Origin: Aedoeadaptatus coxii
GTDB lineage: Bacteria; Bacillota; Clostridia; Tissierellales; Peptoniphilaceae
Direction of reading: 5' to 3'
Assembly: GCF_001553115.1 (NCBI RefSeq)
Contig: NZ_KQ960171.1
Location: 62,001-126,000, forward strand
Length of the DNA: 64,000 bases
How positions within the stretch are numbered: position 1 is the first letter of the stretch; every line of letters begins with the position of its first letter. This document shows positions 1-64,000 of this stretch, piece by piece. The position numbers were made by a program, and so were the translations under genes. The notes beneath the pieces are model-generated. The model was not told where the DNA came from. It ran no database searches and saw only the letters and a list, made by a program, of their open reading frames with translations.

Positions 1-70
1 CATAAGACCTGCTTTTTTGATGCACAAAAGTTGCGACTGGATCGTAATTAATGAATGTAGATAGCAACAA

Positions 71-100
71 AAAACGGACCCGAAGGTCCGTTTTGCTTTT
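71..100. terminator. Bidirectional intrinsic terminator after yedF
   Basis: A 10-bp perfect stem (AAAACGGACC/GGTCCGTTTT) closes on a CGAA/TTCG tetraloop with T-rich tails on both strands. It lies 7 bp past the yedF stop codon and ends the selD-yedF transcript. It may also stop a plus-strand transcript entering from the left; bases 1-70 hold no recognisable gene. Confidence 0.85.
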
Positions 101-106
101 GGAAAG

Positions 107-697
107 TTAGCAGGGCTTGACGACTTTGTATTGAATCATGAGCTCTGCAATGCGATACATATTGGTAATATCGCCGACTTGTAATTTTTCTTTTACTTCG
201 TATTGATTGAGGCAAAGGCCGCAGGAAAGAACTTGTGTACCTTTCTTTTCCAGTTCCTTTAAATCGCCGATAACTTTTTCGTTAAGGGAGGGGAGAAGAA
301 CGCCGGTGTTGTAGAAGATGACGTAGGTCGGTGTAATATCTTGTTCGGTAAGAGCGTAGATAAAGCCTTCCAATAAGTTTTTAGAAAAGGTTTCGTCACC
401 CGTGCCCATTTTGTCGCTGGAAATGGCGACGACGTATTCGCCGCAAAGACCTTCTTCCGCAACGGCGACGCTTTCGCCATCGCCGGTTTTAACGAGGTGA
501 ACCTCGTAATCCGTATTGGAATTGGTTTTAACATCGGCGGAGAAGCCGAGTTGTTTTGCCATTTTAGAAAGATTTTCCGTGGCGATTTTATTATCGACTT
601 TGACGGTAACTTCTTCCAAGTTTTCTTCGCGAATGGCTTTTTTCGTTAAAATAACGGGGCGAGGACATGCGAGCCCCATGGCGTCGATTATTTTCAT
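107..697 (-). CDS. yedF: YedF-like selenium-metabolism protein (TusA-DsrE fusion)
   Basis: The 196-residue protein starts with a TusA/SirA-like domain (residues 1-70) carrying the CPRP motif (Cys11), the sulfur or selenium carrier cysteine of this fold. A DsrE-like domain follows (about 80-190) with a Cys-rich SCGLCLNQ segment near residue 160, and the chain ends in KPC. This arrangement is the YedF family found beside selD in selenium-using bacteria. Its exact role, probably handling activated sulfur/selenium, is not settled. The gene starts 4 bp after the selD stop, with a GAGG ribosome site inside the end of selD, so the two are one operon. It ends at a strong terminator. Confidence 0.85.
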   Translation of the reverse strand: MKIIDAMGLACPRPVILTKKAIREENLEEVTVKVDNKIATENLSKMAKQLGFSADVKTNSNTDYEVHLVKTGDGESVAVAEEGLCGEYVVAISSDKMGTGDETFSKNLLEGFIYALTEQDITPTYVIFYNTGVLLPSLNEKVIGDLKELEKKGTQVLSCGLCLNQYEVKEKLQVGDITNMYRIAELMIQYKVVKPC

Positions 698-701
698 TGT
701 A

Positions 702-1709
702 TTACCTCACATAAATGGATTTTTCGGAAGGTTCGATCATTTCGCCAATGTAGGCGACGTCGATGCCTTTCTTTTTCATTTCGTCGAACATTTTTTTGCC
801 GTCGTCGGGATCCACGCTGATTAAGAGTCCGCCCGATGTTTGGGGATCATATAGCACTTCTTCCAAGGCGAAGTCGTCGATTTCAAAGGCGATCTTGTCG
901 CCGTAGGCGTTGCGATTCCGTTGGCCGCCGGCGGTAAAGAGGAAGTTTTCCGCCGCTTCTTTAGCGCCACTTAAAATATTAAGTTTGTCGGCGTAAATGA
1001 CGGCGCTGGCGCCATCGGTCATTTCGCATAAGTGACCCAATAGCCCGAATCCCGTGACGTCGGTTAAGGCGTGAACATCGTAGTTTTTCAAAACATCGTA
1101 GGGATGTTTGTTCAGGCGACACATGGAGTCCACGGCCGCTTGATAATCTTCTTTACTTACTTCGTCGACGGTGTAGCCGCTCATTAAAAGGGACACGCCG
1201 AGGGGTTTGGTAAGGTAAAGGGCGTCGCCGACTTTCGGCGTATTATTGCGCTTAATATCTTTCAGGTTTAATTTACCGATAACGCTTAAGCCGTATTTGA
1301 TCTTGGGGTCGTGAATGGAGTGGCCGCCGGTTAAGGTGGTCATGGCTTCTTTACAAACCTCGGCGCCGCCTTTTAGAATTTCATCTAAAATGGCTATGTC
1401 TTCTTCCTCGGGGAAGGCGACGATGTTCATGGCGCTAATGGGCTCGGCGCCCATGGCGTAAATATCCGAAAGGGCGTTAGCCGCCGCGATTTTGCCGAAG
1501 GCGTAGGCATCTTCCACCATGGGCGGGAAGAAGTCCAGGGATGTGACGATGGCGATGTCATCGGTAATTTGGATGATGGCGCCGTCTTCGTTGCCTTCGA
1601 AACCTGCGAGAATATCCTCGCGTTTATAAATGGGTAAGTTTCTTAAAATAGTGGATAGGTCGCCTGCGCCGATTTTGGCATTGCAACCTCCACAAACGTC
1701 TAAATGCAT
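702..1709 (-). CDS. selD: Selenide, water dikinase (selenophosphate synthetase)
   Basis: SelD makes selenophosphate, the selenium donor for selenocysteine and selenouridine, from selenide and ATP. The N-terminal CGGCNAKIG motif holds the catalytic Cys and Lys (E. coli Cys17 and Lys20). The catalytic position is Cys, not Sec as in some relatives. Glycine-rich AIRS/PurM-type signatures follow, including TDVTGFGLLGHL in the middle and DPQTSGGLL near the C-terminus. The start is placed at 1709 because GGAGGG lies 5 bp upstream of that ATG. An ATG 21 bp further upstream is in frame but has no ribosome site and lies beside the -10 element. First gene of the selD-yedF operon. Confidence 0.93.
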   Translation of the reverse strand: MHLDVCGGCNAKIGAGDLSTILRNLPIYKREDILAGFEGNEDGAIIQITDDIAIVTSLDFFPPMVEDAYAFGKIAAANALSDIYAMGAEPISAMNIVAFPEEEDIAILDEILKGGAEVCKEAMTTLTGGHSIHDPKIKYGLSVIGKLNLKDIKRNNTPKVGDALYLTKPLGVSLLMSGYTVDEVSKEDYQAAVDSMCRLNKHPYDVLKNYDVHALTDVTGFGLLGHLCEMTDGASAVIYADKLNILSGAKEAAENFLFTAGGQRNRNAYGDKIAFEIDDFALEEVLYDPQTSGGLLISVDPDDGKKMFDEMKKKGIDVAYIGEMIEPSEKSIYVR

Positions 1710-1728
1710 AGTATCCCTCCATGGCTTC

Positions 1729-1737
1729 ATTATAACA
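1729..1737 (-). promoter_or_regulatory. Extended -10 promoter for selD-yedF
   Basis: On the minus strand TGTTATAAT is an extended -10 (TG-N-TATAAT). No convincing -35 is seen at 16-18 bp, which suits an extended -10 promoter. The predicted transcript start is only about 12 bases ahead of the selD start codon, so the leader is very short. The 1738-1818 stretch shows nothing else. Confidence 0.5.
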
Positions 1738-1818
1738 CAGGCGTAAAAAACGACATGTTTTTGCTTTATAAAATTAAATGATGAAGGAACAAAATGTATA
1801 GAAAAAATAAATAGAAAT

Positions 1819-1843
1819 AAAAAATGCCCCGAAGGGCGATTTT
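1819..1843 (-). terminator. Intrinsic terminator of brnQ-metY operon
   Basis: On the minus strand GCCC-TTCG-GGGC, extended by A-T pairs after a mismatch, is followed by TTTTTT. It directly follows the metY stop codon. Confidence 0.7.
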
Positions 1844-3127
1844 TTATAGAGCTTCTAAAGCTTGTTCGATGTCGGCGATAATGTCTTCTTTATCTTCGAT
1901 GCCTACGCTCATGCGAATGAGGTCGGCGCTGACGCCGGCGGCGAGAAGTTCATCGTCGTTCATTTGGCGATGGGTGGTGCTGGCCGGGTGGAGGACACAG
2001 GTGCGGGAATCGGCGACGTGGGTAACGACGGCGGCGAGTTTCAAACTGTCCATGAATTTTGTAGCGGCTTCCCGTCCGCCTTTAATGCCGAAGGAAATGA
2101 CGCCGCAAGATCCGTTGGGGAGGTATTTTTTAGCAAGTTCGTGTTGGCTGTCGTCTTCCAATGCGGAGAAATTAATCCAGGCGATTTTGTCGTGGCCTTT
2201 TAAATACTTGGCGACGGCGAAGGCGTTTTCGAAATGGCGTGGCATTCTAAGGTGAAGGGTTTCGAGACCGAGACCTAAATAGAAGGAGTTTTGCGGCGAG
2301 GGAATGCTTCCCAGATCGCGCATAATCGTCGTGGTCATTTTCGTAATATAGGCGCCTTTACCGAAGGTTTCCGTATAGGTGACGCCGTGATAGGTTTCGT
2401 CGGGTTCGGTCAGCTGGGGATATTTTTCTTTGTGGGCTGTCCAGTCGAAGTTTCCGGAATCGATGACGGCGCCGCCTACGGAGTTGGCGAATCCGTTCAT
2501 GTATTTCGTCGTGGAGTGGGTGACGATATCGGCGCCGTATTCGAAGGGGCGGAGGAATATGGGTGTGGGGAAGGTGTTGTCCACGATAAGGGGTACGCCG
2601 TGGGCATGTGCCGCGTCGGCGAAGGTTTCGATATCTAAAATTTTAAGTGCCGGATTGGCAAGGCTTTCTCCGTAAACCGCCTTGGTGTTCGGGCGGAAGG
2701 CGCGATCCAATTCTTCTCGCGTCGCCGCCGGATCGACGAAGGTGGATTCGATGCCCATATCCTTCATGGTGTGGGCGATAAGATTGTAGCTACCGCCGTA
2801 AATAGCGGAAGAGGCTACGACATGATCGCCGGCTTTTAAAATATTAATGAGTGCGTAGAAATTGGCCGCCTGACCGGACGATGTTAAAATGCCGGCGACG
2901 CCCCCTTCTAAGGCCGTGATCTTCGCCGCCACGGCGTCGTTGGTGGGGTTGGCAAGTCGAGAGTAGAAATAGCCGGATTCCTTCAGGTCGAAGAGATCGC
3001 CCATTTGTTTCGAGGAATCGTATTTAAATGTAGTCGATTGAACGATGGGCACCACGCGAGGTTCGCCGTTTTGGGGATCGTATCCCGCTTGCACACATAA
3101 AGTTCCAAGTCCTTGTTTTGTCATCAT
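1844..3127 (-). CDS. metY: O-acetylhomoserine sulfhydrylase (MetY)
   Basis: PLP enzyme of the Cys/Met metabolism family that converts O-acetylhomoserine plus sulfide (or methanethiol) to homocysteine (or methionine). The PLP lysine is in STTKYMNG (Lys208). Other family marks are the YSRLANPT segment near residue 55, the SSGQAA loop near 84 and VDNTFPTP near 183. The length of 427 matches the OAH sulfhydrylase subgroup, longer than cystathionine synthases. Two adjacent ATGs are possible; the second (3124) has better spacing from GGAGG. It lies 6 bp after brnQ in one operon, behind a T-box leader that appears to sense Met-tRNA, which fits its biosynthetic role. Confidence 0.93.
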   Translation of the reverse strand: MMTKQGLGTLCVQAGYDPQNGEPRVVPIVQSTTFKYDSSKQMGDLFDLKESGYFYSRLANPTNDAVAAKITALEGGVAGILTSSGQAANFYALINILKAGDHVVASSAIYGGSYNLIAHTMKDMGIESTFVDPAATREELDRAFRPNTKAVYGESLANPALKILDIETFADAAHAHGVPLIVDNTFPTPIFLRPFEYGADIVTHSTTKYMNGFANSVGGAVIDSGNFDWTAHKEKYPQLTEPDETYHGVTYTETFGKGAYITKMTTTIMRDLGSIPSPQNSFYLGLGLETLHLRMPRHFENAFAVAKYLKGHDKIAWINFSALEDDSQHELAKKYLPNGSCGVISFGIKGGREAATKFMDSLKLAAVVTHVADSRTCVLHPASTTHRQMNDDELLAAGVSADLIRMSVGIEDKEDIIADIEQALEAL

Positions 3128-3133
3128 ATCCTC

Positions 3134-4453
3134 CTAAAATTCATTATTAACAGTGGAAGGGGCGGTGTTTCTGTTTTGTCCCTTCACAAATTCATAGATT
3201 AAACCGAGTACAAAGCCCGTTATGGCGGGCAAGAGCCAGGCGAAGCCCGCTCCCGAAAGGGGAATGGCATCGACGGCGGCTTGCAAGAGGGGAAGGCCGG
3301 TAAAGGCATTTACAGCTTCCAGCAAGCTGACCATCAGGGTAAAAACCATGGCGACGCGAAAGGCCGGGGCGTGATTTTCCAGGGGTTTGTAGAAGACGCC
3401 CAAGATCATGAGCATAATGACGCTGGGGTAAACCATGAGGTAAATGGGCGTCGCCAAGAAGACGATTTTTTCCACGCCCAAAAGTGTAATGCCCGCGCCG
3501 ATGCAGGAAAATAAAATCGCCGCCTGTTTGTGGGAAAGTTTACCATTGGTAAATTCGTGAAAGAAATTTGCAATGGATGTAATCTGCCCGATGGCCGTGG
3601 TTAAGCAGGCGAGGACGACGGCGATGCTTAAAAGTGCCAGTCCCTTTTCGCCTAAAATGGCGCGCACGATGTTGAGCAAAAGGGCGGCGTGATCGATATC
3701 TGTGGGATACTTGCCGCTTAATTTAGCGCCGAAATATAAGAGTCCGACGTAGATAACGAAGAAGAGGCAGAAAGTAATGACGCCTGCTTTGGCGACGATA
3801 CCGTTTCGTTCCTTATCACTTGCGTAGCCTCTACGCACAATGTCGCCGATAAAGACCGTGCCGATTAAAAAGCTTACGAGCAAATCTCCCGTTTGGTAGC
3901 CGCCTAAGAAGGAATGCAGGAGCACGTTGTTTACTTGGGGTGGGGCTGCTACGGCGTCTATAGGGAAGAGCACGCCTTTGATCACGATGAAAAATAAAAT
4001 CACCACGAGGGCGGGGGTAAGGTAGCGGGCCACTTTATCGACCATGGCGCTCAGATCCAGGGCGAAGTATAGGGCGATTCCGAAATAAAACAGGGCGAAT
4101 ACCGCCATGGGTACTTTCGGAAAAAGCGCCTGAACGCCCAGCTCGTAGGCTACGGCGCCGGTTCTGGGAACGGAAATGTGGCCTGCGAAAAGCATAATTA
4201 AAAGCAGTAAGTATTTGGAAAATTCCGGATGGATATTTTTCGTAAGGGCCTCTACCGAACCTGCCCTCGAAATAACGTAAAGGGCGACGATAGGCATGAG
4301 TACGGCCGAAATCATAAGCCCTATAGCACCTAAACTCCATTCATTTCCCGATACCAGGCCGAGAGCGCCGGGAAAAATTAAATTTCCCGCTCCGAAATAG
4401 GAAGCGAAAAGCGCCAAGCCGATGTAAAGTGTGTCTCGTTTTTTCTGTTTCAT
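3134..4453 (-). CDS. brnQ: BrnQ-family branched-chain amino acid (or methionine) carrier
   Basis: LIVCS-family cation-coupled amino acid carrier of 439 residues with about 12 membrane segments. It opens with the typical GLALFASYFGAGNLIFPG block. The start is set at 4453 because GGAGAAAGAC precedes this ATG; the longer open frame upstream is translated T-box leader and not real protein. It is the first gene of brnQ-metY. The T-box specifier reads AUG, so this carrier may import methionine in addition to, or instead of, Ile/Leu/Val. The family assignment is firm; the substrate is inferred from regulation and operon partner. Confidence 0.88.
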   Translation of the reverse strand: MKQKKRDTLYIGLALFASYFGAGNLIFPGALGLVSGNEWSLGAIGLMISAVLMPIVALYVISRAGSVEALTKNIHPEFSKYLLLLIMLFAGHISVPRTGAVAYELGVQALFPKVPMAVFALFYFGIALYFALDLSAMVDKVARYLTPALVVILFFIVIKGVLFPIDAVAAPPQVNNVLLHSFLGGYQTGDLLVSFLIGTVFIGDIVRRGYASDKERNGIVAKAGVITFCLFFVIYVGLLYFGAKLSGKYPTDIDHAALLLNIVRAILGEKGLALLSIAVVLACLTTAIGQITSIANFFHEFTNGKLSHKQAAILFSCIGAGITLLGVEKIVFLATPIYLMVYPSVIMLMILGVFYKPLENHAPAFRVAMVFTLMVSLLEAVNAFTGLPLLQAAVDAIPLSGAGFAWLLPAITGFVLGLIYEFVKGQNRNTAPSTVNNEF

Positions 4454-4490
4454 GTCTTTCTCCTTTTTTCTTCTGTTATTTGCGAGAAAA

Positions 4491-4752
4491 TAAAAAAAGC
4501 TTCCGCCCCAAAAGGACGAAAGCAAAATGCTCGTGTTACCACCTTTTTTCATTATTTTATCGCTAAAATAACCTTACAGAGTACCATCATACCCGTGACG
4601 CTATAACAGGCGTACCTGTCGCAGCCTAAACCGAAGCTTCGGTGCGAACACTCCGAGGCCATGTTCCAAAACTTCCATGCCGATTTCTCTCACCAAATGA
4701 AATCTCTCTGTAAGCACTTCCCTTTTGTACTCTCCTCTTCAACGTTATGAAT
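4491..4752 (-). promoter_or_regulatory. T-box riboswitch, predicted methionine-specific, upstream of brnQ-metY
   Basis: Read on the minus strand, the leader has a Stem I with the AGAGTA S-turn strand and the GGTGAGA distal segment, then GGAAC-ATG-G where the specifier normally sits (ATG complement at 4660-4662). The T-box core AGGTGGTAACACGAGC lies at 4529-4545. An intrinsic terminator follows (GCTTTCGTCC stem, loop TTTT, then TTTTTTT at about 4492-4525). The bulge TGGT fits a tRNA with discriminator A, as in tRNA-Met. Uncharged tRNA should stabilise the antiterminator and turn on brnQ-metY. T-box identity is near certain. The AUG reading rests on manual placement; no Ile or Val codon occurs at that position. 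Confidence 0.93.
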
Positions 4753-4755
4753 GGA

Positions 4756-4784
4756 ATTATAGGGGAAAGAGCAAAAGGAGTCAA
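4756..4784 (-). promoter_or_regulatory. Sigma-A promoter for the T-box-brnQ-metY transcript
   Basis: Minus strand TTGACT, 17-bp spacer, TATAAT. Transcription would start near 4749, exactly at the beginning of Stem I. Confidence 0.85.
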
Positions 4785-4889
4785 GGAGATTTTTTAAAAA
4801 ATTAAAAAATTCGGCGAAATAGGAATCATTCCACATTTTACCCTTTACGGAAAACGTGGTAAGCTTGAGGTGTAAAGGCGTTTCGACTT

Positions 4890-5735
4890 TTATTCTATGG
4901 CGCGGAGGATTTTTTTCGTCACGTCGATGCCCGTGGCTCGTTGAAAGCCCAGGTAACTCATATTGCTGTTCACCTCCACGAGGAGAGGGCCATCCTTCGA
5001 TTGGATAAGATCGATGCCCGAAAAGGTAAGGCCCAAGAGGCGGTGAGCTTTTAAGGCCATGGCGGATTCTTCCTCCGTTAGGGAAACGGGGCGCGCCGAT
5101 CCGCCTAAATCGATATTGGCGCGGAAATCTGTCGGATTGCGTCGCTCGATGGCGCCGAGAATCTCGTCGCCGACGACGATGACCCGCTTGTCCACGCCTT
5201 TCGCTTCTTTTACATAGCGCTGAAGGAGATAATCGGCGGAGCCGAAGTTTTCAGCGAGGGTCACGAGCTCGTCCCTATTTTCGGCGAGAAACACCTGCTC
5301 TCCGAAAGAACCTTTCGCCGCCTTCACCACCATAGGGTAGCCGAAGCGTTTTTCGACGTAGCGGAGAAAGTCCTCTTTCGGCGCGGCACTTTTGTAGTGG
5401 AAGGGGCCGGGGATGGTGTCGATCATGGGCACGTGTCCCGCCAAGGCTTCCCATGTAAGAAGTTTGTCGTCTGCGATTTCAATGGATCGAGGCGAGTTAT
5501 AGACGGGCACCTCTTCCGCCAGGGCGCGGGCGAGGCGAATGTCTTTATCGAAAAAAAGGATTTTACTCGGTCGAGGATCCCCTTTTAAATCCACGGCGCG
5601 AAGTTTACCGCCGACATGTTCCAATGCGTAATCGGTGTGGGCTTTGGCCAGCACCTTGCCGCAGGTTTTAGTAAAATCGGCGACCACTTTATGAATGGTA
5701 AAGGAGAAATAACCGTGATAGATAATGTGAATCAT
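4890..5735 (-). CDS. RimK/LysX-like ATP-grasp ligase
   Basis: 281-residue ATP-grasp protein. A pre-ATP-grasp region (about 1-95) is followed by the nucleotide-binding lobe (MVVKAAKGSFGEQV near 135-150, LLQRYVKEAKGVDKRV near 172-188) and the metal-binding end of the fold (SGIDLIQSKDGPLLVEVNSN near 242-262), with the Glu and Asn expected to hold Mg. This matches the RimK alpha-L-glutamate ligase / LysX group, which joins an amino acid to a carboxylate of a protein or peptide. The substrate cannot be told from sequence. Ribosome site GGAGGCAGT precedes the ATG. It is divergent from the chorismate mutase gene with about 20 bp between start codons. Confidence 0.75.
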   Translation of the reverse strand: MIHIIYHGYFSFTIHKVVADFTKTCGKVLAKAHTDYALEHVGGKLRAVDLKGDPRPSKILFFDKDIRLARALAEEVPVYNSPRSIEIADDKLLTWEALAGHVPMIDTIPGPFHYKSAAPKEDFLRYVEKRFGYPMVVKAAKGSFGEQVFLAENRDELVTLAENFGSADYLLQRYVKEAKGVDKRVIVVGDEILGAIERRNPTDFRANIDLGGSARPVSLTEEESAMALKAHRLLGLTFSGIDLIQSKDGPLLVEVNSNMSYLGFQRATGIDVTKKILRAIE

Positions 5736-5756
5736 ACTGCCTCCTCGAGGGATGTG

Positions 5757-5999
5757 GTGGAAAGATTGCGGATGGAAATCGACGCAATCGACGACGATGT
5801 GATCCGCCTTTTGGAAAAGCGCTTTGCACTTTCCCGTGCCATCGGCGAGGAAAAGAAAAAAGAAAAGCGCGAGGTCAAGGACGGAAAGAGGGAAACATTT
5901 ATTTTAGAAAAAATTGAAAAATTGGCGCCCGAATACAACGGGGAGATCGCTTTATTATACGCTCGTCTCTTCGAACTTTCCAGAGGTCTTCAAGCTTAA
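5757..5999 (+). CDS. Small chorismate mutase, AroQ type
   Basis: Short all-helical protein with the AroQ pattern: an Arg/Asp-rich first helix (MEIDAIDDDVIRLLEKRF), the following RAIGEEKK segment, and a C-terminal YARLFELSRGLQ helix. AroQ enzymes convert chorismate to prephenate for Phe/Tyr. The start is uncertain: GTG at 5757 has GAGGG five bases upstream and gives 80 residues; ATG at 5772 is the alternative. A longer frame running back to 5616 lies antisense to the RimK-like gene and has no ribosome site. No other aromatic pathway genes are nearby. Activity is inferred from fold resemblance only. Confidence 0.7.
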   Translation: MERLRMEIDAIDDDVIRLLEKRFALSRAIGEEKKKEKREVKDGKRETFILEKIEKLAPEYNGEIALLYARLFELSRGLQA

Positions 6000-6055
6000 G
6001 GCTTCTACCTGATTATATCGGATTTCCTGTGATATAATCGAAAAAGGAGGAACTT

Positions 6056-6736
6056 ATGAAAATATTAATTACGGAAGATGAAGCGGCCATCGCCGAAATC
6101 ATCGCTTATAATCTTTCAGGCGAAGGTTACGAAACGAAAATCGCATCCGACGGCGTGGAATGTCTCGAAGTGTTCGACGGCTTTCAGCCCGATCTCGTAC
6201 TTTTAGACGTTATGATGCCGAGAATGGACGGCTTTGAAGCACTGCGCGAAATCCGCAAAAAAAGCCGCGTCCCCGTGATTATGCTCACGGCAAAAGACGC
6301 CGAAGGGGATCGCATTCGCGGCCTGGAATACGGCGCAGACGATTACGTCGTCAAGCCCTTCAGCATGGGCGAGCTCGTGGCGCGGGTCAAGGCCAACTTC
6401 CGCCGGCTCGATTTTGAAAACGAAGGCTATCTCCCCGGAGAAGTCATCGAAGAAGCGGATCTGTACATCGATCCCGTAAAATACGAAGTGACGAAGCGAG
6501 GCAAGGTCGTGGACCTGACCCTTCGGGAATTTGAATTACTTAAATACTTAGCCCAATCTCCGGGCACCGTGTTCAGCAGAGAACAACTTTTAGAAGAAGT
6601 ATGGGGCTACGAATACTACGGCGACATTCGCACCGTAGACGTTACCGTGCGCCGTCTCAGGGAAAAAATCGAAGACGGCGGTGATTTCCGCTACATCTTA
6701 ACCAAGAGAGGAGTAGGCTACTACTTTGGAGGATAA
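6056..6736 (+). CDS. walR: WalR (YycF) response regulator, OmpR family
   Basis: 226-residue OmpR-type regulator. The receiver domain (1-115) has acidic pocket residues EDE near 7-9, the phosphoacceptor Asp51 in LLDVMMPRMDG, the Thr of MLTAKD and the conserved Lys of DDYVVKPF. A winged-helix DNA-binding domain follows (about 130-224; LREFELLKYLA, RTVDVTVRRLREKIE, GVGYYF). WalRK controls peptidoglycan hydrolases and is usually essential in Firmicutes. Identity as WalR is supported by the downstream walK-yycH-yycI order. A TATAAT at 6033-6038 and AAAGGAGG precede it. The last 11 bases overlap walK. Confidence 0.92.
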   Translation: MKILITEDEAAIAEIIAYNLSGEGYETKIASDGVECLEVFDGFQPDLVLLDVMMPRMDGFEALREIRKKSRVPVIMLTAKDAEGDRIRGLEYGADDYVVKPFSMGELVARVKANFRRLDFENEGYLPGEVIEEADLYIDPVKYEVTKRGKVVDLTLREFELLKYLAQSPGTVFSREQLLEEVWGYEYYGDIRTVDVTVRRLREKIEDGGDFRYILTKRGVGYYFGG

Positions 6737-8531
6737 GCATTACGCCAGTATAAAATGGCGATTCATTTTTATCTATGTGATGCTCGTCACCGTCGTTATG
6801 GCCATCGTCGGCGCCTTTATCGTCAAGCGATTGGAAGACGCCCAATTGGAAAAAGTGCAGACGGATATGGAGCAGACATTGTCTTCCATCGCCAATTCCT
6901 CTCCCTATTTGACGGAAATGAAGTGGGAAGCGGCGGCGGATCGCATTCAAAACACGCTGGATGCGTGGCGAATCGGAAGCGACGAAACTATTTACGCCAT
7001 CGGTCCCGGCAATGTGCCGAAGATTCTCGCCACTACGACCAATTCCGCCAATCTCGTGTCCGGCACCAATGCCTTAGGGGACGGCAATCTTTCCCCTAAG
7101 CTTATTTTAGATGCCTTTCGCGGAGAAGGGTCTTCCGTTTTAAGAGAAGACAATCAAAGCGGCGTGCGCTATGCCCATTACACGATGCCGGTCTATGCAA
7201 AAGACGGCAGCGTCATGGGCTTATTTTACATGGTCGCCAATCTTTCCTCGGTATACGATGTGGTCGGCGATGCCCGCGTTATTATGACCTACGCTACAGT
7301 TGTGGCCCTTGCCGTCACCACCGTCCTCGCCTATATCCTCGCCCGTTCCATTACCCTTCCCATTCGGGATGTGACGCGGCAGGCGCGGGAAATGGCGGAA
7401 GGCAACTTTAACCAAAAAGTCGACGTCAAAAGCAACGATGAAATCGGCAGGCTGGGCAGTATGTTCAATTACCTTACCAGCGAATTGGAAGAGACTATTT
7501 CCAGAATGGATTCCGAGCGCTCTAAATTGGATACCATGTTCCACTATATGTCGGAAGGGGTTATTGCCGTGGATTCGGGAAGCCTTCTGCTCCACATTAA
7601 TCCCGTGGCTCGGGAAATTTTAAATGTGCCGGAAGACGCCATCGGCAAGCCCTTCGACTTAAAGCGACTCAATATCGAAAAGATCAACTACTACGAGCTC
7701 GGCTCCTTGACGGGGCTTAGCCAAATCGAAATTAAAAACAAATTTTACAATATTCGCTACGCCCCTTACAAAGGGGACAGTAAAAATCCCCAGGGGATTA
7801 TCGCCGTGTTGCAGGATATTACGGAAGAACATAATTTGGATATTCTCAGGAAAGACTTCGTCGCCAATGTGGGCCACGAATTAAAGACGCCCATTACGAC
7901 GATTAAATCTTACACGGAAACCATGCTCAAAGCCCAATTGGATCGAGATGCTCAGCAGCGATTTTTGTCGATTATCGATCGGGAAACCGACCGCATGACC
8001 CATTTGGTCACCGATTTATTGCAGCTTTCCAATATGGACGCCAAGCGCACCAACTGGGATCTCGTCTCCATGGATGCCTACGAAGTGATTACCAATATTC
8101 TGGAATCCCTCCAGCCCATGATTAAGGAGCGACATCACCGAGTGTATTTAGATATTCCGGAAGATATTCGCCCCTTCCTCGCCGATCGCCACGGCGCCTA
8201 CCAGGTTATTACGAATATTCTGACCAACGCCTTTAAGTACACCACCTATGCCGGAAAAATCGAAGTCGTCGGGCGAAATTACGGTTCCCGGGTGCACATT
8301 CAGGTGAAGGACAACGGCATCGGCATTTCCAGAAGCGATTTAGAGCGCATTTTCGAACGCTTTTACCGCGCGGAAAAAGGCAGAAGCCGCGACGGCGGCG
8401 GCAGCGGACTGGGCCTTTCCATTGCACGGGACATTATGGAAAACATGGGCGGGCGCATTCGCATAAAAAGTGAACTGAACAAGGGTACGGAAGTGCTCTT
8501 GAGCTTTCCCATGGATCAGGAGGAACAATGA
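6726..8531 (+). CDS. walK: WalK (YycG) sensor histidine kinase
   Basis: 601-residue kinase that phosphorylates WalR. Order: TM1 (about 10-32), extracytoplasmic sensor of about 150 residues, TM2 (about 185-205), HAMP (205-258), PAS (about 270-370), HisKA with phospho-acceptor His384 in GHELKTPIT, then HATPase_c with N box (ILTNAFKY), G1 (DNGIGIS), F box (FERFYRAEKGRS) and G2 (GGGSGLGLSIA). The likely start is a TTG at 6726 that overlaps walR; GGAG lies about 13 bases upstream, so the exact start is not certain. No in-frame ATG fits better. Its last four bases overlap yycH (ATGA). Confidence 0.92.
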   Translation: MEDKHYASIKWRFIFIYVMLVTVVMAIVGAFIVKRLEDAQLEKVQTDMEQTLSSIANSSPYLTEMKWEAAADRIQNTLDAWRIGSDETIYAIGPGNVPKILATTTNSANLVSGTNALGDGNLSPKLILDAFRGEGSSVLREDNQSGVRYAHYTMPVYAKDGSVMGLFYMVANLSSVYDVVGDARVIMTYATVVALAVTTVLAYILARSITLPIRDVTRQAREMAEGNFNQKVDVKSNDEIGRLGSMFNYLTSELEETISRMDSERSKLDTMFHYMSEGVIAVDSGSLLLHINPVAREILNVPEDAIGKPFDLKRLNIEKINYYELGSLTGLSQIEIKNKFYNIRYAPYKGDSKNPQGIIAVLQDITEEHNLDILRKDFVANVGHELKTPITTIKSYTETMLKAQLDRDAQQRFLSIIDRETDRMTHLVTDLLQLSNMDAKRTNWDLVSMDAYEVITNILESLQPMIKERHHRVYLDIPEDIRPFLADRHGAYQVITNILTNAFKYTTYAGKIEVVGRNYGSRVHIQVKDNGIGISRSDLERIFERFYRAEKGRSRDGGGSGLGLSIARDIMENMGGRIRIKSELNKGTEVLLSFPMDQEEQ

Positions 8532-9865
8532 AAGAAAGGCTAAAAAGCGGAGCCATTGCGGTATTGCTCGTCATTACCGTGCTTTTGGCGCGCCAGATTT
8601 GGATTTCACCGCCGCCTACGGGGAAAAAATTAATTAAAGCATCGGAGGTTACCTTGAGCGAATCGGTAACCGGTCGCTTGCTGCCCTTTTCCGCCGTAGT
8701 CAATTTCGGCGGCGGCAAACATACCAAACTCTATCAGCTTAAAAACCTGTGGCCTTTTTACCGCAACCTTTTGAAACAAAACATCGCCGATAAAGACGAC
8801 AAGCAGTGGGCGCGAATGGATTACAAGGAATACCTGAAGCTCCACGACGAGCCTTCGGTAGTATTCGATTTGGGAAACGACACCTATTCCGATCTCTTTA
8901 AAAAGATTTACAATATCGACGATTTAAAGGGCAAACTCCTTCGCATTTACTTTTCCGAAGCCGACGGCATTTTATTTGAAACCGATCGCGGGGTGTACCG
9001 CACGGAAAAATGGACTCCTCTTTCCGCCATTAACCAGTACATTCGCACGTTGGAAAAGGAACACTACCCCGCCTACACTTCCCTTTGGGAGCGCTACGGC
9101 ATTGCGCGAGCGGTGTATTTGCCGGAAGGCACGCCTCATTTTGAAGGGGGCATGGTCTACCGCAATGAAATAAAAGACATGAAAGGCCCTTACCGCACAG
9201 ATTTAGTACAGCGTCTTTTAAGCACGTCCATCGACGACATTCACGTCATTAGGGAAGAGGATTCCGTTCTCTACGTTTACGGCAAGCGCAATGTGCGCCT
9301 TTCCGATAACGGTATGCTGGATTACCACAACAATTCCGACACGACGCAAACCGTTACCGACGCCGCCGGCGCCCTGCAAGTGGCTTACGAATTTTTAGCC
9401 AAGACCACGGGCAATATCGACGACCTCTACATGCAGCGCATCGAGCCCATCGGTTCGGGAAAGCGCACGGGCTTCCGCGTGATTATGGATTTTACGGAAA
9501 AAGGCATGACGGTCTTTCCCCTAAAGGGCAAGCCCGCCGACTTCATCGAGCTTGAAATTTACAACAACCGTGTGGAACGCCTGCGCTCCATTTACCGCAA
9601 TAAGGTGGAAGGACTGGGAGGCGACGTGACCCAAGAAGGGTTGCCCTTTGAAGAGATTATGAAACGCAATCCCGCCATTTTCGGCACGGCGGAAGAGGGA
9701 TACGATAAGACTTTAAAGAATCTGAATAATTTCTTTATGTGCTACATCGACGACACGCAATCGGACGAAAAACCTCTACGCTACGGCTACGTCATCGACA
9801 TGGGCGACGAGCGCTACATCTTTGACGGCGAAAGCGGCGTTTTAGTAGGAGGTGATGAGAAGTGA
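8528..9865 (+). CDS. yycH: YycH, membrane regulator of WalK
   Basis: 445-residue protein with one N-terminal membrane anchor (about 8-27) and a large outside domain, as in YycH. With YycI, this protein contacts WalK in the membrane and tunes its activity in bacilli (inhibitory in B. subtilis, activating in S. aureus). Sequence conservation in this family is low, so the call leans on position: it overlaps walK by 4 bp and yycI by 4 bp. No enzymatic motif is seen. Confidence 0.82.
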   Translation: MKERLKSGAIAVLLVITVLLARQIWISPPPTGKKLIKASEVTLSESVTGRLLPFSAVVNFGGGKHTKLYQLKNLWPFYRNLLKQNIADKDDKQWARMDYKEYLKLHDEPSVVFDLGNDTYSDLFKKIYNIDDLKGKLLRIYFSEADGILFETDRGVYRTEKWTPLSAINQYIRTLEKEHYPAYTSLWERYGIARAVYLPEGTPHFEGGMVYRNEIKDMKGPYRTDLVQRLLSTSIDDIHVIREEDSVLYVYGKRNVRLSDNGMLDYHNNSDTTQTVTDAAGALQVAYEFLAKTTGNIDDLYMQRIEPIGSGKRTGFRVIMDFTEKGMTVFPLKGKPADFIELEIYNNRVERLRSIYRNKVEGLGGDVTQEGLPFEEIMKRNPAIFGTAEEGYDKTLKNLNNFFMCYIDDTQSDEKPLRYGYVIDMGDERYIFDGESGVLVGGDEK

Positions 9866-10701
9866 ATTGGCACAAAGCGAAAACCGTTCTTCTTATCGCC
9901 CTCCTGCTTACCGATTTATTTCTCGCAGGCGTACTCCTTTTAGATCAACGGCGTATTTCGCCGAAAGAAGATTCCGCCGCCTTTCATAGGGAGACGGAAA
10001 AACTTTTGAAAAAAAGCGGCATTACTTTGGTTGCTTCCATTCCCAAAGACGGAGAGAAACTTCCCATACTGGATGTGGAATACGAACACGACACCGCCGA
10101 TCATTGGAACGAGCGCATGTTTAGGGGAAAGGGAAAAATTACCGCCGATCGGGATCAACTCCTTACGATCGAAGGAATTCACGCGAAATTAAAGATCACC
10201 GACAATCGACGAATTATTTACACCGCCGACCACACATCCAACCGCTCACTGGAGAAAAAAGAAGCGGAGCAAGTGGCGAAGCGCTTCCTCGAAGAGCGGA
10301 AATTTTCCACTCGGGATATGCAACTGGTTACGGCGGATCAGGAGGGAAATCGCTGGCGACTGACTTACACCTGTATGTATAACGATCGCCACATGGAATC
10401 CACCTATACTGAGATCGATATTTTAGGCGATGCCGTGGTAAAAATGGATCGCCTTTGGGTCAATGTCATCGCCGAAACCGACAGCGAAAAAGCACTGCCT
10501 CTCGCCAGCCAATCCCTTTTGCGCCTTCTCTCTCATGAAAGCTTAAAGGGGCGTACCATCGAAGCAATCGATCCCTGCTATTACTTCAATTTGGAAGATC
10601 AGGGATCGGTGGAAAACCTCTCCCACGCCACGAGGGGCTACTCCACCGTAGCCTGGCGCATGGTGTTAGACGGCGGGGAAGAACTGGTACTCTTGCGATA
10701 A
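9862..10701 (+). CDS. yycI: YycI, membrane regulator of WalK
   Basis: 279-residue protein with a single N-terminal membrane helix (about 7-28) and an extracytoplasmic domain of mixed alpha/beta character. It begins at GTG 9862, preceded by GGAGGTGATGAGAA and overlapping the yycH stop. Size, topology and place directly after yycH identify it as YycI. The usual next genes in bacilli (yycJ metallo-hydrolase, htrA) are not here. Confidence 0.82.
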   Translation: MNWHKAKTVLLIALLLTDLFLAGVLLLDQRRISPKEDSAAFHRETEKLLKKSGITLVASIPKDGEKLPILDVEYEHDTADHWNERMFRGKGKITADRDQLLTIEGIHAKLKITDNRRIIYTADHTSNRSLEKKEAEQVAKRFLEERKFSTRDMQLVTADQEGNRWRLTYTCMYNDRHMESTYTEIDILGDAVVKMDRLWVNVIAETDSEKALPLASQSLLRLLSHESLKGRTIEAIDPCYYFNLEDQGSVENLSHATRGYSTVAWRMVLDGGEELVLLR

Positions 10702-10713
10702 GGAGGAAAGACG

Positions 10714-10914
10714 ATGACGCGAAAACAATTTTTCTATTACGAACTTGCGGTGCCTGTAATATGGTTTTTATCCCTTTTGGCGGTCAAGGGAATTCAGAGC
10801 GGCGATTTCCCGTCGGCTTTACAGGACAGCGCCAATTTAACCCTTCTCTTTTATGTCCTTTTCAATAGTATTCTTTACTTCAAGTTTGATAAACTGAAAG
10901 AAAACAAAAAATAA
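10714..10914 (+). CDS. Small two-helix membrane protein in the wal operon
   Basis: 66-residue protein with two hydrophobic segments (about 10-26 and 42-58) and a Lys-rich C-terminal tail. Strong ribosome site AAGGAGGAAAGACG. It follows yycI by 12 bp and is the last gene before the terminator, so it is co-transcribed with walRK-yycHI. No known family is recognised. A role in the WalK membrane complex is possible from context only. Confidence 0.7.
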   Translation: MTRKQFFYYELAVPVIWFLSLLAVKGIQSGDFPSALQDSANLTLLFYVLFNSILYFKFDKLKENKK

Positions 10915-10922
10915 AATCAACT

Positions 10923-10957
10923 AAAAAACGTCAGGCCAAAAACCTGACGTTTCTTTT
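10923..10957. terminator. Bidirectional terminator between wal operon and pncB
   Basis: Perfect 10-bp stem (AAACGTCAGG/CCTGACGTTT) with loop CCAAAAA and T-rich tails on both strands. It serves the converging wal operon and pncB. Confidence 0.88.
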
Positions 10958-12401
10958 AATTGGAATTGTGTTTTTTGAGTAAATCGTCTTTGATTTTCCA
11001 AAGTTCCGGGCTAAGGTCGACGATGTATTCCTGCGGCGTGTTGAGCCGTTTAATTTCGTCCCAAAGGCTGGCCAACTCCCGTTGTACTTTTTCTCGAATG
11101 TCTTCCAGAGAGGGGCTTTCGTAAACCAGCTTGCCGTCGACGTAAATATCTTCCAGAAGGGAGCGCACTTCGTAATTTTTCAGCGTCTTGCGCTTCCAAG
11201 TAAAGAGGGGATGGAAGATTTCATAGTGTTCATCCGGAACTTCTTCCCCTTTAACGGCGATGACATCGGCGAGAGCTTTGCCCTTTTCCTTGTCGTAAAA
11301 ACGGTAAACGTCTTTTACGCCGGGGGTGGTAATCTTCGACACATTTTCTGAAATTTTAATCGTAGGGATGACCTCGCCCTCTTCTTCGCGGGCTACCAGT
11401 TTGTACACGCCGCCGAAAACCGGGTGGCTCTTCGAGGTAATGAGTCGTTCGCCGACGCCGAAGGAATCCACTTGGGCCCCTTGTTTTAAAAGGTCTTCGA
11501 TGACGTATTCGTCTAAGGAATTAGACGCCATAATCGTCACGTCGGGGAAGCCGGCGTCGTCTAACATTTTGCGGCAGGCTTTGGAAAGATAGGCGATGTC
11601 GCCGGAATCGATGCGCACGCCGCGGCCTTCGTAGCCTTGCTCCCGCAGTTCCCTAAAGACTTGAATGGCATTGGGGAGGCCTTGATGAAGCACGTCGTAA
11701 GTATCGATGAGCAGGAAACAGCTGTCGGGATAAACTTTTGCGTAGGCTCTAAAGGCGTCGATTTCTTCGTCGAACATTTGCACCCAGCTGTGGGCCATGG
11801 TGCCCAGGGCGGGCACGCCGTAAAGCTGTTCGGCGAGAGTATTGGCACTGCCGTTGCAGCCGCCGATGTAGGCGGCACGGGCGCCTAAATTGGCGCCGCT
11901 GTAACCTTGAGCGCGACGGGAACCGAATTCCGTGACGGGGCGTTCGCCGGCGGCTTTGCAAATGCGATTGGCCTTGGTGGTAATCATGGTTTGGTGATTA
12001 ATGGTTAAAAGCACCATGGTTTCGATCATTTGCGCCTGAATGGCGGGTCCACGAACGGTAACGAGCGGCTCGGAGGGGAACACCACCGTGCCTTCGGGAA
12101 TGGCGCGCACGTCGCATTCAAATTTAAAATTCGCCAGATAGTCTAAAAATTCTTCGCTGAAAATGCCCTTGCTTCTTAAAAAGTCGATGTCCTCTTCGTC
12201 GAAGTGGAGATTTTCCAAATACTCGATAAGTTGTTCCAGTCCGCTTAAAATAACGTAACTGGCATCGTCCGGTGCGGAGCGAAAGAACATATCGAAGTGG
12301 ACGATTTCATCTTTCATTCCGTTTTCAAAATAACCGTTTCCCATGGTGAACTCGTAAAAGTCCGCCAGGAGCGTGTAGTTGTTATTATCTGTAAATTTCA
12401 T
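10956..12401 (-). CDS. pncB: Nicotinate phosphoribosyltransferase
   Basis: 481-residue enzyme that couples nicotinate, PRPP and ATP to form nicotinate mononucleotide in NAD salvage. Typical marks are the N-terminal LLADFYEFTMGNGYF, the FGSRRAQG segment near residue 157, and RIDSGDIAYLS with the catalytic-core Asp near 270. The length fits the long bacterial form. The start ATG has a modest GAGAG site. An extended -10 (TGCTATAAT) lies at about 12440-12448 on the minus strand. Monocistronic, ending at the shared terminator. Confidence 0.93.
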   Translation of the reverse strand: MKFTDNNNYTLLADFYEFTMGNGYFENGMKDEIVHFDMFFRSAPDDASYVILSGLEQLIEYLENLHFDEEDIDFLRSKGIFSEEFLDYLANFKFECDVRAIPEGTVVFPSEPLVTVRGPAIQAQMIETMVLLTINHQTMITTKANRICKAAGERPVTEFGSRRAQGYSGANLGARAAYIGGCNGSANTLAEQLYGVPALGTMAHSWVQMFDEEIDAFRAYAKVYPDSCFLLIDTYDVLHQGLPNAIQVFRELREQGYEGRGVRIDSGDIAYLSKACRKMLDDAGFPDVTIMASNSLDEYVIEDLLKQGAQVDSFGVGERLITSKSHPVFGGVYKLVAREEEGEVIPTIKISENVSKITTPGVKDVYRFYDKEKGKALADVIAVKGEEVPDEHYEIFHPLFTWKRKTLKNYEVRSLLEDIYVDGKLVYESPSLEDIREKVQRELASLWDEIKRLNTPQEYIVDLSPELWKIKDDLLKKHNSN

Positions 12402-12579
12402 AATACTCTCTTTCTCAAATTATACGATCAATTGGTTTCATTATAGCACAGTATGCCCAAAAACCGACGGTAGCAAACATTTTCATGTCTGATCCTTATG
12501 GGATCTCTATCAAAAGGGGTGTGGAGACGGCGTCTTATGGTACAATACAGTCAATTGAAATAAATTTAGAAGGTGAAAT

Positions 12580-14190
12580 ATGTTACAAGTATCAAATGTC
12601 AGCGTGTTGTTTCCGGACAAGAAATTGTTCGACGATGTGGATCTCCTCTTTCAAGGGGGCAATTGCTACGGCATTATCGGTGCCAACGGTGCGGGAAAAT
12701 CCACTTTTTTAAAAATTCTCTCCGGCGAATTGGAACCTACCACGGGCCACGTATCGAAAGATAAAAATGAACGTATCTCCAAATTAAAGCAAGACCACTT
12801 TGCCTACGACGATTTTTCCGTATTGGACACGGTAATTCAAGGGAATGAAGAACTTTACGCCATTCGGGAAGAAAAAGACGCCATCTACATGAAGCCCGAC
12901 TTTTCCGACGAGGACGGCATTCGCGCCGGGGAATTGGAGGCGAAATTCCAGGAAATGAACGGCTATGAAGCGGAATCGGAAGCCTCCCGTTTGCTTCAAG
13001 GCTTGGGGATTCCCCTGGAAAAGCATGAGCAGACCATGTATGAACTTTCTGAAGCTGAGAAAGTAAAAGTTCTTCTCGCGCAGGCTCTTTTCGGCGAGCC
13101 GGGCATTTTGCTTTTAGACGAGCCCACCAACGGTCTCGATGTGCGCGCCGTCATGTGGCTTGAGGATTTCCTCGCCGACTTCCCCGGCATCGTCCTCGTG
13201 GTCAGCCACGACCGCCACTTCTTAAATAACGTATGTACCCACATGGTGGACATCGACTTCGGCAAGATCAATATGGTCACCGGGAACTACGACTTCTGGT
13301 ACGAATCGGGGCAATTGGCGGCCAAGCTTTTAAAAGAGCAAAACAAGAAGAAAGAAGAAAAAATCAAAGAGCTTACGGATTTTATTCAACGGTTCAGCGC
13401 CAATAAATCGAAATCCAAACAAGCTACTAGTCGTAAAAAGCTTTTGGATAAAATCGACCTCACCGAAATCCGCCCTTCCTCGAGACGTTATCCCTTCGTG
13501 GGCTTTACCCTTTCGAGGGAAGTAGGCAACGAAATTTTAACAGTGGAAAATCTCTCCTCTTCATTAGACGGCAAGTTGCTCTTTAAAGATATCTCTTTTA
13601 GAATCGACAAAGACGACAAAATTGCCTTTATTGGAAACGACGTGGCCATTACCCGTTTCTTTGAAATTATTACGGGCCATTGCGACGATTACGAAGGGGA
13701 ATATAAATGGGGACAAACCATTACCATGCGCTATTTCCCCAGAGACAATAGCGAATTTTTCGACGATCGCGACGAAAACCTCGTGGACTGGCTCAGAAAT
13801 TACAGCGAGGACCAATCGGAAATCGTCATGCGTTCCCTTTTAGGCCGCATGCTCTTTTCCGGCGACGAAGTGCTTAAAAAAGTCAACGTCCTTTCCGGTG
13901 GGGAGCGCGTGCGCATGATGTTTTCCAAAATGATGATCGATCCCAGCAATGTGCTTATCTTCGATCAGCCTACCAATCACTTGGATTTGGAAAGCATCGA
14001 GGCGGTGAACAACGGGCTCATCGATTTTAAGAGCAATGTACTCTTCACAGCTCACGACCACCAATTTATCTCCTCCATTGCCAATCGCATTATTGAAATT
14101 CGCGACGACGGCACGGTCCTCGACGTCAAAACCGATTACGAAGACTTTATCGAACGCTATATTGTGGAACCTAATGAAGGGTTAAACTGA
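12580..14190 (+). CDS. ABC-F ATPase (YkpA/YbiT-like) with one degenerate ATP site
   Basis: 536-residue soluble ABC-F protein; the family acts on ribosomes. NBD1 has an intact Walker A (GANGAGKST, 34-42) and Walker B (LLLDEPTN, Glu181), but its signature is LSEAE (156-160), not LSGGQ/E. An EQNKKKEEK-type linker (about 250-295) follows. NBD2 has a good LSGGE (438-442), but Walker A is replaced by IGNDVAITRFF (about 351-361, no GKS/T) and Walker B ends in Gln (FDQPTNHLD, Gln463). So only one composite ATP site looks competent. Ribosome site is AAGGTGAA; TACAAT near 12541 may be its -10. Transport is unlikely since no membrane domain exists. Confidence 0.85.
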   Translation: MLQVSNVSVLFPDKKLFDDVDLLFQGGNCYGIIGANGAGKSTFLKILSGELEPTTGHVSKDKNERISKLKQDHFAYDDFSVLDTVIQGNEELYAIREEKDAIYMKPDFSDEDGIRAGELEAKFQEMNGYEAESEASRLLQGLGIPLEKHEQTMYELSEAEKVKVLLAQALFGEPGILLLDEPTNGLDVRAVMWLEDFLADFPGIVLVVSHDRHFLNNVCTHMVDIDFGKINMVTGNYDFWYESGQLAAKLLKEQNKKKEEKIKELTDFIQRFSANKSKSKQATSRKKLLDKIDLTEIRPSSRRYPFVGFTLSREVGNEILTVENLSSSLDGKLLFKDISFRIDKDDKIAFIGNDVAITRFFEIITGHCDDYEGEYKWGQTITMRYFPRDNSEFFDDRDENLVDWLRNYSEDQSEIVMRSLLGRMLFSGDEVLKKVNVLSGGERVRMMFSKMMIDPSNVLIFDQPTNHLDLESIEAVNNGLIDFKSNVLFTAHDHQFISSIANRIIEIRDDGTVLDVKTDYEDFIERYIVEPNEGLN

Positions 14191-14191
14191 A

Positions 14192-14222
14192 TTTAACATA
14201 AACAAAACATTTTGATGTTAAA
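14192..14222. promoter_or_regulatory. Inverted repeat upstream of ppx
   Basis: Perfect 8-bp arms TTTAACAT (14192-14199) and ATGTTAAA (14215-14222), 15 bases apart, lie 18 bases ahead of the ppx start codon. It could be an operator, or a weak terminator of the ABC-F gene, though no T-run follows. The TTAACA element recalls PhoP-box half sites, but a proper direct repeat is absent. Confidence 0.4.
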
Positions 14223-14239
14223 GTGAAAAGAGGTGCACG

Positions 14240-15142
14240 ATGCACAGTGTCATCGACATCGGTTCCAATACCGTGCGCCTGTCGGTTTTTCGCATAGAAG
14301 ACGGCAAGGCGCTAAATCTATTCAATGAAAAGCAAACCGTCGGCTTGGCGGGGTATCGAAAAAACGGGCGACTTACTGAAGAAGGTATTCGCGCCCTAAT
14401 CGAAACTCTGGGGCATTTTATTTATATTCTCGATCAGTTGGATGCCATTCGCTACACCCACGCCATCGCGACCGCTTCCATCCGAAATATTAAAAACTCG
14501 GAGGAGGTTCTTCGCCGTGTGAAAGAAGCCCTCGATCTCGATATCGAGATTTTAAGCGGTGAAGAAGAAGCCCATCTGGCCTTCGTCGGCTCAGCGGGCA
14601 CAATCGAAGGCCACCTGAACGGCGTCTTAACCGATATCGGCGGCGGCTCCACGGAACTCGTGCTCTTTGAAAAGGGGCGCGTCGTGGACTCAGCCTCTTT
14701 GGATATCGGCTCACTGTCCGTCTTTCGGGACTATGTAGACGGCCTGTTTATCGACAATGATGAGCGCAAAGAAGTGGACGAGCGCTTGAAATTTTTATTA
14801 AACGCTCAAGACATTCCGAGGGTCCACTATCCTATTCTCTGCGCCGTGGGCGGAAGCGCCCGGGCGACGTTGAAAATGTATAATACTCTTTTCGACGAGC
14901 ATCCGGACAACGATGAGATGAACATCGACGATTTGAAGACCTTAATGAAACATTTGCTGGACATTGATGATAAAGAAAAAATGGAAATTATTCTAAAGGT
15001 AAAAGCAGACCGTATCCATACCTTATTGCCCGGCTTAACGATTCTTTATCGAATCGCAAAATATTTTCACGTGGATAAAATTGCCGTCGCTCAGACGGGT
15101 ATTCGGGAGGGATACGTTATCAGCCGCATTATAGGAGGCTAA
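14240..15142 (+). CDS. ppx: Ppx/GppA-family exopolyphosphatase / pppGpp phosphohydrolase
   Basis: 300-residue ASKHA-fold phosphatase. Signatures are the phosphate-1 loop DIGSNTVRL (residues 5-13), the catalytic Glu of LSGEEEA near residue 112 and the glycine loop TDIGGGSTEL near 131. It is the short single-module form without the C-terminal HD part of E. coli Ppx. It hydrolyses terminal phosphates of polyphosphate and/or pppGpp. It lies 2 bp before ppk, so the operon makes and breaks polyphosphate. Confidence 0.87.
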   Translation: MHSVIDIGSNTVRLSVFRIEDGKALNLFNEKQTVGLAGYRKNGRLTEEGIRALIETLGHFIYILDQLDAIRYTHAIATASIRNIKNSEEVLRRVKEALDLDIEILSGEEEAHLAFVGSAGTIEGHLNGVLTDIGGGSTELVLFEKGRVVDSASLDIGSLSVFRDYVDGLFIDNDERKEVDERLKFLLNAQDIPRVHYPILCAVGGSARATLKMYNTLFDEHPDNDEMNIDDLKTLMKHLLDIDDKEKMEIILKVKADRIHTLLPGLTILYRIAKYFHVDKIAVAQTGIREGYVISRIIGG

Positions 15143-15144
15143 TA

Positions 15145-17295
15145 ATGCACGATATTTCTTTCACTCAAAACCGCGAATTGTCATGGTTGCTCTTTAATGA
15201 GCGCGTCTTGGAAGAAGCTCAGGATGGGCGAGTTCCCCTTCTGGAGCGTTTAAAATTCCTGTCGATTTTCGACTCCAATCTCGACGAATTCTTTATGGTA
15301 CGGGTAGGGTCCCTCACGGATCTTTCTATGCTCAACAAGCGCGTCATCGACAATAAATCCGAAATGGATCAGGACGAGCAATTGGCCGCCATTATGGATC
15401 AAGTCAAGGTTTTATACCAGAAAAAAGATTACGTTTTTAAAGATCTTAGAGATCAGTGTCGGGCCAAGGGTTTTTATGCCGTAGAAAATGAGGAATTGAC
15501 GGAACACGAGGAAAGAATCTTAAGAGCCTATTTTGAAAACACCGTAAGCCCCTATTTAAGCTATCAAATCGTCGATTTAACCCATCCCTTTCCCCGGATT
15601 CCCAATCTGGGGATCGTCATTCTCTACCGCTTGAGGAAAAAAGGATCGGACGACGAAAATTGCATCGGCATTATTCAGGTGCCACCTAATTTAAAACGGG
15701 CCATCCGCCTGGATAAAAATAAACATATTCTTTTGGAGAAGGTGATCGAAAAGTACGGCGCCGTCCTCTTTGAATCCTATTCTGTGGAAGATGCGTATAC
15801 TATGAGCCTGACACGGAATGCGGACATCGACTGGGACGACGAAGATTACGAATTTGCGGAAGATTACCGCTCCCATATGAAAAAGATGCTGAAAAAAAGA
15901 AAGCGTCTCATGCCCGTGCGTTTGGAGTTCGACCGCCTGCCGCCGAAAGAGGTATTGGACTACCTTTTAAAGAATTTATCCCTGGATCGAAGCCGGGTAT
16001 TTGTCACTACGAGTCCGGTGCGTCTCGGCTATCTCTTCGATATGGTGGAGGAGCTCGCACCTCATATGGGGCCTGAAAATCTGGACGAACCCTTTGAGCC
16101 GCAAAATGGGCGGGATGTGGACGAGAACCTGCCCATGATGGAGCAGATCGAAAAGCGGGACATCTTCCTCTCCTATCCTTACGAATCCATGGAGCCCATT
16201 ATTCGCCTATTGGACGAGGCGGCCAACGACCCCTCCGTCGTTTCTATTAAAGTCACCCTTTACCGCATCGCAAAAAACTCCTTGGTGGCGGAAAAACTCA
16301 TGGAGGCGGCGGAAAACGGGAAAGACGTTATCGTCCTAATGGAACTTCGTGCCCGTTTCGACGAAGAGAACAATATTCTATGGTCTTCTAATTTAGAGAG
16401 TGCCGGTTGCCGGGTCATCTACGGCTTCAATAAATTTAAGTGCCATTCCAAGGTGCTTCTCATTACCCGCGTCGTCGATTCGAAACCCGTCTATATTGCG
16501 CAGATCGCTACGGGCAATTACAACGAAAAGACGGCGAAGCTCTATACAGATTTCGCCCTCTTGACCGCTCATCAGGGAATCGGGCGGGATGTGAATCGTC
16601 TCTTCGATAATTTTCTCATCGGCGAGTTAAAGGGAAGTTATGAATATCTGTGGGTGAGTCCGAAAAGCTTGCCCGAAGGGGTAGAGGCGGCCATCGACGA
16701 GGAAATCGACAAAGTAAAAAATGGTGGAGAGGGCTACATCCGCCTAAAGATGAACTCCATCTCCGATCGAAAAATAATCGATATACTCTCCGAAGCTTCC
16801 AACGCCGGCGTAAAAGTAGATATGCTCGTGCGAGGGATTACCTGTATCGTGCCGAAAATTCCCGAGCGTACCGAAAACATCTCCGTCTATTCTGTCGTGG
16901 GGCGCTTCTTGGAACATCATCGCGTCTATCAGTTCGGAAAAGGAGACGATGCAAAGGTGTATATTTCCTCGGCGGATTTTATGACGAGAAATGTGAGAAA
17001 GCGTGTAGAAGTAGCCTGTCCCGTTCTCGATCCCTCGGTGAAGAAGCGAGTATTGGAATTTATGGATATTATGTTTAAAGACGATGTAAAGCGTCGGGAA
17101 CTCCTCCCTTCCAAACGATACGTTCCCGTGGAAAACAAGGAAAACTTTATTGCGCAGGATCATCTGATGAAAGAAGCCGAAGAGTATGAGCGTAACAGAA
17201 AAGAACGCAGGGAAGAAAAAGTTGTAGCGATAAAAAGTGAAAGAGTAAAACCGGATAATTTCTTTACGAAATTTATAAAGAAAATATTCGGATAA
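15145..17295 (+). CDS. ppk: Polyphosphate kinase 1
   Basis: 716-residue PPK1 that builds polyphosphate from ATP. The N domain starts with NRELSWLLFNERVLEEA. The PLD-like catalytic core holds the autophosphorylated His434 (FKCHSKVLL) and the second His592 (FLEHHRVYQF). Family blocks IATGNYNEKTAKLYTD and DMLVRGITC are present. The C-terminal tail is Lys/Arg-rich. Translationally close to ppx (2-bp gap, AGGAGG just upstream). It ends at a strong terminator. Confidence 0.95.
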   Translation: MHDISFTQNRELSWLLFNERVLEEAQDGRVPLLERLKFLSIFDSNLDEFFMVRVGSLTDLSMLNKRVIDNKSEMDQDEQLAAIMDQVKVLYQKKDYVFKDLRDQCRAKGFYAVENEELTEHEERILRAYFENTVSPYLSYQIVDLTHPFPRIPNLGIVILYRLRKKGSDDENCIGIIQVPPNLKRAIRLDKNKHILLEKVIEKYGAVLFESYSVEDAYTMSLTRNADIDWDDEDYEFAEDYRSHMKKMLKKRKRLMPVRLEFDRLPPKEVLDYLLKNLSLDRSRVFVTTSPVRLGYLFDMVEELAPHMGPENLDEPFEPQNGRDVDENLPMMEQIEKRDIFLSYPYESMEPIIRLLDEAANDPSVVSIKVTLYRIAKNSLVAEKLMEAAENGKDVIVLMELRARFDEENNILWSSNLESAGCRVIYGFNKFKCHSKVLLITRVVDSKPVYIAQIATGNYNEKTAKLYTDFALLTAHQGIGRDVNRLFDNFLIGELKGSYEYLWVSPKSLPEGVEAAIDEEIDKVKNGGEGYIRLKMNSISDRKIIDILSEASNAGVKVDMLVRGITCIVPKIPERTENISVYSVVGRFLEHHRVYQFGKGDDAKVYISSADFMTRNVRKRVEVACPVLDPSVKKRVLEFMDIMFKDDVKRRELLPSKRYVPVENKENFIAQDHLMKEAEEYERNRKERREEKVVAIKSERVKPDNFFTKFIKKIFG

Positions 17296-17302
17296 AAATA
17301 GG

Positions 17303-17333
17303 ACTATCGACAGGGAAACCTGTCGATTTTTAA
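17303..17333 (+). terminator. Intrinsic terminator after ppk
   Basis: 9-bp stem ATCGACAGG/CCTGTCGAT with GAAA tetraloop and a TTTTTAATTT tail. Confidence 0.9.
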
Positions 17334-17414
17334 TTTATCCGGTGATCGATTTATTCTATTAAAGGGCCCCTCTTTTAAAATTTTGATATAATGGGCCATA
17401 GAAGGGGGCGAAAG

Positions 17415-17888
17415 ATGAAAACTCGGGAAAAACTTTATTCCACCATTATCGATACGCCCTTGGGGTTTATGAGAATTGAGGCAGACGACAAATCCATTCT
17501 TTCCGTTAGCTTTTCAAATGAAAAGTCCGGGGAAGGGGAAAATAATTTAAGTAAACGAGGTGCCCGCGCCCTGGAAAATTATTTCAAGGGCAGTAGGGAG
17601 ATAGAGGATCTGCCGATAGCTCCGGCGCCGACGCCCTTTTCAGCAAAAGTTTACGAGGAGATTCGAAAAATTCCCTACGGCGAGGTGCGAAGCTATTCCG
17701 CTATTGCCTCGGCCATAGGAAAGCCAGGCGCTTCCCGTGCCGTAGGGCAGGCACTCCACCGCAACCGCCATCTTCTCCTCGTGCCTTGCCACCGCGTCGT
17801 AGCAAAGAGCGGCATCGGCGGATTTAACGGTGGCCGGGAGATAAAAGAATGTTTACTACGTTTAGAACGAGAGGGTCATAGTGAATGA
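17415..17888 (+). CDS. ogt: Methylated-DNA--[protein]-cysteine S-methyltransferase
   Basis: 157-residue Ada/Ogt-type repair protein that takes the alkyl group from O6-alkylguanine onto Cys125 in the VPCHRVV active site. The helix-turn-helix region (YGEVRSYSAIASAIG) and the following ASRAVGQALHRN arginine-finger segment are present. The start is set at 17415 behind GAAGGGGGCGAAAG; an upstream in-frame ATG (17391) lies inside the TATAAT -10 at 17387-17392, so it cannot be transcribed. Its last 8 bases overlap the next gene. Confidence 0.93.
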   Translation: MKTREKLYSTIIDTPLGFMRIEADDKSILSVSFSNEKSGEGENNLSKRGARALENYFKGSREIEDLPIAPAPTPFSAKVYEEIRKIPYGEVRSYSAIASAIGKPGASRAVGQALHRNRHLLLVPCHRVVAKSGIGGFNGGREIKECLLRLEREGHSE

Positions 17889-19509
17889 GATACTACTTTT
17901 TATAGCAGTCAGTTTTATTTTGGCACTTTTCGCCATACGTTTTTCCCATCGCTACGGCATTCCGTCGTTGCTACTGTTTTTTCTCTTAGGCATCGGCGCC
18001 GGCTACCTTATCGATTTTCAAAACTTCGACTTTATGGAGCGCTATTCTTCCTTCGCCCTGTTCATCATTATGTTTTACGGGGGATACGGTACGAAGCTTG
18101 CCATGGGGCTTCCCGTCCTAAAGCCCGCCGTCTTGCTTTCCTCCCTCGGCGTCGTCATTACCGCCCTGGTGACCGGGCTCTTCGCTCATTACGCTCTGGG
18201 CTTTTCCATGGTGGAATCCATGCTCTTCGGATCGGTCATCGGCTCTACGGACTACGCATCGGTTTCATCTGTGCTTCAGAGTAAAAATCTGAACCTTAAA
18301 AATCATTCCGCGCCCCTTTTAGAATTGGAAAGCGGCTCCAACGACCCGACGGCCTACACCATGACCATGATCTTTTTAAGCATTCTCCTGGGATGGTCCA
18401 TGTCCATCCCCCTTCTCGTGGTACAGCAAATCGGGCTGGCGCTTCTCTTCGGCTACGTCATGACCCGCATATTTTTCATCATCATAGAGCGGGTGAACTT
18501 TCAAAAAGAAGGACTCTTTACGATCTTCGTCTTTACCATGGCCCTCGGCACCTACGCTTTAACCGGCGTCTTAAACGGCAACGGCTACCTCGCCGTCTAT
18601 CTCTTCGGCATTTTAATCGGCAATAGAGAATACATGGGCAAGCGGGAAGTGGTCTTTTTCTTCGACGGACTCACGGAAATTATGCAGATCAGTTTGTTCT
18701 TCTTAATCGGCTTCCTCTCCGATATAACGAAACTTATTCAATGGCTGCCCCTCGGCGTCGTGGTGACGGTGTTTATGCTCTTCGTCGCCCGGCCCATTAC
18801 CATTTTCGGCGTCATGCCCTTTTTCAAATCCACCTTTAAGCAAAACATCGTCCTTTGCTGGTCGGGGCTGCGCGGGGCGGCGGCCATCGCCTTTGCCATT
18901 ATGGTGGTCAACAGTGGCGCGCCCTTGGAAGGGGATATATTCCACGCGGTATTTGCCGTGTGTATCGTATCAAGCTTAATTCAAGGATCCCTTCTTCCGT
19001 GGGTCGTGAAAAAAACCGACATGCTCAATCCCGACGACACAGTGTTAAAGACTTTCAACTATTACCAGGATAGAAGCGCCATCGGATTTTTAGAGACGAA
19101 AGTGTTGGACAAAGAACTCATCGGCCTTCCCGTAAAAGATTTAAACCTAACCTTCGATTTCATCGTGGCGAAACTCGTCCGCGACGGAAAGACCATCGTG
19201 CCCCACGGCGAAACGATCCTCGAGGAAGGGGATATGGTGGTCATCGGCGGCAAGAGCCATTTCGACGAAGTGGGTCGCAATCTTCAGGAATTTACCATTC
19301 GGGAACATCACCCTTGGGCGAATAAGCGCATTATGGATTTGGACTTGAAACCGTCGGAACTGATTCTCATGGTGGAGCGAGACAATCATATTCTCGTGCC
19401 GTCGGGAGAAACGATGGTTTATGTCGGCGACAAAATCGTCTATACGGAAGATCGGGAGGATTTGTTTAATCATCGCTCGGCGAAAAAGAAAGCCCTATTC
19501 AATCGGTGA
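17881..19509 (+). CDS. CPA-family K+(Na+)/H+ antiporter with regulatory TrkA-C domain (CvrA/NhaP2-like)
   Basis: 542-residue protein: about 12 membrane helices (residues 1-390), with the ion-site region (FGSVIGSTDYASV and LESGSNDPTAYT) where Asp residues handle cation/proton exchange. A cytoplasmic tail (about 395-540) has a TrkA-C-like module (ILEEGDMVVIGG) and a second similar stretch (TMVYVGDKIVYTED). This layout fits potassium/proton antiporters such as CvrA/NhaP2; the ion is not proven. GTG start at 17881, with GAGAGGG five bases upstream, overlaps ogt by 8 bp. Confidence 0.85.
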   Translation: MNEILLFIAVSFILALFAIRFSHRYGIPSLLLFFLLGIGAGYLIDFQNFDFMERYSSFALFIIMFYGGYGTKLAMGLPVLKPAVLLSSLGVVITALVTGLFAHYALGFSMVESMLFGSVIGSTDYASVSSVLQSKNLNLKNHSAPLLELESGSNDPTAYTMTMIFLSILLGWSMSIPLLVVQQIGLALLFGYVMTRIFFIIIERVNFQKEGLFTIFVFTMALGTYALTGVLNGNGYLAVYLFGILIGNREYMGKREVVFFFDGLTEIMQISLFFLIGFLSDITKLIQWLPLGVVVTVFMLFVARPITIFGVMPFFKSTFKQNIVLCWSGLRGAAAIAFAIMVVNSGAPLEGDIFHAVFAVCIVSSLIQGSLLPWVVKKTDMLNPDDTVLKTFNYYQDRSAIGFLETKVLDKELIGLPVKDLNLTFDFIVAKLVRDGKTIVPHGETILEEGDMVVIGGKSHFDEVGRNLQEFTIREHHPWANKRIMDLDLKPSELILMVERDNHILVPSGETMVYVGDKIVYTEDREDLFNHRSAKKKALFNR

Positions 19510-19540
19510 CAAGAGGTTTTAAATAACTTGTTAATGGGAG

Positions 19541-19569
19541 TTGACAAAAATCAGTATCTTTCCTATAAT
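19541..19569 (+). promoter_or_regulatory. Consensus promoter of tRNA-Thr
   Basis: TTGACA, 17-bp spacer, TATAAT. Transcription would begin near 19576, about 11 bases before the mature tRNA. Confidence 0.93.
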
Positions 19570-19586
19570 AAGAAAGGTATTGAGAT

Positions 19587-19662
19587 GCTATCGTAGCTCA
19601 GCCGGTAGAGCACTACATTGGTAATGTAGAGGTCGCAGGTTCAAGTCCCGTCGATAGCTCCA
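19587..19662 (+). tRNA. tRNA-Thr (GGT)
   Basis: 76 nt including encoded CCA. Acceptor GCTATCG/CGATAGC pairs fully. Anticodon arm CTACA-TTGGTAA-TGTAG gives anticodon GGT at loop positions 34-36. The T loop is TTCAAGT. Confidence 0.97.
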
Positions 19663-19667
19663 AACTG

Positions 19668-19697
19668 AAAGGACCGCCTTAGGGCGGTCTTTTTTTG
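19668..19697 (+). terminator. Intrinsic terminator after tRNA-Thr
   Basis: GACCGCC-TTAG-GGCGGTC stem extended by A-T pairs, followed by TTTTTTT. Bases 19698-19837 are AT-rich and hold no clear gene; a GGTATATAG near 19800 could be a -10 for the next transcript. Confidence 0.92.
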
Positions 19698-19837
19698 TGT
19701 GATAATATCCAGTGAAGGAAATGAGAAAAGATATGGGTTAAAGACAAGTGGTTGATGAAGATAGCTTCGGTATGAAAGAATCATTTTAACTTTGTATCTG
19801 GGTATATAGAGAATAACAACACTTGGAGGTATAAAAA

Positions 19838-19870
19838 ATGATCAGCATAAATCTTGTGAAGAACTGTTAA
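19838..19870 (+). CDS. Predicted 10-residue leader peptide of the ABC-F resistance-type gene
   Basis: A short frame encodes MISINLVKNC and has its own strong ribosome site (TTGGAGGTATAAAAA). The stop codon abuts the RNA arms that control access to the ribosome site of the downstream ABC-F gene. Leader peptides of this kind are known before several ribosome-protection genes, where drug-stalled ribosomes change the RNA fold. The peptide is inferred from signal quality and position only. Confidence 0.6.
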   Translation: MISINLVKNC

Positions 19871-19906
19871 GAGAGGAAAATCCTCTCAAAGATAATAGGA
19901 GGATTT
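19871..19906 (+). promoter_or_regulatory. Attenuator-like competing RNA hairpins before the ABC-F gene
   Basis: Arm 1 GAGAGGA (19871-19877) pairs perfectly with arm 2 TCCTCTC (19881-19887). Arm 2 with its 5' flank (AAATCCTC, 19878-19885) can instead pair with GAGGATTT (19899-19906), which contains the ribosome-binding site. The two pairings exclude each other. Together with the leader peptide this suggests translational attenuation; which state is the default cannot be told by eye. Confidence 0.5.
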
Positions 19907-21508
19907 ATGATATATATAAATAATTTAAGGAAGACTCTGCCCGATAGACAACTACTTGAAATCGAAAACTTAGCGATTAATGAAAACGATCGAGTGGCTC
20001 TGATAGGGGAAAATGGAGCAGGAAAGACAACACTATTTCGAATTGTTTTAGGACTCGACAAGGAGTATACGGGGGAAGTTAATGTAGAGAGAGAGTTGGA
20101 ATATTTATTGAATGATGTCGATGAGGATAAATACATCCCCAGAGAAATTTACTTTAAGGTGAAATTAAATCTTAAAGATAGGTACAGCCCCGGAGAGTAT
20201 AGAAGGCTAAGACTTATGGACCTACTGGCTGATGGATCAAGTTATCTTTTAATGGATGAGCCGACATCTCATTTAGATATCGAGCAAAAAGAAAAATTAA
20301 TAGAAAAACTAAAGTCAAGAAAATTCGGATACCTAATAATTTCGCATGATCGCGACTTTATCAATAGTACTTGTAATAAAGTTTTAGAACTATCAGATGT
20401 TAGAATCGAACAGTATAATGGGAATTACAAGTTTTATCTCGATGAAAGAATAAAAAGACGAAAATTTAAAGAAAAAGAATACACGAACTATATAAAGGAA
20501 AAAAGAAGACTTGAGAATCTGGCTATCAGTATTAAAGAACAGTCTTCAAAAGTTAAAACAACACCAAAGAGAATGGGAAATTCAGAAGCCAGGCTTCATA
20601 AGATGGGTGGACAAGGGAACAAGAAGAAACTGGATAAACAAGTTAAGTCGGTAGAGTCCAGAATAAACCAACTAGAATCAAAGGAAAAACCTAGTGAAGA
20701 AGTGGAAATAAAGTTATCTGTTCCGGATAATAAGAGAATTCACTCTAAAGTTTTAATAAGAGCTGAAGATCTAAATAAAGCTTTTCAGAAAAATCTCTTA
20801 TTTGAGAAATCTGATTTTACAATAGAGAATAATTCCAAAGTGGCGCTTATCGGTGACAATGGAAGTGGAAAGACCACTCTTTTAAAAATGATTCTGAATA
20901 AAGATAATATATGGGTGCATCCAAATCTTAAAATAGGCTATTTTAGCCAAATGGATGATATTTTAGATGAAGACAATAGCGTATTGGAAAACCTGTTAAC
21001 GACATCTATCTATGATGAAACCATGACAAGGATTGTAGTCGCAAGATTAGGTTTCAGGAATAATGATGTCCACAAAACAATTAAAGTCCTAAGTGATGGT
21101 GAAAAAGCGAAAGTGAAATTGGCTAAAATTCTGACTTCTGATTTTAACTACCTTGTTCTTGACGAACCGACAAATTTTCTTGATATAAGGGCTATTGAGA
21201 GTTTAGAAAATCTATTAAAATCTTATGATAGACCTTTAATATTTGTAACTCACGATGAAGAATTTATAAACAATGTAGCAAATGCTCTTTTGATAATTAA
21301 GGACGAAAAAATCACACCTTTTAAAGGGAGTTTGCAGCAGTATAAGAACAGGAAGAATCAAAAAGATAGGACTTGTGATGAGAATGAGTTCTTACGTAGA
21401 TTTAAAATATCTTCCATTAATTCAAGATTGGCAATGGATATATCTAAAGAAGAAAGAGAAAAGTTAGAAACAGAGTATAAAAAACTTCTTACAAAAAAAG
21501 ATGAATAA
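19907..21508 (+). CDS. ABC-F ribosomal protection protein (Vga/Lsa/CplR-like), probably antibiotic resistance
   Basis: 533-residue soluble twin-ATPase. NBD1: Walker A GENGAGKTT (about 36-44), signature YSPGE, Walker B LLMDEPTSHLD, H-loop SHDRDF. A long charged interdomain linker (about 185-265, RRKFKEKEYTNYIKEKRR region) is the antibiotic-resistance-domain position. NBD2: GDNGSGKTT, LSDGE, LVLDEPTNFLD, THDEEF. Variant signatures and a long linker are typical of ribosome-protecting ARE ABC-F proteins against lincosamides, streptogramins A and pleuromutilins. Base composition is clearly more AT-rich than flanking genes, suggesting transfer. It sits behind a leader peptide. The drug spectrum cannot be read from sequence. 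Confidence 0.83.
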   Translation: MIYINNLRKTLPDRQLLEIENLAINENDRVALIGENGAGKTTLFRIVLGLDKEYTGEVNVERELEYLLNDVDEDKYIPREIYFKVKLNLKDRYSPGEYRRLRLMDLLADGSSYLLMDEPTSHLDIEQKEKLIEKLKSRKFGYLIISHDRDFINSTCNKVLELSDVRIEQYNGNYKFYLDERIKRRKFKEKEYTNYIKEKRRLENLAISIKEQSSKVKTTPKRMGNSEARLHKMGGQGNKKKLDKQVKSVESRINQLESKEKPSEEVEIKLSVPDNKRIHSKVLIRAEDLNKAFQKNLLFEKSDFTIENNSKVALIGDNGSGKTTLLKMILNKDNIWVHPNLKIGYFSQMDDILDEDNSVLENLLTTSIYDETMTRIVVARLGFRNNDVHKTIKVLSDGEKAKVKLAKILTSDFNYLVLDEPTNFLDIRAIESLENLLKSYDRPLIFVTHDEEFINNVANALLIIKDEKITPFKGSLQQYKNRKNQKDRTCDENEFLRRFKISSINSRLAMDISKEEREKLETEYKKLLTKKDE

Positions 21509-21520
21509 CAATTATTAATA

Positions 21521-21558
21521 GAAGCACCTACTTTTTAGCAGGTGCTCACTATTTTTCC
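21521..21558 (+). terminator. Intrinsic terminator after the ABC-F resistance-type gene
   Basis: Stem AGCACCT/AGGTGCT with inner CT/AG pairs around TTTT, then a T-rich tail (CACTATTTTT). Confidence 0.75.
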
Positions 21559-21560
21559 AT

Positions 21561-21728
21561 TTATTTCTTTTTCGCTTGGTGATATTGATTTCCGCAGCCT
21601 ATACCTACGAGCATAGAGCCTATGATCCATGGGTACTCCGTTCGTCCTGTGCGGATCGAGAGGGCGATAGATATTAAAAGCACGACAAATGAGAGGATAG
21701 TCAGTACAAGCCATAGATTCTTTTTCAT
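21561..21728 (-). CDS. Small membrane protein, unknown
   Basis: 55 residues with two hydrophobic segments (about 5-24 and 32-45) and a basic tail QAKKK. The start at 21728 has GGAGGTACAAA directly upstream; a longer frame to 21761 lacks one. No family is recognised. It lies in the AT-rich stretch near the HTH pair, but 92 bp separate it from them. Confidence 0.6.
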   Translation of the reverse strand: MKKNLWLVLTILSFVVLLISIALSIRTGRTEYPWIIGSMLVGIGCGNQYHQAKKK

Positions 21729-21820
21729 TTTGTACCTCCGGTTTATCTTTGTTACATTCACAAATCAGAAAGGGGCAGCATCGAATCGGTTAACTTCTTT
21801 GGTCGATCGTTGGAAAAATT

Positions 21821-22234
21821 TTACAGTTCCGTCCATTCTTTTTCAAGTTTTTCAAAGTGTTCTTTATTTCCGTCAAATAATCTACCCGTAAAAGGTATTT
21901 CGTAGGAAAGGTTTTTAGTAATGTGGCGGAAGTTGACGTATCCTTTTTTGTTCTTTTCATTAAGGGTAAGTTCTTCTATTTCGCTTTCGGGCATAAGATA
22001 GAAATTGCTTTTATCCGACATGGAAATTTCTTTTTCGTAAATCCCCTTGGAATCGAAGACGAGGATGAAGGTGCGATTCGAATCGTAAGAGTAGTAGAGG
22101 GAGTTTATGAGAAGCTTTATGGTGGATTTGGCTACGCTATTATGTTTTAGCGCCAGGACATAGTTTTTGCCGGGGCCGAACTGTTCTTCTACCATTTGTT
22201 GAATCTCTTGTTTATTGTTTGTAAATAAGCCCAT
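21821..22234 (-). CDS. Unknown 137-residue protein paired with HTH regulator
   Basis: Soluble, charged protein with alternating beta-type stretches (TFILVFDSKGIYEKEISM; FYLMPESEIEELTL) that could form a PH-like barrel, but no family is recognised. Ribosome site AGGAGGAAATA. It starts 9 bp after the XRE-type regulator, so the two form an operon that probably controls itself. A toxin-antitoxin or small stress-module role is possible but has no direct support. Confidence 0.65.
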   Translation of the reverse strand: MGLFTNNKQEIQQMVEEQFGPGKNYVLALKHNSVAKSTIKLLINSLYYSYDSNRTFILVFDSKGIYEKEISMSDKSNFYLMPESEIEELTLNEKNKKGYVNFRHITKNLSYEIPFTGRLFDGNKEHFEKLEKEWTEL

Positions 22235-22243
22235 TATTTCCTC

Positions 22244-22447
22244 CTATTTTAAAATAAAGACATCGGTAAAATCTTTTTCCAACACGTTCGCAATTTTATA
22301 AGCCGTTTCAAGTGTGGGGCTGATGGTGTTATTTTCATACGCCATAATAGATCGTCTCTTGAGCCCTACTAATTTGGCGAGCTGGTGTTGGGAAAGATTT
22401 TTCTCTTTACGAAATTCTCGAATTCTATTTTCAATCGTAATGTCCAT
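22244..22447 (-). CDS. XRE-family helix-turn-helix regulator
   Basis: 67 residues, almost only a Cro/C1-type HTH: REFRKEKNLSQHQLAKLVGLKRRSIMAYENNTISPTLETAYKIANVL. The small YgzD/HipB-like size is typical of autoregulating local repressors. Ribosome site GAGGTGGCAA. First gene of a two-gene operon; direct repeats cover its promoter. Confidence 0.88.
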   Translation of the reverse strand: MDITIENRIREFRKEKNLSQHQLAKLVGLKRRSIMAYENNTISPTLETAYKIANVLEKDFTDVFILK

Positions 22448-22464
22448 TTGCCACCTCTGTACCT

Positions 22465-22519
22465 TTTATAGTACCAAATATGTTACATTTATAGTACAAC
22501 AATATAAGAACGATGTAAA
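22465..22519 (-). promoter_or_regulatory. Promoter with two direct-repeat operators of the HTH operon
   Basis: Minus strand -35 TTTACA (22519-22514), 17-bp spacer, -10 TACTAT (22496-22491). The 10-mer GTACTATAAA occurs twice, at 22497-22488 (over the -10) and 22474-22465 (just past the start site), 23 bp apart (about two helical turns). This is the expected layout for repression by the downstream XRE protein. Confidence 0.65.
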
Positions 22520-22522
22520 GAA

Positions 22523-22549
22523 AAAGCCAAGCCCTAAAGGCTTGGCTGA
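22523..22549 (-). terminator. Intrinsic terminator of sppA-RDD operon
   Basis: 9-bp perfect stem AGCCAAGCC/GGCTTGGCT with a 5-base loop; on the minus strand it is followed by TTTTTC. Confidence 0.88.
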
Positions 22550-22551
22550 TT

Positions 22552-23190
22552 TTACATACTGTAATTATAAAACAATGTTTCGTCCTCTTGCTCCATGGCA
22601 TAGAGTTCTTCTTTTACCACATAGGTGTCGGCGAGGAGATCGCCGATGTTTTGTTTGCGATCTGTAAAGGCCGTTACTACATAGAGGATAAAGAAGGTAG
22701 TTTGAATTAAACGGACGGCGCCTTCGCGAACGAGGACGGTGGTAAAGGACAGGCGCTCTTCCTCGGGGTGAATGACGCGGAGACCGCAGATGATTTTACC
22801 CAAGGTTTGGCCGTTGGTGCAATAGGTGGCGAGGATGAAGTAAAGGTAAAAGGCGATGCCCTTGATCGCCACGGGGAAAAGGCCGCTCGGCCAGCCGGCA
22901 ATGGCGATAATGGGCGAGGCGATGAGGGAAGAAAATGCCTTCGCCACGATGAGGTCGAGGATAAAGGCGACGAAGCGAATCCAAAAGCCCGCCGCCACCA
23001 CGGAAGAAATGGGATATTTGCTTCTGCGGGGAAGAGGACGCTCTTTGATTTTATGGAGCTCGTCGATATTTTCAAACGCAGGTTCTTCCGGCGGCTGTAC
23101 CATTTCGTCTTCGACTTCGGGGGTTTCTTCTTTTTTCGAGAAGAAACTCTTTTTTTCTTTTTTAAAAGGATCGTAGTGATGTCGTTTCAT
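22552..23190 (-). CDS. RDD-family membrane protein, SppI-like
   Basis: 212 residues: a charged N-terminal cytoplasmic region (about 1-60), then an RDD domain (about 65-200) with the family Arg in GFWIRFVAFILD, a central hydrophobic pair, and the GQTLGKIICGLRV and DRKQNIGDLLADT motifs. It abuts sppA with no gap. In B. subtilis the RDD protein SppI (YteJ) lies next to SppA and inhibits the protease, so the same role is likely. The long N-terminal extension is not typical of plain RDD proteins. Confidence 0.82.
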   Translation of the reverse strand: MKRHHYDPFKKEKKSFFSKKEETPEVEDEMVQPPEEPAFENIDELHKIKERPLPRRSKYPISSVVAAGFWIRFVAFILDLIVAKAFSSLIASPIIAIAGWPSGLFPVAIKGIAFYLYFILATYCTNGQTLGKIICGLRVIHPEEERLSFTTVLVREGAVRLIQTTFFILYVVTAFTDRKQNIGDLLADTYVVKEELYAMEQEDETLFYNYSM

Positions 23191-24219
23191 CTAAATCCCT
23201 CCATAGAGGTACATGGGTCTGGACGTTCCCGAAAGAGATTCGAGGAAAAGCTTGGCGGCCACCTGCTCTTCGGTTACCGGCGGTGCGGTAAATTTTGAAG
23301 AGAAGAGATTGGAGAGGAAGGTGGAGCCGAAGTCAGAGGAGTATTCAAAGACTTGGGGATCGTCCAGTTTTAAATCTTTCTTTAAGGCGGTGAGGGCGTC
23401 GTCGCCATAACCGATAGCATCGACGAGGCCATTCGCCTTCGCTTGATTACCCGTATAGACGGAGCCGTCCGCCAAGGGGCGCACTTGATCTACTGTCATA
23501 TGGCGGCCTTTTGATACTACTTGCAAAAATTCGCCGTACATATCGTCGATAACCCCTTGTAAAATGGCGCGCTCTTCGTCGGTCATGGGGCGGGTGGAGC
23601 TGCCGATATCTTTGTGAGCGGCACTTTTAATGGCTTGATCTTTTACGCCTAATTTTTCCATAAGGCCGGAAAAATTGTTGCCGCCCATAATGACGCCGAT
23701 AGAGCCTGTAAGGGTGGAAGGTGCGGCGTAAATTTTATCCGCCGGGGAAGAAATATAATAGCCGCCGCTTGCCGCCACATTGCCCATGGAGACGTAGAGT
23801 TTTTTCTTGTGATCTTTCAGGGCGTTGAGTTTTTGGTAAAGCTCCGCACTTTCGTAAACGCCGCCGCCGGGTGAATTTACTTTTAAGAGCACGCCTTTTA
23901 CCGTGTCGTCTTGTAAAATATCGTCGAGGGCTTCCAGAGTGGCCTTGTGATCATATCCTGCACCGAGCATACTGGATTGAGGCGTATCTAAAATCGTGCC
24001 GTCTACGGTGACGACGGCAATGCGTTTGTCTGCGCTGCCGTCTTCCAGGACGTTTTCGTCGAAATCGCCGACGGAATTTCGCACAGTTTCTTCCATTTGC
24101 TTCATGCGCTTTTCCTTGTTGATCTTATTGCTAAGGCCGGTGGATAAAGCGGAGATGCCGATAATTAAAAGGGCGACGCCAAAGGCGATCCACCGCTTTG
24201 TATTCATATTTTCCAGCAT
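23191..24219 (-). CDS. sppA: Signal peptide peptidase SppA (membrane-bound Ser/Lys protease)
   Basis: 342 residues with one N-terminal membrane anchor (about 9-28). Catalytic Ser151 lies in GNVAASGGYY and the general base Lys203 in AAHKDIGS; the 52-residue spacing equals that of B. subtilis SppA. The KVNSPGGGVYES segment forms the oxyanion region. SppA clears signal peptides in the membrane and is linked to envelope stress and antimicrobial peptide resistance in bacilli. The start at 24219 follows GGAGGAAAT; a longer frame to 24285 has no ribosome site. Confidence 0.92.
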   Translation of the reverse strand: MLENMNTKRWIAFGVALLIIGISALSTGLSNKINKEKRMKQMEETVRNSVGDFDENVLEDGSADKRIAVVTVDGTILDTPQSSMLGAGYDHKATLEALDDILQDDTVKGVLLKVNSPGGGVYESAELYQKLNALKDHKKKLYVSMGNVAASGGYYISSPADKIYAAPSTLTGSIGVIMGGNNFSGLMEKLGVKDQAIKSAAHKDIGSSTRPMTDEERAILQGVIDDMYGEFLQVVSKGRHMTVDQVRPLADGSVYTGNQAKANGLVDAIGYGDDALTALKKDLKLDDPQVFEYSSDFGSTFLSNLFSSKFTAPPVTEEQVAAKLFLESLSGTSRPMYLYGGI

Positions 24220-24272
24220 ATTTCCTCCTAAATTTCTACAATTATTTTTTCCGTTATAGTATGATGAAAGAA

Positions 24273-24288
24273 TAAGTGAGTTCACTTA
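24273..24288. promoter_or_regulatory. Palindrome in the sppA/ypmS divergent promoter region
   Basis: TAAGTGA-GT-TCACTTA, 7-bp perfect arms with a 2-bp centre, lies between the divergent sppA and ypmS genes. It has the size and symmetry of a dimeric regulator site. No regulator gene is adjacent. Confidence 0.4.
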
Positions 24289-24316
24289 CTAGAAAATAAT
24301 ATCACAGGAGTAAACC

Positions 24317-24880
24317 ATGCACAAATCACCCTGGAAACTTGCCTTTTTCATGTTGCTCGGATTGAATATTCTCTTCGCCCTCTTCCTCTTTACGGCGACG
24401 CGGCCGAAAGAGGATATGGCAGAACTTCCGGAAAAGAAAATCGCCTCTCGCCCCTCTATGGAACTTCGCTTAAACGGGGAAGGATTCCAAACCTTAGTGA
24501 ATCGCGAATTGGAAAAATCGGGAGAAGGGGCGCGCTTTTCCATCGATAAAACATTTAATTTTACCGTGCCCGTGGAGGCCTACGGTTTTAAGAGCCAATT
24601 GATCGTGCGCGCTTTGCCCTCGGTTACAAGCGACGGACGGATGCGCATGGCCATTCAAAGGGTGGATCTCGGACGCTTGCCCCTTCCCGAAGAGGCGAGC
24701 CTTGCCCTATTTAGCCGCGTAATAAATCGGGAGGGCATGGCGGTAGATGTTTCCCGCCGCGAAATCCGCTTCGATCTCGCCGCCTTATTTGAAGGTGCAG
24801 TCGAAGGAGATTTTCGCGTAAAAGAATTAAATGTAAAAGAGGATCGCTACGTATTTGAAGGACAATTAGGAGTGTCGTAA
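24317..24880 (+). CDS. YpmS-family membrane-anchored protein (DUF2140)
   Basis: 187 residues: one N-terminal membrane helix (about 8-26) and an extracytoplasmic domain of beta-rich repeats, resembling YpmS/DUF2140 of B. subtilis. Function is unknown in the family. Ribosome site AGGAGTAAACC. Its stop overlaps the start of the CNNM gene by one base, so the two are translationally coupled. Confidence 0.72.
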   Translation: MHKSPWKLAFFMLLGLNILFALFLFTATRPKEDMAELPEKKIASRPSMELRLNGEGFQTLVNRELEKSGEGARFSIDKTFNFTVPVEAYGFKSQLIVRALPSVTSDGRMRMAIQRVDLGRLPLPEEASLALFSRVINREGMAVDVSRREIRFDLAALFEGAVEGDFRVKELNVKEDRYVFEGQLGVS

Positions 24881-26130
24881 TGGATGATGTTTGGATATAT
24901 ATACCGGTAATACTTTTTATGATCGCCTGCTCGTCGTTTTTTTCCTCGTCGGAAACGGCGCTTCTGTCGGTGAATCAAATTCGCCTGCGCCAACGGGCAA
25001 GCGACGGCGACAAAAAGAGCATGGTGGTGCTCAAGCTTTTAGAAAAGCCCCAGGATCTGATTTCGAGCATTTTAATCGGAAACAACATTGTGAACATCGG
25101 CTCCTCCGCCGTGGCCACCGTCTTTTTCACAAAACTTCTCGGCGCAAGTGGACCCTTGGTCGCCACCATGGTGATGACGGTGTTGGTTTTAATTTTCGGG
25201 GAAGTACTCCCGAAGACCATCGCTCAGGAACAGCCTGAAATGGTGAGCCGCGGCGTATCGAAACACATTGCCCGCATCGCTTTTTTATTGAAGCCCGTCG
25301 TGTTTTTGCTGTCGGCTTTGACTAACTTAATCACAAAAATGCTGTTCCCCGAAGGGAGCCAATCTCCGACCATCACAGAAGAAGAATTTAAAACCCTCGT
25401 GGAAGTAGGGGAAGAGGAGGGCGTGCTGCAACGGGAAGAGCGCACCTATATCGACAATGTCTTGGATTTTTCGTCGGCGACGGCATCGGAAATGATGAAA
25501 CCGAGGACATCGGTGGTGGCGCTGGATGTGGAATCCACCGACGAGGAAATTTTAGAGCTTCTCGGCGAAAATCGCTACAGCCGCGTGCCCGTTTACGAAG
25601 ATTCCATCGATAATATTATCGGCATCCTATACATGAAAGATGTGGTGCGCCTCTTGGCTCAAGGGGAAAAGATTCACCTGAAAGACATTTTGCGCGACCC
25701 CTATTTTATCGGCGAAAGCGCCGTGGCCGATCGCATTTTCCGCGAAATGAAGGCTCGTAATCTTTCCATCGCCGTCGTCGTAGACGAATACGCCGGCACA
25801 AGCGGCATTATTACCATGGAAGATATTTTGGAAGAACTGGTGGGCAATATCGACGACGAATACGATTTAGATTCCCGCGACGTCATTCTTTTGGAAAAAG
25901 GGGTTTACCTCGTCGATCCTGAAATGCGTATCGACGAAGTGAACGACCATTTCCATTTAAACCTCGCCAGCGAAAAAGCGGACTCCATCGGCGGCTTTGT
26001 CATCGAGCGATTGGATCGCATTCCCAAACAAGGGGATGTTATTCGCTACGGCGACCTGATCTTTACTGTTAACGAAATGCAAGGTTTAAAAATTACGAAG
26101 TTAAAAATAAAAATCGGAAGTGAAGGATAG
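24880..26130 (+). CDS. CNNM/CorC-family transporter (HlyC/CorC, DUF21-CBS)
   Basis: 416 residues: DUF21 membrane domain (about 1-190; starts with SSFFSSSETALLSVN), two CBS domains (about 205-325; MMKPRTSVVALDV, RVPVYEDSIDNIIGILYMKD, VVVDEYAGTSGIITMEDILEELVGNIDDE) and a C-terminal CorC_HlyC domain (about 340-415). The family exports or regulates Mg2+ and other divalent ions. Followed after the stop by a GGGAGC/GCTCCC hairpin (26129-26148) without a T-run, so transcription may continue into the CDF gene. Confidence 0.9.
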   Translation: MDDVWIYIPVILFMIACSSFFSSSETALLSVNQIRLRQRASDGDKKSMVVLKLLEKPQDLISSILIGNNIVNIGSSAVATVFFTKLLGASGPLVATMVMTVLVLIFGEVLPKTIAQEQPEMVSRGVSKHIARIAFLLKPVVFLLSALTNLITKMLFPEGSQSPTITEEEFKTLVEVGEEEGVLQREERTYIDNVLDFSSATASEMMKPRTSVVALDVESTDEEILELLGENRYSRVPVYEDSIDNIIGILYMKDVVRLLAQGEKIHLKDILRDPYFIGESAVADRIFREMKARNLSIAVVVDEYAGTSGIITMEDILEELVGNIDDEYDLDSRDVILLEKGVYLVDPEMRIDEVNDHFHLNLASEKADSIGGFVIERLDRIPKQGDVIRYGDLIFTVNEMQGLKITKLKIKIGSEG

Positions 26131-26171
26131 GGAGCTGAAAGGCTCCCTACCTTACATGAGAAAGGAAATTT

Positions 26172-27353
26172 ATGTTAGAAGCTTATTTAAAAAAGCGAAC
26201 GCCGAACCCTGCCGATCAGGACGTGCGTATGGCCATGGGGAAAGAGGCGTCGATAGTAGGCATTGTCACCAACCTCGCCTTTGCGGGCTTTAAAATCGGC
26301 GTAGGCTTTCTCACCGGCGGCATTTCCATGATCGCCGACGGTATGAACAATTTAATGGACATGCTGAGCTCCATTATTTCCCTTATCGGCTTCCACTTCG
26401 CCTCCATGCCGGCGGACTCCAACCACCCTTACGGCCACGCCCGTATGGAATACTTGGCGTCGTTTTTGGTGAGCGTCATCATCCTCTGGACCGGGGGAAG
26501 CCTCATGTGGCAATCGATTAAAAGTATTTTAGATCCGGGGGTCATCGACGCCACGCCCTTGGCCGTTGCCGTTCTTTTACTTTCCATTTTGGGCAAGCTC
26601 TTTTTATATCGCTATAATTTAATTTTAGGGAAGCGTATGGATTCCGAGCTACTCGTCGCCACGGCATACGACGCCAGAGGCGATATGTTCGCCACCGGGG
26701 CGGTGCTTTTGTCTTTAATCGCCACCTCCATGCTTTCCTTTAACATCGACGGGTGGATGGGCCTTATCGTCGCAGCCATTATTGCAAAAAGCGGTTGGGA
26801 AAGTTTGCGGGAAACGGTAGATTCCCTTCTCGGTCAAAAAACCGATCCCCAATTGCTACGCAATATACTCGATGATATTAAACGCTTCCCCGTTACCTTA
26901 GGCGTACACGACGTCATGTATCACGATTACGGAGCGACCCATCGATTCCTCACCCTTCACGTGGAAGTGGACAGCGAGCGAAACGTCATGGACATTCACC
27001 AAGACATCGACGAGATCGAGCGCTACATCGCAAAGAAATACCACATGAACACGACCATTCACATGGATCCCATTCGCATCGACGACCCGCGGAGCAACGC
27101 CCTTTACGACTATGTAAAAGAAAATCTGCACAAGATCGATCCTTCCCTGGATCTTCACGATTTTAGAATCGTCAATCGCAAAGACGGCTTGAACCTCGTC
27201 TTCGATGTCCTCGTGCCCATGCATTTGAAAAATCGGAAGCGCTTTATCGACAAGGCGCTAAGAGCCCACATCGCGAGTAGCCATCCGGAATATGAACTTA
27301 GGATTACCTACGATTTGGATTACCAAAATATTCTGGGGGTAGAAAATGAATAG
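26172..27353 (+). CDS. Cation diffusion facilitator metal exporter
   Basis: 393-residue CDF protein: six membrane helices (about 25-215) and a cytoplasmic metal-sensing domain (about 220-300), with an extra C-terminal region to 393. The transport site reads N-x-x-x-D in TM2 (ADGMNNLMD) and D-x-x-x-D in TM5 (YDARGD), unlike the His-containing site of zinc exporters, so Mn or Fe is more likely than Zn. That preference is inferred from motif. The 8 final bases overlap the TraX-like gene. Confidence 0.88.
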   Translation: MLEAYLKKRTPNPADQDVRMAMGKEASIVGIVTNLAFAGFKIGVGFLTGGISMIADGMNNLMDMLSSIISLIGFHFASMPADSNHPYGHARMEYLASFLVSVIILWTGGSLMWQSIKSILDPGVIDATPLAVAVLLLSILGKLFLYRYNLILGKRMDSELLVATAYDARGDMFATGAVLLSLIATSMLSFNIDGWMGLIVAAIIAKSGWESLRETVDSLLGQKTDPQLLRNILDDIKRFPVTLGVHDVMYHDYGATHRFLTLHVEVDSERNVMDIHQDIDEIERYIAKKYHMNTTIHMDPIRIDDPRSNALYDYVKENLHKIDPSLDLHDFRIVNRKDGLNLVFDVLVPMHLKNRKRFIDKALRAHIASSHPEYELRITYDLDYQNILGVENE

Positions 27354-28143
27354 TCTGTTGACGGCGGAAGGGAAAGCATCCCTCCTGGCCAAGTGGGAAA
27401 AAGAGGGCGGCCTCAGCGGCAATACTTTAAAAGTGATCGCCTGCATTTTTATGTTTATCGATCATTTGAGCCAAGGGGTGGCGCTGAATTCCATCGATTT
27501 CCGCGTCACCGACAGCTTGAATTCCTGGGGACTCCCCATGATTTGGGGCATCCCTTTTCCCCAGACACTGGCGACCATCGGCACGCTTTTCGGGCGCATC
27601 GCCTTTCCCATTTTCTGCTTTTTGCTGGTACAGGGCGTCTTGCTGAGCAGGGATTACAAAAAACAAATCCTTCGGCTCTTGGTCTTCGCCTTGATATCGG
27701 AAATTCCCTTCGACTTATGTTGCTCGGGCACGCCCCTTTACTGGGATCACCAAAACGTGTTCTTTGAATTGGCTTTCGGCGCCGCCACCGTGGCCATACT
27801 TCGCAAAATGGAAGATCGCTTTCAGGGAAGAAAAAAGAGTTTACTTCAAGCCCTCTTCTTTATCTTGATAGCTGTTTTATGCGAGTTACTCAACTTCGAT
27901 TACGGTCTCGCCGGCATTATCGCCATCGTACTTTTTTATTTGGCGGCGTGGAGCAGGAAGCGAACCATGGCCATGGGGCTTTTCGGCTTTCTCTTTGAAG
28001 CCCCTCTCTACGGTATGGTATACTTGTCCCTACCGCTGATACACGCTTACAACGGCAAGCGGGGCAGGGGAAGCCGCTACGGCTTTTACATTTTTTACCC
28101 CGGCCATCTCTTGCTTTTATATTTACTATCCCTTTGGATATAG
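27346..28143 (+). CDS. TraX-family membrane protein
   Basis: 265 residues with about seven membrane helices. Family marks are SGNTLKVIACIFMFIDHLS at the N-terminus, FGRIAFPIFCFLLVQG near 85 and a C-terminal YNGKRG...FYIFYPGHLLLL block. TraX acetylates F pilin on plasmids, but chromosomal homologues in Firmicutes have no pilin role and are of unknown function, perhaps membrane acyl transfer. Start overlaps the CDF gene. Confidence 0.82.
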   Translation: MNSLLTAEGKASLLAKWEKEGGLSGNTLKVIACIFMFIDHLSQGVALNSIDFRVTDSLNSWGLPMIWGIPFPQTLATIGTLFGRIAFPIFCFLLVQGVLLSRDYKKQILRLLVFALISEIPFDLCCSGTPLYWDHQNVFFELAFGAATVAILRKMEDRFQGRKKSLLQALFFILIAVLCELLNFDYGLAGIIAIVLFYLAAWSRKRTMAMGLFGFLFEAPLYGMVYLSLPLIHAYNGKRGRGSRYGFYIFYPGHLLLLYLLSLWI

Positions 28144-28164
28144 CTGAAACGAAAGGAGAATGTA

Positions 28165-29919
28165 TTGTTTAAAAAATTTGACGTCATCAAACCTTACTTT
28201 GCAACGTACAAAGGCATTTTGCTGACCGATTTATTTTGCGCAGGGCTCACCACCGTGTCGGAAATTATTTTACCGATTATTTTACGGTATATGACCAACT
28301 TAGGCTCGAAAGATATCGGCCTGATTACGCCGACCCTTATTGGACGGCTCGCCCTATTATTTTTAGTCATTAAGGCCGTCGAAATCGTCGCCGCCTATTA
28401 CATGACCAGTATCGGCCACATGATGGGCGCCAATATCGAAAAAGATATGCGCCGCGACGTTTATAACCATTTGCAGACATTAAGTGCGTCTTTTTATAAC
28501 GACACCCAAGTCGGCCAAATCATGAGCCGCATTACCAACGATCTTTTCGATATTACGGAATTTTCCCACCACGCGCCGGAAGAATACTTCATCTTCATCG
28601 TAAAAGTCGTGACGACCTTTATTATTTTGGCGTCGGTTCATTTAAAACTCACCCTTATCCTCTACATCATGATTCCCGTTATGCTCATTGCGGCGCGGAA
28701 ATTCCGCATTCGCATGCTCATCGCACAGCGTAAACAGCGGGCCATGATGGGGGATTTAAACGCCACCATCGAAGATTCCATCTCCGGCATTCGGGTGACG
28801 AAATCCTTCGCCAACGAAGACATCGAAAAGAAACGCTTCGACGACGAAAACATGCGCTTCTTGGAAACCAAGCGGGAATACTACAAAGCCATGGCGGGCT
28901 TTAACGCTGTCACCCGTAACTTCGACGGCATTATGTACCTTATCGTCATTATTGCCGGCGGCTGGTGCATGATGCGGGGAGACATTCTTCCCGGCGACAT
29001 GATCGTCTACATTATGTACGTTACCACCATGGTGGCGTCGGTTCGCCGCATTATCGATTTTACGGAAACTTTCCAAAAAGGCACCACGGGTATCGAACGC
29101 TTCCGGGACATTATGTCCACCGAAAGCGAAATCAGAAACAAAAAAGACGCCGTGGAATTAAAAAACCCCGAAGGAGACATCGTCTTCGACAACGTGGATT
29201 TCGCCTACGAAGGCAAGACACAGGTTTTGGAAAACTTTAATCTTCACGTATCCCCCGGCGAAAACGTGGCCCTCGTCGGCCCCTCCGGCGCAGGAAAGAC
29301 GACGATCTGCAATCTCATTCCCCGCTTCTACGACGTAGACAAAGGCGCGGTAAAAGTTGACGGCTACGACGTGCGAGATTTGACGCTGGAAAGCTTGCGC
29401 AACAATATCGGCATGGTGCAACAAGATGTGTACCTCTTTAACACCAACATTATGGAAAACATTCGCTACGGCAAACCCGGCGCCAGCGACAGAGACGTCA
29501 TGGAAGCGGCGAAACTTGCCAACGCTTATGATTTCATCATGGAGTTGGAAAACGGCTTTAAAACCCACGTAGGGGAAAAAGGCGTTAAACTTTCCGGCGG
29601 ACAAAAACAGCGTATCTCTATCGCCCGCGTGTTCTTAAAAAATCCCGCGATCTTAATACTGGACGAGGCCACCTCGGCGCTGGATAACGAAAGCGAAATG
29701 ATCATACAAAGTTCATTAGACGAATTAACCAAAGGTCGCACAACCCTCACCATCGCCCACCGCCTTTCCACAGTGGAAGCGGCGGATACCATCCTCGTTA
29801 TGGAAAAAGAAAAAGGCATCGTGGAACAGGGAAATCACGAAGAGCTCATGGCGCAAAAAGGACTTTATTATTACCTTTACACCAAGGGCGGCGATCTCGT
29901 GGAAAACTTCGAAAAATAA
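28165..29919 (+). CDS. ABC exporter, fused permease-ATPase (MsbA/multidrug type)
   Basis: 584-residue half-transporter: six-helix TMD (about 1-320), then NBD with Walker A GPSGAGKTT, Q-loop MVQQDVYLF, signature LSGGQKQR, Walker B ILILDEATSALD and H-loop AHRLST. It should work as a homodimer. The substrate is unknown. It starts at TTG 28165 after AAAGGAGAATGTA, 21 bp after the TraX-like gene, and probably shares its transcript. Confidence 0.92.
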   Translation: MFKKFDVIKPYFATYKGILLTDLFCAGLTTVSEIILPIILRYMTNLGSKDIGLITPTLIGRLALLFLVIKAVEIVAAYYMTSIGHMMGANIEKDMRRDVYNHLQTLSASFYNDTQVGQIMSRITNDLFDITEFSHHAPEEYFIFIVKVVTTFIILASVHLKLTLILYIMIPVMLIAARKFRIRMLIAQRKQRAMMGDLNATIEDSISGIRVTKSFANEDIEKKRFDDENMRFLETKREYYKAMAGFNAVTRNFDGIMYLIVIIAGGWCMMRGDILPGDMIVYIMYVTTMVASVRRIIDFTETFQKGTTGIERFRDIMSTESEIRNKKDAVELKNPEGDIVFDNVDFAYEGKTQVLENFNLHVSPGENVALVGPSGAGKTTICNLIPRFYDVDKGAVKVDGYDVRDLTLESLRNNIGMVQQDVYLFNTNIMENIRYGKPGASDRDVMEAAKLANAYDFIMELENGFKTHVGEKGVKLSGGQKQRISIARVFLKNPAILILDEATSALDNESEMIIQSSLDELTKGRTTLTIAHRLSTVEAADTILVMEKEKGIVEQGNHEELMAQKGLYYYLYTKGGDLVENFEK

Positions 29920-29920
29920 A

Positions 29921-29946
29921 AGAGTCTGCTTCGGCAGACTTTTTTA
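29921..29946 (+). terminator. Intrinsic terminator after the ABC exporter
   Basis: AGTCTGC-TTCG-GCAGACT stem followed by TTTTTT. Confidence 0.92.
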
Positions 29947-29952
29947 GTGGAT

Positions 29953-29981
29953 TTGACAAGGGGAAAAAAACAAGATACTCT
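29953..29981 (+). promoter_or_regulatory. Promoter of ssrA
   Basis: TTGACA, 17-bp spacer, TACTCT, ending about 12 bases before the tmRNA 5' end. Confidence 0.8.
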
Positions 29982-29993
29982 ATTACTACCTAC

Positions 29994-30343
29994 GGGGACG
30001 AATTGGCTTCGACGGGGATTCGGAATCCGAGGTAGCAAGCCGTTGATGAGTCAGGCAACGTAAAAATGGCTCAAAAAATTAAATGCTAACGAAAATAATT
30101 TAGCACTAGCAGCGTAATTACCCTGCTCACGGAACTAAGAGGACCACGGCTTAGGGAAGTGTCAAATAAGTGGTGAAACGCGTGCGGCCAAGCTTTGCCC
30201 CGTACGTGGAATCCATGAAGCTACTTTATGACGACCTTTTGTTTTTCTTTTCGTCATAGGGGAAACTTAAAGAAAAACTGAGCTTGGAGACACCTCGGTG
30301 GAAGAGTTCTCGGACGCGGGTTCGACCCCCGCCGTCTCCACCA
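29994..30343 (+). ncRNA. ssrA: tmRNA (ssrA)
   Basis: 350 nt. The 5' end GGGGACGAATTGGCTTCGAC and the 3' end GCGGGTTCGACCCCCGC-CGTCTCC-A-CCA form the tRNA-like part (acceptor GGGGACG/CGTCTCC with one G-T pair). The tag frame starts at GCT 30085 and reads ANENNLALAA, stop at 30115-30117, a normal Firmicute degradation tag. It rescues stalled ribosomes with SmpB. Confidence 0.98.
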
Positions 30344-30344
30344 A

Positions 30345-30380
30345 AAAAGCCGGATTGCAAAAGCAGTCCGGCTTTTAAAA
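30345..30380 (+). terminator. Intrinsic terminator after ssrA
   Basis: AAAAGCCGGATTGC stem, AAAA loop, GCAGTCCGGCTTTT; one G-T pair. Its core recurs in the terminator of tRNA-Val near 42770. Confidence 0.9.
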
Positions 30381-30466
30381 TGCCCTTAAAAGTTATTTGG
30401 ATAGCGTTCTAAATTTAAAAAATGGGTTTTAGAGAGAAAACGAGGGACGATCCTAAATGTAATTTG

Positions 30467-30554
30467 CGAAAATGGGCATTTTCGAAAATAAGAGATGGAA
30501 TAAATAGCTCTTATTTACGAAAAAGAGGTATTTTTAAAAATACAATGGTATAAT
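30467..30554 (+). promoter_or_regulatory. Palindrome-rich promoter region of the fic gene
   Basis: Three symmetric elements precede fic: CGAAAATG-GG-CATTTTCG (30467-30484), AAATAAGAG...CTCTTATTT with a 13-base gap (30486-30516), and the perfect 16-bp palindrome GTATTTTTAAAAATAC (30528-30543). The last covers the -35 position of a TATAAT at 30549-30554. Repressor control is likely. The 30381-30466 stretch shows nothing else. Confidence 0.55.
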
Positions 30555-30600
30555 TAAATCAATTTCAATGAAAAGCAGATCGTTGTGAGGAGGTGATTCT

Positions 30601-31821
30601 ATGATGTATTTACACAAAGTGTTTTATGCCGATAAAAAGGATTATGAGTCCGTGCATAAAAGCCGTTTTGATTTTGAAGAGACACTGAAAACAAAACTGT
30701 ATATAAAGCCCTATGGCCACGAAGAAATCTATCAACTTTACTACGTATATAATCGCGAGACGGCACGTTTCATCGATCGTATTCGGCAAAACGACACCAT
30801 TCTAAATGATTTACAAAGTAAATTACCTGTCGTCGCGCAGAGGGCATTTTTAGTCGAGATCATTTCCGCCGAACTTCAGAGCACCAATGAGCTGGAAGGC
30901 GTGCAGTCCAGCAAAGATGAAATCGCGGAAACTACACGTAAGCGTGTGACATCGGGGCATAGGGGAAGCGAGCGCTTTTCAAGTATGATCAACTCTTATT
31001 TTCTGCTAAAAGATTCTCTGAAAGCGCCCAAAGATTTAGGGGATATTCGAAAGATTTACGATGAAGTAACAGCGGGAGAAATTAAGGCATCCGATCGACC
31101 GGATGGGCATTACTTTAGAAAAGACGCGGTATACGTTCAAAAAATGAATGCAGTGGACGGCGAAGTTATCCATCGAGGGATCCTCGGCGAAGCTGAAATC
31201 GAAAGGGAAGTGCTTCAGCTTCTCGGTTTTATCTCCGACGAACGTATCGATTTATTGTTGAGAATCGCCATCGCTCATTACTACTTCGGTTACATTCATC
31301 CATTTTACGATGGAAACGGCCGCGTCAGCCGATTTATAAGCAGTCTGTATTTAGTCGAAAAATATAATTACCTGACCGCCATGTCCTTGGCGCGGGGCTC
31401 GTGGATAAAGAAAAGAGATTACTATAAGGCGTTTAGCACGACGAACTTGCCTCAAAGTCGAGGGGAAATGAATTACTTCATCAATTCATTTTTAAAACTG
31501 CTCATTGCCGGGCAGGAAGACATCATCGACTACCTTAATCGAAATCTGGATAAATTAAACCGAGCGGAAGCGTGCATTGAAGAATGTGAATTAGAAACGA
31601 AATTCAAGAGGAGTGCCGTGTTAATCTTGGCTCAAAATTACCACTTTGATTACAATTCGGGCATTGAGCGGCGAGAGCTTATGGATTTTTTCAATGAAGA
31701 AATCAGTGACTATAAAGGGGCACAGGAACTCGATGAATTAGAAAAAAGCGGCTACATCAAACGAATTAAGAGTCGCCCCGTAACCTATGTTTTAGGCGAC
31801 ACCTTTTTGCAAAAATTATAA
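30601..31821 (+). CDS. Fic-domain AMP-transferase-type protein with internal inhibitory helix
   Basis: 406 residues. The catalytic motif HPFYDGNGRVSRF begins at His233. An inhibitory helix motif T95-x-x-x-E99-G100 (STNELEGV) lies N-terminal to it, which marks class II self-inhibited Fic proteins. The C-terminal part (about 315-400) looks like a winged-helix module (ELDELEKSGYIKRI). Such proteins add AMP or other nucleotide parts to target proteins; targets here are unknown and no antitoxin gene is needed. Strong ribosome site GAGGAGGTGATTCT. It stands alone between two terminators. Confidence 0.9.
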   Translation: MMYLHKVFYADKKDYESVHKSRFDFEETLKTKLYIKPYGHEEIYQLYYVYNRETARFIDRIRQNDTILNDLQSKLPVVAQRAFLVEIISAELQSTNELEGVQSSKDEIAETTRKRVTSGHRGSERFSSMINSYFLLKDSLKAPKDLGDIRKIYDEVTAGEIKASDRPDGHYFRKDAVYVQKMNAVDGEVIHRGILGEAEIEREVLQLLGFISDERIDLLLRIAIAHYYFGYIHPFYDGNGRVSRFISSLYLVEKYNYLTAMSLARGSWIKKRDYYKAFSTTNLPQSRGEMNYFINSFLKLLIAGQEDIIDYLNRNLDKLNRAEACIEECELETKFKRSAVLILAQNYHFDYNSGIERRELMDFFNEEISDYKGAQELDELEKSGYIKRIKSRPVTYVLGDTFLQKL

Positions 31822-31836
31822 TCTAATAGATTCAAT

Positions 31837-31862
31837 GGAACCACCTTCGGGTGGTTTTTATT
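31837..31862 (+). terminator. Intrinsic terminator after fic
   Basis: AACCACC-TTCG-GGTGGTT stem followed by TTTTATTTG. Confidence 0.9.
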
Positions 31863-31883
31863 TGTCCCATAGATTTTCTCAAC

Positions 31884-31916
31884 AAAAAAGGGAGTACGTC
31901 ATGTACTCCCTAAAAA
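31884..31916 (-). terminator. Intrinsic terminator of the SLH protein gene
   Basis: GGGAGTAC/GTACTCCC, 8-bp perfect stem with A/T flanks; on the minus strand a TTTTTTG tail follows. Confidence 0.9.
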
Positions 31917-31924
31917 ATTATTTT

Positions 31925-34900
31925 TTATTTGCTGCTAATAGCCGTCAGAATATCGTTATAAGCCCAGTGATTTTCTTTTAAATCCACGAAGGGATTGGCT
32001 ACCTTGGGTTTGTTGGAAAGCTTAAAGGTGCGATTGATCATAGCAATAGATTCCGCACGTGTAATCTGTGCTTCCGGACGGAAGGTATGGTTTCCATAGC
32101 CTTTGACGATATTTTGGGCGAATGCCTTGTCGATCGCGCTCTTTGCCCAGTTGTTTGCCGTGTCCGCAAAGGGATTGGCGACAGATTCATCACTTAAGAA
32201 GTAAGAGAGAAGTTGAGCAAATTCTGCACGTGTAATGGCTTGATCGGGTTTAAAGGTTCCATCGGGATAGCCCTTCATATAGCCCGCTTCGACTACAGCG
32301 TTAATCGATGCATTATACCAGCCGTCGGCATCTGTAAAAGCAGGTTTCGATTGATTGGCAGTGGATAAATTGCGAAGTTTCGCTAAAGTAGAGGCCGCTT
32401 CTGCTCGGGTCATGGATTTTTCCGGGCGGAAAGTATGGTCCGGGTAACCGGAAACGTAGCCCTTTGTGGGAGCCGCTGTCTCTTCTTTTTTATCTTCGGG
32501 TTTTTCCGCCGGTTTCGTAACATTCTTCGTCGTTGCGACGGGGGTTAACGTGTAGCCGGTGTCGGAAACCGTGTTTGAAGAATCGGGTACTTGGGGCGTA
32601 ACGGGTTTCGACGGTTCGGCAGGTTTTTCCGGAGCCTTAGCTCTTCCGTAAACCAAGACGATTTCGCCCTTTTTGTTTTTCAGTTGCTTAACAGTTTTGC
32701 CGTCATAATATGCCGGGCCGTAATCATTTGGGCCGGTCTTGCCCTTTACGATTTCGTCGGTGTCGGCAACTTTATAGCCTTCAAAGTCTTTTACGAAGCC
32801 GTCTTTATCTCTCAGAGGCAAAAGCTTTTGAAGATCACAGGGGTGGAGATGGTTGTAAGCTTTGATTTTTTCAGGAGCGACGATGTCCTTGCCGTCTTTA
32901 TCCACGTGGCGAACGGTGACGTCGGTGAGGAACGATTTCAGATTTTTCTTCGAATCTTCGTTGTCGAAGCGAACATTGGCGGTGACGGTGACTTTGCTGT
33001 CGAAGTTTACGCCGTCGGGGGCGACTTCATATTTAAAGACAGTACCTTTATCCTTGTCGTTCCAATTGTCCGGTTGATAGCCCCGGGGAAGAATAACTTC
33101 CATAAGCATATTGTTGCCTTTGCCCGTCATGCCCGGTGTACCGCCGTGAATGGCGTCGAGCATGGTCATGAGGATGCGGGTGCCGCTGTCTTGAGTGGCG
33201 TCGTAAATCGGCGACCAGTAGACGCCGTTTTTGTCGATGAGACGAAGACGGGTGTGGTCGGCATTTAAATTGGCGCCGTAGATCCAAACCAAAGTCTTCT
33301 TAGATTCCTGTCCCGTAGGCAAATTGGTGTGGGTAATATCCCCGTCGTCCGCATTGCCGTAGGATTGAATTTGCATAAAGTCGATTTGCGGTGCATTGAC
33401 ATCTGCATTTTTCGGCAGAACCGAAACCACCATGCGGCGGAAGCGGTTTTGCATATTGGAAACTTCCGAGGAGTATTGCACGCCGTCGGTGGAGACGAGG
33501 ATGCTGTAACTTTGTACGCGATCCGTCGTGTTTTCAGGAGCGGTAAAAGCAATGGTTTTTTCGTTGGCGCTGCCTGTAATATTTGTCGGGACTTTAAGTT
33601 CGGTTTTTTTCTTATTATTTTTCAGAATTTTTACCTTCAAATCGTCGGGAAGGTTGTAGCCTTTAAGCTTCAGGACGACCTTTCCGCCGGCGGATTCAAG
33701 TTTATAGCCTTCGACAAACTTGGCGTCTTCGATATAAGGACCGTCTTTTTGAATGATGGATTCAAAGGCTTTATTTTCTTTCTCTCTGTTTTCCTTTTTA
33801 TTGAAGAGCTTAAACGTACGACCATCGACTACCAGCTTATAGGATTTCCTATCCTTAAAAATCGGATTCTTAAAGTCGATGCGCAGCGTATTGCCGTCGA
33901 AGGAAATCGTGTCCTCAGCGGTGAGGTGGATTTTGTCACTTCCTGCGAGAATATGCACATTCTTTAAAATAGAATGGGTGCGCGCTTCTTCTACCGGTTC
34001 GTGGAAGTCGACGACGAGAGTATCGTTGTCGATCGTAAAGACTTTCTTAGGTTCGAGGGCTTCCGTTTCGCGATTGGAACCTTCCGATGTTTGGAAAATG
34101 GTTTTTTCGGCGAAGTTGGTTCCGTCAACGGAAGCCTTAAAGACGAATGTTGTGTCCTTATCTACTTTCGGGAAGGTGAAGGGAGCGGATAGTGCTATAC
34201 CCTCTCCTGCGAATTTGTCGGTCATGTAGTCGGCGAGCTTGACTTCCTTTTCCACGCCATTTTCTACTTTATACAGCTTCGTGACGGGGGTTGCCTTGTC
34301 CAGATCCGTACCCTTAATGGTGACGGTTGTATCGCCACCTGCCAGGGACAGTTGGTCGTTGGTGGCAGAAATTTCTTCGATTTTTGCATTAACGGCTTCC
34401 CCGGCAGCTTGGGTAAAGGTGGCCAACTGATCCTTTTGGAAGACGGTGTCACTTCCCGTGGCGTTAAAGGTCACCTTGTAAACGACCGTAGAGGCTTTTC
34501 CGTTTTTGGGGAAGGTGATGTTTACGGTTTTCGTTAAACCATCTCCAGCTACGGAGTAATTAATGTTGTCGACCACCTTGTCATCAGCAGTTATACGAAG
34601 CTTGACATTGGAAGGAGCCGTTTTCGGAGAAACGACGATGTCAAAACTTTTTTTCTCTCCCGTATTAGGAATATTTCCATCAAACGGTTTTATCATTACA
34701 ATTTTTGACTCTTTCACGACCGGGGGCGTCGTCGCCTTCTTTGCCACGGTAATGGTGGCCGTCTTCGCTTGTGCGTCCTTTTCCGCTTTGGCTTCCACGG
34801 TGTAGACGACGTCTTTTTCCGTTTCGTTCTTCGGAAGGGCGAGGGTGAAGTTAAGATCGTCTTTTGCGACGGGCGTAAGGTCAGATACAGGCGTATCGCC

Positions 34901-36127
34901 TTTTTTCACCGTCCATTGAATATCACTTGCCTTGGCATTTTCCGCCGTGACGTCTAAGGTGACATTGCCGCCGGCAGTCGGTAGGCTTACGGGATCTGCA
35001 GTTAAGCCTTTCACTGTCGGTACAGCAGGTGCGACCGGTCCATCTTCTGTCGTGACGACGACATTTCCTTTAACGAACTTACTCGTGTCGTTTTTCAAGA
35101 AAAACTTCATTAAATATTTTTGTTCGGCGTCTGATGTATTTGCGGGAATGATTAGAGTAGTTTTTAAGCCGTCAGACGTTTTTGTCCATGTTATGGGAAT
35201 ATTTTTTTTGCCTTCGCCTTTTACAAAAATAGAGGGCGTAATATCCGTCGTTTCCAAGTTGTCGCCTGTCAGTATCACGACTACATCGCCGCCGGTCTTA
35301 GGAAGACTTGTCGGTTCGATGGTGATGCCCGTTAAAGTCTTTTCGGTGGTTGCGGCGGCAGACTTTGCCTTTATCGTCATGGTGACGGTTTGGCTGGAGC
35401 CGTCTTCTGCTGTGAAGGTCGTCTTGTAAACAATATCTTCATTTTCCAGTGCCTCGGGCATCCATGCAGACGCTGATACTTGTGTAGAGTCGAAAGCAAA
35501 CAGTCCCCATTTAATATCCGGTGCCTCGGCAGGCGTCTTTGTCGTTGTAACAGCAATATTGTCTTTGGTTAAATTGGCTCCGTATAAGTTGACACGTGAT
35601 GACCGTGCGGTGTCCGTAGCAGCAAAGGTAAAGTTATCTGGGTTCACTTGCGTAAGTGTAGAGGTGGCCGTGTTCTTTGCCTTTACCGTAATGGTAATGA
35701 CGTTCTTCGCATCATACTTTTCGTCTGCTTTTTCCTTAATATAGAATTTATAAACTACATCCTTGGTCGTTTCGTTTTTCGGCAGGTGACCGGAATACTC
35801 AATGCCGTGCATAGATTGACCGTCTTGCGTGTTGATCGAATCAAACTTGTAGTCCGAAAGGACAGCACCGTCTTTAAGTACGACGACGTCCATGGCTTCC
35901 TTCGCAACGTCTTTCGAGTCGTAGCGGAATTTAATAAAGCCGCCAATCGAAGACAGCGTACCTTCTTTGCCATTTTCGACTTTCGGGTTCGGTGTTTCCA
36001 AAATCGTTTGGTATTTTGCATTTCCGCCCGTTTCCGGCGCAGCACTTTGAGCAAATACATTTGCCGTGGGAACGGTGCTCGTCAGAAAGAGCAAGAGGGC
36101 CATTAATAGGACCAATGTTCGTTTCAT
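31925..36127 (-). CDS. Large surface protein with Ig/IPT-like repeats, MucBP-like domain and C-terminal SLH domains
   Basis: 1400 residues. A signal peptide (about 1-27, cleavage after NVFAQ) leads into a long series of beta-rich modules of about 90 residues, several opening with an L-x-x-(A/T)GG-x-V pattern (LPKTGGDV, LPTAGGNV, LSLAGGDT, LESAGGKV). A MucBP-like segment (about 1060-1160, VRHVDKDGKDIV) and a Pro/Thr linker follow. Near the C-terminus (from about 1218) are three SLH cores (GYPDHTFRPEKSMTRAE, GYPDGTFKPDQAITRAE, GYGNHTFRPEAQITRAE) and an incomplete fourth start (FVDLKENHWAYNDI). SLH domains bind pyruvylated wall polymers, so this is an S-layer-type or adhesive protein. Ribosome site GGAGGAACT. 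Confidence 0.9.
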   Translation of the reverse strand: MKRTLVLLMALLLFLTSTVPTANVFAQSAAPETGGNAKYQTILETPNPKVENGKEGTLSSIGGFIKFRYDSKDVAKEAMDVVVLKDGAVLSDYKFDSINTQDGQSMHGIEYSGHLPKNETTKDVVYKFYIKEKADEKYDAKNVITITVKAKNTATSTLTQVNPDNFTFAATDTARSSRVNLYGANLTKDNIAVTTTKTPAEAPDIKWGLFAFDSTQVSASAWMPEALENEDIVYKTTFTAEDGSSQTVTMTIKAKSAAATTEKTLTGITIEPTSLPKTGGDVVVILTGDNLETTDITPSIFVKGEGKKNIPITWTKTSDGLKTTLIIPANTSDAEQKYLMKFFLKNDTSKFVKGNVVVTTEDGPVAPAVPTVKGLTADPVSLPTAGGNVTLDVTAENAKASDIQWTVKKGDTPVSDLTPVAKDDLNFTLALPKNETEKDVVYTVEAKAEKDAQAKTATITVAKKATTPPVVKESKIVMIKPFDGNIPNTGEKKSFDIVVSPKTAPSNVKLRITADDKVVDNINYSVAGDGLTKTVNITFPKNGKASTVVYKVTFNATGSDTVFQKDQLATFTQAAGEAVNAKIEEISATNDQLSLAGGDTTVTIKGTDLDKATPVTKLYKVENGVEKEVKLADYMTDKFAGEGIALSAPFTFPKVDKDTTFVFKASVDGTNFAEKTIFQTSEGSNRETEALEPKKVFTIDNDTLVVDFHEPVEEARTHSILKNVHILAGSDKIHLTAEDTISFDGNTLRIDFKNPIFKDRKSYKLVVDGRTFKLFNKKENREKENKAFESIIQKDGPYIEDAKFVEGYKLESAGGKVVLKLKGYNLPDDLKVKILKNNKKKTELKVPTNITGSANEKTIAFTAPENTTDRVQSYSILVSTDGVQYSSEVSNMQNRFRRMVVSVLPKNADVNAPQIDFMQIQSYGNADDGDITHTNLPTGQESKKTLVWIYGANLNADHTRLRLIDKNGVYWSPIYDATQDSGTRILMTMLDAIHGGTPGMTGKGNNMLMEVILPRGYQPDNWNDKDKGTVFKYEVAPDGVNFDSKVTVTANVRFDNEDSKKNLKSFLTDVTVRHVDKDGKDIVAPEKIKAYNHLHPCDLQKLLPLRDKDGFVKDFEGYKVADTDEIVKGKTGPNDYGPAYYDGKTVKQLKNKKGEIVLVYGRAKAPEKPAEPSKPVTPQVPDSSNTVSDTGYTLTPVATTKNVTKPAEKPEDKKEETAAPTKGYVSGYPDHTFRPEKSMTRAEAASTLAKLRNLSTANQSKPAFTDADGWYNASINAVVEAGYMKGYPDGTFKPDQAITRAEFAQLLSYFLSDESVANPFADTANNWAKSAIDKAFAQNIVKGYGNHTFRPEAQITRAESIAMINRTFKLSNKPKVANPFVDLKENHWAYNDILTAISSK

Positions 36128-36142
36128 AGTTCCTCCTTTTTT

Positions 36143-36156
36143 GTCGCCTATGCGAC
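36143..36156 (-). promoter_or_regulatory. 5' leader hairpin next to the SLH gene ribosome site
   Basis: GTCGC-ATAG-GCGAC in the leader, six bases before the GGAGG. A TATAAT lies at about 36175-36180 on the minus strand, so the hairpin would be near the mRNA 5' end and could protect a highly made transcript. The rest of 36157-36285 is AT-rich without a gene. Confidence 0.4.
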
Positions 36157-36284
36157 GGTATCAATACTTTCTTATTATACGTCAGGAGTCAAATTATTTT
36201 TTCAAACTTAAAAATAATAGAAAAATAAAATATAGATAAGTGTATGATTGAAAAAATCTATGGTTAGTTAAGGAAGGCATTAAA

Positions 36285-36308
36285 AAAGCGATGATTGAAC
36301 ATCGCTCT
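36285..36308 (-). terminator. Intrinsic terminator of the acyltransferase gene
   Basis: AGCGATG/CATCGCT stem, 6-base loop, TTTTTT tail on the minus strand. Confidence 0.85.
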
Positions 36309-36316
36309 TGCTATTT

Positions 36317-37348
36317 CTAAATAAGCCACTTCCGTACGACGGGGATGTGGGAGAGTATTTTGTAAAGGATGTAGGATATGGCGGTGACGGCCGCAGTGAT
36401 GGCGGGGATTCCCATGAGGGGATTCAGTGTTTCCAGTGCGGGGAAGTAGTATTTCAGGTAATCCAGAACGAGGACGTGGACTAAGTAAATGGCGAAGGAG
36501 CTTTTTGAAAGTTTAAGGACGAAGGATTTTCCTTTTTCGGGCAGGCGTATGTGCTGAGCGAGGGCGAAGATGCCCATAGACCACAGAAATACGCCGACGG
36601 ACATTCCTTCAAAAAAGCGCTCATCCAATTGGCCGGAAGCTTTGGAAAAGTAATAGGTGCAGCCGAAGACGATGGCGAATCCGAGAATGGCCGCGATCGT
36701 GTAAAGATTTTTAGACGGCTTCGTTTCCGAAAGAAAATAGCCCATAAAAGTGTAGCCGATGGCGCTGTAGGAAAATACCATAATCCATTGCAGGGGAATG
36801 GCGCCTACGCTCTCCAAGGAATAAAAGGCGCGAACCGTGGGAAGAAAGATGCCCAGAACAAGCCAAAGGGCGAGGAGGTATTTCATTTCGTTTTTCGTGC
36901 TGTGGCAGGCGATGATGCGGCTTAAAGGCAAAAAACCGTAGACGAGGATCATCATGTGAAGATAATAGAGATGCTCCTTGTGGTGAAAGAGAATTAAATT
37001 TCCCAACACCGAACGAAGTTCACCGAGGGAATGGATGCCGCCGTAAAGAGGCGCGGCGCAGTAAACAAAGGCCCAGAAAAAGAGCGCCAATAAAATACGG
37101 GGCATGTTTTTGCCGTAAAGTTTTTCCAGGGGCATGTATTTTTCAGGGCGCAACAAAAGCGCGCCGCTCGCCATTAAAAAGAGGGGAACGCCGCCCGATG
37201 CCAAACTCCTGAAAAAGCAGGAGAGGATCCAGATAGAAGTATTTACATCCGTCGCCACATAGGATGCGGACACGTGAATGGCCACGACCGAAAAAATGGC
37301 GACAGTTTTTATAAGATCGACGGTATCGTTTCGCTTGGAAGGGTACAT
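36317..37348 (-). CDS. Membrane acyltransferase, acyltransferase-3 family (OatA-like membrane part)
   Basis: 343 residues with about ten membrane helices. It starts with the family block RNDTVDLIKTVAIFSVVAIHVSAS, where the His in helix 1 is the conserved catalytic-region residue. It lacks the extracellular SGNH domain of OatA. The family moves acyl groups onto peptidoglycan, wall sugars or lipids; the acceptor is unknown. Ribosome site AGGTGATGT. It lies between the SLH protein and the fermentation operon on its own transcript. Confidence 0.85.
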   Translation of the reverse strand: MYPSKRNDTVDLIKTVAIFSVVAIHVSASYVATDVNTSIWILSCFFRSLASGGVPLFLMASGALLLRPEKYMPLEKLYGKNMPRILLALFFWAFVYCAAPLYGGIHSLGELRSVLGNLILFHHKEHLYYLHMMILVYGFLPLSRIIACHSTKNEMKYLLALWLVLGIFLPTVRAFYSLESVGAIPLQWIMVFSYSAIGYTFMGYFLSETKPSKNLYTIAAILGFAIVFGCTYYFSKASGQLDERFFEGMSVGVFLWSMGIFALAQHIRLPEKGKSFVLKLSKSSFAIYLVHVLVLDYLKYYFPALETLNPLMGIPAITAAVTAISYILYKILSHIPVVRKWLI

Positions 37349-37438
37349 ACATCACCTTTAAGATTATTTTATTAATTTAATTATACCGAATGTCCTTTTA
37401 AAGTGCTATAAAAGCAAAAAGCGCAAGGTGGTGAAAGA

Positions 37439-37455
37439 AAATTTCCGGGAAATTT
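37439..37455. promoter_or_regulatory. Perfect palindrome in the acyltransferase/bcd intergenic region
   Basis: AAATTTCC-G-GGAAATTT with 8-bp arms, within the 407-bp gap 37349-37755. It may be an operator for either divergent gene. It sits about 175 bp before the predicted bcd promoter; the remainder of the gap is AT-rich and has no plausible gene. Confidence 0.35.
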
Positions 37456-37629
37456 GTTTTTCGTGAAATTTACAAAAACAACATGGAGATGGTATATAAA
37501 CCTGCAGAATCATTTGGGAAAAATTTTATTTTAAAAATATTTTTTAAGGACGATTCAGTTTTTGCTAAAGGGTCTCTATTTTTTAAAGTGAAACTCCGAA
37601 ATAAAAGTGAAAAAAATCACGAAAACCTC

Positions 37630-37657
37630 TTAACATTTTGGAAAATAGGTTTATAAT
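37630..37657 (+). promoter_or_regulatory. Promoter of bcd-etfBA
   Basis: TTAACA, 16-bp spacer, TATAAT; leaves a leader of about 90 bases. Confidence 0.65.
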
Positions 37658-37755
37658 AGATTCCAAGAAGTGAATGAGATTTAACAATCAATCTAAACCC
37701 CATCCACTCCACGATTATCACTTTATCTAAACTTGTCGAAGCAAGGGGGATTTAT

Positions 37756-38901
37756 ATGGATTTTACGATGGACAAACGACACCTGCTTCTTCGCAAACTT
37801 TATCGCGAGTTTGCGGAAAATGAAGTGGAACCGGTTGCCGCCGAAATTGATGAAACCGGCGAGCCACCAATGGAAAACATAAAGAAAATGGCGAAGGCCG
37901 GCTTTTTCGGCGTACCTTTTCCGAAGGAATACGGCGGACAAGGCGGAGATTATTTAGCTTACGCTATGCTCGTGGAAGAGCTTTCGAAAAAATGCGCCAC
38001 CACAGGGGTTATTGTGTCGGCACACACTTCGCTTTGCTGCGCTCCCATTTATGAAAACGGAACGGAAGAGCAAAAGAAAAAGTACTTACCTGATTTATTA
38101 AGCGGCCGTAAAATCGGCGCTTTCGGTTTAACGGAACCGAACGCCGGCACCGACGCGTCCGGTCAACAAACGGTAGCGGTTTTAGACGGCGACGAATATG
38201 TTTTAAACGGCACGAAGATTTTCATCACCAACTCCGGTTTTGCCGATGTCTTTATTATCATCGCCATTACGGATAGAGAAGCCAAGGGCACGCGGGGCAT
38301 TTCCGCCTTTATCGTCGATCGAGACGCTCCGGGATTCCGCGTCGGCGAACCTGAAAACAAAATGGGGATTCGTGCATCTTCCACTTGCGAACTGATTATG
38401 GAAGATTGCCGCATTCCGAAAGAAAACCTCTTAGGCAGAGAAGGCAAAGGCTTTGCCCTCGCCATGAAGACTTTGGACGGTGGCCGCGTCGGCATTGCCG
38501 CCCAAGCTGCAGGTATTGCACAAGGCGCCATCGACGAAGCCGTTCAATACACCAAAGAGAGAAAACAATTCGGCAGAAGAATTTCCCAATTCCAAAACAC
38601 CCAATTCCAACTTGCCAATATGCAAACTAAAGCCGATGCGGCGAGACTTCTCGTTTACAGAGCTGCCGACACAAAAGGCCACGGCCTTCCCTACGGCCAC
38701 TACGCCGCTATGGCGAAATTATTCGCAGCGGAAACGGCATCGGAAGTTACCAACAAAGCCGTGCAACTTTTAGGCGGCTACGGCTTCATTAAAGACTACC
38801 CTGTGGAACGCATGATGCGCGATGCCAAGATCACCGAAATTTACGAAGGTACATCTGAAGTTATGCGCATGGTCATTTCCGGCTGGATGGGCGTTAATTA
38901 A
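37756..38901 (+). CDS. bcd: Short-chain acyl-CoA dehydrogenase (butyryl-CoA dehydrogenase type)
   Basis: 381-residue flavoenzyme. Family marks are the FAD/substrate block AFGLTEPNAGTDASG (about 125-140), FITNSG, GRVGIAAQAAGIAQGA, and the catalytic Glu of IYEGTSEVMRMVI near 362. With EtfAB directly downstream it can form the Bcd-Etf complex, which in clostridia reduces crotonyl-CoA by NADH while bifurcating electrons to ferredoxin. Ribosome site AAGGGGGATTTAT. No thl, crt or hbd lies in the same operon. Confidence 0.9.
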   Translation: MDFTMDKRHLLLRKLYREFAENEVEPVAAEIDETGEPPMENIKKMAKAGFFGVPFPKEYGGQGGDYLAYAMLVEELSKKCATTGVIVSAHTSLCCAPIYENGTEEQKKKYLPDLLSGRKIGAFGLTEPNAGTDASGQQTVAVLDGDEYVLNGTKIFITNSGFADVFIIIAITDREAKGTRGISAFIVDRDAPGFRVGEPENKMGIRASSTCELIMEDCRIPKENLLGREGKGFALAMKTLDGGRVGIAAQAAGIAQGAIDEAVQYTKERKQFGRRISQFQNTQFQLANMQTKADAARLLVYRAADTKGHGLPYGHYAAMAKLFAAETASEVTNKAVQLLGGYGFIKDYPVERMMRDAKITEIYEGTSEVMRMVISGWMGVN

Positions 38902-38914
38902 CAGGAGGGTTAAC

Positions 38915-39712
38915 ATGAAAATTATAGTCTGTGCAAAACAGGTACCGGACACCACAGAAGTTCGACTGGATCCGAAAACCAATACATTAATTCGCGAAGG
39001 CGTTCCGAGCATTATCAATCCCGACGACAAAGCCGCCATCGAAATGGCTCTTCGCATTAAAGACGAACACCCGGACACAAAAGTTACCGTCCTTTCCATG
39101 GGCCCGCCCCAAGCGGAAGATGCTTTGCGTGAAGCCCTGGCCATGGGCGCCGACGAAGCCATTCTCTTAACCGACAGAGCCTTTGGCGGAGCGGATACGT
39201 GGGCTACGAGCCAAACCATTGCCGCCGGCCTTAAAACCGTAGGCGATTATGATCTTATTCTCGCAGGCCGCCAAGCCATCGACGGCGATACCGCCCAAGT
39301 CGGCCCGCAAATTGCAGAACACCTAGGTCTTCCCCAAGTATCCTATGCGGAAGATCTAAACGTAATCGACGAGAACACCCTTCATGTAAAACGACAATTT
39401 GAAGATCGCTACCATATCATCGAAGTGAAGACACCTTGCGTTATTACGGCTCTCGCCGAACTTGCCGCTCCTCGTTACATGACCGTAGGCGGCGTATACG
39501 ACGCATACGATAAAGACGTCACCGTTTGGCATTTAGACGATGTTAAAGACAATGTGGACTTAGCCAATTTAGGCCTTAAAGGATCGCCGACGAAAGTTAA
39601 AAAATCCGAAGCGAAACAAGGCAAAGGCGCCGGCATCGTGCTTAAAGATCTTTCTCCCGACGAAGCGGCCAAGGCCATTATCTCCAAGTTGGAAGAAAAA
39701 TATTTGATTTAA
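38915..39712 (+). CDS. etfB: Electron transfer flavoprotein beta subunit
   Basis: 265-residue EtfB: starts MKIIVCAKQVPDT, with the nucleotide-binding segments LAGRQAIDGDTAQVGPQIAEHL and the C-terminal AKAIISKLEEK arm. The start at 38915 follows AGGAGGGTTAAC; a longer in-frame ATG at 38822 lies inside bcd. Partner of EtfA. Confidence 0.95.
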   Translation: MKIIVCAKQVPDTTEVRLDPKTNTLIREGVPSIINPDDKAAIEMALRIKDEHPDTKVTVLSMGPPQAEDALREALAMGADEAILLTDRAFGGADTWATSQTIAAGLKTVGDYDLILAGRQAIDGDTAQVGPQIAEHLGLPQVSYAEDLNVIDENTLHVKRQFEDRYHIIEVKTPCVITALAELAAPRYMTVGGVYDAYDKDVTVWHLDDVKDNVDLANLGLKGSPTKVKKSEAKQGKGAGIVLKDLSPDEAAKAIISKLEEKYLI

Positions 39713-39739
39713 TCGAGCCGAACAAGGAGCGTGAAATAA

Positions 39740-40750
39740 ATGAGTAAAAATGTATTTGTCATTGCCGAACAGCGCGATGGGGAACTGCAAAAAGTTTCCA
39801 CAGAACTTTTAGGAAAAGCAAGAGAACTTGCCGACGATCTCGGCCAAGAAGTTTACGCCGTCTTATTGGGCGACAACATTAAAGGAAAAGCCGATGTCTT
39901 AATTCACCACGGCGCCGACCACGTCATCGTCGTGGATCACCCCTTATTAAAAGAATACGTCACCGAACCTTACGCCAAGGCAATTTATGAAATCGTAAAA
40001 AAATACGATCCCGAAATCGTACTTTACGGCGCAAGCTCCATCGGCAGAGATTTGGCGCCTCGCCTCGCCGCGCGCATTCACACCGGCCTTACCGCCGACT
40101 GTACCGGCCTTGAAATAGACGAAGAATCCAAACTTCTCCGCATGACCCGCCCCGCTTTCGGCGGCAACTTAATGGCCACCATTATTTGCGAAGACTTCCG
40201 CCCCCAAATGGCCACCGTACGCCCCGGCGTTATGACTCCCCTTGCTAATGACGACGGGCGAAAAGGCGACGTCATTATGGAAGATGTGGGCCTTACGGAT
40301 AAGGACATGAACGTCAAGATTTTGGAAGTTTCCAAAGACGACAAGAAAAAACTCGACATTACAGAAGCCAACGTCCTCGTATCCGGCGGCCGCGGCATCG
40401 GCGGGCCGGAAGGATTCGATCGCTTGCAAGAACTCGCCGATTTAATGGACGGGGAAGTCTCCACATCCCGGGCTACAGTAGACGCCGGCTGGATCGAAAA
40501 AGATCGCCAAGTCGGCCAAACGGGCAAAACCGTGCGCCCCGATATTTACTTCGCCTTCGGTATTTCCGGCGCCATTCAACACTTGGCAGGCATGGAAGAA
40601 TCCGGCCTGATCATCGCCGTCAACAAAAACGACGGCGCCCCCATTTTCGATGTAGCCGACCTCGGCATCGTCGGCGACTTGAACAAAGTCTTGCCGAAAC
40701 TCATCGAAGAATACAAAAAGGCAAAAGCCGCAAAAGCGGAAATCAACTAG
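39740..40750 (+). CDS. etfA: Electron transfer flavoprotein alpha subunit
   Basis: 336-residue EtfA with the N-terminal Rossmann-like domain and the C-terminal FAD domain: VSGGRGIGGPEGF, VGQTGKTVRPDIYFAFGISGAIQHLAGM and INKNDGAPIF-type signature (VNKNDGAPIFDVADLGIVGD). It completes the bcd-etfB-etfA operon and is followed by a terminator. Confidence 0.95.
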   Translation: MSKNVFVIAEQRDGELQKVSTELLGKARELADDLGQEVYAVLLGDNIKGKADVLIHHGADHVIVVDHPLLKEYVTEPYAKAIYEIVKKYDPEIVLYGASSIGRDLAPRLAARIHTGLTADCTGLEIDEESKLLRMTRPAFGGNLMATIICEDFRPQMATVRPGVMTPLANDDGRKGDVIMEDVGLTDKDMNVKILEVSKDDKKKLDITEANVLVSGGRGIGGPEGFDRLQELADLMDGEVSTSRATVDAGWIEKDRQVGQTGKTVRPDIYFAFGISGAIQHLAGMEESGLIIAVNKNDGAPIFDVADLGIVGDLNKVLPKLIEEYKKAKAAKAEIN

Positions 40751-40755
40751 ATAGC

Positions 40756-40791
40756 TCAAAAAAATCGGCGCCGCCATGCGCCGGTTTTTTA
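40756..40791 (+). terminator. Intrinsic terminator after etfA
   Basis: AAAATCGGCGC/GCGCCGGTTTT stem, loop CGCCAT, T tail. Confidence 0.88.
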
Positions 40792-40888
40792 ATGGAAACA
40801 ATCGCCACCGTAAATTTTCCGTTTAATCACAATTTTTTCAATAAGAGAGAATAAAATAAGCGCAAATCAACGAGATGAGGAAAACAAA

Positions 40889-41857
40889 ATGAAAATCAAA
40901 CACATTCTAATCTTACTCTTAGCGCTGGCCACGCTTATCATCGCTTGCGGCGCAGGCCCGAAAAAAACATCGAGACGAGGAGCGCGCAGAAGCGTAACGG
41001 CCACCATGCGCAAACGGGGAAAAGCCACGGGAAGAAGAAAACGCTCCGCCAAACGGCGGGTTTCTAGACGGAAAATAAAAACCGCCGCAAAAAAACAAAA
41101 ACCATCCAAAGAAAAAGGGGAAGCGCCCGTCATCTCCAACATGGTCAAGGCGGAGGACAAACAGTATGTAGCGGAAAAACTAAAGGCATCATTACAGCCC
41201 GCCGGCGTCGATCAGCTCATGACCCTCGTAGACGATTACAATAGCGCTGCCGCCCCGTACCTTACGGCGGACTTTACGAAAAAGATTGCCCCCACTTACG
41301 ACGTGGGCAAAATTACCGAAGCCCAAACGAAAAAGGGAATGACCTATCCCAATACCAATTGCCGCATTACCACTTACCTTCTATTAAAAAACGACATGAA
41401 CATCAGCGACAACACGCCGGTAGACGGCGATCTCCTCTTTATGGATCGGGAAGCCCTTACGCGCTCCAAACTACTAAACGAAAAGGAAATGGCGGATTTT
41501 ATGCGCCTCTTTAGCCGCGTCAAAACCGGCGGCAGCAAAAATCCGGCGGAACAGGGAAAAGTAATGGCGTCCTTCCTCTCCAAAATACAGTTTCCGAAAA
41601 ACGTCGCCATGGTTTCGGTGGTGCTCCACGATAATCTCGACGGCAACTGCTTATTTATCGGCCACGTAGGCGTCCTCGTAAAAGACGGCGACGGCTACCT
41701 ATTCGTGGAAAAAATTTCATTTGAAGAACCTTACCAAGCCATCAAATTCAAAACCAAAGAAGCATGTTACCGCTATTTAAAAAATAAATTCAAAGACTAC
41801 ACCGATCCTCAAGTCGCCCCGCCCTTTATTATGGAAAACAATCGCTACGTGGGATAG
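40889..41857 (+). CDS. DUF4300-family lipoprotein with a strongly basic linker
   Basis: 322 residues. Lipobox LIIAC puts the lipidated Cys at residue 20. Residues about 24-80 form a Lys/Arg/Ser/Thr-rich stretch (TSRRGARRS, GRRKRSAKRRVSRRK) unlike usual lipoprotein linkers. The C-terminal domain (about 90-322; NCRITTYLLLKND, LFIGHVGVLV, FIMENNRYVG) resembles DUF4300, of unknown function, with conserved Asn-Cys and His that might be an active site. Stand-alone gene; TAAAAT near 40852 may be its -10. Confidence 0.72.
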   Translation: MKIKHILILLLALATLIIACGAGPKKTSRRGARRSVTATMRKRGKATGRRKRSAKRRVSRRKIKTAAKKQKPSKEKGEAPVISNMVKAEDKQYVAEKLKASLQPAGVDQLMTLVDDYNSAAAPYLTADFTKKIAPTYDVGKITEAQTKKGMTYPNTNCRITTYLLLKNDMNISDNTPVDGDLLFMDREALTRSKLLNEKEMADFMRLFSRVKTGGSKNPAEQGKVMASFLSKIQFPKNVAMVSVVLHDNLDGNCLFIGHVGVLVKDGDGYLFVEKISFEEPYQAIKFKTKEACYRYLKNKFKDYTDPQVAPPFIMENNRYVG

Positions 41858-41917
41858 CGTAACAAATGAAACGGAATAAAAACAAAAATGGATCTATTAT
41901 AGACTCAGGTGATAAAA

Positions 41918-42298
41918 ATGAATCCACTTAACATCAAAAGAGCATACGAAGAAGCGACCCCCGACGACGGGAAGCGCATCCTCGTCGATCGCTATTGGCC
42001 GAGAGGCGTGAAAAAAGAAGCGGCAAAACTCCACAGCTGGGCGAAAGAAGTGTGCCCATCGACAGGGCTTCGAAAATGGTTCGATCACCGCGCCGATCGC
42101 TTTACGGAATTCGCCGAAAAATATCGGGAAGAATTAAACGCATCGGAGGCAGCGAAAACGTGGCGAGACGATATTCTCAAAGCCCTTCAAGATGGGCCCG
42201 TCACCCTCGTTTACGGCACCAAAAGCAAAGAAATAAACCATGCGCGCGTATTAAAAGAATGGATAGAAGAAACATTAGATCATAAGGAGGAACAATGA
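41918..42298 (+). CDS. DUF488-family protein
   Basis: 126 residues matching DUF488: IKRAYEEATPDDGKRILVDRYWPRG near the N-terminus, LRKWFDHRADRFTEF in the middle and VTLVYGTKSKEINHA near residue 98. The family has no proven enzymatic role. The start at 41918 has AGGTGATAAAA in front; GTG 41909 is a weaker alternative lying in that site. A TATTAT is present near 41890. It overlaps the cupin gene by ATGA. Confidence 0.85.
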   Translation: MNPLNIKRAYEEATPDDGKRILVDRYWPRGVKKEAAKLHSWAKEVCPSTGLRKWFDHRADRFTEFAEKYREELNASEAAKTWRDDILKALQDGPVTLVYGTKSKEINHARVLKEWIEETLDHKEEQ

Positions 42299-42618
42299 AT
42301 CCACTATTTAAAGGCGGCGACGTCGCCACGTTAAAAGAACTTATCACGTACGAAGCCGACACCGTAGCGAAAAAAGAAATCGCATCCAACGCGGGAATGA
42401 AACTTATCCTCATGGCATTCGACACCGGAGAAAAATTAAGCCCCCATCGCGCACCTGCTAACGCCATCCTCACCATATTAGAAGGGGAAGGGAAAGTCGA
42501 TTACGAAGGCGACGCACACGAGCTGAAAGCAGGGGACATGATCTATTTTGAAGAAGGTGGCCTACATTCCGTAGAAGCGAAGGGCAAAATGAAAATGGCC
42601 CTGATGCTCATGGCGTAA
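42295..42618 (+). CDS. Small single-domain cupin
   Basis: 107 residues folding as one cupin barrel: GEKLSPHRAPANAILTILEGEG contains motif 1 with one His, and GDMIYFEEGGLHSVEA contains motif 2 His. Two His may bind a metal; substrate unknown. Ribosome site AAGGAGGAACA. It overlaps DUF488 by 4 bp, so the two are coupled. Confidence 0.87.
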   Translation: MNPLFKGGDVATLKELITYEADTVAKKEIASNAGMKLILMAFDTGEKLSPHRAPANAILTILEGEGKVDYEGDAHELKAGDMIYFEEGGLHSVEAKGKMKMALMLMA

Positions 42619-42634
42619 AAACGGTAAAATCTCC

Positions 42635-42663
42635 TTGCCAAAAACACAAAAACTTGGTATACT
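42635..42663 (+). promoter_or_regulatory. Promoter of tRNA-Val
   Basis: TTGCCA, 17-bp spacer, TATACT. Confidence 0.85.
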
Positions 42664-42684
42664 ACTCATTGTTACAAAAGGTGA

Positions 42685-42760
42685 GGAGAGTTAGCTCAGT
42701 TGGTAGAGCACTACGTTGACATCGTAGGGGTCGCTGGTTCAAGTCCAGTACTGTCCACCA
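42685..42760 (+). tRNA. tRNA-Val (GAC)
   Basis: 76 nt with encoded CCA. Anticodon arm CTACG-TTGACAT-CGTAG gives GAC. D arm GCTC/GAGC and T arm GCTGG-TTCAAGT-CCAGT pair well. The acceptor stem GGAGAGT/ACTGTCC has one mismatch, G4 opposite G69, which is unusual. It has its own promoter and terminator. Confidence 0.9.
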
Positions 42761-42763
42761 CAA

Positions 42764-42797
42764 AAGTCGGATTGCAAAAGCAGTCCGATTTTTTTAT
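42764..42797 (+). terminator. Intrinsic terminator after tRNA-Val
   Basis: AAGTCGGATTGC stem, AAAA loop, GCAGTCCGATTTTTTT. Same core as the ssrA terminator. Bases 42798-42958 are AT-rich leader for the next gene. Confidence 0.9.
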
Positions 42798-42958
42798 TGC
42801 CCAAAACGCCGCGAAACCATGCCTCGTTATAAAAACAACTATAAAAAACAAGAATAGAATCAAAAACCATGGGTAATAAATAAAATACAGAAAGGCTTAA
42901 CGCCCTTCTCATAAAAAAGAAAAGGATTTGTTTTTATAGATAGATTAAGGAGGAAACC

Positions 42959-43924
42959 ATGGAATTCAAAAAAGTTGTACTCTTAGGCGGAGGCGTCCTC
43001 GGCACGCAAATCGCCCTCATGTCCGCCTACAGCGGCCACGACACCACCATTTGGCTTAGAAGCGAAGGCTCCATCGGCCGAACAGAACCAAAAATCGAAT
43101 ACTACACAAAAGCCATACTGGACGCATTGGAACAAGCGAAAAAATTCGTCGGCAACCCCTTGGGCGCTTACGTTTACCCGAAAGCCCTCATTCCCGATTG
43201 GAACAACATTACCGTCGAAGGGATCGACGCCCTCATCGCCGAAGGCAAGAAAAACATGAAGGACAATCTCCATCTGGAATTAGATGTTAAAAAAGCACTG
43301 AGCGATGCGGACATTGCCATCGAGGCCATGGCAGAAAACATCGAGGAAAAAATTACATTCTACGAAAGTATTAAGGACATTCTCGACGACAAAACCATAC
43401 TCTGCACCAACTCGTCCACACTCTTACCTTCCACCTTCGCCGAACACACCGGCCGCCCGGAAAAATACATGGCGCTTCACTTCGCCAACTCCATTTGGGC
43501 ACACAACACGGCGGAATGTATGGGTCACGAAGGAACCGATCCAGACATTTACAAACAAGTGGTTCAATTTGCAAAAGACATTAACATGGTGCCCATCGAA
43601 GTGCACAAAGAACAACCGGGCTACGTCTTAAACTCCCTACTCGTGCCTTTACTCGATGCAGGGCAAAACCTTTGGGCGAGAGGCATCGCCGATCCCGAAA
43701 CCATCGACGCATCCTGGCGCATCGGCACAGGCGCGCCCGTAGGCCCCTTCCAAATGATGGACGTCATCGGCCTGCAAACCGTAAGCAACGTATTGAAAAT
43801 GAAACCCGACGCGAAAGACCCCGAATCCGTAACCTATCGCCTCATCGAAATGGTCGGCGAAAAAATCGAAAAAGGAGAACTGGGCGTTACAAGCGGCAAA
43901 GGCTTCTACGATTACAGCAAATAA
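42959..43924 (+). CDS. 3-hydroxyacyl-CoA dehydrogenase
   Basis: 321 residues. NAD-binding fold at the N-terminus (VVLLGGGVLGTQIALMSA), an acidic AIEAMAENIEEK segment, the catalytic His region MALHFANSIWAHNT, and a helical C-terminal dimer domain (RIGTGAPVGPFQMMDVIGLQT, GVTSGKGFYDYSK). It is about 40 residues longer than typical clostridial Hbd, with extra helices near residues 45-95, so it belongs to a side branch. It would oxidise or reduce 3-hydroxyacyl-CoA. Ribosome site AAGGAGGAAACC. Monocistronic. Confidence 0.85.
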   Translation: MEFKKVVLLGGGVLGTQIALMSAYSGHDTTIWLRSEGSIGRTEPKIEYYTKAILDALEQAKKFVGNPLGAYVYPKALIPDWNNITVEGIDALIAEGKKNMKDNLHLELDVKKALSDADIAIEAMAENIEEKITFYESIKDILDDKTILCTNSSTLLPSTFAEHTGRPEKYMALHFANSIWAHNTAECMGHEGTDPDIYKQVVQFAKDINMVPIEVHKEQPGYVLNSLLVPLLDAGQNLWARGIADPETIDASWRIGTGAPVGPFQMMDVIGLQTVSNVLKMKPDAKDPESVTYRLIEMVGEKIEKGELGVTSGKGFYDYSK

Positions 43925-43932
43925 AATAGAAA

Positions 43933-43967
43933 CGCGATCCACGAGGGGAAACCTTCGTGGATTTTTT
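43933..43967 (+). terminator. Intrinsic terminator after 3-hydroxyacyl-CoA dehydrogenase
   Basis: ATCCACGA/TCGTGGAT stem with inner GG/CC pairs and TTTTTT tail. A near-identical copy lies at 47355-47387. Confidence 0.9.
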
Positions 43968-44097
43968 GTGCGGTTTTTTATGGAATGATTACTTGTATGC
44001 GTCGACACGTTTTATTTTTGTGGCAGGCGTCTTAAGTATTTTTCGAAGAATATATAGATAACATGAAAAGAACATGAGCATTGCTTGCTATGACAGA

Positions 44098-44127
44098 TTG
44101 TACAGATCTATACTATTGTGCTACAAT
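44098..44127 (+). promoter_or_regulatory. Promoter of the adhesin gene
   Basis: TTGTAC, 18-bp spacer, TACAAT with TG two bases before (extended -10). It leaves a leader of about 60 bases. Confidence 0.55.
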
Positions 44128-44194
44128 AAGCTTCGAGCTTTAAGTCTGTGATTTTATCCGGATTTAAACTACTTATTTTAGAAAGGGGTCGATA

Positions 44195-47100
44195 ATGAAC
44201 CGTAAAAGAAAACTTTATTTTACGTTTTTACTGGCGTTTGTCTTTGGTTTGTTTTCGCTGAATTCACAGGCTTTTGCCGAAGAGATGAATTCCACGGCGG
44301 AAATGGCAATCGAGGCCGGCGAAGTAAAAGCGGATGCGGAAGCTAACGCAGCGGTCGATCGGGAAAGCCCCGCCATTTCAGAAGGGAAACTCTCGGATGA
44401 GGATCAAAAAATTCTATCCGGGGGGGGTACAGGAGTAAAATCTGAATCTGTTCATGAACTGAAAAGCGATGTTAACTCTCTGAACGAAGAGAAAACTATT
44501 CCCGACGATGAAGCGACTTCCGCAGTGAACGACGAAAACGCCAAATCTGAAGCGCCGTCTCAAGATGGTAAGAATTTGGCGGAACAAGGGAAAGATTTAA
44601 AATCTTCCGAAGAGAGTGACGCTCTCGATAAAAAAGAAGCTACCTTGGAGGTAGCCGAAGAAAAGGAAGCGGAATCTGTAGCTTCCGATGATCCGGAGGC
44701 CAAGGGAATCTATCTTAATGGTGAGTCCGGAAAAGATGAGAACGACGGTTTAACCAAAGAAACTGCCGTGAATACCTTTAAAAAGGCGAAGGAATTGATC
44801 GAGAAAGAGGTCAACAAGGCGATTACGAAGATCTTCGTAACCGGTACCACTTCTGTAGAAGGCGACATCAGCCTTAAAGATAAGGATGCAAAACTTGTTC
44901 GTGACAAAGAGTTCAATGGCTATTTACTTAAAGTAAATGAAGGTAAAACCGCTACTTTAAAGAATATTACCATCGATGGCAATTCAGATGAAAATAAAAC
45001 CATCGAAAACTCTTTAGTCTATGTCGATGGCGGTACCTTAAATATCGAAGAAGGCGCCGTTTTGCGAAACAATAAGATTAAGAAAATCGAGAATACCGCG
45101 ACCAGAGGCGGAGCCGTTTATGCAAATAATGCAACAGTCAATATGACCGGCGGGCTTATCGAAGAAAATCAAGCGACGTATGGTGGCGGGGTTTATCTTC
45201 ACGGATCGACTTTGAATTTTTCCGGCGGTACTATCAAAGCAAACGAATCGAAATTAGTCCACGATACAGCCTATAGTCAATATTATTCTGCCGGTGGCGG
45301 AATCGCTGCTTATGAAGGATCTACTATAAAAATGTCCGGCGAAGCAGAGGTTTCAGGAAACACCGCCGCAGAAATTGGCGGTGGCATTAGCCTTGGAACA
45401 AATCAAGCAGGTGGCACTAACCACCTTTATATGACCGGCGGTACCATCGACGGTAATACTGCCGGGTCTGCCGGCGGTGGCCTTTTTATTCAAGGTGGTA
45501 TACGAAACGGGCATCAATCCATTGCTGAGATTACGGCAGGAAAGATTACGAATAATACAATGACCGGCAAAGGTAAAACAGACAAAGCCTTTGGTGGCGG
45601 CGGTATTTACGTTAACGGTGTAGCCAATCCTTGGACATGGCAAGGCCACACTTACTATGGTGCTAATGGTGAATTGCACATTAAAAATGTTTTAATCACC
45701 GATAATACTGCTAAGTGGCAAGGTGCCGGTATGGCCAACTGTCCCATTTCGAAAACTACGATTTATGTGAACGATGGTGCGGCTATATATGGTAACCACG
45801 CTGAAAGAGAAGGAAATGATTTTTTTGCCTACTCTAACAAACGATATGGTGCACATAGTGGTGAAGCTAAGTATAAACTTTCTAAGTGGATGCTTGGCGG
45901 TGCTCCTTTTAATTGGACGACTCCTGATGGTAAACCGTTAGCAGATGATAAGCATGAGGGCATATTACCGGCCGGTACGGGTTTTTTCCTTCCGGGAAAT
46001 GGCCTGGCATTGAATGCAAATTCTAAAGGTAATGCACTTACAGAAGTGCTTACCAAGGTTATTATTTCCGGAAACCACTCCGCAACGCGCGGGGGCGGCA
46101 TTGGAAGTAATGGAAGTGTCACTATCGGAACAGACGATAAAACGACCAAAGTAAAGGTTGAAAAGAAGTGGGACGACGGCGACAACGCCAATAACAAACG
46201 TCCAAGTACCATCGAGGTACAACTTTTAGCCAGAATCGGCGATGAAGAGTATCTTGTGGAAACGAAAAAAGTATCCAAAGATGATAATTGGAAAGCGACG
46301 TTTTCAAATCTTCCCATGTATTCCGAAAAAGGAGAAATTTCCTATTTTGTAAAAGAAGTTGGCATTAAAGGTTATGAATCCACTGTAACCGGCGACAAAG
46401 AAAAAGGCTTTACCATTACTAATAAGGAAAAGCCGGAGGAACCGAAAACGCGCGACATTAAAGTTACCAAGCGTTGGGATCTTGTAGACGGCGAAAAGCC
46501 TGTAGATAAAATCGACGTGGAACTTTATCGCAACGGCGAATCTACCGGTAAAAAGCTGGAATTAAACGCAGGCAACAATTGGAGCGGCGAATTTAAAGGT
46601 TTAGAAATTGCCGATAAAAATACGCCGGCCGTCGAATATCGCTACTCTATTAAAGAAGTTGGCGAAGTTAACGGCCTGATCCAATTTGGAAGCAAAACCT
46701 TTGAAGTGAGCTATTCCGGCGACATGGAAAGCGGCTTCATCCTTACTAACAAGGAAAAGCCGGAAATACCTCCGGAAACACCACCCACTCCTCCCACAAG
46801 GGATATTCACATTGTAAAGAAGTGGGATCTTGTAGGGAATGAGAAACCTGTGGCTCGTATCGAGGTCGAGCTTTACCGCGATGGCAAGGCCACCGGTAAG
46901 GTGCTCGAACTTAACGAAAGCAACAACTGGTCCGGTTCTTTTACCGGTTTAGAAGTGAGAGACGGAAGCGATCCTTCCCGAGATTACATCTATACGGTGA
47001 AGGAACGAGGCGAAAACGGCGGTTTCCTTCGCATTGGCGACAGGGATTTCGACGTTAGTTATGAAGGTTCTATGGATTCCGGCTTCGTGATTACGAACAA

Positions 47101-47347
47101 GGAAAAACCGGAGATACCTCCGGAAACTCCTCCGGAAGAGCCTGAAAAACCGGGTAAGCCCAATGAACCGGAAACACCGGAAACTCCCGATGTTCCCGAT
47201 AAACCTGATAAACCGAATAAACCCGGCAATCCGGGTGCACCTCAAACAGGTGACGGTTTCGACATGAATTTATGGGCAGGTCTCGCATCTTTATCCGTTG
47301 CAGCCTTAGGGTTCATCGGTTCAAAGAAAAGACGAGATGAAGAATAA
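44195..47347 (+). CDS. Sortase-anchored surface adhesin with beta-helix and three Cna-B domains
   Basis: 1050 residues. A signal peptide (1-28, ends AFA) is followed by an acidic low-complexity region (about 30-165). A right-handed beta-helix region (about 168-645) repeats GG-x-(I/V)-x-x-N units (GGAVYANNATVNMTGG, GGGVYLHGS). Three Cna-B domains follow (about 648-745, 750-865, 872-970; each opens KVxKxWD and ends F-x-(I/L)TNKEKPE), then a Pro-rich stalk and an anchor APQTG + hydrophobic helix + KKRRDEE. APQTG is a variant of LPXTG. An 8-G run at 44420-44427 (codons for SGGG near residue 75) could allow on-off switching. Ribosome site AAAGGGGTCGATA. Confidence 0.92.
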   Translation: MNRKRKLYFTFLLAFVFGLFSLNSQAFAEEMNSTAEMAIEAGEVKADAEANAAVDRESPAISEGKLSDEDQKILSGGGTGVKSESVHELKSDVNSLNEEKTIPDDEATSAVNDENAKSEAPSQDGKNLAEQGKDLKSSEESDALDKKEATLEVAEEKEAESVASDDPEAKGIYLNGESGKDENDGLTKETAVNTFKKAKELIEKEVNKAITKIFVTGTTSVEGDISLKDKDAKLVRDKEFNGYLLKVNEGKTATLKNITIDGNSDENKTIENSLVYVDGGTLNIEEGAVLRNNKIKKIENTATRGGAVYANNATVNMTGGLIEENQATYGGGVYLHGSTLNFSGGTIKANESKLVHDTAYSQYYSAGGGIAAYEGSTIKMSGEAEVSGNTAAEIGGGISLGTNQAGGTNHLYMTGGTIDGNTAGSAGGGLFIQGGIRNGHQSIAEITAGKITNNTMTGKGKTDKAFGGGGIYVNGVANPWTWQGHTYYGANGELHIKNVLITDNTAKWQGAGMANCPISKTTIYVNDGAAIYGNHAEREGNDFFAYSNKRYGAHSGEAKYKLSKWMLGGAPFNWTTPDGKPLADDKHEGILPAGTGFFLPGNGLALNANSKGNALTEVLTKVIISGNHSATRGGGIGSNGSVTIGTDDKTTKVKVEKKWDDGDNANNKRPSTIEVQLLARIGDEEYLVETKKVSKDDNWKATFSNLPMYSEKGEISYFVKEVGIKGYESTVTGDKEKGFTITNKEKPEEPKTRDIKVTKRWDLVDGEKPVDKIDVELYRNGESTGKKLELNAGNNWSGEFKGLEIADKNTPAVEYRYSIKEVGEVNGLIQFGSKTFEVSYSGDMESGFILTNKEKPEIPPETPPTPPTRDIHIVKKWDLVGNEKPVARIEVELYRDGKATGKVLELNESNNWSGSFTGLEVRDGSDPSRDYIYTVKERGENGGFLRIGDRDFDVSYEGSMDSGFVITNKEKPEIPPETPPEEPEKPGKPNEPETPETPDVPDKPDKPNKPGNPGAPQTGDGFDMNLWAGLASLSVAALGFIGSKKRRDEE

Positions 47348-47354
47348 AGATAAC

Positions 47355-47387
47355 ACAATCCACGAGGGGAAACTTTCGTGGATTTTT
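47355..47387 (+). terminator. Intrinsic terminator after the adhesin gene
   Basis: ATCCACGA/TCGTGGAT stem with T tail; only a few bases differ from the terminator at 43933-43967. Confidence 0.9.
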
Positions 47388-47501
47388 TCTTGTCCATTGT
47401 CCGCCTGCTCGCTTTTTCTTTGGTATATTCTTGATTTGTATTTGGTTTTATAAGGTAAAATGATGGTAGGAAGGTCGATCGCTTATATGAAGGAGGCAGG
47501 T

Positions 47502-48242
47502 ATGAAGTTTACATTGAAAAGGATTTTTTTAACTGTACTCGTGCTTTTCGTGCTTTTTGTCGCCAATGCTTTAGTCGGCAATCCCGTTTCCAAGTTTTTG
47601 GCGGATCGGGCTGCGGATAAGGTGATCGCCCAAAAGTATAGCCATTTGGATCTTGACCGCAATAAGGTGGTATATAATTTTAAAATGGCCGAATACAATG
47701 TGTTTTTGCAGGATAAAAACAGTGAGGACTCTCAATTTGCATTGCACTTCGATTCCTTCGGCCGTTTAACATGGGATTCTTACGACGACCGCATCTTCAA
47801 CACGATGATGCGCTTCGATCGCGTCGTGGCGCAATACGGAAGGAGTCTTGAAAAGAAATATGGTTTCCCCTATACGATTACTCTTTCTTCTTGGGACAAG
47901 GAGGATCCCGCGGAGTATTTAAAGGTGGATCAGCCGGTGGATATAAAGCATTTGCCCTATAAGCTTCAGGCTCAGGCCTACGGCGTGGGGAAGGATGCCA
48001 CGGCGGATGAAGCTATGGCGGTTTTAAAGCAGCTTCAACAGATTATGGATAAAGAGGGCCTGGAGGTGGTGGACTACGCCATCGATCTCGTGCCGGAAAA
48101 GGATCGGGGCAAAGAGGGCGAGGTGGAAACCTGGAAGGATATGTATTCGGCCTACGAAGTTCCGGCGGATGTGGTGCGCCGAGGAGATGTCAAGGCGATG
48201 GAAGATTTGGTGAAGCTACAGTCGACGACGGGGAAGGATTAA
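47502..48242 (+). CDS. Membrane-anchored protein, YfjL-like
   Basis: 246 residues: one N-terminal membrane helix (about 8-24) followed by NPVSKFLADRAADKVIAQKYSHLDL, a pattern of the YfjL-like family, then an outside domain with beta strands and a helical end. Function unknown. The start at 47502 follows AAGGAGGCAGGT; a longer frame to 47460 has no site. Between two terminators, so it is its own unit. Confidence 0.62.
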   Translation: MKFTLKRIFLTVLVLFVLFVANALVGNPVSKFLADRAADKVIAQKYSHLDLDRNKVVYNFKMAEYNVFLQDKNSEDSQFALHFDSFGRLTWDSYDDRIFNTMMRFDRVVAQYGRSLEKKYGFPYTITLSSWDKEDPAEYLKVDQPVDIKHLPYKLQAQAYGVGKDATADEAMAVLKQLQQIMDKEGLEVVDYAIDLVPEKDRGKEGEVETWKDMYSAYEVPADVVRRGDVKAMEDLVKLQSTTGKD

Positions 48243-48269
48243 GGCTTGTTCCTTTCAAAATTTGAGAAT

Positions 48270-48302
48270 TTAAAAAGGCGCCGAGGAATCGGCGTCTTTT
48301 TG
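48270..48302. terminator. Intrinsic terminator between YfjL-like gene and VWA gene
   Basis: AAAGGCGCCGA-GGAA-TCGGCGTCTTT stem with internal mismatch, T tail on the plus strand and A/T flank for the minus strand. Confidence 0.75.
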
Positions 48303-48309
48303 TGTGCTC

Positions 48310-49977
48310 TTAATTCATTTTAACCAGTTCTTTTTGGATCCATTTCCCCGCGACGTGGGCGATTTGCTCGATTTTGTTGATTTTGACAAATTGTTTGTGG
48401 TAGAGCATGTCGGCATTTTCTACGTGGTTGCTGTTTAAAAGTGCCAGGATGTTTATGTTTTTGCGGCGCAGCGCATCCAGGTAGTGTTTCGTATCGAAAA
48501 GGGCGGCATCATCGGCGTAGGCTTTACTAAGGGCGAGCCCTTTTCCCGCAAGGGGTTTAAAATCGCTTGGGTTGGCGTCGGTTAAAATAATGCTCAACAG
48601 ACGTTCGTCCGACGGTATAAGGGTGGGGTAGGCTTTAAAGAAGAGGCCGTCGCGGTTCCAGCCCATGGATTTGTAGCGAAAGATTTTTTTCATGTCGCTT
48701 TTGTCGTCGTAATCTTTTAATAGGGTGATGATCGTGTAGTCTTCTACGGTTTGGTAGGAGAGGATGCGATTTTGTATTTGATTGTTTTCCAAGGATTTGG
48801 AAAGGATGTAAGCTTCGATGGCGATGTCCGATTCGATGTCCAAAAGGGAAGTGGAGGCGTCCAGCACGAGGTCTACTTTAAAGCTCGGTGCGGGCACTAA
48901 GTTTTTCCGCTCGAAGATGGCGGCGCGATTGGATATTTCGGCGCGAAAGGCGCGGCGGCTTATGAGTTTGCCCCGCTTGGCAGGCTCGCCTTCGGGGGTG
49001 GCGACGGATGCCAGTTTCAGTTCCAGGGCTTTTGTAAGATCGTTGATGGCGCGGCGGTAGACGTTTTTATTTTGTTGAAAGCGGAGCAGGTGGCGGCGCA
49101 CAGTGCGATCGTTCAGTTCGCGGTCGAGTCGCTCGTCTTGTTCGTCGATGCCTTTTGTAAAGTAAATATGGGATTTTCTATGGCCTTCGGTGCAGATGGC
49201 GCGGTTCAGCGCCAAGCTTTTTTCGTCGGAAAAAAGGTTTTTGCCGAAGGTTTTTTCAATGTAGGCGCTGTGATCTTTGGTGAAGGGTTTCAACAGGTTT
49301 AGGAAAAAGGGTGCATCTCCTTTGGTGCCGGAGTCCTTAAATAGGGAAGGGGTGTTGGAACGCTCGATGGAGACGTAGCTTGGAATGGCGAAGAGATGAA
49401 ATTCGGGGAGCCACTTCGGCCGTGGATTATTGTTTTCTCTGTAATGGAGGTAGTCGGCGAAAAGGGCGATGACGTGCTCTTCCAGGTTGCCGCCGTCGGT
49501 GTCGTCGGGCAGGTGAAGGTGATCGTAGATTTGCCGCTCTTTTTTATTTAGTTTCGTATAGGGCAGTCCGAGGATGTCGTGGGCGCGCTTCATTTGCAAT
49601 GTGTAAAAGAGGGGCACTCGCAATGCCAAGGTGCGGCGGCGCAAATCGTAGCGATCGTCTAAGAAGCGCCGTGCGAAATCTTCTCGTAAATCCCGGAGGA
49701 CGGCGCGATCGTTTATTTCCCGCAGGTAAAGGTGTTCTTCCAATAGGTAGAGGGCGAGCAAATCGTATTTTCCCCGTTGCCAGTGGCCGGCCCATCGGTT
49801 AAAGAGGGATTTTAAAGTGTCGTCGCCGAAGTATTTTACGGCGAGGCCGAGGATAAGGTTTAAGTAAAAGTCGGGATTGCCGGCGAGATCTTCTCCGTAG
49901 AGGAGGGGTTTAAACCGGTAATTTTCCGCGCCTGCCCATTGAAGATTGTCGGCTCTGTTAGTTGCACGTGTTCCCAT
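48310..49977 (-). CDS. VWA-domain (CoxE-like) partner of MoxR
   Basis: 555 residues. The N-terminal two thirds is helical and charged. The C-terminal part (about 370-550) is a von Willebrand A domain with the MIDAS motif D-A-S-T-S (VLDASTSLLD) and a later ILTDANPSD loop. In MoxR-VWA systems the AAA+ ATPase and the VWA protein act together as a chaperone that inserts metals or matures a target complex. No target gene is adjacent. The ATG follows the moxR stop by 5 bp with a weak ribosome site, so translational coupling is likely. Confidence 0.8.
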   Translation of the reverse strand: MGTRATNRADNLQWAGAENYRFKPLLYGEDLAGNPDFYLNLILGLAVKYFGDDTLKSLFNRWAGHWQRGKYDLLALYLLEEHLYLREINDRAVLRDLREDFARRFLDDRYDLRRRTLALRVPLFYTLQMKRAHDILGLPYTKLNKKERQIYDHLHLPDDTDGGNLEEHVIALFADYLHYRENNNPRPKWLPEFHLFAIPSYVSIERSNTPSLFKDSGTKGDAPFFLNLLKPFTKDHSAYIEKTFGKNLFSDEKSLALNRAICTEGHRKSHIYFTKGIDEQDERLDRELNDRTVRRHLLRFQQNKNVYRRAINDLTKALELKLASVATPEGEPAKRGKLISRRAFRAEISNRAAIFERKNLVPAPSFKVDLVLDASTSLLDIESDIAIEAYILSKSLENNQIQNRILSYQTVEDYTIITLLKDYDDKSDMKKIFRYKSMGWNRDGLFFKAYPTLIPSDERLLSIILTDANPSDFKPLAGKGLALSKAYADDAALFDTKHYLDALRRKNINILALLNSNHVENADMLYHKQFVKINKIEQIAHVAGKWIQKELVKMN

Positions 49978-49982
49978 GGCGT

Positions 49983-50861
49983 TTATTCCATTAGATCGCT
50001 GCGGTAGAGATGGTCTTGAAAGCGCGCTTTTAATAAATCGGCGACCAGTTCTTCTTCATAGGGGTCGAAGATTTTGTTGGTAATCGTTAGGTTGAGCGCT
50101 TCTTTCAGTTCGAGCCCTTCTTCTACTAAATCCAGGGCGTCGAAAATGCCGCGAATATCGGTGGCGTGGCTCGTAATTTCGTTGGCTTTGGCTTTTCGCT
50201 TTAAATCCGCGACAAATTGGGAGAGGTCGTGAATAAAGGTTTTTTTCAGGGCGGGGTACGCTTCGGCAATGAGTTGTTTCAGATCGTCTTCGGAAATAGT
50301 GGGCATTTTTATGACGACGAAGCGGGAGAGCAGGGCTTCGTTTAAATCTCTTGTGCCTTCGTAGCCGTAGTTCATGGTGGCGATAAAGCGCGTCGCCGGA
50401 TGTATTTTGATGAGATCGTAGCCGGGAATGTCGATGATGCGGCGGTAGTCCAGGGCGGAGTGGAGCACGGCCATGGCTTCGTTTTTTGCCATGTTGATTT
50501 CATCGAGAACAGCAAAGCCGCCGACTTTTGACGCCATGGTAATGGGGCCTTCCCGAAAGTACACGGCGCCGTTTTTTAAGCTGTCGTCGCCGATGAGGGA
50601 GGAGGCGTCCACGCTCATATGGAGGGAAACATTCCAAAGGGGTCGTTTAAATCGTGCGGCCAGGTTTTCCGCCAACACGTTTTTCCCCGTGGATTTGTCG
50701 CCGACGAGGAGTATGTTTTTTCCCGAAAGGATGGCGGATGTGGCGGCTTGCCAAACGGTGTCGCCGTGGTATTGAAACCTGGGATCGGGTATGCGGCTTT
50801 CAAGGGATTCGGAAAGGGGATGGGCGTTTATAAACTGTTGAATTTTGTCCGTTTGCTTCAT
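49983..50861 (-). CDS. MoxR-family AAA+ ATPase
   Basis: 292 residues. Walker A GDKSTGKNVLA (about 54-64), Walker B FAVLDEINMAK (about 115), sensor-1 FIATMNYGYEGT and arginine-finger LNEALLSRF. This is the MoxR/YehL type that pairs with VWA proteins. Ribosome site GAGAGATCAAC. It heads a two-gene operon. Bases 50862-51030 hold no gene. Confidence 0.88.
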   Translation of the reverse strand: MKQTDKIQQFINAHPLSESLESRIPDPRFQYHGDTVWQAATSAILSGKNILLVGDKSTGKNVLAENLAARFKRPLWNVSLHMSVDASSLIGDDSLKNGAVYFREGPITMASKVGGFAVLDEINMAKNEAMAVLHSALDYRRIIDIPGYDLIKIHPATRFIATMNYGYEGTRDLNEALLSRFVVIKMPTISEDDLKQLIAEAYPALKKTFIHDLSQFVADLKRKAKANEITSHATDIRGIFDALDLVEEGLELKEALNLTITNKIFDPYEEELVADLLKARFQDHLYRSDLME

Positions 50862-51028
50862 GTTGATCTCTCACTTATTGTCTATTGGTATGGGCGACGG
50901 TGTCATGCCCCATGTCGTCGCCTGCGGATTGTTTTGATATGGGCAATGTCTGCTATAGGTATTGTACCACTAAAAGGGGTTTGGATTTTGATTCGCATCT
51001 GCTGTTTGAATTGCCCGGGTTTCGCCCA

Positions 51029-51058
51029 TTAAAAAAGCCCGCCGATGCGGGCCTTTTT
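51029..51058 (-). terminator. Intrinsic terminator of the VOR operon
   Basis: GCCCGC-CGAT-GCGGGC stem within A5/T5 flanks. Confidence 0.88.
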
Positions 51059-51078
51059 AATAGGAATGTATCATTATT

Positions 51079-51573
51079 TTAGAAAGGTTCGAAGTTTTGC
51101 ATGTTCCACCATTCTTGTTGGTAGATATCATATTGTTTTTGAAGGGTGTCGACGTGGGATTGTTCCCATTTCACCAAGATGTCGAAGAGTTTTTTGGATT
51201 CTTCGCTTTCCACTTTGCTCTTGGCGTCTTCGTAGAATTTGACGGAATCTTTTTCCATGTTTAGACCGACGGAGAAGACGGTAACGGCTAAGCGCACCAT
51301 GTCTTCATCGACTTTGTCCCAGTTGAAGATGCCCGGAGAGGGTACTTCCTCTTTTAGTGTTTCGGGATCGAAGTTGATGTCTTTTGCGTTGTCGATTAAT
51401 TTTTCGGAAAGGGATTTTAAATATTCTACGTGTTCTTCTTCTTGGCGAGCGAGATCTAAGAGAGCGTCTTTTGTGCCGGAGGGTGCAAATTTATCTGCGG
51501 AGAGCTTGTAAAATTCAGCGCCTTCGACTTCGTTGAGCATCGCTTGTCTTAGGATTTTAACTTCATTTTGCAT
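51079..51573 (-). CDS. Ferritin-like di-iron protein (rubrerythrin-type four-helix bundle)
   Basis: 164 residues with the di-iron pattern: E in NEVEGAEFY, EEEH near 47-50, E in NMEKDSVKFYEDA near 106 and EQSH near 138. There is no rubredoxin domain, so it is like the erythrin part only. Such proteins reduce peroxide or handle iron. It overlaps the end of the VOR gamma gene by 11 bp and is the last gene of that operon, so it may protect the oxygen-sensitive Fe-S enzyme. Confidence 0.83.
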   Translation of the reverse strand: MQNEVKILRQAMLNEVEGAEFYKLSADKFAPSGTKDALLDLARQEEEHVEYLKSLSEKLIDNAKDINFDPETLKEEVPSPGIFNWDKVDEDMVRLAVTVFSVGLNMEKDSVKFYEDAKSKVESEESKKLFDILVKWEQSHVDTLQKQYDIYQQEWWNMQNFEPF

Positions 51574-52120
51574 TGAGGATCTCCTTCATTCTTCTTTCGC
51601 CGAATTGGAGGGCTTCCAAGTTCATAGCGGTAATTTTGGCACCTTTTTTGCCGTAAAGTTTATCGACGGATTTTTCCAGCGCTTCTTGGCTTACCATGTT
51701 GAGAATTTCGTTAAATGCGCCGATCATAATCATGTTTAATACTCTCGGGTTGCCGAATTCTGCTGTCAGTTCGTTGACGGGCAAGAAGTGGGAGGTAATG
51801 TCTTTTCTGGACGTATCTTTGTTAACGAGGGAGCTGTTAATAAAAATGTGTCCGCCGGGTTTTACGTAGGATTCGAATTTATCCAACGAGGGTTCGTTCA
51901 TAACGATGGCCGCATCGGCTGTGGAAATGTTCGGTGCGCCGATGGGTTCGTCGGAAATAATTACCGAGCAGTTGGCGGCGCCACCACGCATGGCGGGGCC
52001 GTAGGAAGGTAACCAGGATACGTGTTTGTCGTCGAACATGCCGGCATAGGTCAATAATTGACCGATACCCATAACGCCTTGTCCGCCGAAGCCGGATACA
52101 ATTACTCTGTTAGTCGTCAT
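51563..52120 (-). CDS. 2-oxoacid:ferredoxin oxidoreductase, gamma subunit
   Basis: 185 residues. POR/KOR gamma fold beginning VIVSGFGGQGVMGIGQLL, with SYGPAMRGGAANCSV near residue 40, typical of the small subunit. It shares one base with the beta gene (start at 52120). Part of a delta-alpha-beta-gamma enzyme that converts branched-chain or related 2-oxoacids to acyl-CoA and reduces ferredoxin. Confidence 0.93.
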   Translation of the reverse strand: MTTNRVIVSGFGGQGVMGIGQLLTYAGMFDDKHVSWLPSYGPAMRGGAANCSVIISDEPIGAPNISTADAAIVMNEPSLDKFESYVKPGGHIFINSSLVNKDTSRKDITSHFLPVNELTAEFGNPRVLNMIMIGAFNEILNMVSQEALEKSVDKLYGKKGAKITAMNLEALQFGERRMKEILNAK

Positions 52121-52866
52121 TATAGATCCTCCCCGTTACGCAAATTTCCCAAAGGATAGTAGGGAATCATGTTGTCTTCTAACCATTTCAAAGCTTCTGC
52201 CGGCGGGAATCCCCAGTTGGTCGGGCAGGAGGAAAGTACTTCGACGATACCGAAGCCTTTGCCGTCTAATTGAAGTTGGAAGCATTCCTTGATGGCGCGT
52301 TTTGCTTTGCGAATGTTGGCAGGTGTGTTGACGGCAACGCGTTCTACGAATTTTGCACCATTAATGGTGGCGAGCATTTCGGCGATGCGGATCGGGCGTC
52401 CCGACCAGTTTTCGTCGCGGCCCAAGGGAGAGGTGGTGGTCTTTTGGCCGACGAGGGTCGTCGGAGCCATTTGGCCGCCGGTCATGCCGTAGATACCGTT
52501 GTTAATGAAGATGGTGGAAATTTTTTCGCCGCGGTGTGCAACTTGTACGATTTCACCACTACCGATGGAAGCCAAGTCGCCGTCGCCTTGGTAGGTGAAG
52601 ACGAATTTGTCGGGGTTGGAGCGTTTAATACCGGTAGCAACAGCCGGTGCACGGCCGTGAGCGGCTTCAAACATATCGCAGTTAAAGTATTTGTATGCGA
52701 GAACGGCACATCCTACGGGAGCGACGCCGATGGTGTCGCCGGTGATGCCGAGTTCTTCCAAAACTTCGGCGACGAGTTTATGAACGACGCCGTGGGTACA
52801 GCCCGGGCAGTAGTGAGTAGGAGCATCGGTTAAAGCTTTACTTCTGGTATAGATGAGTTTATCCAT
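52120..52866 (-). CDS. 2-oxoacid:ferredoxin oxidoreductase, beta (TPP-binding) subunit
   Basis: 248 residues. The TPP/Mg motif is GDGDLASIG...NNGIYGMTGGQ (about 95-130). The N-terminal YCPGCTHG and the later APVGC are family cysteine marks. With only these cysteines and a separate ferredoxin subunit, this is the four-subunit VOR/KOR layout. Confidence 0.95.
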   Translation of the reverse strand: MDKLIYTRSKALTDAPTHYCPGCTHGVVHKLVAEVLEELGITGDTIGVAPVGCAVLAYKYFNCDMFEAAHGRAPAVATGIKRSNPDKFVFTYQGDGDLASIGSGEIVQVAHRGEKISTIFINNGIYGMTGGQMAPTTLVGQKTTTSPLGRDENWSGRPIRIAEMLATINGAKFVERVAVNTPANIRKAKRAIKECFQLQLDGKGFGIVEVLSSCPTNWGFPPAEALKWLEDNMIPYYPLGNLRNGEDL

Positions 52867-52867
52867 T

Positions 52868-53926
52868 TTACGCCTCCAATAGTTCTAAGGCTACATCTGC
52901 GATTTCTTCGGCCGTGGGGATCATGCCACCTTGACGGCCGTAGAAATGAACGGGATGTTTGCCGTTGACAGCGAGTCGAACGTCTTCTACCATTTGGCCT
53001 TGGTTCAACTCGACGTCTAAGATCACTTTTACATTGTCGTTGATCTTATGGTATGCTCCGTCGGGGAAGGGCCAGAGGGTGATCGGGCGAATGTGGCCGA
53101 CTTTGTATCCTTTGGCTTTTAAGAGTTCGCCGGCGGATTTGCAAATACGGCTCGTGGTACCGAATGCGGTAAAGACGATGTCGGCGTCTTCTACATCCAC
53201 AACTTCTGCGCGTTTTTCGTTTGCAGTAATGGCTTCGTATTTTTTAATGAGCTTTTTGTTGTGGGCTTCCAATTCGTCGGGGGAGAGGTAGAGGGAGTTG
53301 ATGATATGCGGTTCACGTTTACCCTTGGTACCTGTTGCAGCCCAGTCGGAATGGTCGAATTCTTTGTTTTCTTTTTCCGTAAATTCGATGGGTTCCATCA
53401 TTTGGCCGAGCATACCGTCGCCGCAAAGTACGACCGGTGTGCGATACTGATCGGCGAGTTCAAATCCTAAATGTACGAGGTCGACCATTTCTTGAATGGA
53501 AGCGGGTGCTAAGCAGAGTGTGCGATAGTCGCCGTTGCCGCCGCCCCGTGTGGATTGGAAGTAGTCTGTTTGGGAAGGTTGGATCGAACCGAGACCCGGA
53601 CCCCCACGCATCATGTTGATGATCATGCAGGGAAGTTCGCAGGCGGCGATGTAGCTGATGCCTTCTTGCATTAAGGAAACCCCGGGAGACGAGGAGCTTG
53701 TGGCTACACGTGTGCCGGTGCCGGCGCAGCCGTAGATCATGTTAATAGCGGCAACTTCGGATTCGGCTTGTAAGAATGTACCGCCGATTTTCGGTAATTC
53801 TCTTGCTAAGTATTCGGGAACTTCGGATTGCGGTGTAATCGGGTATCCGAAATAAGTTTTGCATCCTGCAGCGATGAGTGCCGCGCCGATTGCTTCATTA
53901 CCTTTGATTAGAATTTTTTCAGACAT
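52868..53926 (-). CDS. vorB: 2-oxoacid:ferredoxin oxidoreductase, alpha subunit (VorB-like)
   Basis: 352 residues. Pyrimidine-binding domain with KGNEAIGAALIAAGCKTYFGYPITPQSE at the start, RVATSSSSPGVSLMQEG near 75, and RGGPGLGSIQPSQTDYFQ near 110. Closest by pattern to 3-methyl-2-oxobutanoate (2-ketoisovalerate) ferredoxin oxidoreductase subunit VorB, which feeds Val/Leu/Ile breakdown; 2-oxoglutarate is the main alternative. Confidence 0.9.
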   Translation of the reverse strand: MSEKILIKGNEAIGAALIAAGCKTYFGYPITPQSEVPEYLARELPKIGGTFLQAESEVAAINMIYGCAGTGTRVATSSSSPGVSLMQEGISYIAACELPCMIINMMRGGPGLGSIQPSQTDYFQSTRGGGNGDYRTLCLAPASIQEMVDLVHLGFELADQYRTPVVLCGDGMLGQMMEPIEFTEKENKEFDHSDWAATGTKGKREPHIINSLYLSPDELEAHNKKLIKKYEAITANEKRAEVVDVEDADIVFTAFGTTSRICKSAGELLKAKGYKVGHIRPITLWPFPDGAYHKINDNVKVILDVELNQGQMVEDVRLAVNGKHPVHFYGRQGGMIPTAEEIADVALELLEA

Positions 53927-53939
53927 GTGAAGACTCCTT

Positions 53940-54161
53940 TCACTCTTCTACGCGATAGACGCTGATGACAGAGTCGGGGCAGATGATGGCGCAGTTTGTG
54001 CAGGCAATGCAATCATCCGGGTTTTTCGCATAGGCAGGTCGATAGCCTTTCGGGTTCAATTCATCAGTCTTAAGGGCCAAAACGTTTTTCGGGCATACAG
54101 ACACGCAAAGGGCACAGCCTTTGCAGTAGTCTTGATCGAAAGTGACTTTTCCTTTTGCCAT
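53940..54161 (-). CDS. 2-oxoacid:ferredoxin oxidoreductase, delta (2[4Fe-4S] ferredoxin) subunit
   Basis: 73 residues with two clusters: CKGCALCVSVCP and CIACTNCAIICP. The start at 54161 follows GGAGGAATAAC; a frame 8 residues longer lacks a site. It passes electrons from the TPP subunit to free ferredoxin. Confidence 0.93.
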   Translation of the reverse strand: MAKGKVTFDQDYCKGCALCVSVCPKNVLALKTDELNPKGYRPAYAKNPDDCIACTNCAIICPDSVISVYRVEE

Positions 54162-54172
54162 GTTATTCCTCC

Positions 54173-54856
54173 TTATAACATCCATTGATCTCTGAAATAG
54201 AGATCGATGGGAAGAATATAGAGATCGTTTGTGCGTGCTTTTACTTCATCGACAAGTTCCCGCTTACAAGCCGTACCTAAAAGGGGAAGGCCCGTTTGAT
54301 CCGAAACGGCTTCGGCAAGTTTCAGTCCTCCGATAACATCATCGGCGGTGGTGTCTTTAAGGAAGTGCGTCGTATTAAACAGACCCGTGACCTGTGTGCC
54401 GCTGGTGGCCTGGGTGTCTTCCATAAATTTAATGACTTGCTCCGGTGTTTTCGTTTCGGGACGATTGGAGTTGATGACAAAGAGTTGTTCGTAGCCGGTT
54501 TCTTCCAAAGTGGGACGATAACGGGCTAAGGCACGAGCACCTGAGGGATTACCCCCCACATCGAGAATGATGCGTCCCTTGTCAAATAACAAAGCGGCAT
54601 CGATTGCGGGGTCTAATGCCGGAATGTCCACGGCTCTTGCTTTGACGCCGGTAGAGAGAGTTTTAATTCCCTTCGCATTTAGCGCGTCATCCTTATCCCG
54701 AATACGGAAATAGGTGTTGATGATGTCTAAATCCACGACGGTAACTTCCTCGCCCGCCGCGCGGCGATCAAGTGCCAAATTAATGGACATTTCAGTTTTA
54801 CCGCTGCCGAAGTGGCCGGTAATAATGAGAATCCTGTGATGCTTCTTCCAATCCAT
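54173..54856 (-). CDS. P-loop ATPase (ParA/MinD/CobQ-like) heading the VOR operon
   Basis: 227 residues. Walker A GHFGSGKTEMS (about 15-25), a VDLDIINTYFRIRD switch segment (about 46-60), and ILDVGGNPSGAR as Walker B region. It resembles SIMIBI-class NTPases used in metal-centre assembly or partition. The start at 54856 follows AAAGGAAGAAAAT; the frame extends upstream but that part spans the promoter (extended -10 TGGTATATT at 54930-54938). 11 bp before the ferredoxin subunit. A role in assembling or regulating the VOR enzyme is a guess from position. Confidence 0.78.
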   Translation of the reverse strand: MDWKKHHRILIITGHFGSGKTEMSINLALDRRAAGEEVTVVDLDIINTYFRIRDKDDALNAKGIKTLSTGVKARAVDIPALDPAIDAALLFDKGRIILDVGGNPSGARALARYRPTLEETGYEQLFVINSNRPETKTPEQVIKFMEDTQATSGTQVTGLFNTTHFLKDTTADDVIGGLKLAEAVSDQTGLPLLGTACKRELVDEVKARTNDLYILPIDLYFRDQWML

Positions 54857-55093
54857 ATTTTCTTCCTTTCTTAAAAGAATCGCAGCAAGAAAACGTTCAC
54901 GCAAAGGTTGTGGTCTTCTAGCTAAGTACAATATACCATATAAATCATAAAAGGGGTAGCTGTCTACAAAAAAAGTTGCAGAAAGCCTAGGGAAAAAGTA
55001 AGGTATCTGCACTTTTATCGCCAGTTTTTTGCGATAAGGGTGTAGGTTTAGGGTATATAATAAGATATAAAAATGAAATGAAAGAGGTGTTCC

Positions 55094-55447
55094 ATGCGAC
55101 AAAATAATCAGTACACAATGTTATATAAAGAAAGAAAGAATCGTTTTCTCGAAAAACAACGTTATCAAATCCCCGAATCGGAAGCGGCTGTAAGAAAATT
55201 TCAGAGAAAAAATAAAAAGTTAGTTTTGCCCATTTTAAAACACAAAAATCGGGCTCTAATGGCGGGATTTTTAATTCGCAGCTTTTTCCGCACGTCGAGA
55301 CGAGCCTTCGGCATTTCTCGCCGAGTACAAAAAGCAAGGCTATCCGCTCGTCGTCAATTTTTAACATCGGACGATGTAAAGCGTGCCGTGGAAAGTACGA
55401 GCTTCGCTTTAAAAAGAGCAAGGGAATCGAAACGCCATGGCCACTAA
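55094..55447 (+). CDS. Small, very basic protein of unknown function
   Basis: 117 residues, unusually rich in Arg and Lys throughout (FQRKNKKLVLPILKHKNRA, RSFFRTSRRAFGISRRVQKARLSARR), no membrane segment or cysteine. It could bind nucleic acid or a ribosome. No family is recognised. Ribosome site AAAGAGGTG; TATAAT at 55056-55061. Its last 11 bases overlap the Crp/Fnr regulator, so both come from one mRNA. Confidence 0.65.
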   Translation: MRQNNQYTMLYKERKNRFLEKQRYQIPESEAAVRKFQRKNKKLVLPILKHKNRALMAGFLIRSFFRTSRRAFGISRRVQKARLSARRQFLTSDDVKRAVESTSFALKRARESKRHGH

Positions 55448-56090
55448 AACCCATCTTTTTAAGGGAATCGACGAGGGGAAATTAAAGGATTTTCTCGCGG
55501 CGAAAGGCGCCGTGGAACATCGCGTGCTAAAGGAAGATTATATTTTTAGAGAAGGGGAAGAGCCGGAAGGGCTTTTTATTCTTTTGGAAGGCGCTGTAGA
55601 AGTGGAGAAGATTTCCATTTCGGGGAATCGACAAGTGGTAAACCGCTTTACGTCGCCGGGGACGGTCTTCGGCGAGGTTTACATTTTTCTCGACAACAGG
55701 CCTTACGATTTCGGTTGTGTGGCCTATGAGGAAAGCCGCATTCTCTACATTCCGAAAGCGGCATTTGAAGCCGGTGGAGAAGATGTAGCGGAGCGATTGA
55801 TCTCCAACATGCTGGGCATTTTATCGCAGAAGGCTCTCTTTTTAAATCAAAAAATGCTCATCCTCTCGGCGGGCAGTTTGCGCAAGAAAATCGCCATGCA
55901 CCTTCTTCAAAAGTTGCCGAGCGGAGGCACCATGCAGTTAATGAAGCGGGAAGATTTGGCACAGTACCTTGCCGTGCCGCGGCCCTCCCTTTCCAGAGAA
56001 CTTATGAAGCTTCATCGGGAAGGCTATATTCAGCTGGATGGCCGCATGATTACCTTTGACGCTTTAAAGCTGGAAGAAATTTTATTTTAG
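55437..56090 (+). CDS. Crp/Fnr-family transcriptional regulator
   Basis: 217 residues: cyclic-nucleotide-type effector domain (about 1-120; IFREGEEPEGLFILLEGAVEV, SPGTVFGEVYIFLD), a dimer helix, and an HTH (about 150-217; LMKREDLAQYLAVPRPSLSRELMKLHREGYI). No Fnr-type cysteine cluster is present, so it probably senses through haem or another ligand, as regulators next to hcp often do. It lies directly before hcp, whose promoter has a matching symmetric site. Confidence 0.9.
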   Translation: MATKTHLFKGIDEGKLKDFLAAKGAVEHRVLKEDYIFREGEEPEGLFILLEGAVEVEKISISGNRQVVNRFTSPGTVFGEVYIFLDNRPYDFGCVAYEESRILYIPKAAFEAGGEDVAERLISNMLGILSQKALFLNQKMLILSAGSLRKKIAMHLLQKLPSGGTMQLMKREDLAQYLAVPRPSLSRELMKLHREGYIQLDGRMITFDALKLEEILF

Positions 56091-56093
56091 AAC

Positions 56094-56135
56094 GTAACAA
56101 CGGTTACATACATTGAAACATCCTCCCCCTATACT
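56094..56135 (+). promoter_or_regulatory. Crp/Fnr-type operator and promoter of hcp
   Basis: GTAAC-AACG-GTTAC (56094-56107) is a perfect inverted repeat. A TATACT -10 lies at 56130-56135 with no good -35. With transcription starting near 56142, the site is centred at about -41.5, the class II activator position of Crp/Fnr proteins. The regulator gene ends just 4 bp upstream. Confidence 0.65.
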
Positions 56136-56175
56136 GTGAATAGAAACAGAAACAGAAGGATACAGGAGGTAGCAT

Positions 56176-57801
56176 ATGTTTTGCTTTCAATGTCAAGAAA
56201 CCGCTCGAAACAAAGGATGTACAGTAAAAGGCGTTTGCGGAAAAACGGCGGAAGTTGCCGATCTGCAAGATAATTTAATTTTCGTCACCAAAGGGCTCGC
56301 CCAAGTTAAAAACCGCATCGGCGACCTCGGCGATCGCTTGGAAGAAGTGGACGGTCGCATCGCCGACAATCTCTTTACCACGATTACCAACGCCAACTTC
56401 AGCGCTGAAAGTATTGAAAAATACATTGACGAGACGCTGAATTTAAAAGAAGAATTAATGGAATCATTGGATTCTACGGAAGACCTTCCCTTAGAAGCCA
56501 CCTTCGATATGCGCAAAGGCATTTCCGACGAGGAACGGGCGCGCTACATCGGCGTTATGGCCACGGAAGATGAGGACATTCGCTCTCTCCGCGAACTCAT
56601 AACTTACGGCTTAAAGGGTATGGCGGCTTATACGCGCCATGCCAATGTGTTGGGATTCCGCGACGAAGACGTTCACGCCTTTATCTCCGACACGCTCGAA
56701 AAAATCACCGACGATTCTTTAACGGTCGACGATCTCGTAGCCCTTACTTTAAAAACAGGGGAATACGGCGTCAAAGCCATGGCCCTTTTAGATGAAGCCA
56801 ATACGTCAAAATTCGGTCATCCGGAAATAACGGAAGTTTCATTGGAGCCGCGAAACAATCCCGGTATTTTAATTTCCGGCCACGATCTCGGCGATATGGA
56901 AGCCCTTTTGGAACAAACGAAGGGCACCGGCGTCGACGTATACACCCATTCGGAAATGCTTCCCGCCAATTATTATCCCGCCTTTAAAACCTACGACCAT
57001 TTCGTAGGCAATTACGGCGGCAGCTGGTGGCATCAAAAAGAAGAATTTAAATCCTTTAACGGCCCCATTCTTATGACGACGAACTGCATCGTTCCGCCGA
57101 AGGATGACAGCTATATCCATCGCCTTTACACCACGGGCGTGGCTGCTTTCCCAGGCGCCAAAGTCGTGGAAGAAAAAGACGGCGTAAAAGATTTCTCCGC
57201 CTTAATCGAACAGGCCAAACAATGTCAGGCCCCGGAAAAAATCGAATCGGGCACCATCGTCGGCGGTTTCGCTCACAACCAAGTATTTGCATTGGCGGAT
57301 AAAGTAGTGGATGCTGTTAAAGGCGGCGCCATTAAAAAATTCGTCGTCATGGGCGGCTGCGACGGCAGACAAAGTGATCGCAACTATTATGAAGAATTTG
57401 CAAAAGCCCTACCCGATAATACGGTCATCTTAACGGCGGGTTGTGCGAAATACCGCTATAACAAACTTCATTTAGGCGACATCGGCGGCATTCCGAGAGT
57501 TCTCGACGCCGGCCAATGTAACGATTCCTATTCCCTCGCCCTTATCGCCATGAAATTACAGGAAATCTTCGGGCTGAACGACATTAACGAACTGCCCATC
57601 GCTTACAATATCGCCTGGTATGAACAAAAAGCCGTTATCGTGCTCTTGGCACTCCTTTCCCTCGGCGTGAAAAACATTCATCTGGGACCGACCCTTCCCG
57701 CATTCCTAAGCCCCAATGTGGTCAACGTCCTTGTGGAAAACTTCAACATCGCACCGAACACCACAGTGGAAGAAGATATAAAGACAATGATAGAAGCATA
57801 A
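56176..57801 (+). CDS. hcp: Hybrid cluster protein (hydroxylamine reductase)
   Basis: 541 residues. The N-terminal [4Fe-4S] ligands are in [15 protein letters not shown]...GVCG (Cys3, 6, 15, 21). Hybrid-cluster ligands appear in [18 protein letters not shown] and [10 protein letters not shown]. Hcp reduces nitric oxide or hydroxylamine and protects against nitrosative stress. Strong ribosome site CAGGAGGTAGCAT. Likely switched on by the upstream Crp/Fnr protein. Confidence 0.96.
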
Positions 57802-57804
57802 AGT

Positions 57805-57840
57805 TTAAAATCAGTCTGAACATTCAGGCTGATTTTTTAA
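57805..57840 (+). terminator. Intrinsic terminator after hcp
   Basis: AAAATCAGTCTG/CAGGCTGATTTT stem with one T-G pair, loop AACATT, T tail. Confidence 0.9.
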
Positions 57841-58154
57841 TGGAATATTGTAAAAAACACAGAGTATCCTGCATTTTTGCGACTTTCGACTACGTAAAAT
57901 AGATTATATGAAGCATACAAATTTAACTTTTAACAAGTAAGAAGAGTGAAAGATATAAAAAATGCTGCGAGAATACAGAAAAATAGAAAATAAATTCCGA
58001 TGAAAAAATTAAAATTTGTGGCAGAAAGAATGATTTTTTCGCCAATAAATAGAAAAACAGAAAAATATATCTTGTTAAATATAAGACACAAAGATTTAGC
58101 CGTATATACAGCCTTATATTGTATTAAAGCGATAGAAACTGCAGTGGCGTCGAG

Positions 58155-58229
58155 TTGCCTATTTTTACGCAAGTATTATAATTAACGTAGAAATGATAAA
58201 TAAATCACATTACAAAAATAACGTGATTT
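58155..58229 (+). promoter_or_regulatory. Promoter and leader hairpin of the tandem small membrane protein genes
   Basis: TTGCCT (58155-58160), 16-bp spacer, TATAAT (58177-58182). The leader contains AAATCAC...GTGATTT (58202-58208 with 58223-58229). The gap from 57841 to 58154 is very AT-rich. Two open frames there (about 60-80 residues, opposite strands) have no ribosome sites and are not called. Confidence 0.5.
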
Positions 58230-58264
58230 CGTCGAATGAAAAATTTATTGTAGGAGGAAAGATC

Positions 58265-58540
58265 ATGACGAAGAAATGGGCTGGAATGAATTTTATCGGT
58301 AAGTTGTCTTATATTATGGCAGGTATTTTGTTATTGGCATTGCCGACTGCTATAGTATCCGGTCAATTATTCAATACCAGTTTCGTAAGTCCTGAGCATT
58401 TCTACCTGTTCTACATCGGAGTAGGTGCATTAGCCGCTCTGACTAAACAATGGAAGTTATTCTTTGGCGTTATGGCCGGCAGCTTGTTCTTATCCAGCAC
58501 CGCCATTGTCGCCAGCGAAATGATCGGTATGTTTTTTTAA
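58265..58540 (+). CDS. Small membrane protein, tandem copy 1, unknown family
   Basis: 91 residues with about three hydrophobic segments (13-31, 42-58, 66-88). Shares with the next gene the pattern GKLSY..AG.L, SPE...F, AAL-x-KQ-x-KL and AGSLFLSS. Ribosome site TAGGAGGAAAGATC. The longer frame to 58193 lies in the leader. No known family is recognised; the invariant KQ-x-KL loop between helices is probably cytoplasmic. AT-rich compared with hcp. Confidence 0.78.
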   Translation: MTKKWAGMNFIGKLSYIMAGILLLALPTAIVSGQLFNTSFVSPEHFYLFYIGVGALAALTKQWKLFFGVMAGSLFLSSTAIVASEMIGMFF

Positions 58541-58583
58541 AACGTCAGGCAAAAGTTAGTTGCCCGGCGAAAGGGAGGATATT

Positions 58584-58856
58584 ATGGAAAAGAAATTAGA
58601 AAACATGGCGTTAGAAGGCAAACTTTCTTATGTGTTGGCAGGCGTGTTGTTTTTACTTATCCCTTGCCTCGGTTTTTCCATGGGTGCGCACAGCAGTGTG
58701 ATAAGCCCGGAAGGTGTGTATACTTTCTTCGGCGGCGCTATGCTCGTTGCGGCTCTCGCTAAACAACGTAAACTCGTGTTTATGATCTTGGCAGGCAGCT
58801 TATTCCTATCCTCGGTCGTTATGGCAATTATGGATATTGCAGGCGTATTAATGTAA
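58584..58856 (+). CDS. Small membrane protein, tandem copy 2, unknown family
   Basis: 90 residues, paralogue of the preceding gene: both have GKLSY near residue 12, SPE near 42, AAL-x-KQ-x-KL near 60-68 and AGSLFLSS near 72-79. Three hydrophobic segments. Ribosome site AAGGGAGGATATT. 43 bp after copy 1 and co-transcribed. The pair looks like a duplication that has since diverged, with sequence held in the last helix. Confidence 0.78.
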   Translation: MEKKLENMALEGKLSYVLAGVLFLLIPCLGFSMGAHSSVISPEGVYTFFGGAMLVAALAKQRKLVFMILAGSLFLSSVVMAIMDIAGVLM

Positions 58857-58867
58857 ATAGAAGAGAA

Positions 58868-58895
58868 GGAGCGGTGTGTACCGCTCTTTTTTTGT
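58868..58895 (+). terminator. Intrinsic terminator after the tandem genes
   Basis: GAGCGGT/ACCGCTC stem, short GTGT loop, TTTTTTT tail. Confidence 0.9.
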
Positions 58896-58916
58896 ATAGA
58901 GCTATGTTAATCAATA

Positions 58917-58948
58917 GGGAGTCTAGTGAGACTAGACCCCTTTTTTTA
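58917..58948 (+). terminator. Second terminator-like hairpin
   Basis: GGGAGTCTAGT/ACTAGACCCC stem with one bulged A, GAG loop and TTTTTTT tail, 22 bp after the first terminator. It may be a back-up terminator, or belong to a lost small transcript. Confidence 0.75.
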
Positions 58949-58971
58949 CTATAAATATGCGTTATTAAATC

Positions 58972-59109
58972 ATGTCACAGCAAATTAGAGACTTTTATAA
59001 AGCAGTATTTTAAAAAGAAAACTGCGCTTGACGCTAACGACGTAAATTAGAAGCCTCAATTCAGTTTGCGAGAGCAATCGAAGATCAAAATTGCTTTGAA
59101 AGACTATAA
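58972..59109 (+). pseudogene. Possible coding relic, source unknown
   Basis: The sequence reads as protein-like only if frame changes are allowed: MSQQIRDFYKAVF, then KKTALDANDVN, then LEASIQFARAIEDQNCFERL before a stop, in three different frames. No ribosome site and no known family. It may be the remains of a small gene; chance is possible. 59110-59208 is the AT-rich leader of the ABC operon. Confidence 0.2.
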
Positions 59110-59208
59110 AATTTGGCACTAATTAATAAGTCGTATAGATAATATCAATACTTGTTGGTTTCAATTGTTTCCTTATTATCATTATGATATATTACTCACG
59201 GAGAAAAT

Positions 59209-59949
59209 ATGGATGGAGTTGACATGGTGATTAAAGTAAATCATTTAAGTAAGCAATATGATGGAAAGACGGTTCTAAACGACCTGAGCTTTCAAATTCG
59301 TGAGGGCGATATTTTCGGTATTATTGGCAGGAGTGGTTCCGGAAAGACCACTCTTCTTGACTGTATATCGGGACTCAAACATTTCGATGAAGGAAGTATC
59401 GTTATTGAGGGTAAAGATATTGGCCAATTAGATAGCAAAGGTTCTCGTTCTGTCCGAAAAGAGATAGGATTTGTCTTTCAAAACTTTTCACTTCTCTCTC
59501 GTCGAAATGTAATTCAAAATATCGCACTACCGCTTAAATGCTGGGGATATGGCGATCAAGAGATACAGGACCGTTCAAATCGCTTGGCCGAAATGGTCGG
59601 TTTGGCGGATCATAAGACTAAGAGACCAAAAGAGTTGAGTGGAGGGCAGAAGCAAAGAGTCGCCATTGCGCGGGCGTTGAGTTTAGATCCACGCTATATC
59701 GTATGCGATGAATTTACATCGGCCCTTGACCCTGCTACGACACAGTCGATTTTAGATTTAATGCTCAAGATTCAACGCGAACGCCATGTGACCATTATTT
59801 TAGTAACTCATGATATGGAGATTGCAAAAAAGATGTGTAATCGTGTCATCTTGCTGGAAAATGGAAATATTGTGGAATCCGGTACACCTGAAGACGTGTT
59901 TAGCGGCAACTCAGCAGCGGTCAGTAGACTCTTAGGCGGTGAGCAATAA
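59209..59949 (+). CDS. MetN-type ABC transporter ATPase lacking the NIL domain
   Basis: 246 residues: Walker A GRSGSGKTT, Q-loop FVFQNF, signature LSGGQKQR, Walker B IVCDEFTSALD, H-loop THD. Most similar in pattern to MetN of methionine importers, but it stops about 95 residues short: the C-terminal NIL domain, which senses internal methionine in MetN, is absent. Substrate therefore uncertain. It overlaps or abuts the permease gene. AT-rich compared with hcp and upstream genes. Confidence 0.85.
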   Translation: MDGVDMVIKVNHLSKQYDGKTVLNDLSFQIREGDIFGIIGRSGSGKTTLLDCISGLKHFDEGSIVIEGKDIGQLDSKGSRSVRKEIGFVFQNFSLLSRRNVIQNIALPLKCWGYGDQEIQDRSNRLAEMVGLADHKTKRPKELSGGQKQRVAIARALSLDPRYIVCDEFTSALDPATTQSILDLMLKIQRERHVTIILVTHDMEIAKKMCNRVILLENGNIVESGTPEDVFSGNSAAVSRLLGGEQ

Positions 59950-59950
59950 G

Positions 59951-60616
59951 ATGTTTGAAAATACTGAATTATTAGAATATTTTCCCAGCGTTATTCTCCC
60001 GTCGCTGGTTGTGACATTTAAAATTATGATTTTCTCCGCCGCTATCTCCATGTCCTTAGGCGTCGTATTCGGCGTTTTGTTATTTATAACCGATAAAGAT
60101 GGACTATGGGAAAAGGCGGTACTTCATACGGTTTTGGCAAAAATCACCGATATATTGCGTGCCTTTCCTACGATCATCCTAATAGTATCTCTTGCACCTT
60201 TAACGCGAATGATAGTCGGTACAGCGGTGGGTGCCAATGCGGCGATTGTAGGTATTAGTTTTGTATGTACCCCCTTTGCAACCCGAATGATTGAAAATGC
60301 CCTGCAAGGAGTTGATTCCAGCTTAATTAAGGCGGCTCAGTCTTTTGGTGCAAGTACCGGACAAATTATTTATCGTGTTCTCCTGGTGGAAGCACTGCCG
60401 AGCATAGTTTCAAACTATACGATTCTATTGATTAATATGCTCAATGTATCGACGATTGCCGGTGCTGTCGGTGCAGGAGGGTTGGGTGCTATCGCGCTCA
60501 CATACGGGTATCAGCGTTTCGATTATGGCATTATGTACTTCATTGTATTAATTTTGCTTATAATTGTACTCGCGATCCAAGGTGCAAGTACGTTATTGTA
60601 TAAGAAATTAAAGTAG
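59951..60616 (+). CDS. MetI-type ABC transporter permease
   Basis: About 221 residues with five membrane helices and the EAA loop AAQSFGASTGQIIYRVLLVEALP, typical of MetI. The start at ATG 59951 has GGTGAG upstream; GTG 59939, overlapping the ATPase gene, is possible. It pairs with the preceding ATPase and the following binding lipoprotein. Confidence 0.88.
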   Translation: MFENTELLEYFPSVILPSLVVTFKIMIFSAAISMSLGVVFGVLLFITDKDGLWEKAVLHTVLAKITDILRAFPTIILIVSLAPLTRMIVGTAVGANAAIVGISFVCTPFATRMIENALQGVDSSLIKAAQSFGASTGQIIYRVLLVEALPSIVSNYTILLINMLNVSTIAGAVGAGGLGAIALTYGYQRFDYGIMYFIVLILLIIVLAIQGASTLLYKKLK

Positions 60617-60624
60617 GAGGAAAT

Positions 60625-61449
60625 ATGAAGAAGAAATTAGCATTACTGTCGTTGCTTACTGTGGGTTTGCTATCCATTACAGCATGTGGAAAAGCTGAAA
60701 CAGAAACTAAATCTGACAAAGATGTTATCCGTATCGGTGGCACGTCCGTTTCACAAATTTACTATGACGCTTGTAAAGAGGATTTTGAAAAGAAAGGCTA
60801 TAAGACGGAGTTTGTTCCCTTTGATGCTAACCCTGTCGTTTTGGAAGCCTGCAACAGTGGCGATGTAGATATTTCTATCGGCCAACACTTAAAATTCGTT
60901 GAGTCCTTCAATAAAAACAAATCGGGTGACTTAACAATGGCGAAGCCCTATGTATTCCATACAGGTATCGGCTTATATTCCGAAAAGTATGATTCCATCG
61001 ACGCACTTCCCAAAGGTGCAAAAATTGCCGTTATGAACGATCCGATGAACGAAGATATTGCGATGCGCATTCTACAAGAAAATGGACTTGTTGAATTAAA
61101 AGAAGGAAAAGATCTTTACACGAAAGCGGACGTTACGGCAAATCCCAAAAACATTGATATCGTAGAGATGGAACAAGGACAAACCGTCACCGCATTGGAA
61201 GATTTAGATGCAGCATGCGTTTTCTTTACCCACATGTCGAGTGCAGGCAAAGATCCGACGAAATATCTTGCACGAGATACCGTTATGATTCGTTACCCCA
61301 TGGGTGTCATTGTTAAAAAAGAAAATGAAAATGCGCCTTGGGCAGTAGAATTTGCTAAGAGTATGCGTACACCGGAATCTCAAGAAAAGATTAATGCAAA
61401 ATTCCCCGGCGTTTTCACTTTCTACAAAAGTGATGACGAGGCTAAATAA
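60625..61449 (+). CDS. MetQ/NlpA-family substrate-binding lipoprotein
   Basis: 274 residues. Lipobox SITAC gives lipidated Cys21. The NlpA pattern is present: IRIGGTSVSQIYYD, a DISIGQHLKF region and IAVMNDPMNEDIAMRIL (usually IAIPNDPTN). The usual Tyr/His/Asn residues around methionine in MetQ are partly different, so the ligand may not be methionine. Ribosome site AGGAGGAAAT. Last base overlaps the DUF169 gene. Confidence 0.87.
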   Translation: MKKKLALLSLLTVGLLSITACGKAETETKSDKDVIRIGGTSVSQIYYDACKEDFEKKGYKTEFVPFDANPVVLEACNSGDVDISIGQHLKFVESFNKNKSGDLTMAKPYVFHTGIGLYSEKYDSIDALPKGAKIAVMNDPMNEDIAMRILQENGLVELKEGKDLYTKADVTANPKNIDIVEMEQGQTVTALEDLDAACVFFTHMSSAGKDPTKYLARDTVMIRYPMGVIVKKENENAPWAVEFAKSMRTPESQEKINAKFPGVFTFYKSDDEAK

Positions 61450-62228
61450 TGCATGAGTTTTCTGAACAAGTAGAAAAATTATATGCTCTATTAGACCTTA
61501 AATACTGTGCCATAGGCATAGAATTGATCAACGACATAGAGCGGTATCAAAATGTGGATGTCACAGAAATTAAAAATCCCATCAACTATTGCGGGGCAGT
61601 CAGAGCGGCCAGCCTTGGCCGTAGTCTGAAAATCCCTCGGGGCAAATTTCGGTGTAAAAGTGCTGAACGCTTTTTTGGTATAGATCCCGCGGATCCAATT
61701 AATTCAAATGGAGAGAATTGGCATCGATTGGGAATGTATGCCGACAAAGAGATTGCTCGAGATATAAGAAAAAAGCAAAAGGATGTTTCGGGCGAACATT
61801 ATGGTGTTGTCGTCAAGCCAATTGAGCAATGGGATCATCTGCCAGAAGTTGTTTTGGTTTTTGACCTTCCTTACAATATGATGCGTCTCATGCAAGGATA
61901 TGCTTATCTTTATGGTCAACCGAAAAACCTCAGGATCATGGGTAATCAAGCAGTTTGTTATGAGTCGACAACCTTGCCTCTGACGACCCATGAGATCAAT
62001 TTATCTTTACTTTGTATAGGGACACGTCATCGTGCCGGCTGGTCGAAGGAAGATATGGCCATGGGCATTCCCGGCGACAAATTTGCCGGCGTTGTAGAGG
62101 GGTTAGAAAAAACAGCAAATATAATGGAAAGTGATGAAGAGAAAAAGCGCATTCAAGCACGGTGGAAAGCAGACTGGGAACCTCTGCATTTACAGTTTGG
62201 ATATAATTATTATAAAAACTGTAAATGA
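61449..62228 (+). CDS. DUF169-family protein coupled to the MetNIQ-type transporter
   Basis: 259 residues, soluble. DUF169 pattern: YCAIGIELI, CGAVRAASLG, FRCKSAERFFGI, MGNQAVCYESTTLP and LSLLCIGTRHRAGW. Cys20, 48, 69, 170 and 189 lie in or near these blocks and could bind a metal or cofactor. Function unknown; the family is common in anaerobes and archaea. It shares one base with the binding-protein stop, so it is translated with the transporter and likely acts on or senses the imported compound. Confidence 0.8.
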   Translation: MHEFSEQVEKLYALLDLKYCAIGIELINDIERYQNVDVTEIKNPINYCGAVRAASLGRSLKIPRGKFRCKSAERFFGIDPADPINSNGENWHRLGMYADKEIARDIRKKQKDVSGEHYGVVVKPIEQWDHLPEVVLVFDLPYNMMRLMQGYAYLYGQPKNLRIMGNQAVCYESTTLPLTTHEINLSLLCIGTRHRAGWSKEDMAMGIPGDKFAGVVEGLEKTANIMESDEEKKRIQARWKADWEPLHLQFGYNYYKNCK

Positions 62229-62276
62229 TGGTTAAAACCTTAACTCCATTTCACTATAGAGTGACTTCAAAACTGG

Positions 62277-62315
62277 AAAAATTGAGTAAGCATTCTGCTT
62301 GCTCAATTTTTTTTG
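62277..62315 (+). terminator. Intrinsic terminator after the DUF169 gene
   Basis: AAAATTGAGTAAGC/GCTTGCTCAATTTT stem, loop ATTCT, TTTT tail. Confidence 0.92.
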
Positions 62316-62324
62316 CATTAGAAT

Positions 62325-62345
62325 ACCCCTGGCTATGCCAGGGGT
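62325..62345. repeat. Perfect hairpin at the end of the sugar-ABC relic
   Basis: ACCCCTGGC-TAT-GCCAGGGGT, 9-bp arms. It sits just past the stop codon of the minus-strand relic and may be that gene's old terminator, although a clean T-run is missing. Confidence 0.5.
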
Positions 62346-62356
62346 GCTACCTTTCG

Positions 62357-62640
62357 TTATTCTATAATTCGTGTTTCTGCCGTTCCGTCGAAAAGGTGGA
62401 GGCTTTCTTTTGAAAATTCGAGCCCTACTTTTTCGCCGAGTGCGTAGGAAATGTGGCTCGGTGATTTGACGACGAGGGTGTGTTCAGGATTTTGTAAATA
62501 TTTCAGCGTCACCAATTGTTCGCTGCCGAGATTTTCGATAATGTCCACGATGAATTCATCGCCTTTTGTAATGGAGTTCGTTAGGCGCTCTGTTATTTAG
62601 AAAATTCCTCATTTCCGGCCTGACGTCGGGCTCGGTAAAA
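62357..62640 (-). pseudogene. Remnant of a UgpC/MsmX-type sugar ABC ATPase (C-terminal end only)
   Basis: The frame ending at 62357 reads FIVDIIENLGSEQLVTLKY and GEKVGLEFSKESLHLFDG, which is the C-terminal OB/TOBE region of MsmX/UgpC-type ATPases. Just upstream the frame is broken by a stop at about 62590; a different frame gives VRPE, like the conserved GIRPE motif. The whole nucleotide-binding domain (about 250 residues) is missing, and an EamA gene terminator lies at 62655. A truncated relic with no start or ribosome site. Confidence 0.7.
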
Positions 62641-62652
62641 GGTTAAGCATTA

Positions 62653-62702
62653 AAAAAACAAGTAAGTTTCTCCATATCCGGGAGTTGCTTACTTGTTTTT
62701 TG
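62653..62702 (-). terminator. Intrinsic terminator of the EamA transporter gene
   Basis: Long stem AAAAACAAGTAAG/CTTACTTGTTTTT with inner CTCC/GGAG pairs and T tail on the minus strand. Confidence 0.85.
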
Positions 62703-62704
62703 TT

Positions 62705-63652
62705 TTATGCGTTTGTCTTTAATTTCTTTTCGTCGATCAGTCGTTCCATAAAGATGGAGGTCGATGCCACGGATATGATAATGATACCCACGATTTCGTA
62801 GGGGTAAATCCGGTCGCCTAAGAAGATCGACGCCATCATGGAGGCGAGTACGGGTTTTACGGCGAAGACGAGGGAGGATATGGACACGGGATTTTTCTCC
62901 ACGGCGAAGAAGTGACTCGCAAAGCCGATGCCCGTTACGAAGATGCAAATGTAGAGGAGAATAAGCAGATTGTCTCCGCTTATGCCTGCCAAAATCGGAA
63001 TGTCCACGAAAAGATCCAATCCCATGGCGGATAAAAGCTGCGCCGCCCCTTGCGTGTGGGATAGGGCGATGAGGATGAAAAGTTCCGCCACGCCGAAGAA
63101 GAAGGAATAGGATGTAATGGTAGGGGCTTTAAAGGGTTTGTCGCCGTAAAGGACTTTTCCGACGAGGGCGTAAAGGGAAAAGGTCAGTGCGGAAATGGAA
63201 ATGATGATAACGCCTAAAAAGGATCCTTTAAAATGGAATGGGTTTACTAAAATGAGAAACCCCACGAAGGAAAGGAGTACGGAATAAAAGGTTCTGCGGC
63301 TGAATTTTTCCGACGTAAAGAAGTGGGCGAGGATCATGGAGAAAAAGGTATTGGAGCAAAATAAAATCCCCGCCACGTGGGCGTCCAGAAATGAAACGGA
63401 CAATGTGTAAAAGGTCATGGACACGACGATGCAGAGAAAGCCCGTAAAGGCAAAGTGTATGTAATCTTTTCCGCTTAGTGTATAGTGAACCTGTTTAAGC
63501 TCTCTTCTGCTAAGGGGAAGGAGGATAAGGGCCGCGACGAGAAAGCGAATAAAATTCAGCTGCACCGGGTGAAAGACGCCGCCGGTTAATTTAATGGCGA
63601 CTTCCATGGAGGAAAATAAAAGGGCTGCGACAAAAACATAGATTAAATTCAT
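62705..63652 (-). CDS. EamA-family (DMT) transporter
   Basis: 315 residues with ten membrane helices in two EamA repeats (about 1-140 and 150-300). Marks are FIRFLVAALILLPLSRREL near 28-46 and the end of repeat two LVFAVKPVLASMMASIFLGDRIYPYEIVGIIII. The family exports amino acids or other metabolites; substrate unknown. Ribosome site AGGTGTGTT. Confidence 0.9.
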   Translation of the reverse strand: MNLIYVFVAALLFSSMEVAIKLTGGVFHPVQLNFIRFLVAALILLPLSRRELKQVHYTLSGKDYIHFAFTGFLCIVVSMTFYTLSVSFLDAHVAGILFCSNTFFSMILAHFFTSEKFSRRTFYSVLLSFVGFLILVNPFHFKGSFLGVIIISISALTFSLYALVGKVLYGDKPFKAPTITSYSFFFGVAELFILIALSHTQGAAQLLSAMGLDLFVDIPILAGISGDNLLILLYICIFVTGIGFASHFFAVEKNPVSISSLVFAVKPVLASMMASIFLGDRIYPYEIVGIIIISVASTSIFMERLIDEKKLKTNA

Positions 63653-63712
63653 AACACACCTCGAAGATAGTGTAGCACAACGAGAATGTAGGGGTAAAAA
63701 TTCAGTGAGGGA

Positions 63713-64000
63713 TTACAAATATTTTTCCACGCAGTTTTTTAAATGGCTAAAGACATCTTCCACATTGCCTTCCGAGGAAAGAGTGTCATCGGCTATAAAG
63801 TCCGTTTCTTCTTTTTGAAAGCGGCCTTTTTCTTTACGACGCTCGAGGCGACGATGGCGCTCCGCTTCCGGTAAGGTTAAGGCGATGGCGATGGCGCCCA
63901 GTGCGCGCAATTCCTTTGCCCCGCGATCGTCCAAGACCACGACGCCGTGGCGATGGTTCGATTGGGCGAGGGCGAGGAGATCTTCTTTGGGAATGCCGTA
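63713..64000 (-). CDS. Guanylate-kinase-like protein, C-terminal part (runs off the window)
   Basis: The last 96 residues are visible; the gene continues beyond base 64000. YGIPKEDLLALAQ, VVVLDDRGAKELR and LPEAERHRRLERR follow the guanylate kinase order (YG-x-P, D-x-x-GA-x-x-L/V-R, LPP-x-x-x-x-L-x-x-R-L-x-x-R). The invariant D-x-Q-G of true Gmk reads D-D-R-G here, so it may be a diverged kinase. The ATP-binding loop lies outside the window. Confidence 0.5.
   Translation of the reverse strand, partial: YGIPKEDLLALAQSNHRHGVVVLDDRGAKELRALGAIAIALTLPEAERHRRLERRKEKGRFQKEETDFIADDTLSSEGNVEDVFSHLKNCVEKYL

Follow-up and report, generated by a model that had tools for sequence, protein, structure and literature searches.

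In the window, by which we mean the whole 64,000-nucleotide stretch of DNA that was analysed, a T-box leader with the specifier codon AUG precedes two genes on the reverse strand, namely brnQ, encoding a carrier of the LIVCS family, and metY. Computation recovers the leader, its codon and the gene order, finds them conserved in relatives, and places the carriers of these loci on a branch of their own. LIVCS carriers tested elsewhere transport leucine, isoleucine and valine (PMC2494555). The best explanation for the present locus, which we consider reasonably probable, is that an attenuating T-box senses tRNA-Met and controls both a methionine-importing branch of BrnQ and the supply of homocysteine by MetY.

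From these features we infer the following course of tRNA binding, read-through, transport and catalysis. Low methionine would lead to uncharged tRNA-Met, whose CAU anticodon would pair with the AUG at 4662-4660 and whose free ACCA end would pair with the UGGU bulge; the antiterminator would then prevail over the terminator and brnQ-metY would be transcribed. BrnQ would import methionine as its main substrate, or as one of its main substrates, and would provide a second route alongside an ABC importer of the metN type that stands behind a sister T-box, while MetY would make homocysteine from an acyl-homoserine.

The leader and the operon

The leader matches the Rfam T-box model RF00230 over its full length (model positions 1-219) at 4751-4509 on the reverse strand, with 108.2 bits against a gathering threshold of 93 and an E-value of 5.8e-23. 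It is preceded by a sigma-70-type promoter, TTGACT-17-TATAAT, at 4784-4756 (11 of 12 consensus bases) and contains, according to sequence and model alignment, the AGUA motif facing the specifier (4731-4728) and the T-box sequence AGGUGGUAACACG (4544-4532), with the UGGU bulge at 4541-4538. An intrinsic terminator recovered by folding and by a terminator scan follows at 4523-4492 (hairpin 4523-4499, then seven T); a model score above the threshold and a terminator behind the T-box sequence are the two features by which membership in RF00230 is judged. The initial annotation had credited the region 4491-4752 with all the parts of a T-box, and this description holds. For bases 4552-4488 the folding energy is -20.5 kcal/mol (z -3.23; none of 200 shuffles was equally good), while bases 4747-4600, comprising stem I and beyond, do not rise above shuffles when folded alone (z -0.57), so that the structural case stands on the covariance model. 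Because the scans returned close to the shuffled numbers of promoter-like sites (6 against 3.6 +/- 1.8) and terminator-like sites (6 against 5.1 +/- 2.0), support for the promoter and the terminator comes entirely from match quality and position.

The first gene, brnQ (4453-3134, 439 aa), was given its start at 4453, behind AAGGAGAAAG; its profile scans were run on a longer open reading frame from 4552, which begins within the leader, and gave 257 bits for TIGR00796 (cut-off 243.4) and 305.7 bits for PF05525 (cut-off 22.3). After a gap of 6 bases, metY (3127-1844, 427 aa) follows on the same strand and belongs to the O-acetylhomoserine/O-acetylserine sulfhydrylase family (TIGR01326, 589 bits, cut-off 495.1). 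A hairpin, GCCC-UUCG-GGGC with a T run, was identified by eye 3' of metY at 1838-1815 and is the probable terminator of the operon; the automated scan called it on the forward strand only. Immediately downstream of the operon lie the selenium-metabolism genes selD and yedF (window 107-1730), and a RimK-family ATP-grasp ligase gene (window 4890-5735) lies upstream of the T-box on the same strand.

The specifier codon

The T-box almost certainly carries a methionine specifier. The Rfam search found 11 T-boxes in this genome, and in the columns that hold AUG (4662-4660) six of eight control leaders read the codon of their own gene, namely UCC for serS, UGG for trpP, GUC for valS, CCC for proS, AAC for asnA and ACC for thrS; each of these codons, like the AUG of brnQ, is followed by a purine. 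The ilvB and ileS leaders are gapped or shifted by one base in the alignment and show their AUC by eye only, and the tyrS leader is truncated, so that no codon is readable. Control genes were named from NCBIfam and Pfam (ileS, truncated by the end of its locus, reaches 595 where the cut-off is 621). The AUG first proposed from the string GGAAC-ATG-G thus lies in the specifier columns of a structure-based alignment, which places no leucine, isoleucine or valine codon at that position of the brnQ leader. A second AUG leader in this genome, with the identical GAAC-AUG-G-CCUC motif, stands before a metN-like gene (L003; best match TIGR02314, 388.8 bits, below the cut-off of 499.7), and the AUG is invariant when the brnQ leader is aligned with seven other AUG leaders, the metN-like one included. 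Between stem I and stem III (alignment columns of about 140-180), the stretch GUUAUAGC...GUAUGAU.GUAC is nearly invariant between brnQ and metN-like leaders.

Reading the specifier one base earlier would give CAU, a histidine codon. CAU does stand directly after GAA in the brnQ leader, and in the serS and trpP leaders the codon follows GAA immediately; however, valS, proS and thrS share the GAA-N-codon-purine spacing of brnQ and read their cognate codons, and both the metN-like gene and metY indicate methionine rather than histidine. This reading is largely contradicted already and we regard it as extremely improbable. The tRNA-Ile whose gene has a CAU anticodon carries lysidine and reads AUA, so that it is not expected to respond to an AUG leader.

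Two qualifications concern the sensed tRNA. The UGGU bulge had been counted in favour of methionine, an argument that falls away because the same UGGU occurs in this genome in the leaders of valS, proS, ilvB and ileS, whose specifiers are for valine, proline and isoleucine. In Staphylococcus aureus, the met leader favours the initiator tRNA and a change of the AUG left in-vitro binding unaltered (PMC3771891), and the specifier alone is therefore no proof of which tRNA is sensed.

Conservation among relatives

BrnQ matches occur in 121 of 130 genomes of the family, with at least 150 matches in total. Every one of the 150 matches listed was inspected; seven are the window gene and its six orthologs, with 57-92% identity and from two genera, and 143 are other BrnQ genes. 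Among the matches listed, all seven orthologous loci have an AUG leader and metY directly downstream. The expectation that orthologous brnQ-metY leaders keep AUG was thus borne out across two genera, as was the proposal that the T-box controls both genes, which lie behind the leader on one strand in the same order in 7/7 loci. A scan of genome contigs returned three loci, each 91-92% identical. A pattern search of 391 genomes of the class was discarded: its pattern was off by one base and left the window itself unmatched, and many of the matches were one recurring GAACATGATCAC string.

T-boxes precede nine of the 143 other family BrnQ genes among the matches listed, and all nine read AUC, for isoleucine (L189, L212, L217, L226, L229, L233, L236, L237 and L240), with GAA-N-codon-A spacing in 9/9. 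They come from three portions of the search: 23 loci, 20 scanned with Rfam and three by motif alone, in none of which a T-box precedes brnQ; 80 upstream regions scanned with Rfam, two of them shortened by contig ends, with one T-box (L189); and 40 regions examined by motif alone, with eight T-boxes. The motif test recovers nine of the 11 T-boxes of this genome, so that some T-boxes may have been missed where it was used alone. No T-box was found before the three BrnQ paralogs of this genome (L112, L118, L162) or, by Rfam scan, before brnQ in 12 loci from the order; at L025 (G063) a T-box faces away from its brnQ, which sits on the opposite strand. One genome with an isoleucine T-box carrier (G026) belongs to the same genus as G055, G524 and G527, whose ortholog is under AUG.

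A divergent carrier branch

The carriers under methionine T-boxes are a divergent LIVCS branch that still passes the profile test. The seven carriers group together in a tree built from 46 rows, separated with support of 93/90 from two sisters (G042, G505), and the seven together with the sisters are set apart at 100/100 on a long branch, a kind of branch that the tool flags. The sisters, at 43-44% identity, show no T-box within the surrounding 1.5 kb. The tree omits the third paralog of this genome (L013 and L014 are the same open reading frame), which is included in the residue comparison.

All seven carriers have Tyr19, Gly189, Gln290 and Tyr338, and all four residues are missing from the nine isoleucine T-box carriers, from 37 other sampled carriers and from six outsiders including E. 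coli BrnQ. Residue 19 is Phe in all 37 sampled and all nine isoleucine T-box carriers (Phe, Ile or Leu in the outsiders), and where the seven have Gly, Gln and Tyr, the 46 carriers and six outsiders have Met or Leu at 189 and Leu at both 290 and 338. A residue test for LIVCS taken from our own comparison, whose definition is unpublished (Met or Leu 189, Leu 290, Leu 338), is accordingly failed by 7/7 members of the branch. The sisters have Tyr19, Gly189 and Gln290 as in the seven, but Phe338. Val101 was dropped as a candidate signature because it lacks specificity. Motifs like these line the substrate site of carriers with the LeuT fold, and the four residues support an altered substrate without naming which. 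An AlphaFold model of the carrier, based on four near-identical rows, reached a mean pLDDT of 33.9, too low for assigning the four residues to a pocket; a sequence search returned no solved LIVCS relative and a scan of viral contigs no relative.

Methionine uptake by BrnQ is likely because the AUG T-box is kept in relatives and the carriers form a distinct branch, and more generally the carrier probably takes up methionine or a close compound. The case is made firmer by the nine isoleucine T-box carriers, which lack the four residues, while the agreement between specifier and residues amounts to about one event, as a single branch is compared with the others. Points against methionine import include the metN-like importer that is present in any case and the sisters, which share three of the residues without a T-box.

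Substrate of the carrier and role of MetY

BrnQ could instead be a branched-chain carrier of broad specificity, with only weak transport of methionine, that has been drafted into the methionine response. LIVCS members tested elsewhere are multi-specific (PMC2494555), and BcaP of Lactococcus, from the APC family, transports branched-chain amino acids and, with low affinity, methionine (PMC7058034). We consider this unlikely, given that the branch deviates at positions on which 52 other carriers are unanimous or nearly so and that the genome already has three further BrnQ paralogs. As methionine is moved, strongly or weakly, under both this explanation and the preferred one, it is highly likely that the carrier transports it to some extent. 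An explanation to which we give still less weight is that BrnQ imports the substrate of MetY, O-acetylhomoserine or another precursor, which MetY converts and MetH finishes. The locus would then be a scavenge-and-convert unit, in which a re-specialised LIVCS carrier takes up an external precursor for conversion to homocysteine by MetY, switched by uncharged tRNA-Met; we regard such a unit as improbable. Its appeal lies in the pathway: homoserine dehydrogenase and a MetH-family gene were found in 8/8 genomes of the genus, a convincing MetX in none of the eight and MetA in one (G007), which has no brnQ-metY operon. MetA is absent from all seven operon genomes, and metY, beside brnQ here, lies within the fetched flank of metA in three of the four MetA genomes (adjoining in G007, G505 and G535). 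Against it, 21 of the 25 genomes tested lack MetA, and its absence from 7/7 operon genomes would thus arise in roughly a quarter of cases (0.24, calculated by hand; not significant); MetX was examined, and found absent, in four of the seven operon genomes; and an unrelated acyltransferase may exist.

The metY gene had been cited as agreeing with a methionine function. The gene does stand downstream in 7/7 loci; the argument is weakened, and the role of MetY made less certain, because profile searches of this genome found neither MetA nor MetX to make the usual substrate, an acyl-homoserine. MetX matches of 17-21 bits in seven of the eight genus genomes were taken as general hydrolases (that of this genome is a hydrolase-like frame of 254 aa); the MetX control was positive in 9/14 genomes and never above the 500-bit cut-off, which is hence unusable. 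Short MetA matches in G001, G004 and G005 were rejected by eye as frames antisense to a response-regulator gene, and a second genome set, chosen by us, has MetA in 3/18 genomes. The MetF-like gene beside the MetH-family gene in this genome scores 248.5 bits against a cut-off of 293.7.

The brnQ-linked MetY proteins are 50-54% identical to metA-linked ones. NG(F/S)AN follows the PLP lysine in the five displayed out of the seven (window, L018, L020, L099 and L100), and GH follows it in MetY of G505 and G007 and in the two solved chains displayed, the best solved chains by sequence being 8sf5 and 7kb0; the substrate preference of the two kinds may differ.

Relation to known systems

Methionine T-boxes are known among staphylococci and Lactobacillales, for instance in Staphylococcus (met leader, PMC3771891) and Lactococcus (met operon, PMC7058034). 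As here, these two combine a terminator and antiterminator with methionine genes downstream; in the descriptions cited they govern biosynthetic or ABC-importer operons, whereas the present one precedes a LIVCS carrier and metY in the Peptoniphilus family. LIVCS carriers behind T-boxes are likewise known: Table 1 of Wels et al. 2008 (PMC2494555), covering 14 species, places them under Ile, Leu, Thr and Val, and our nine AUC leaders are of that known kind. The methionine row of this table holds ABC systems only, so that within those 14 species it lacks the methionine T-box on a LIVCS carrier that was found here. In Clostridioides difficile, a metY-metA operon with the same MetY family and methionine-related control is under SAM-I (PMC11477304); its metY has metA as neighbour, a place taken here by brnQ, with metA not found. 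The text of PMC8140960 used here names methionine exporters and one importer, none of them LIVCS. No report pairing a methionine T-box with a LIVCS carrier appeared among the literature matches listed, although TBDB may list the combination, and a literature search for brnQ, metY and methionine together returned no paper.

This branch thus probably needs a label other than the branched-chain one that its carrier family bears, and the four residues are candidates for a substrate test. One bacterial family offers a natural contrast of seven carriers under methionine and nine under isoleucine T-boxes, among the matches listed. The locus also exposes a gap in the methionine pathway, MetY without MetA or MetX. 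Elsewhere in this genome (L082, 1414-3458), a short MetE-like protein (388 aa, PF01717) adjoins a substrate-binding-like protein of the Rv1680 family.
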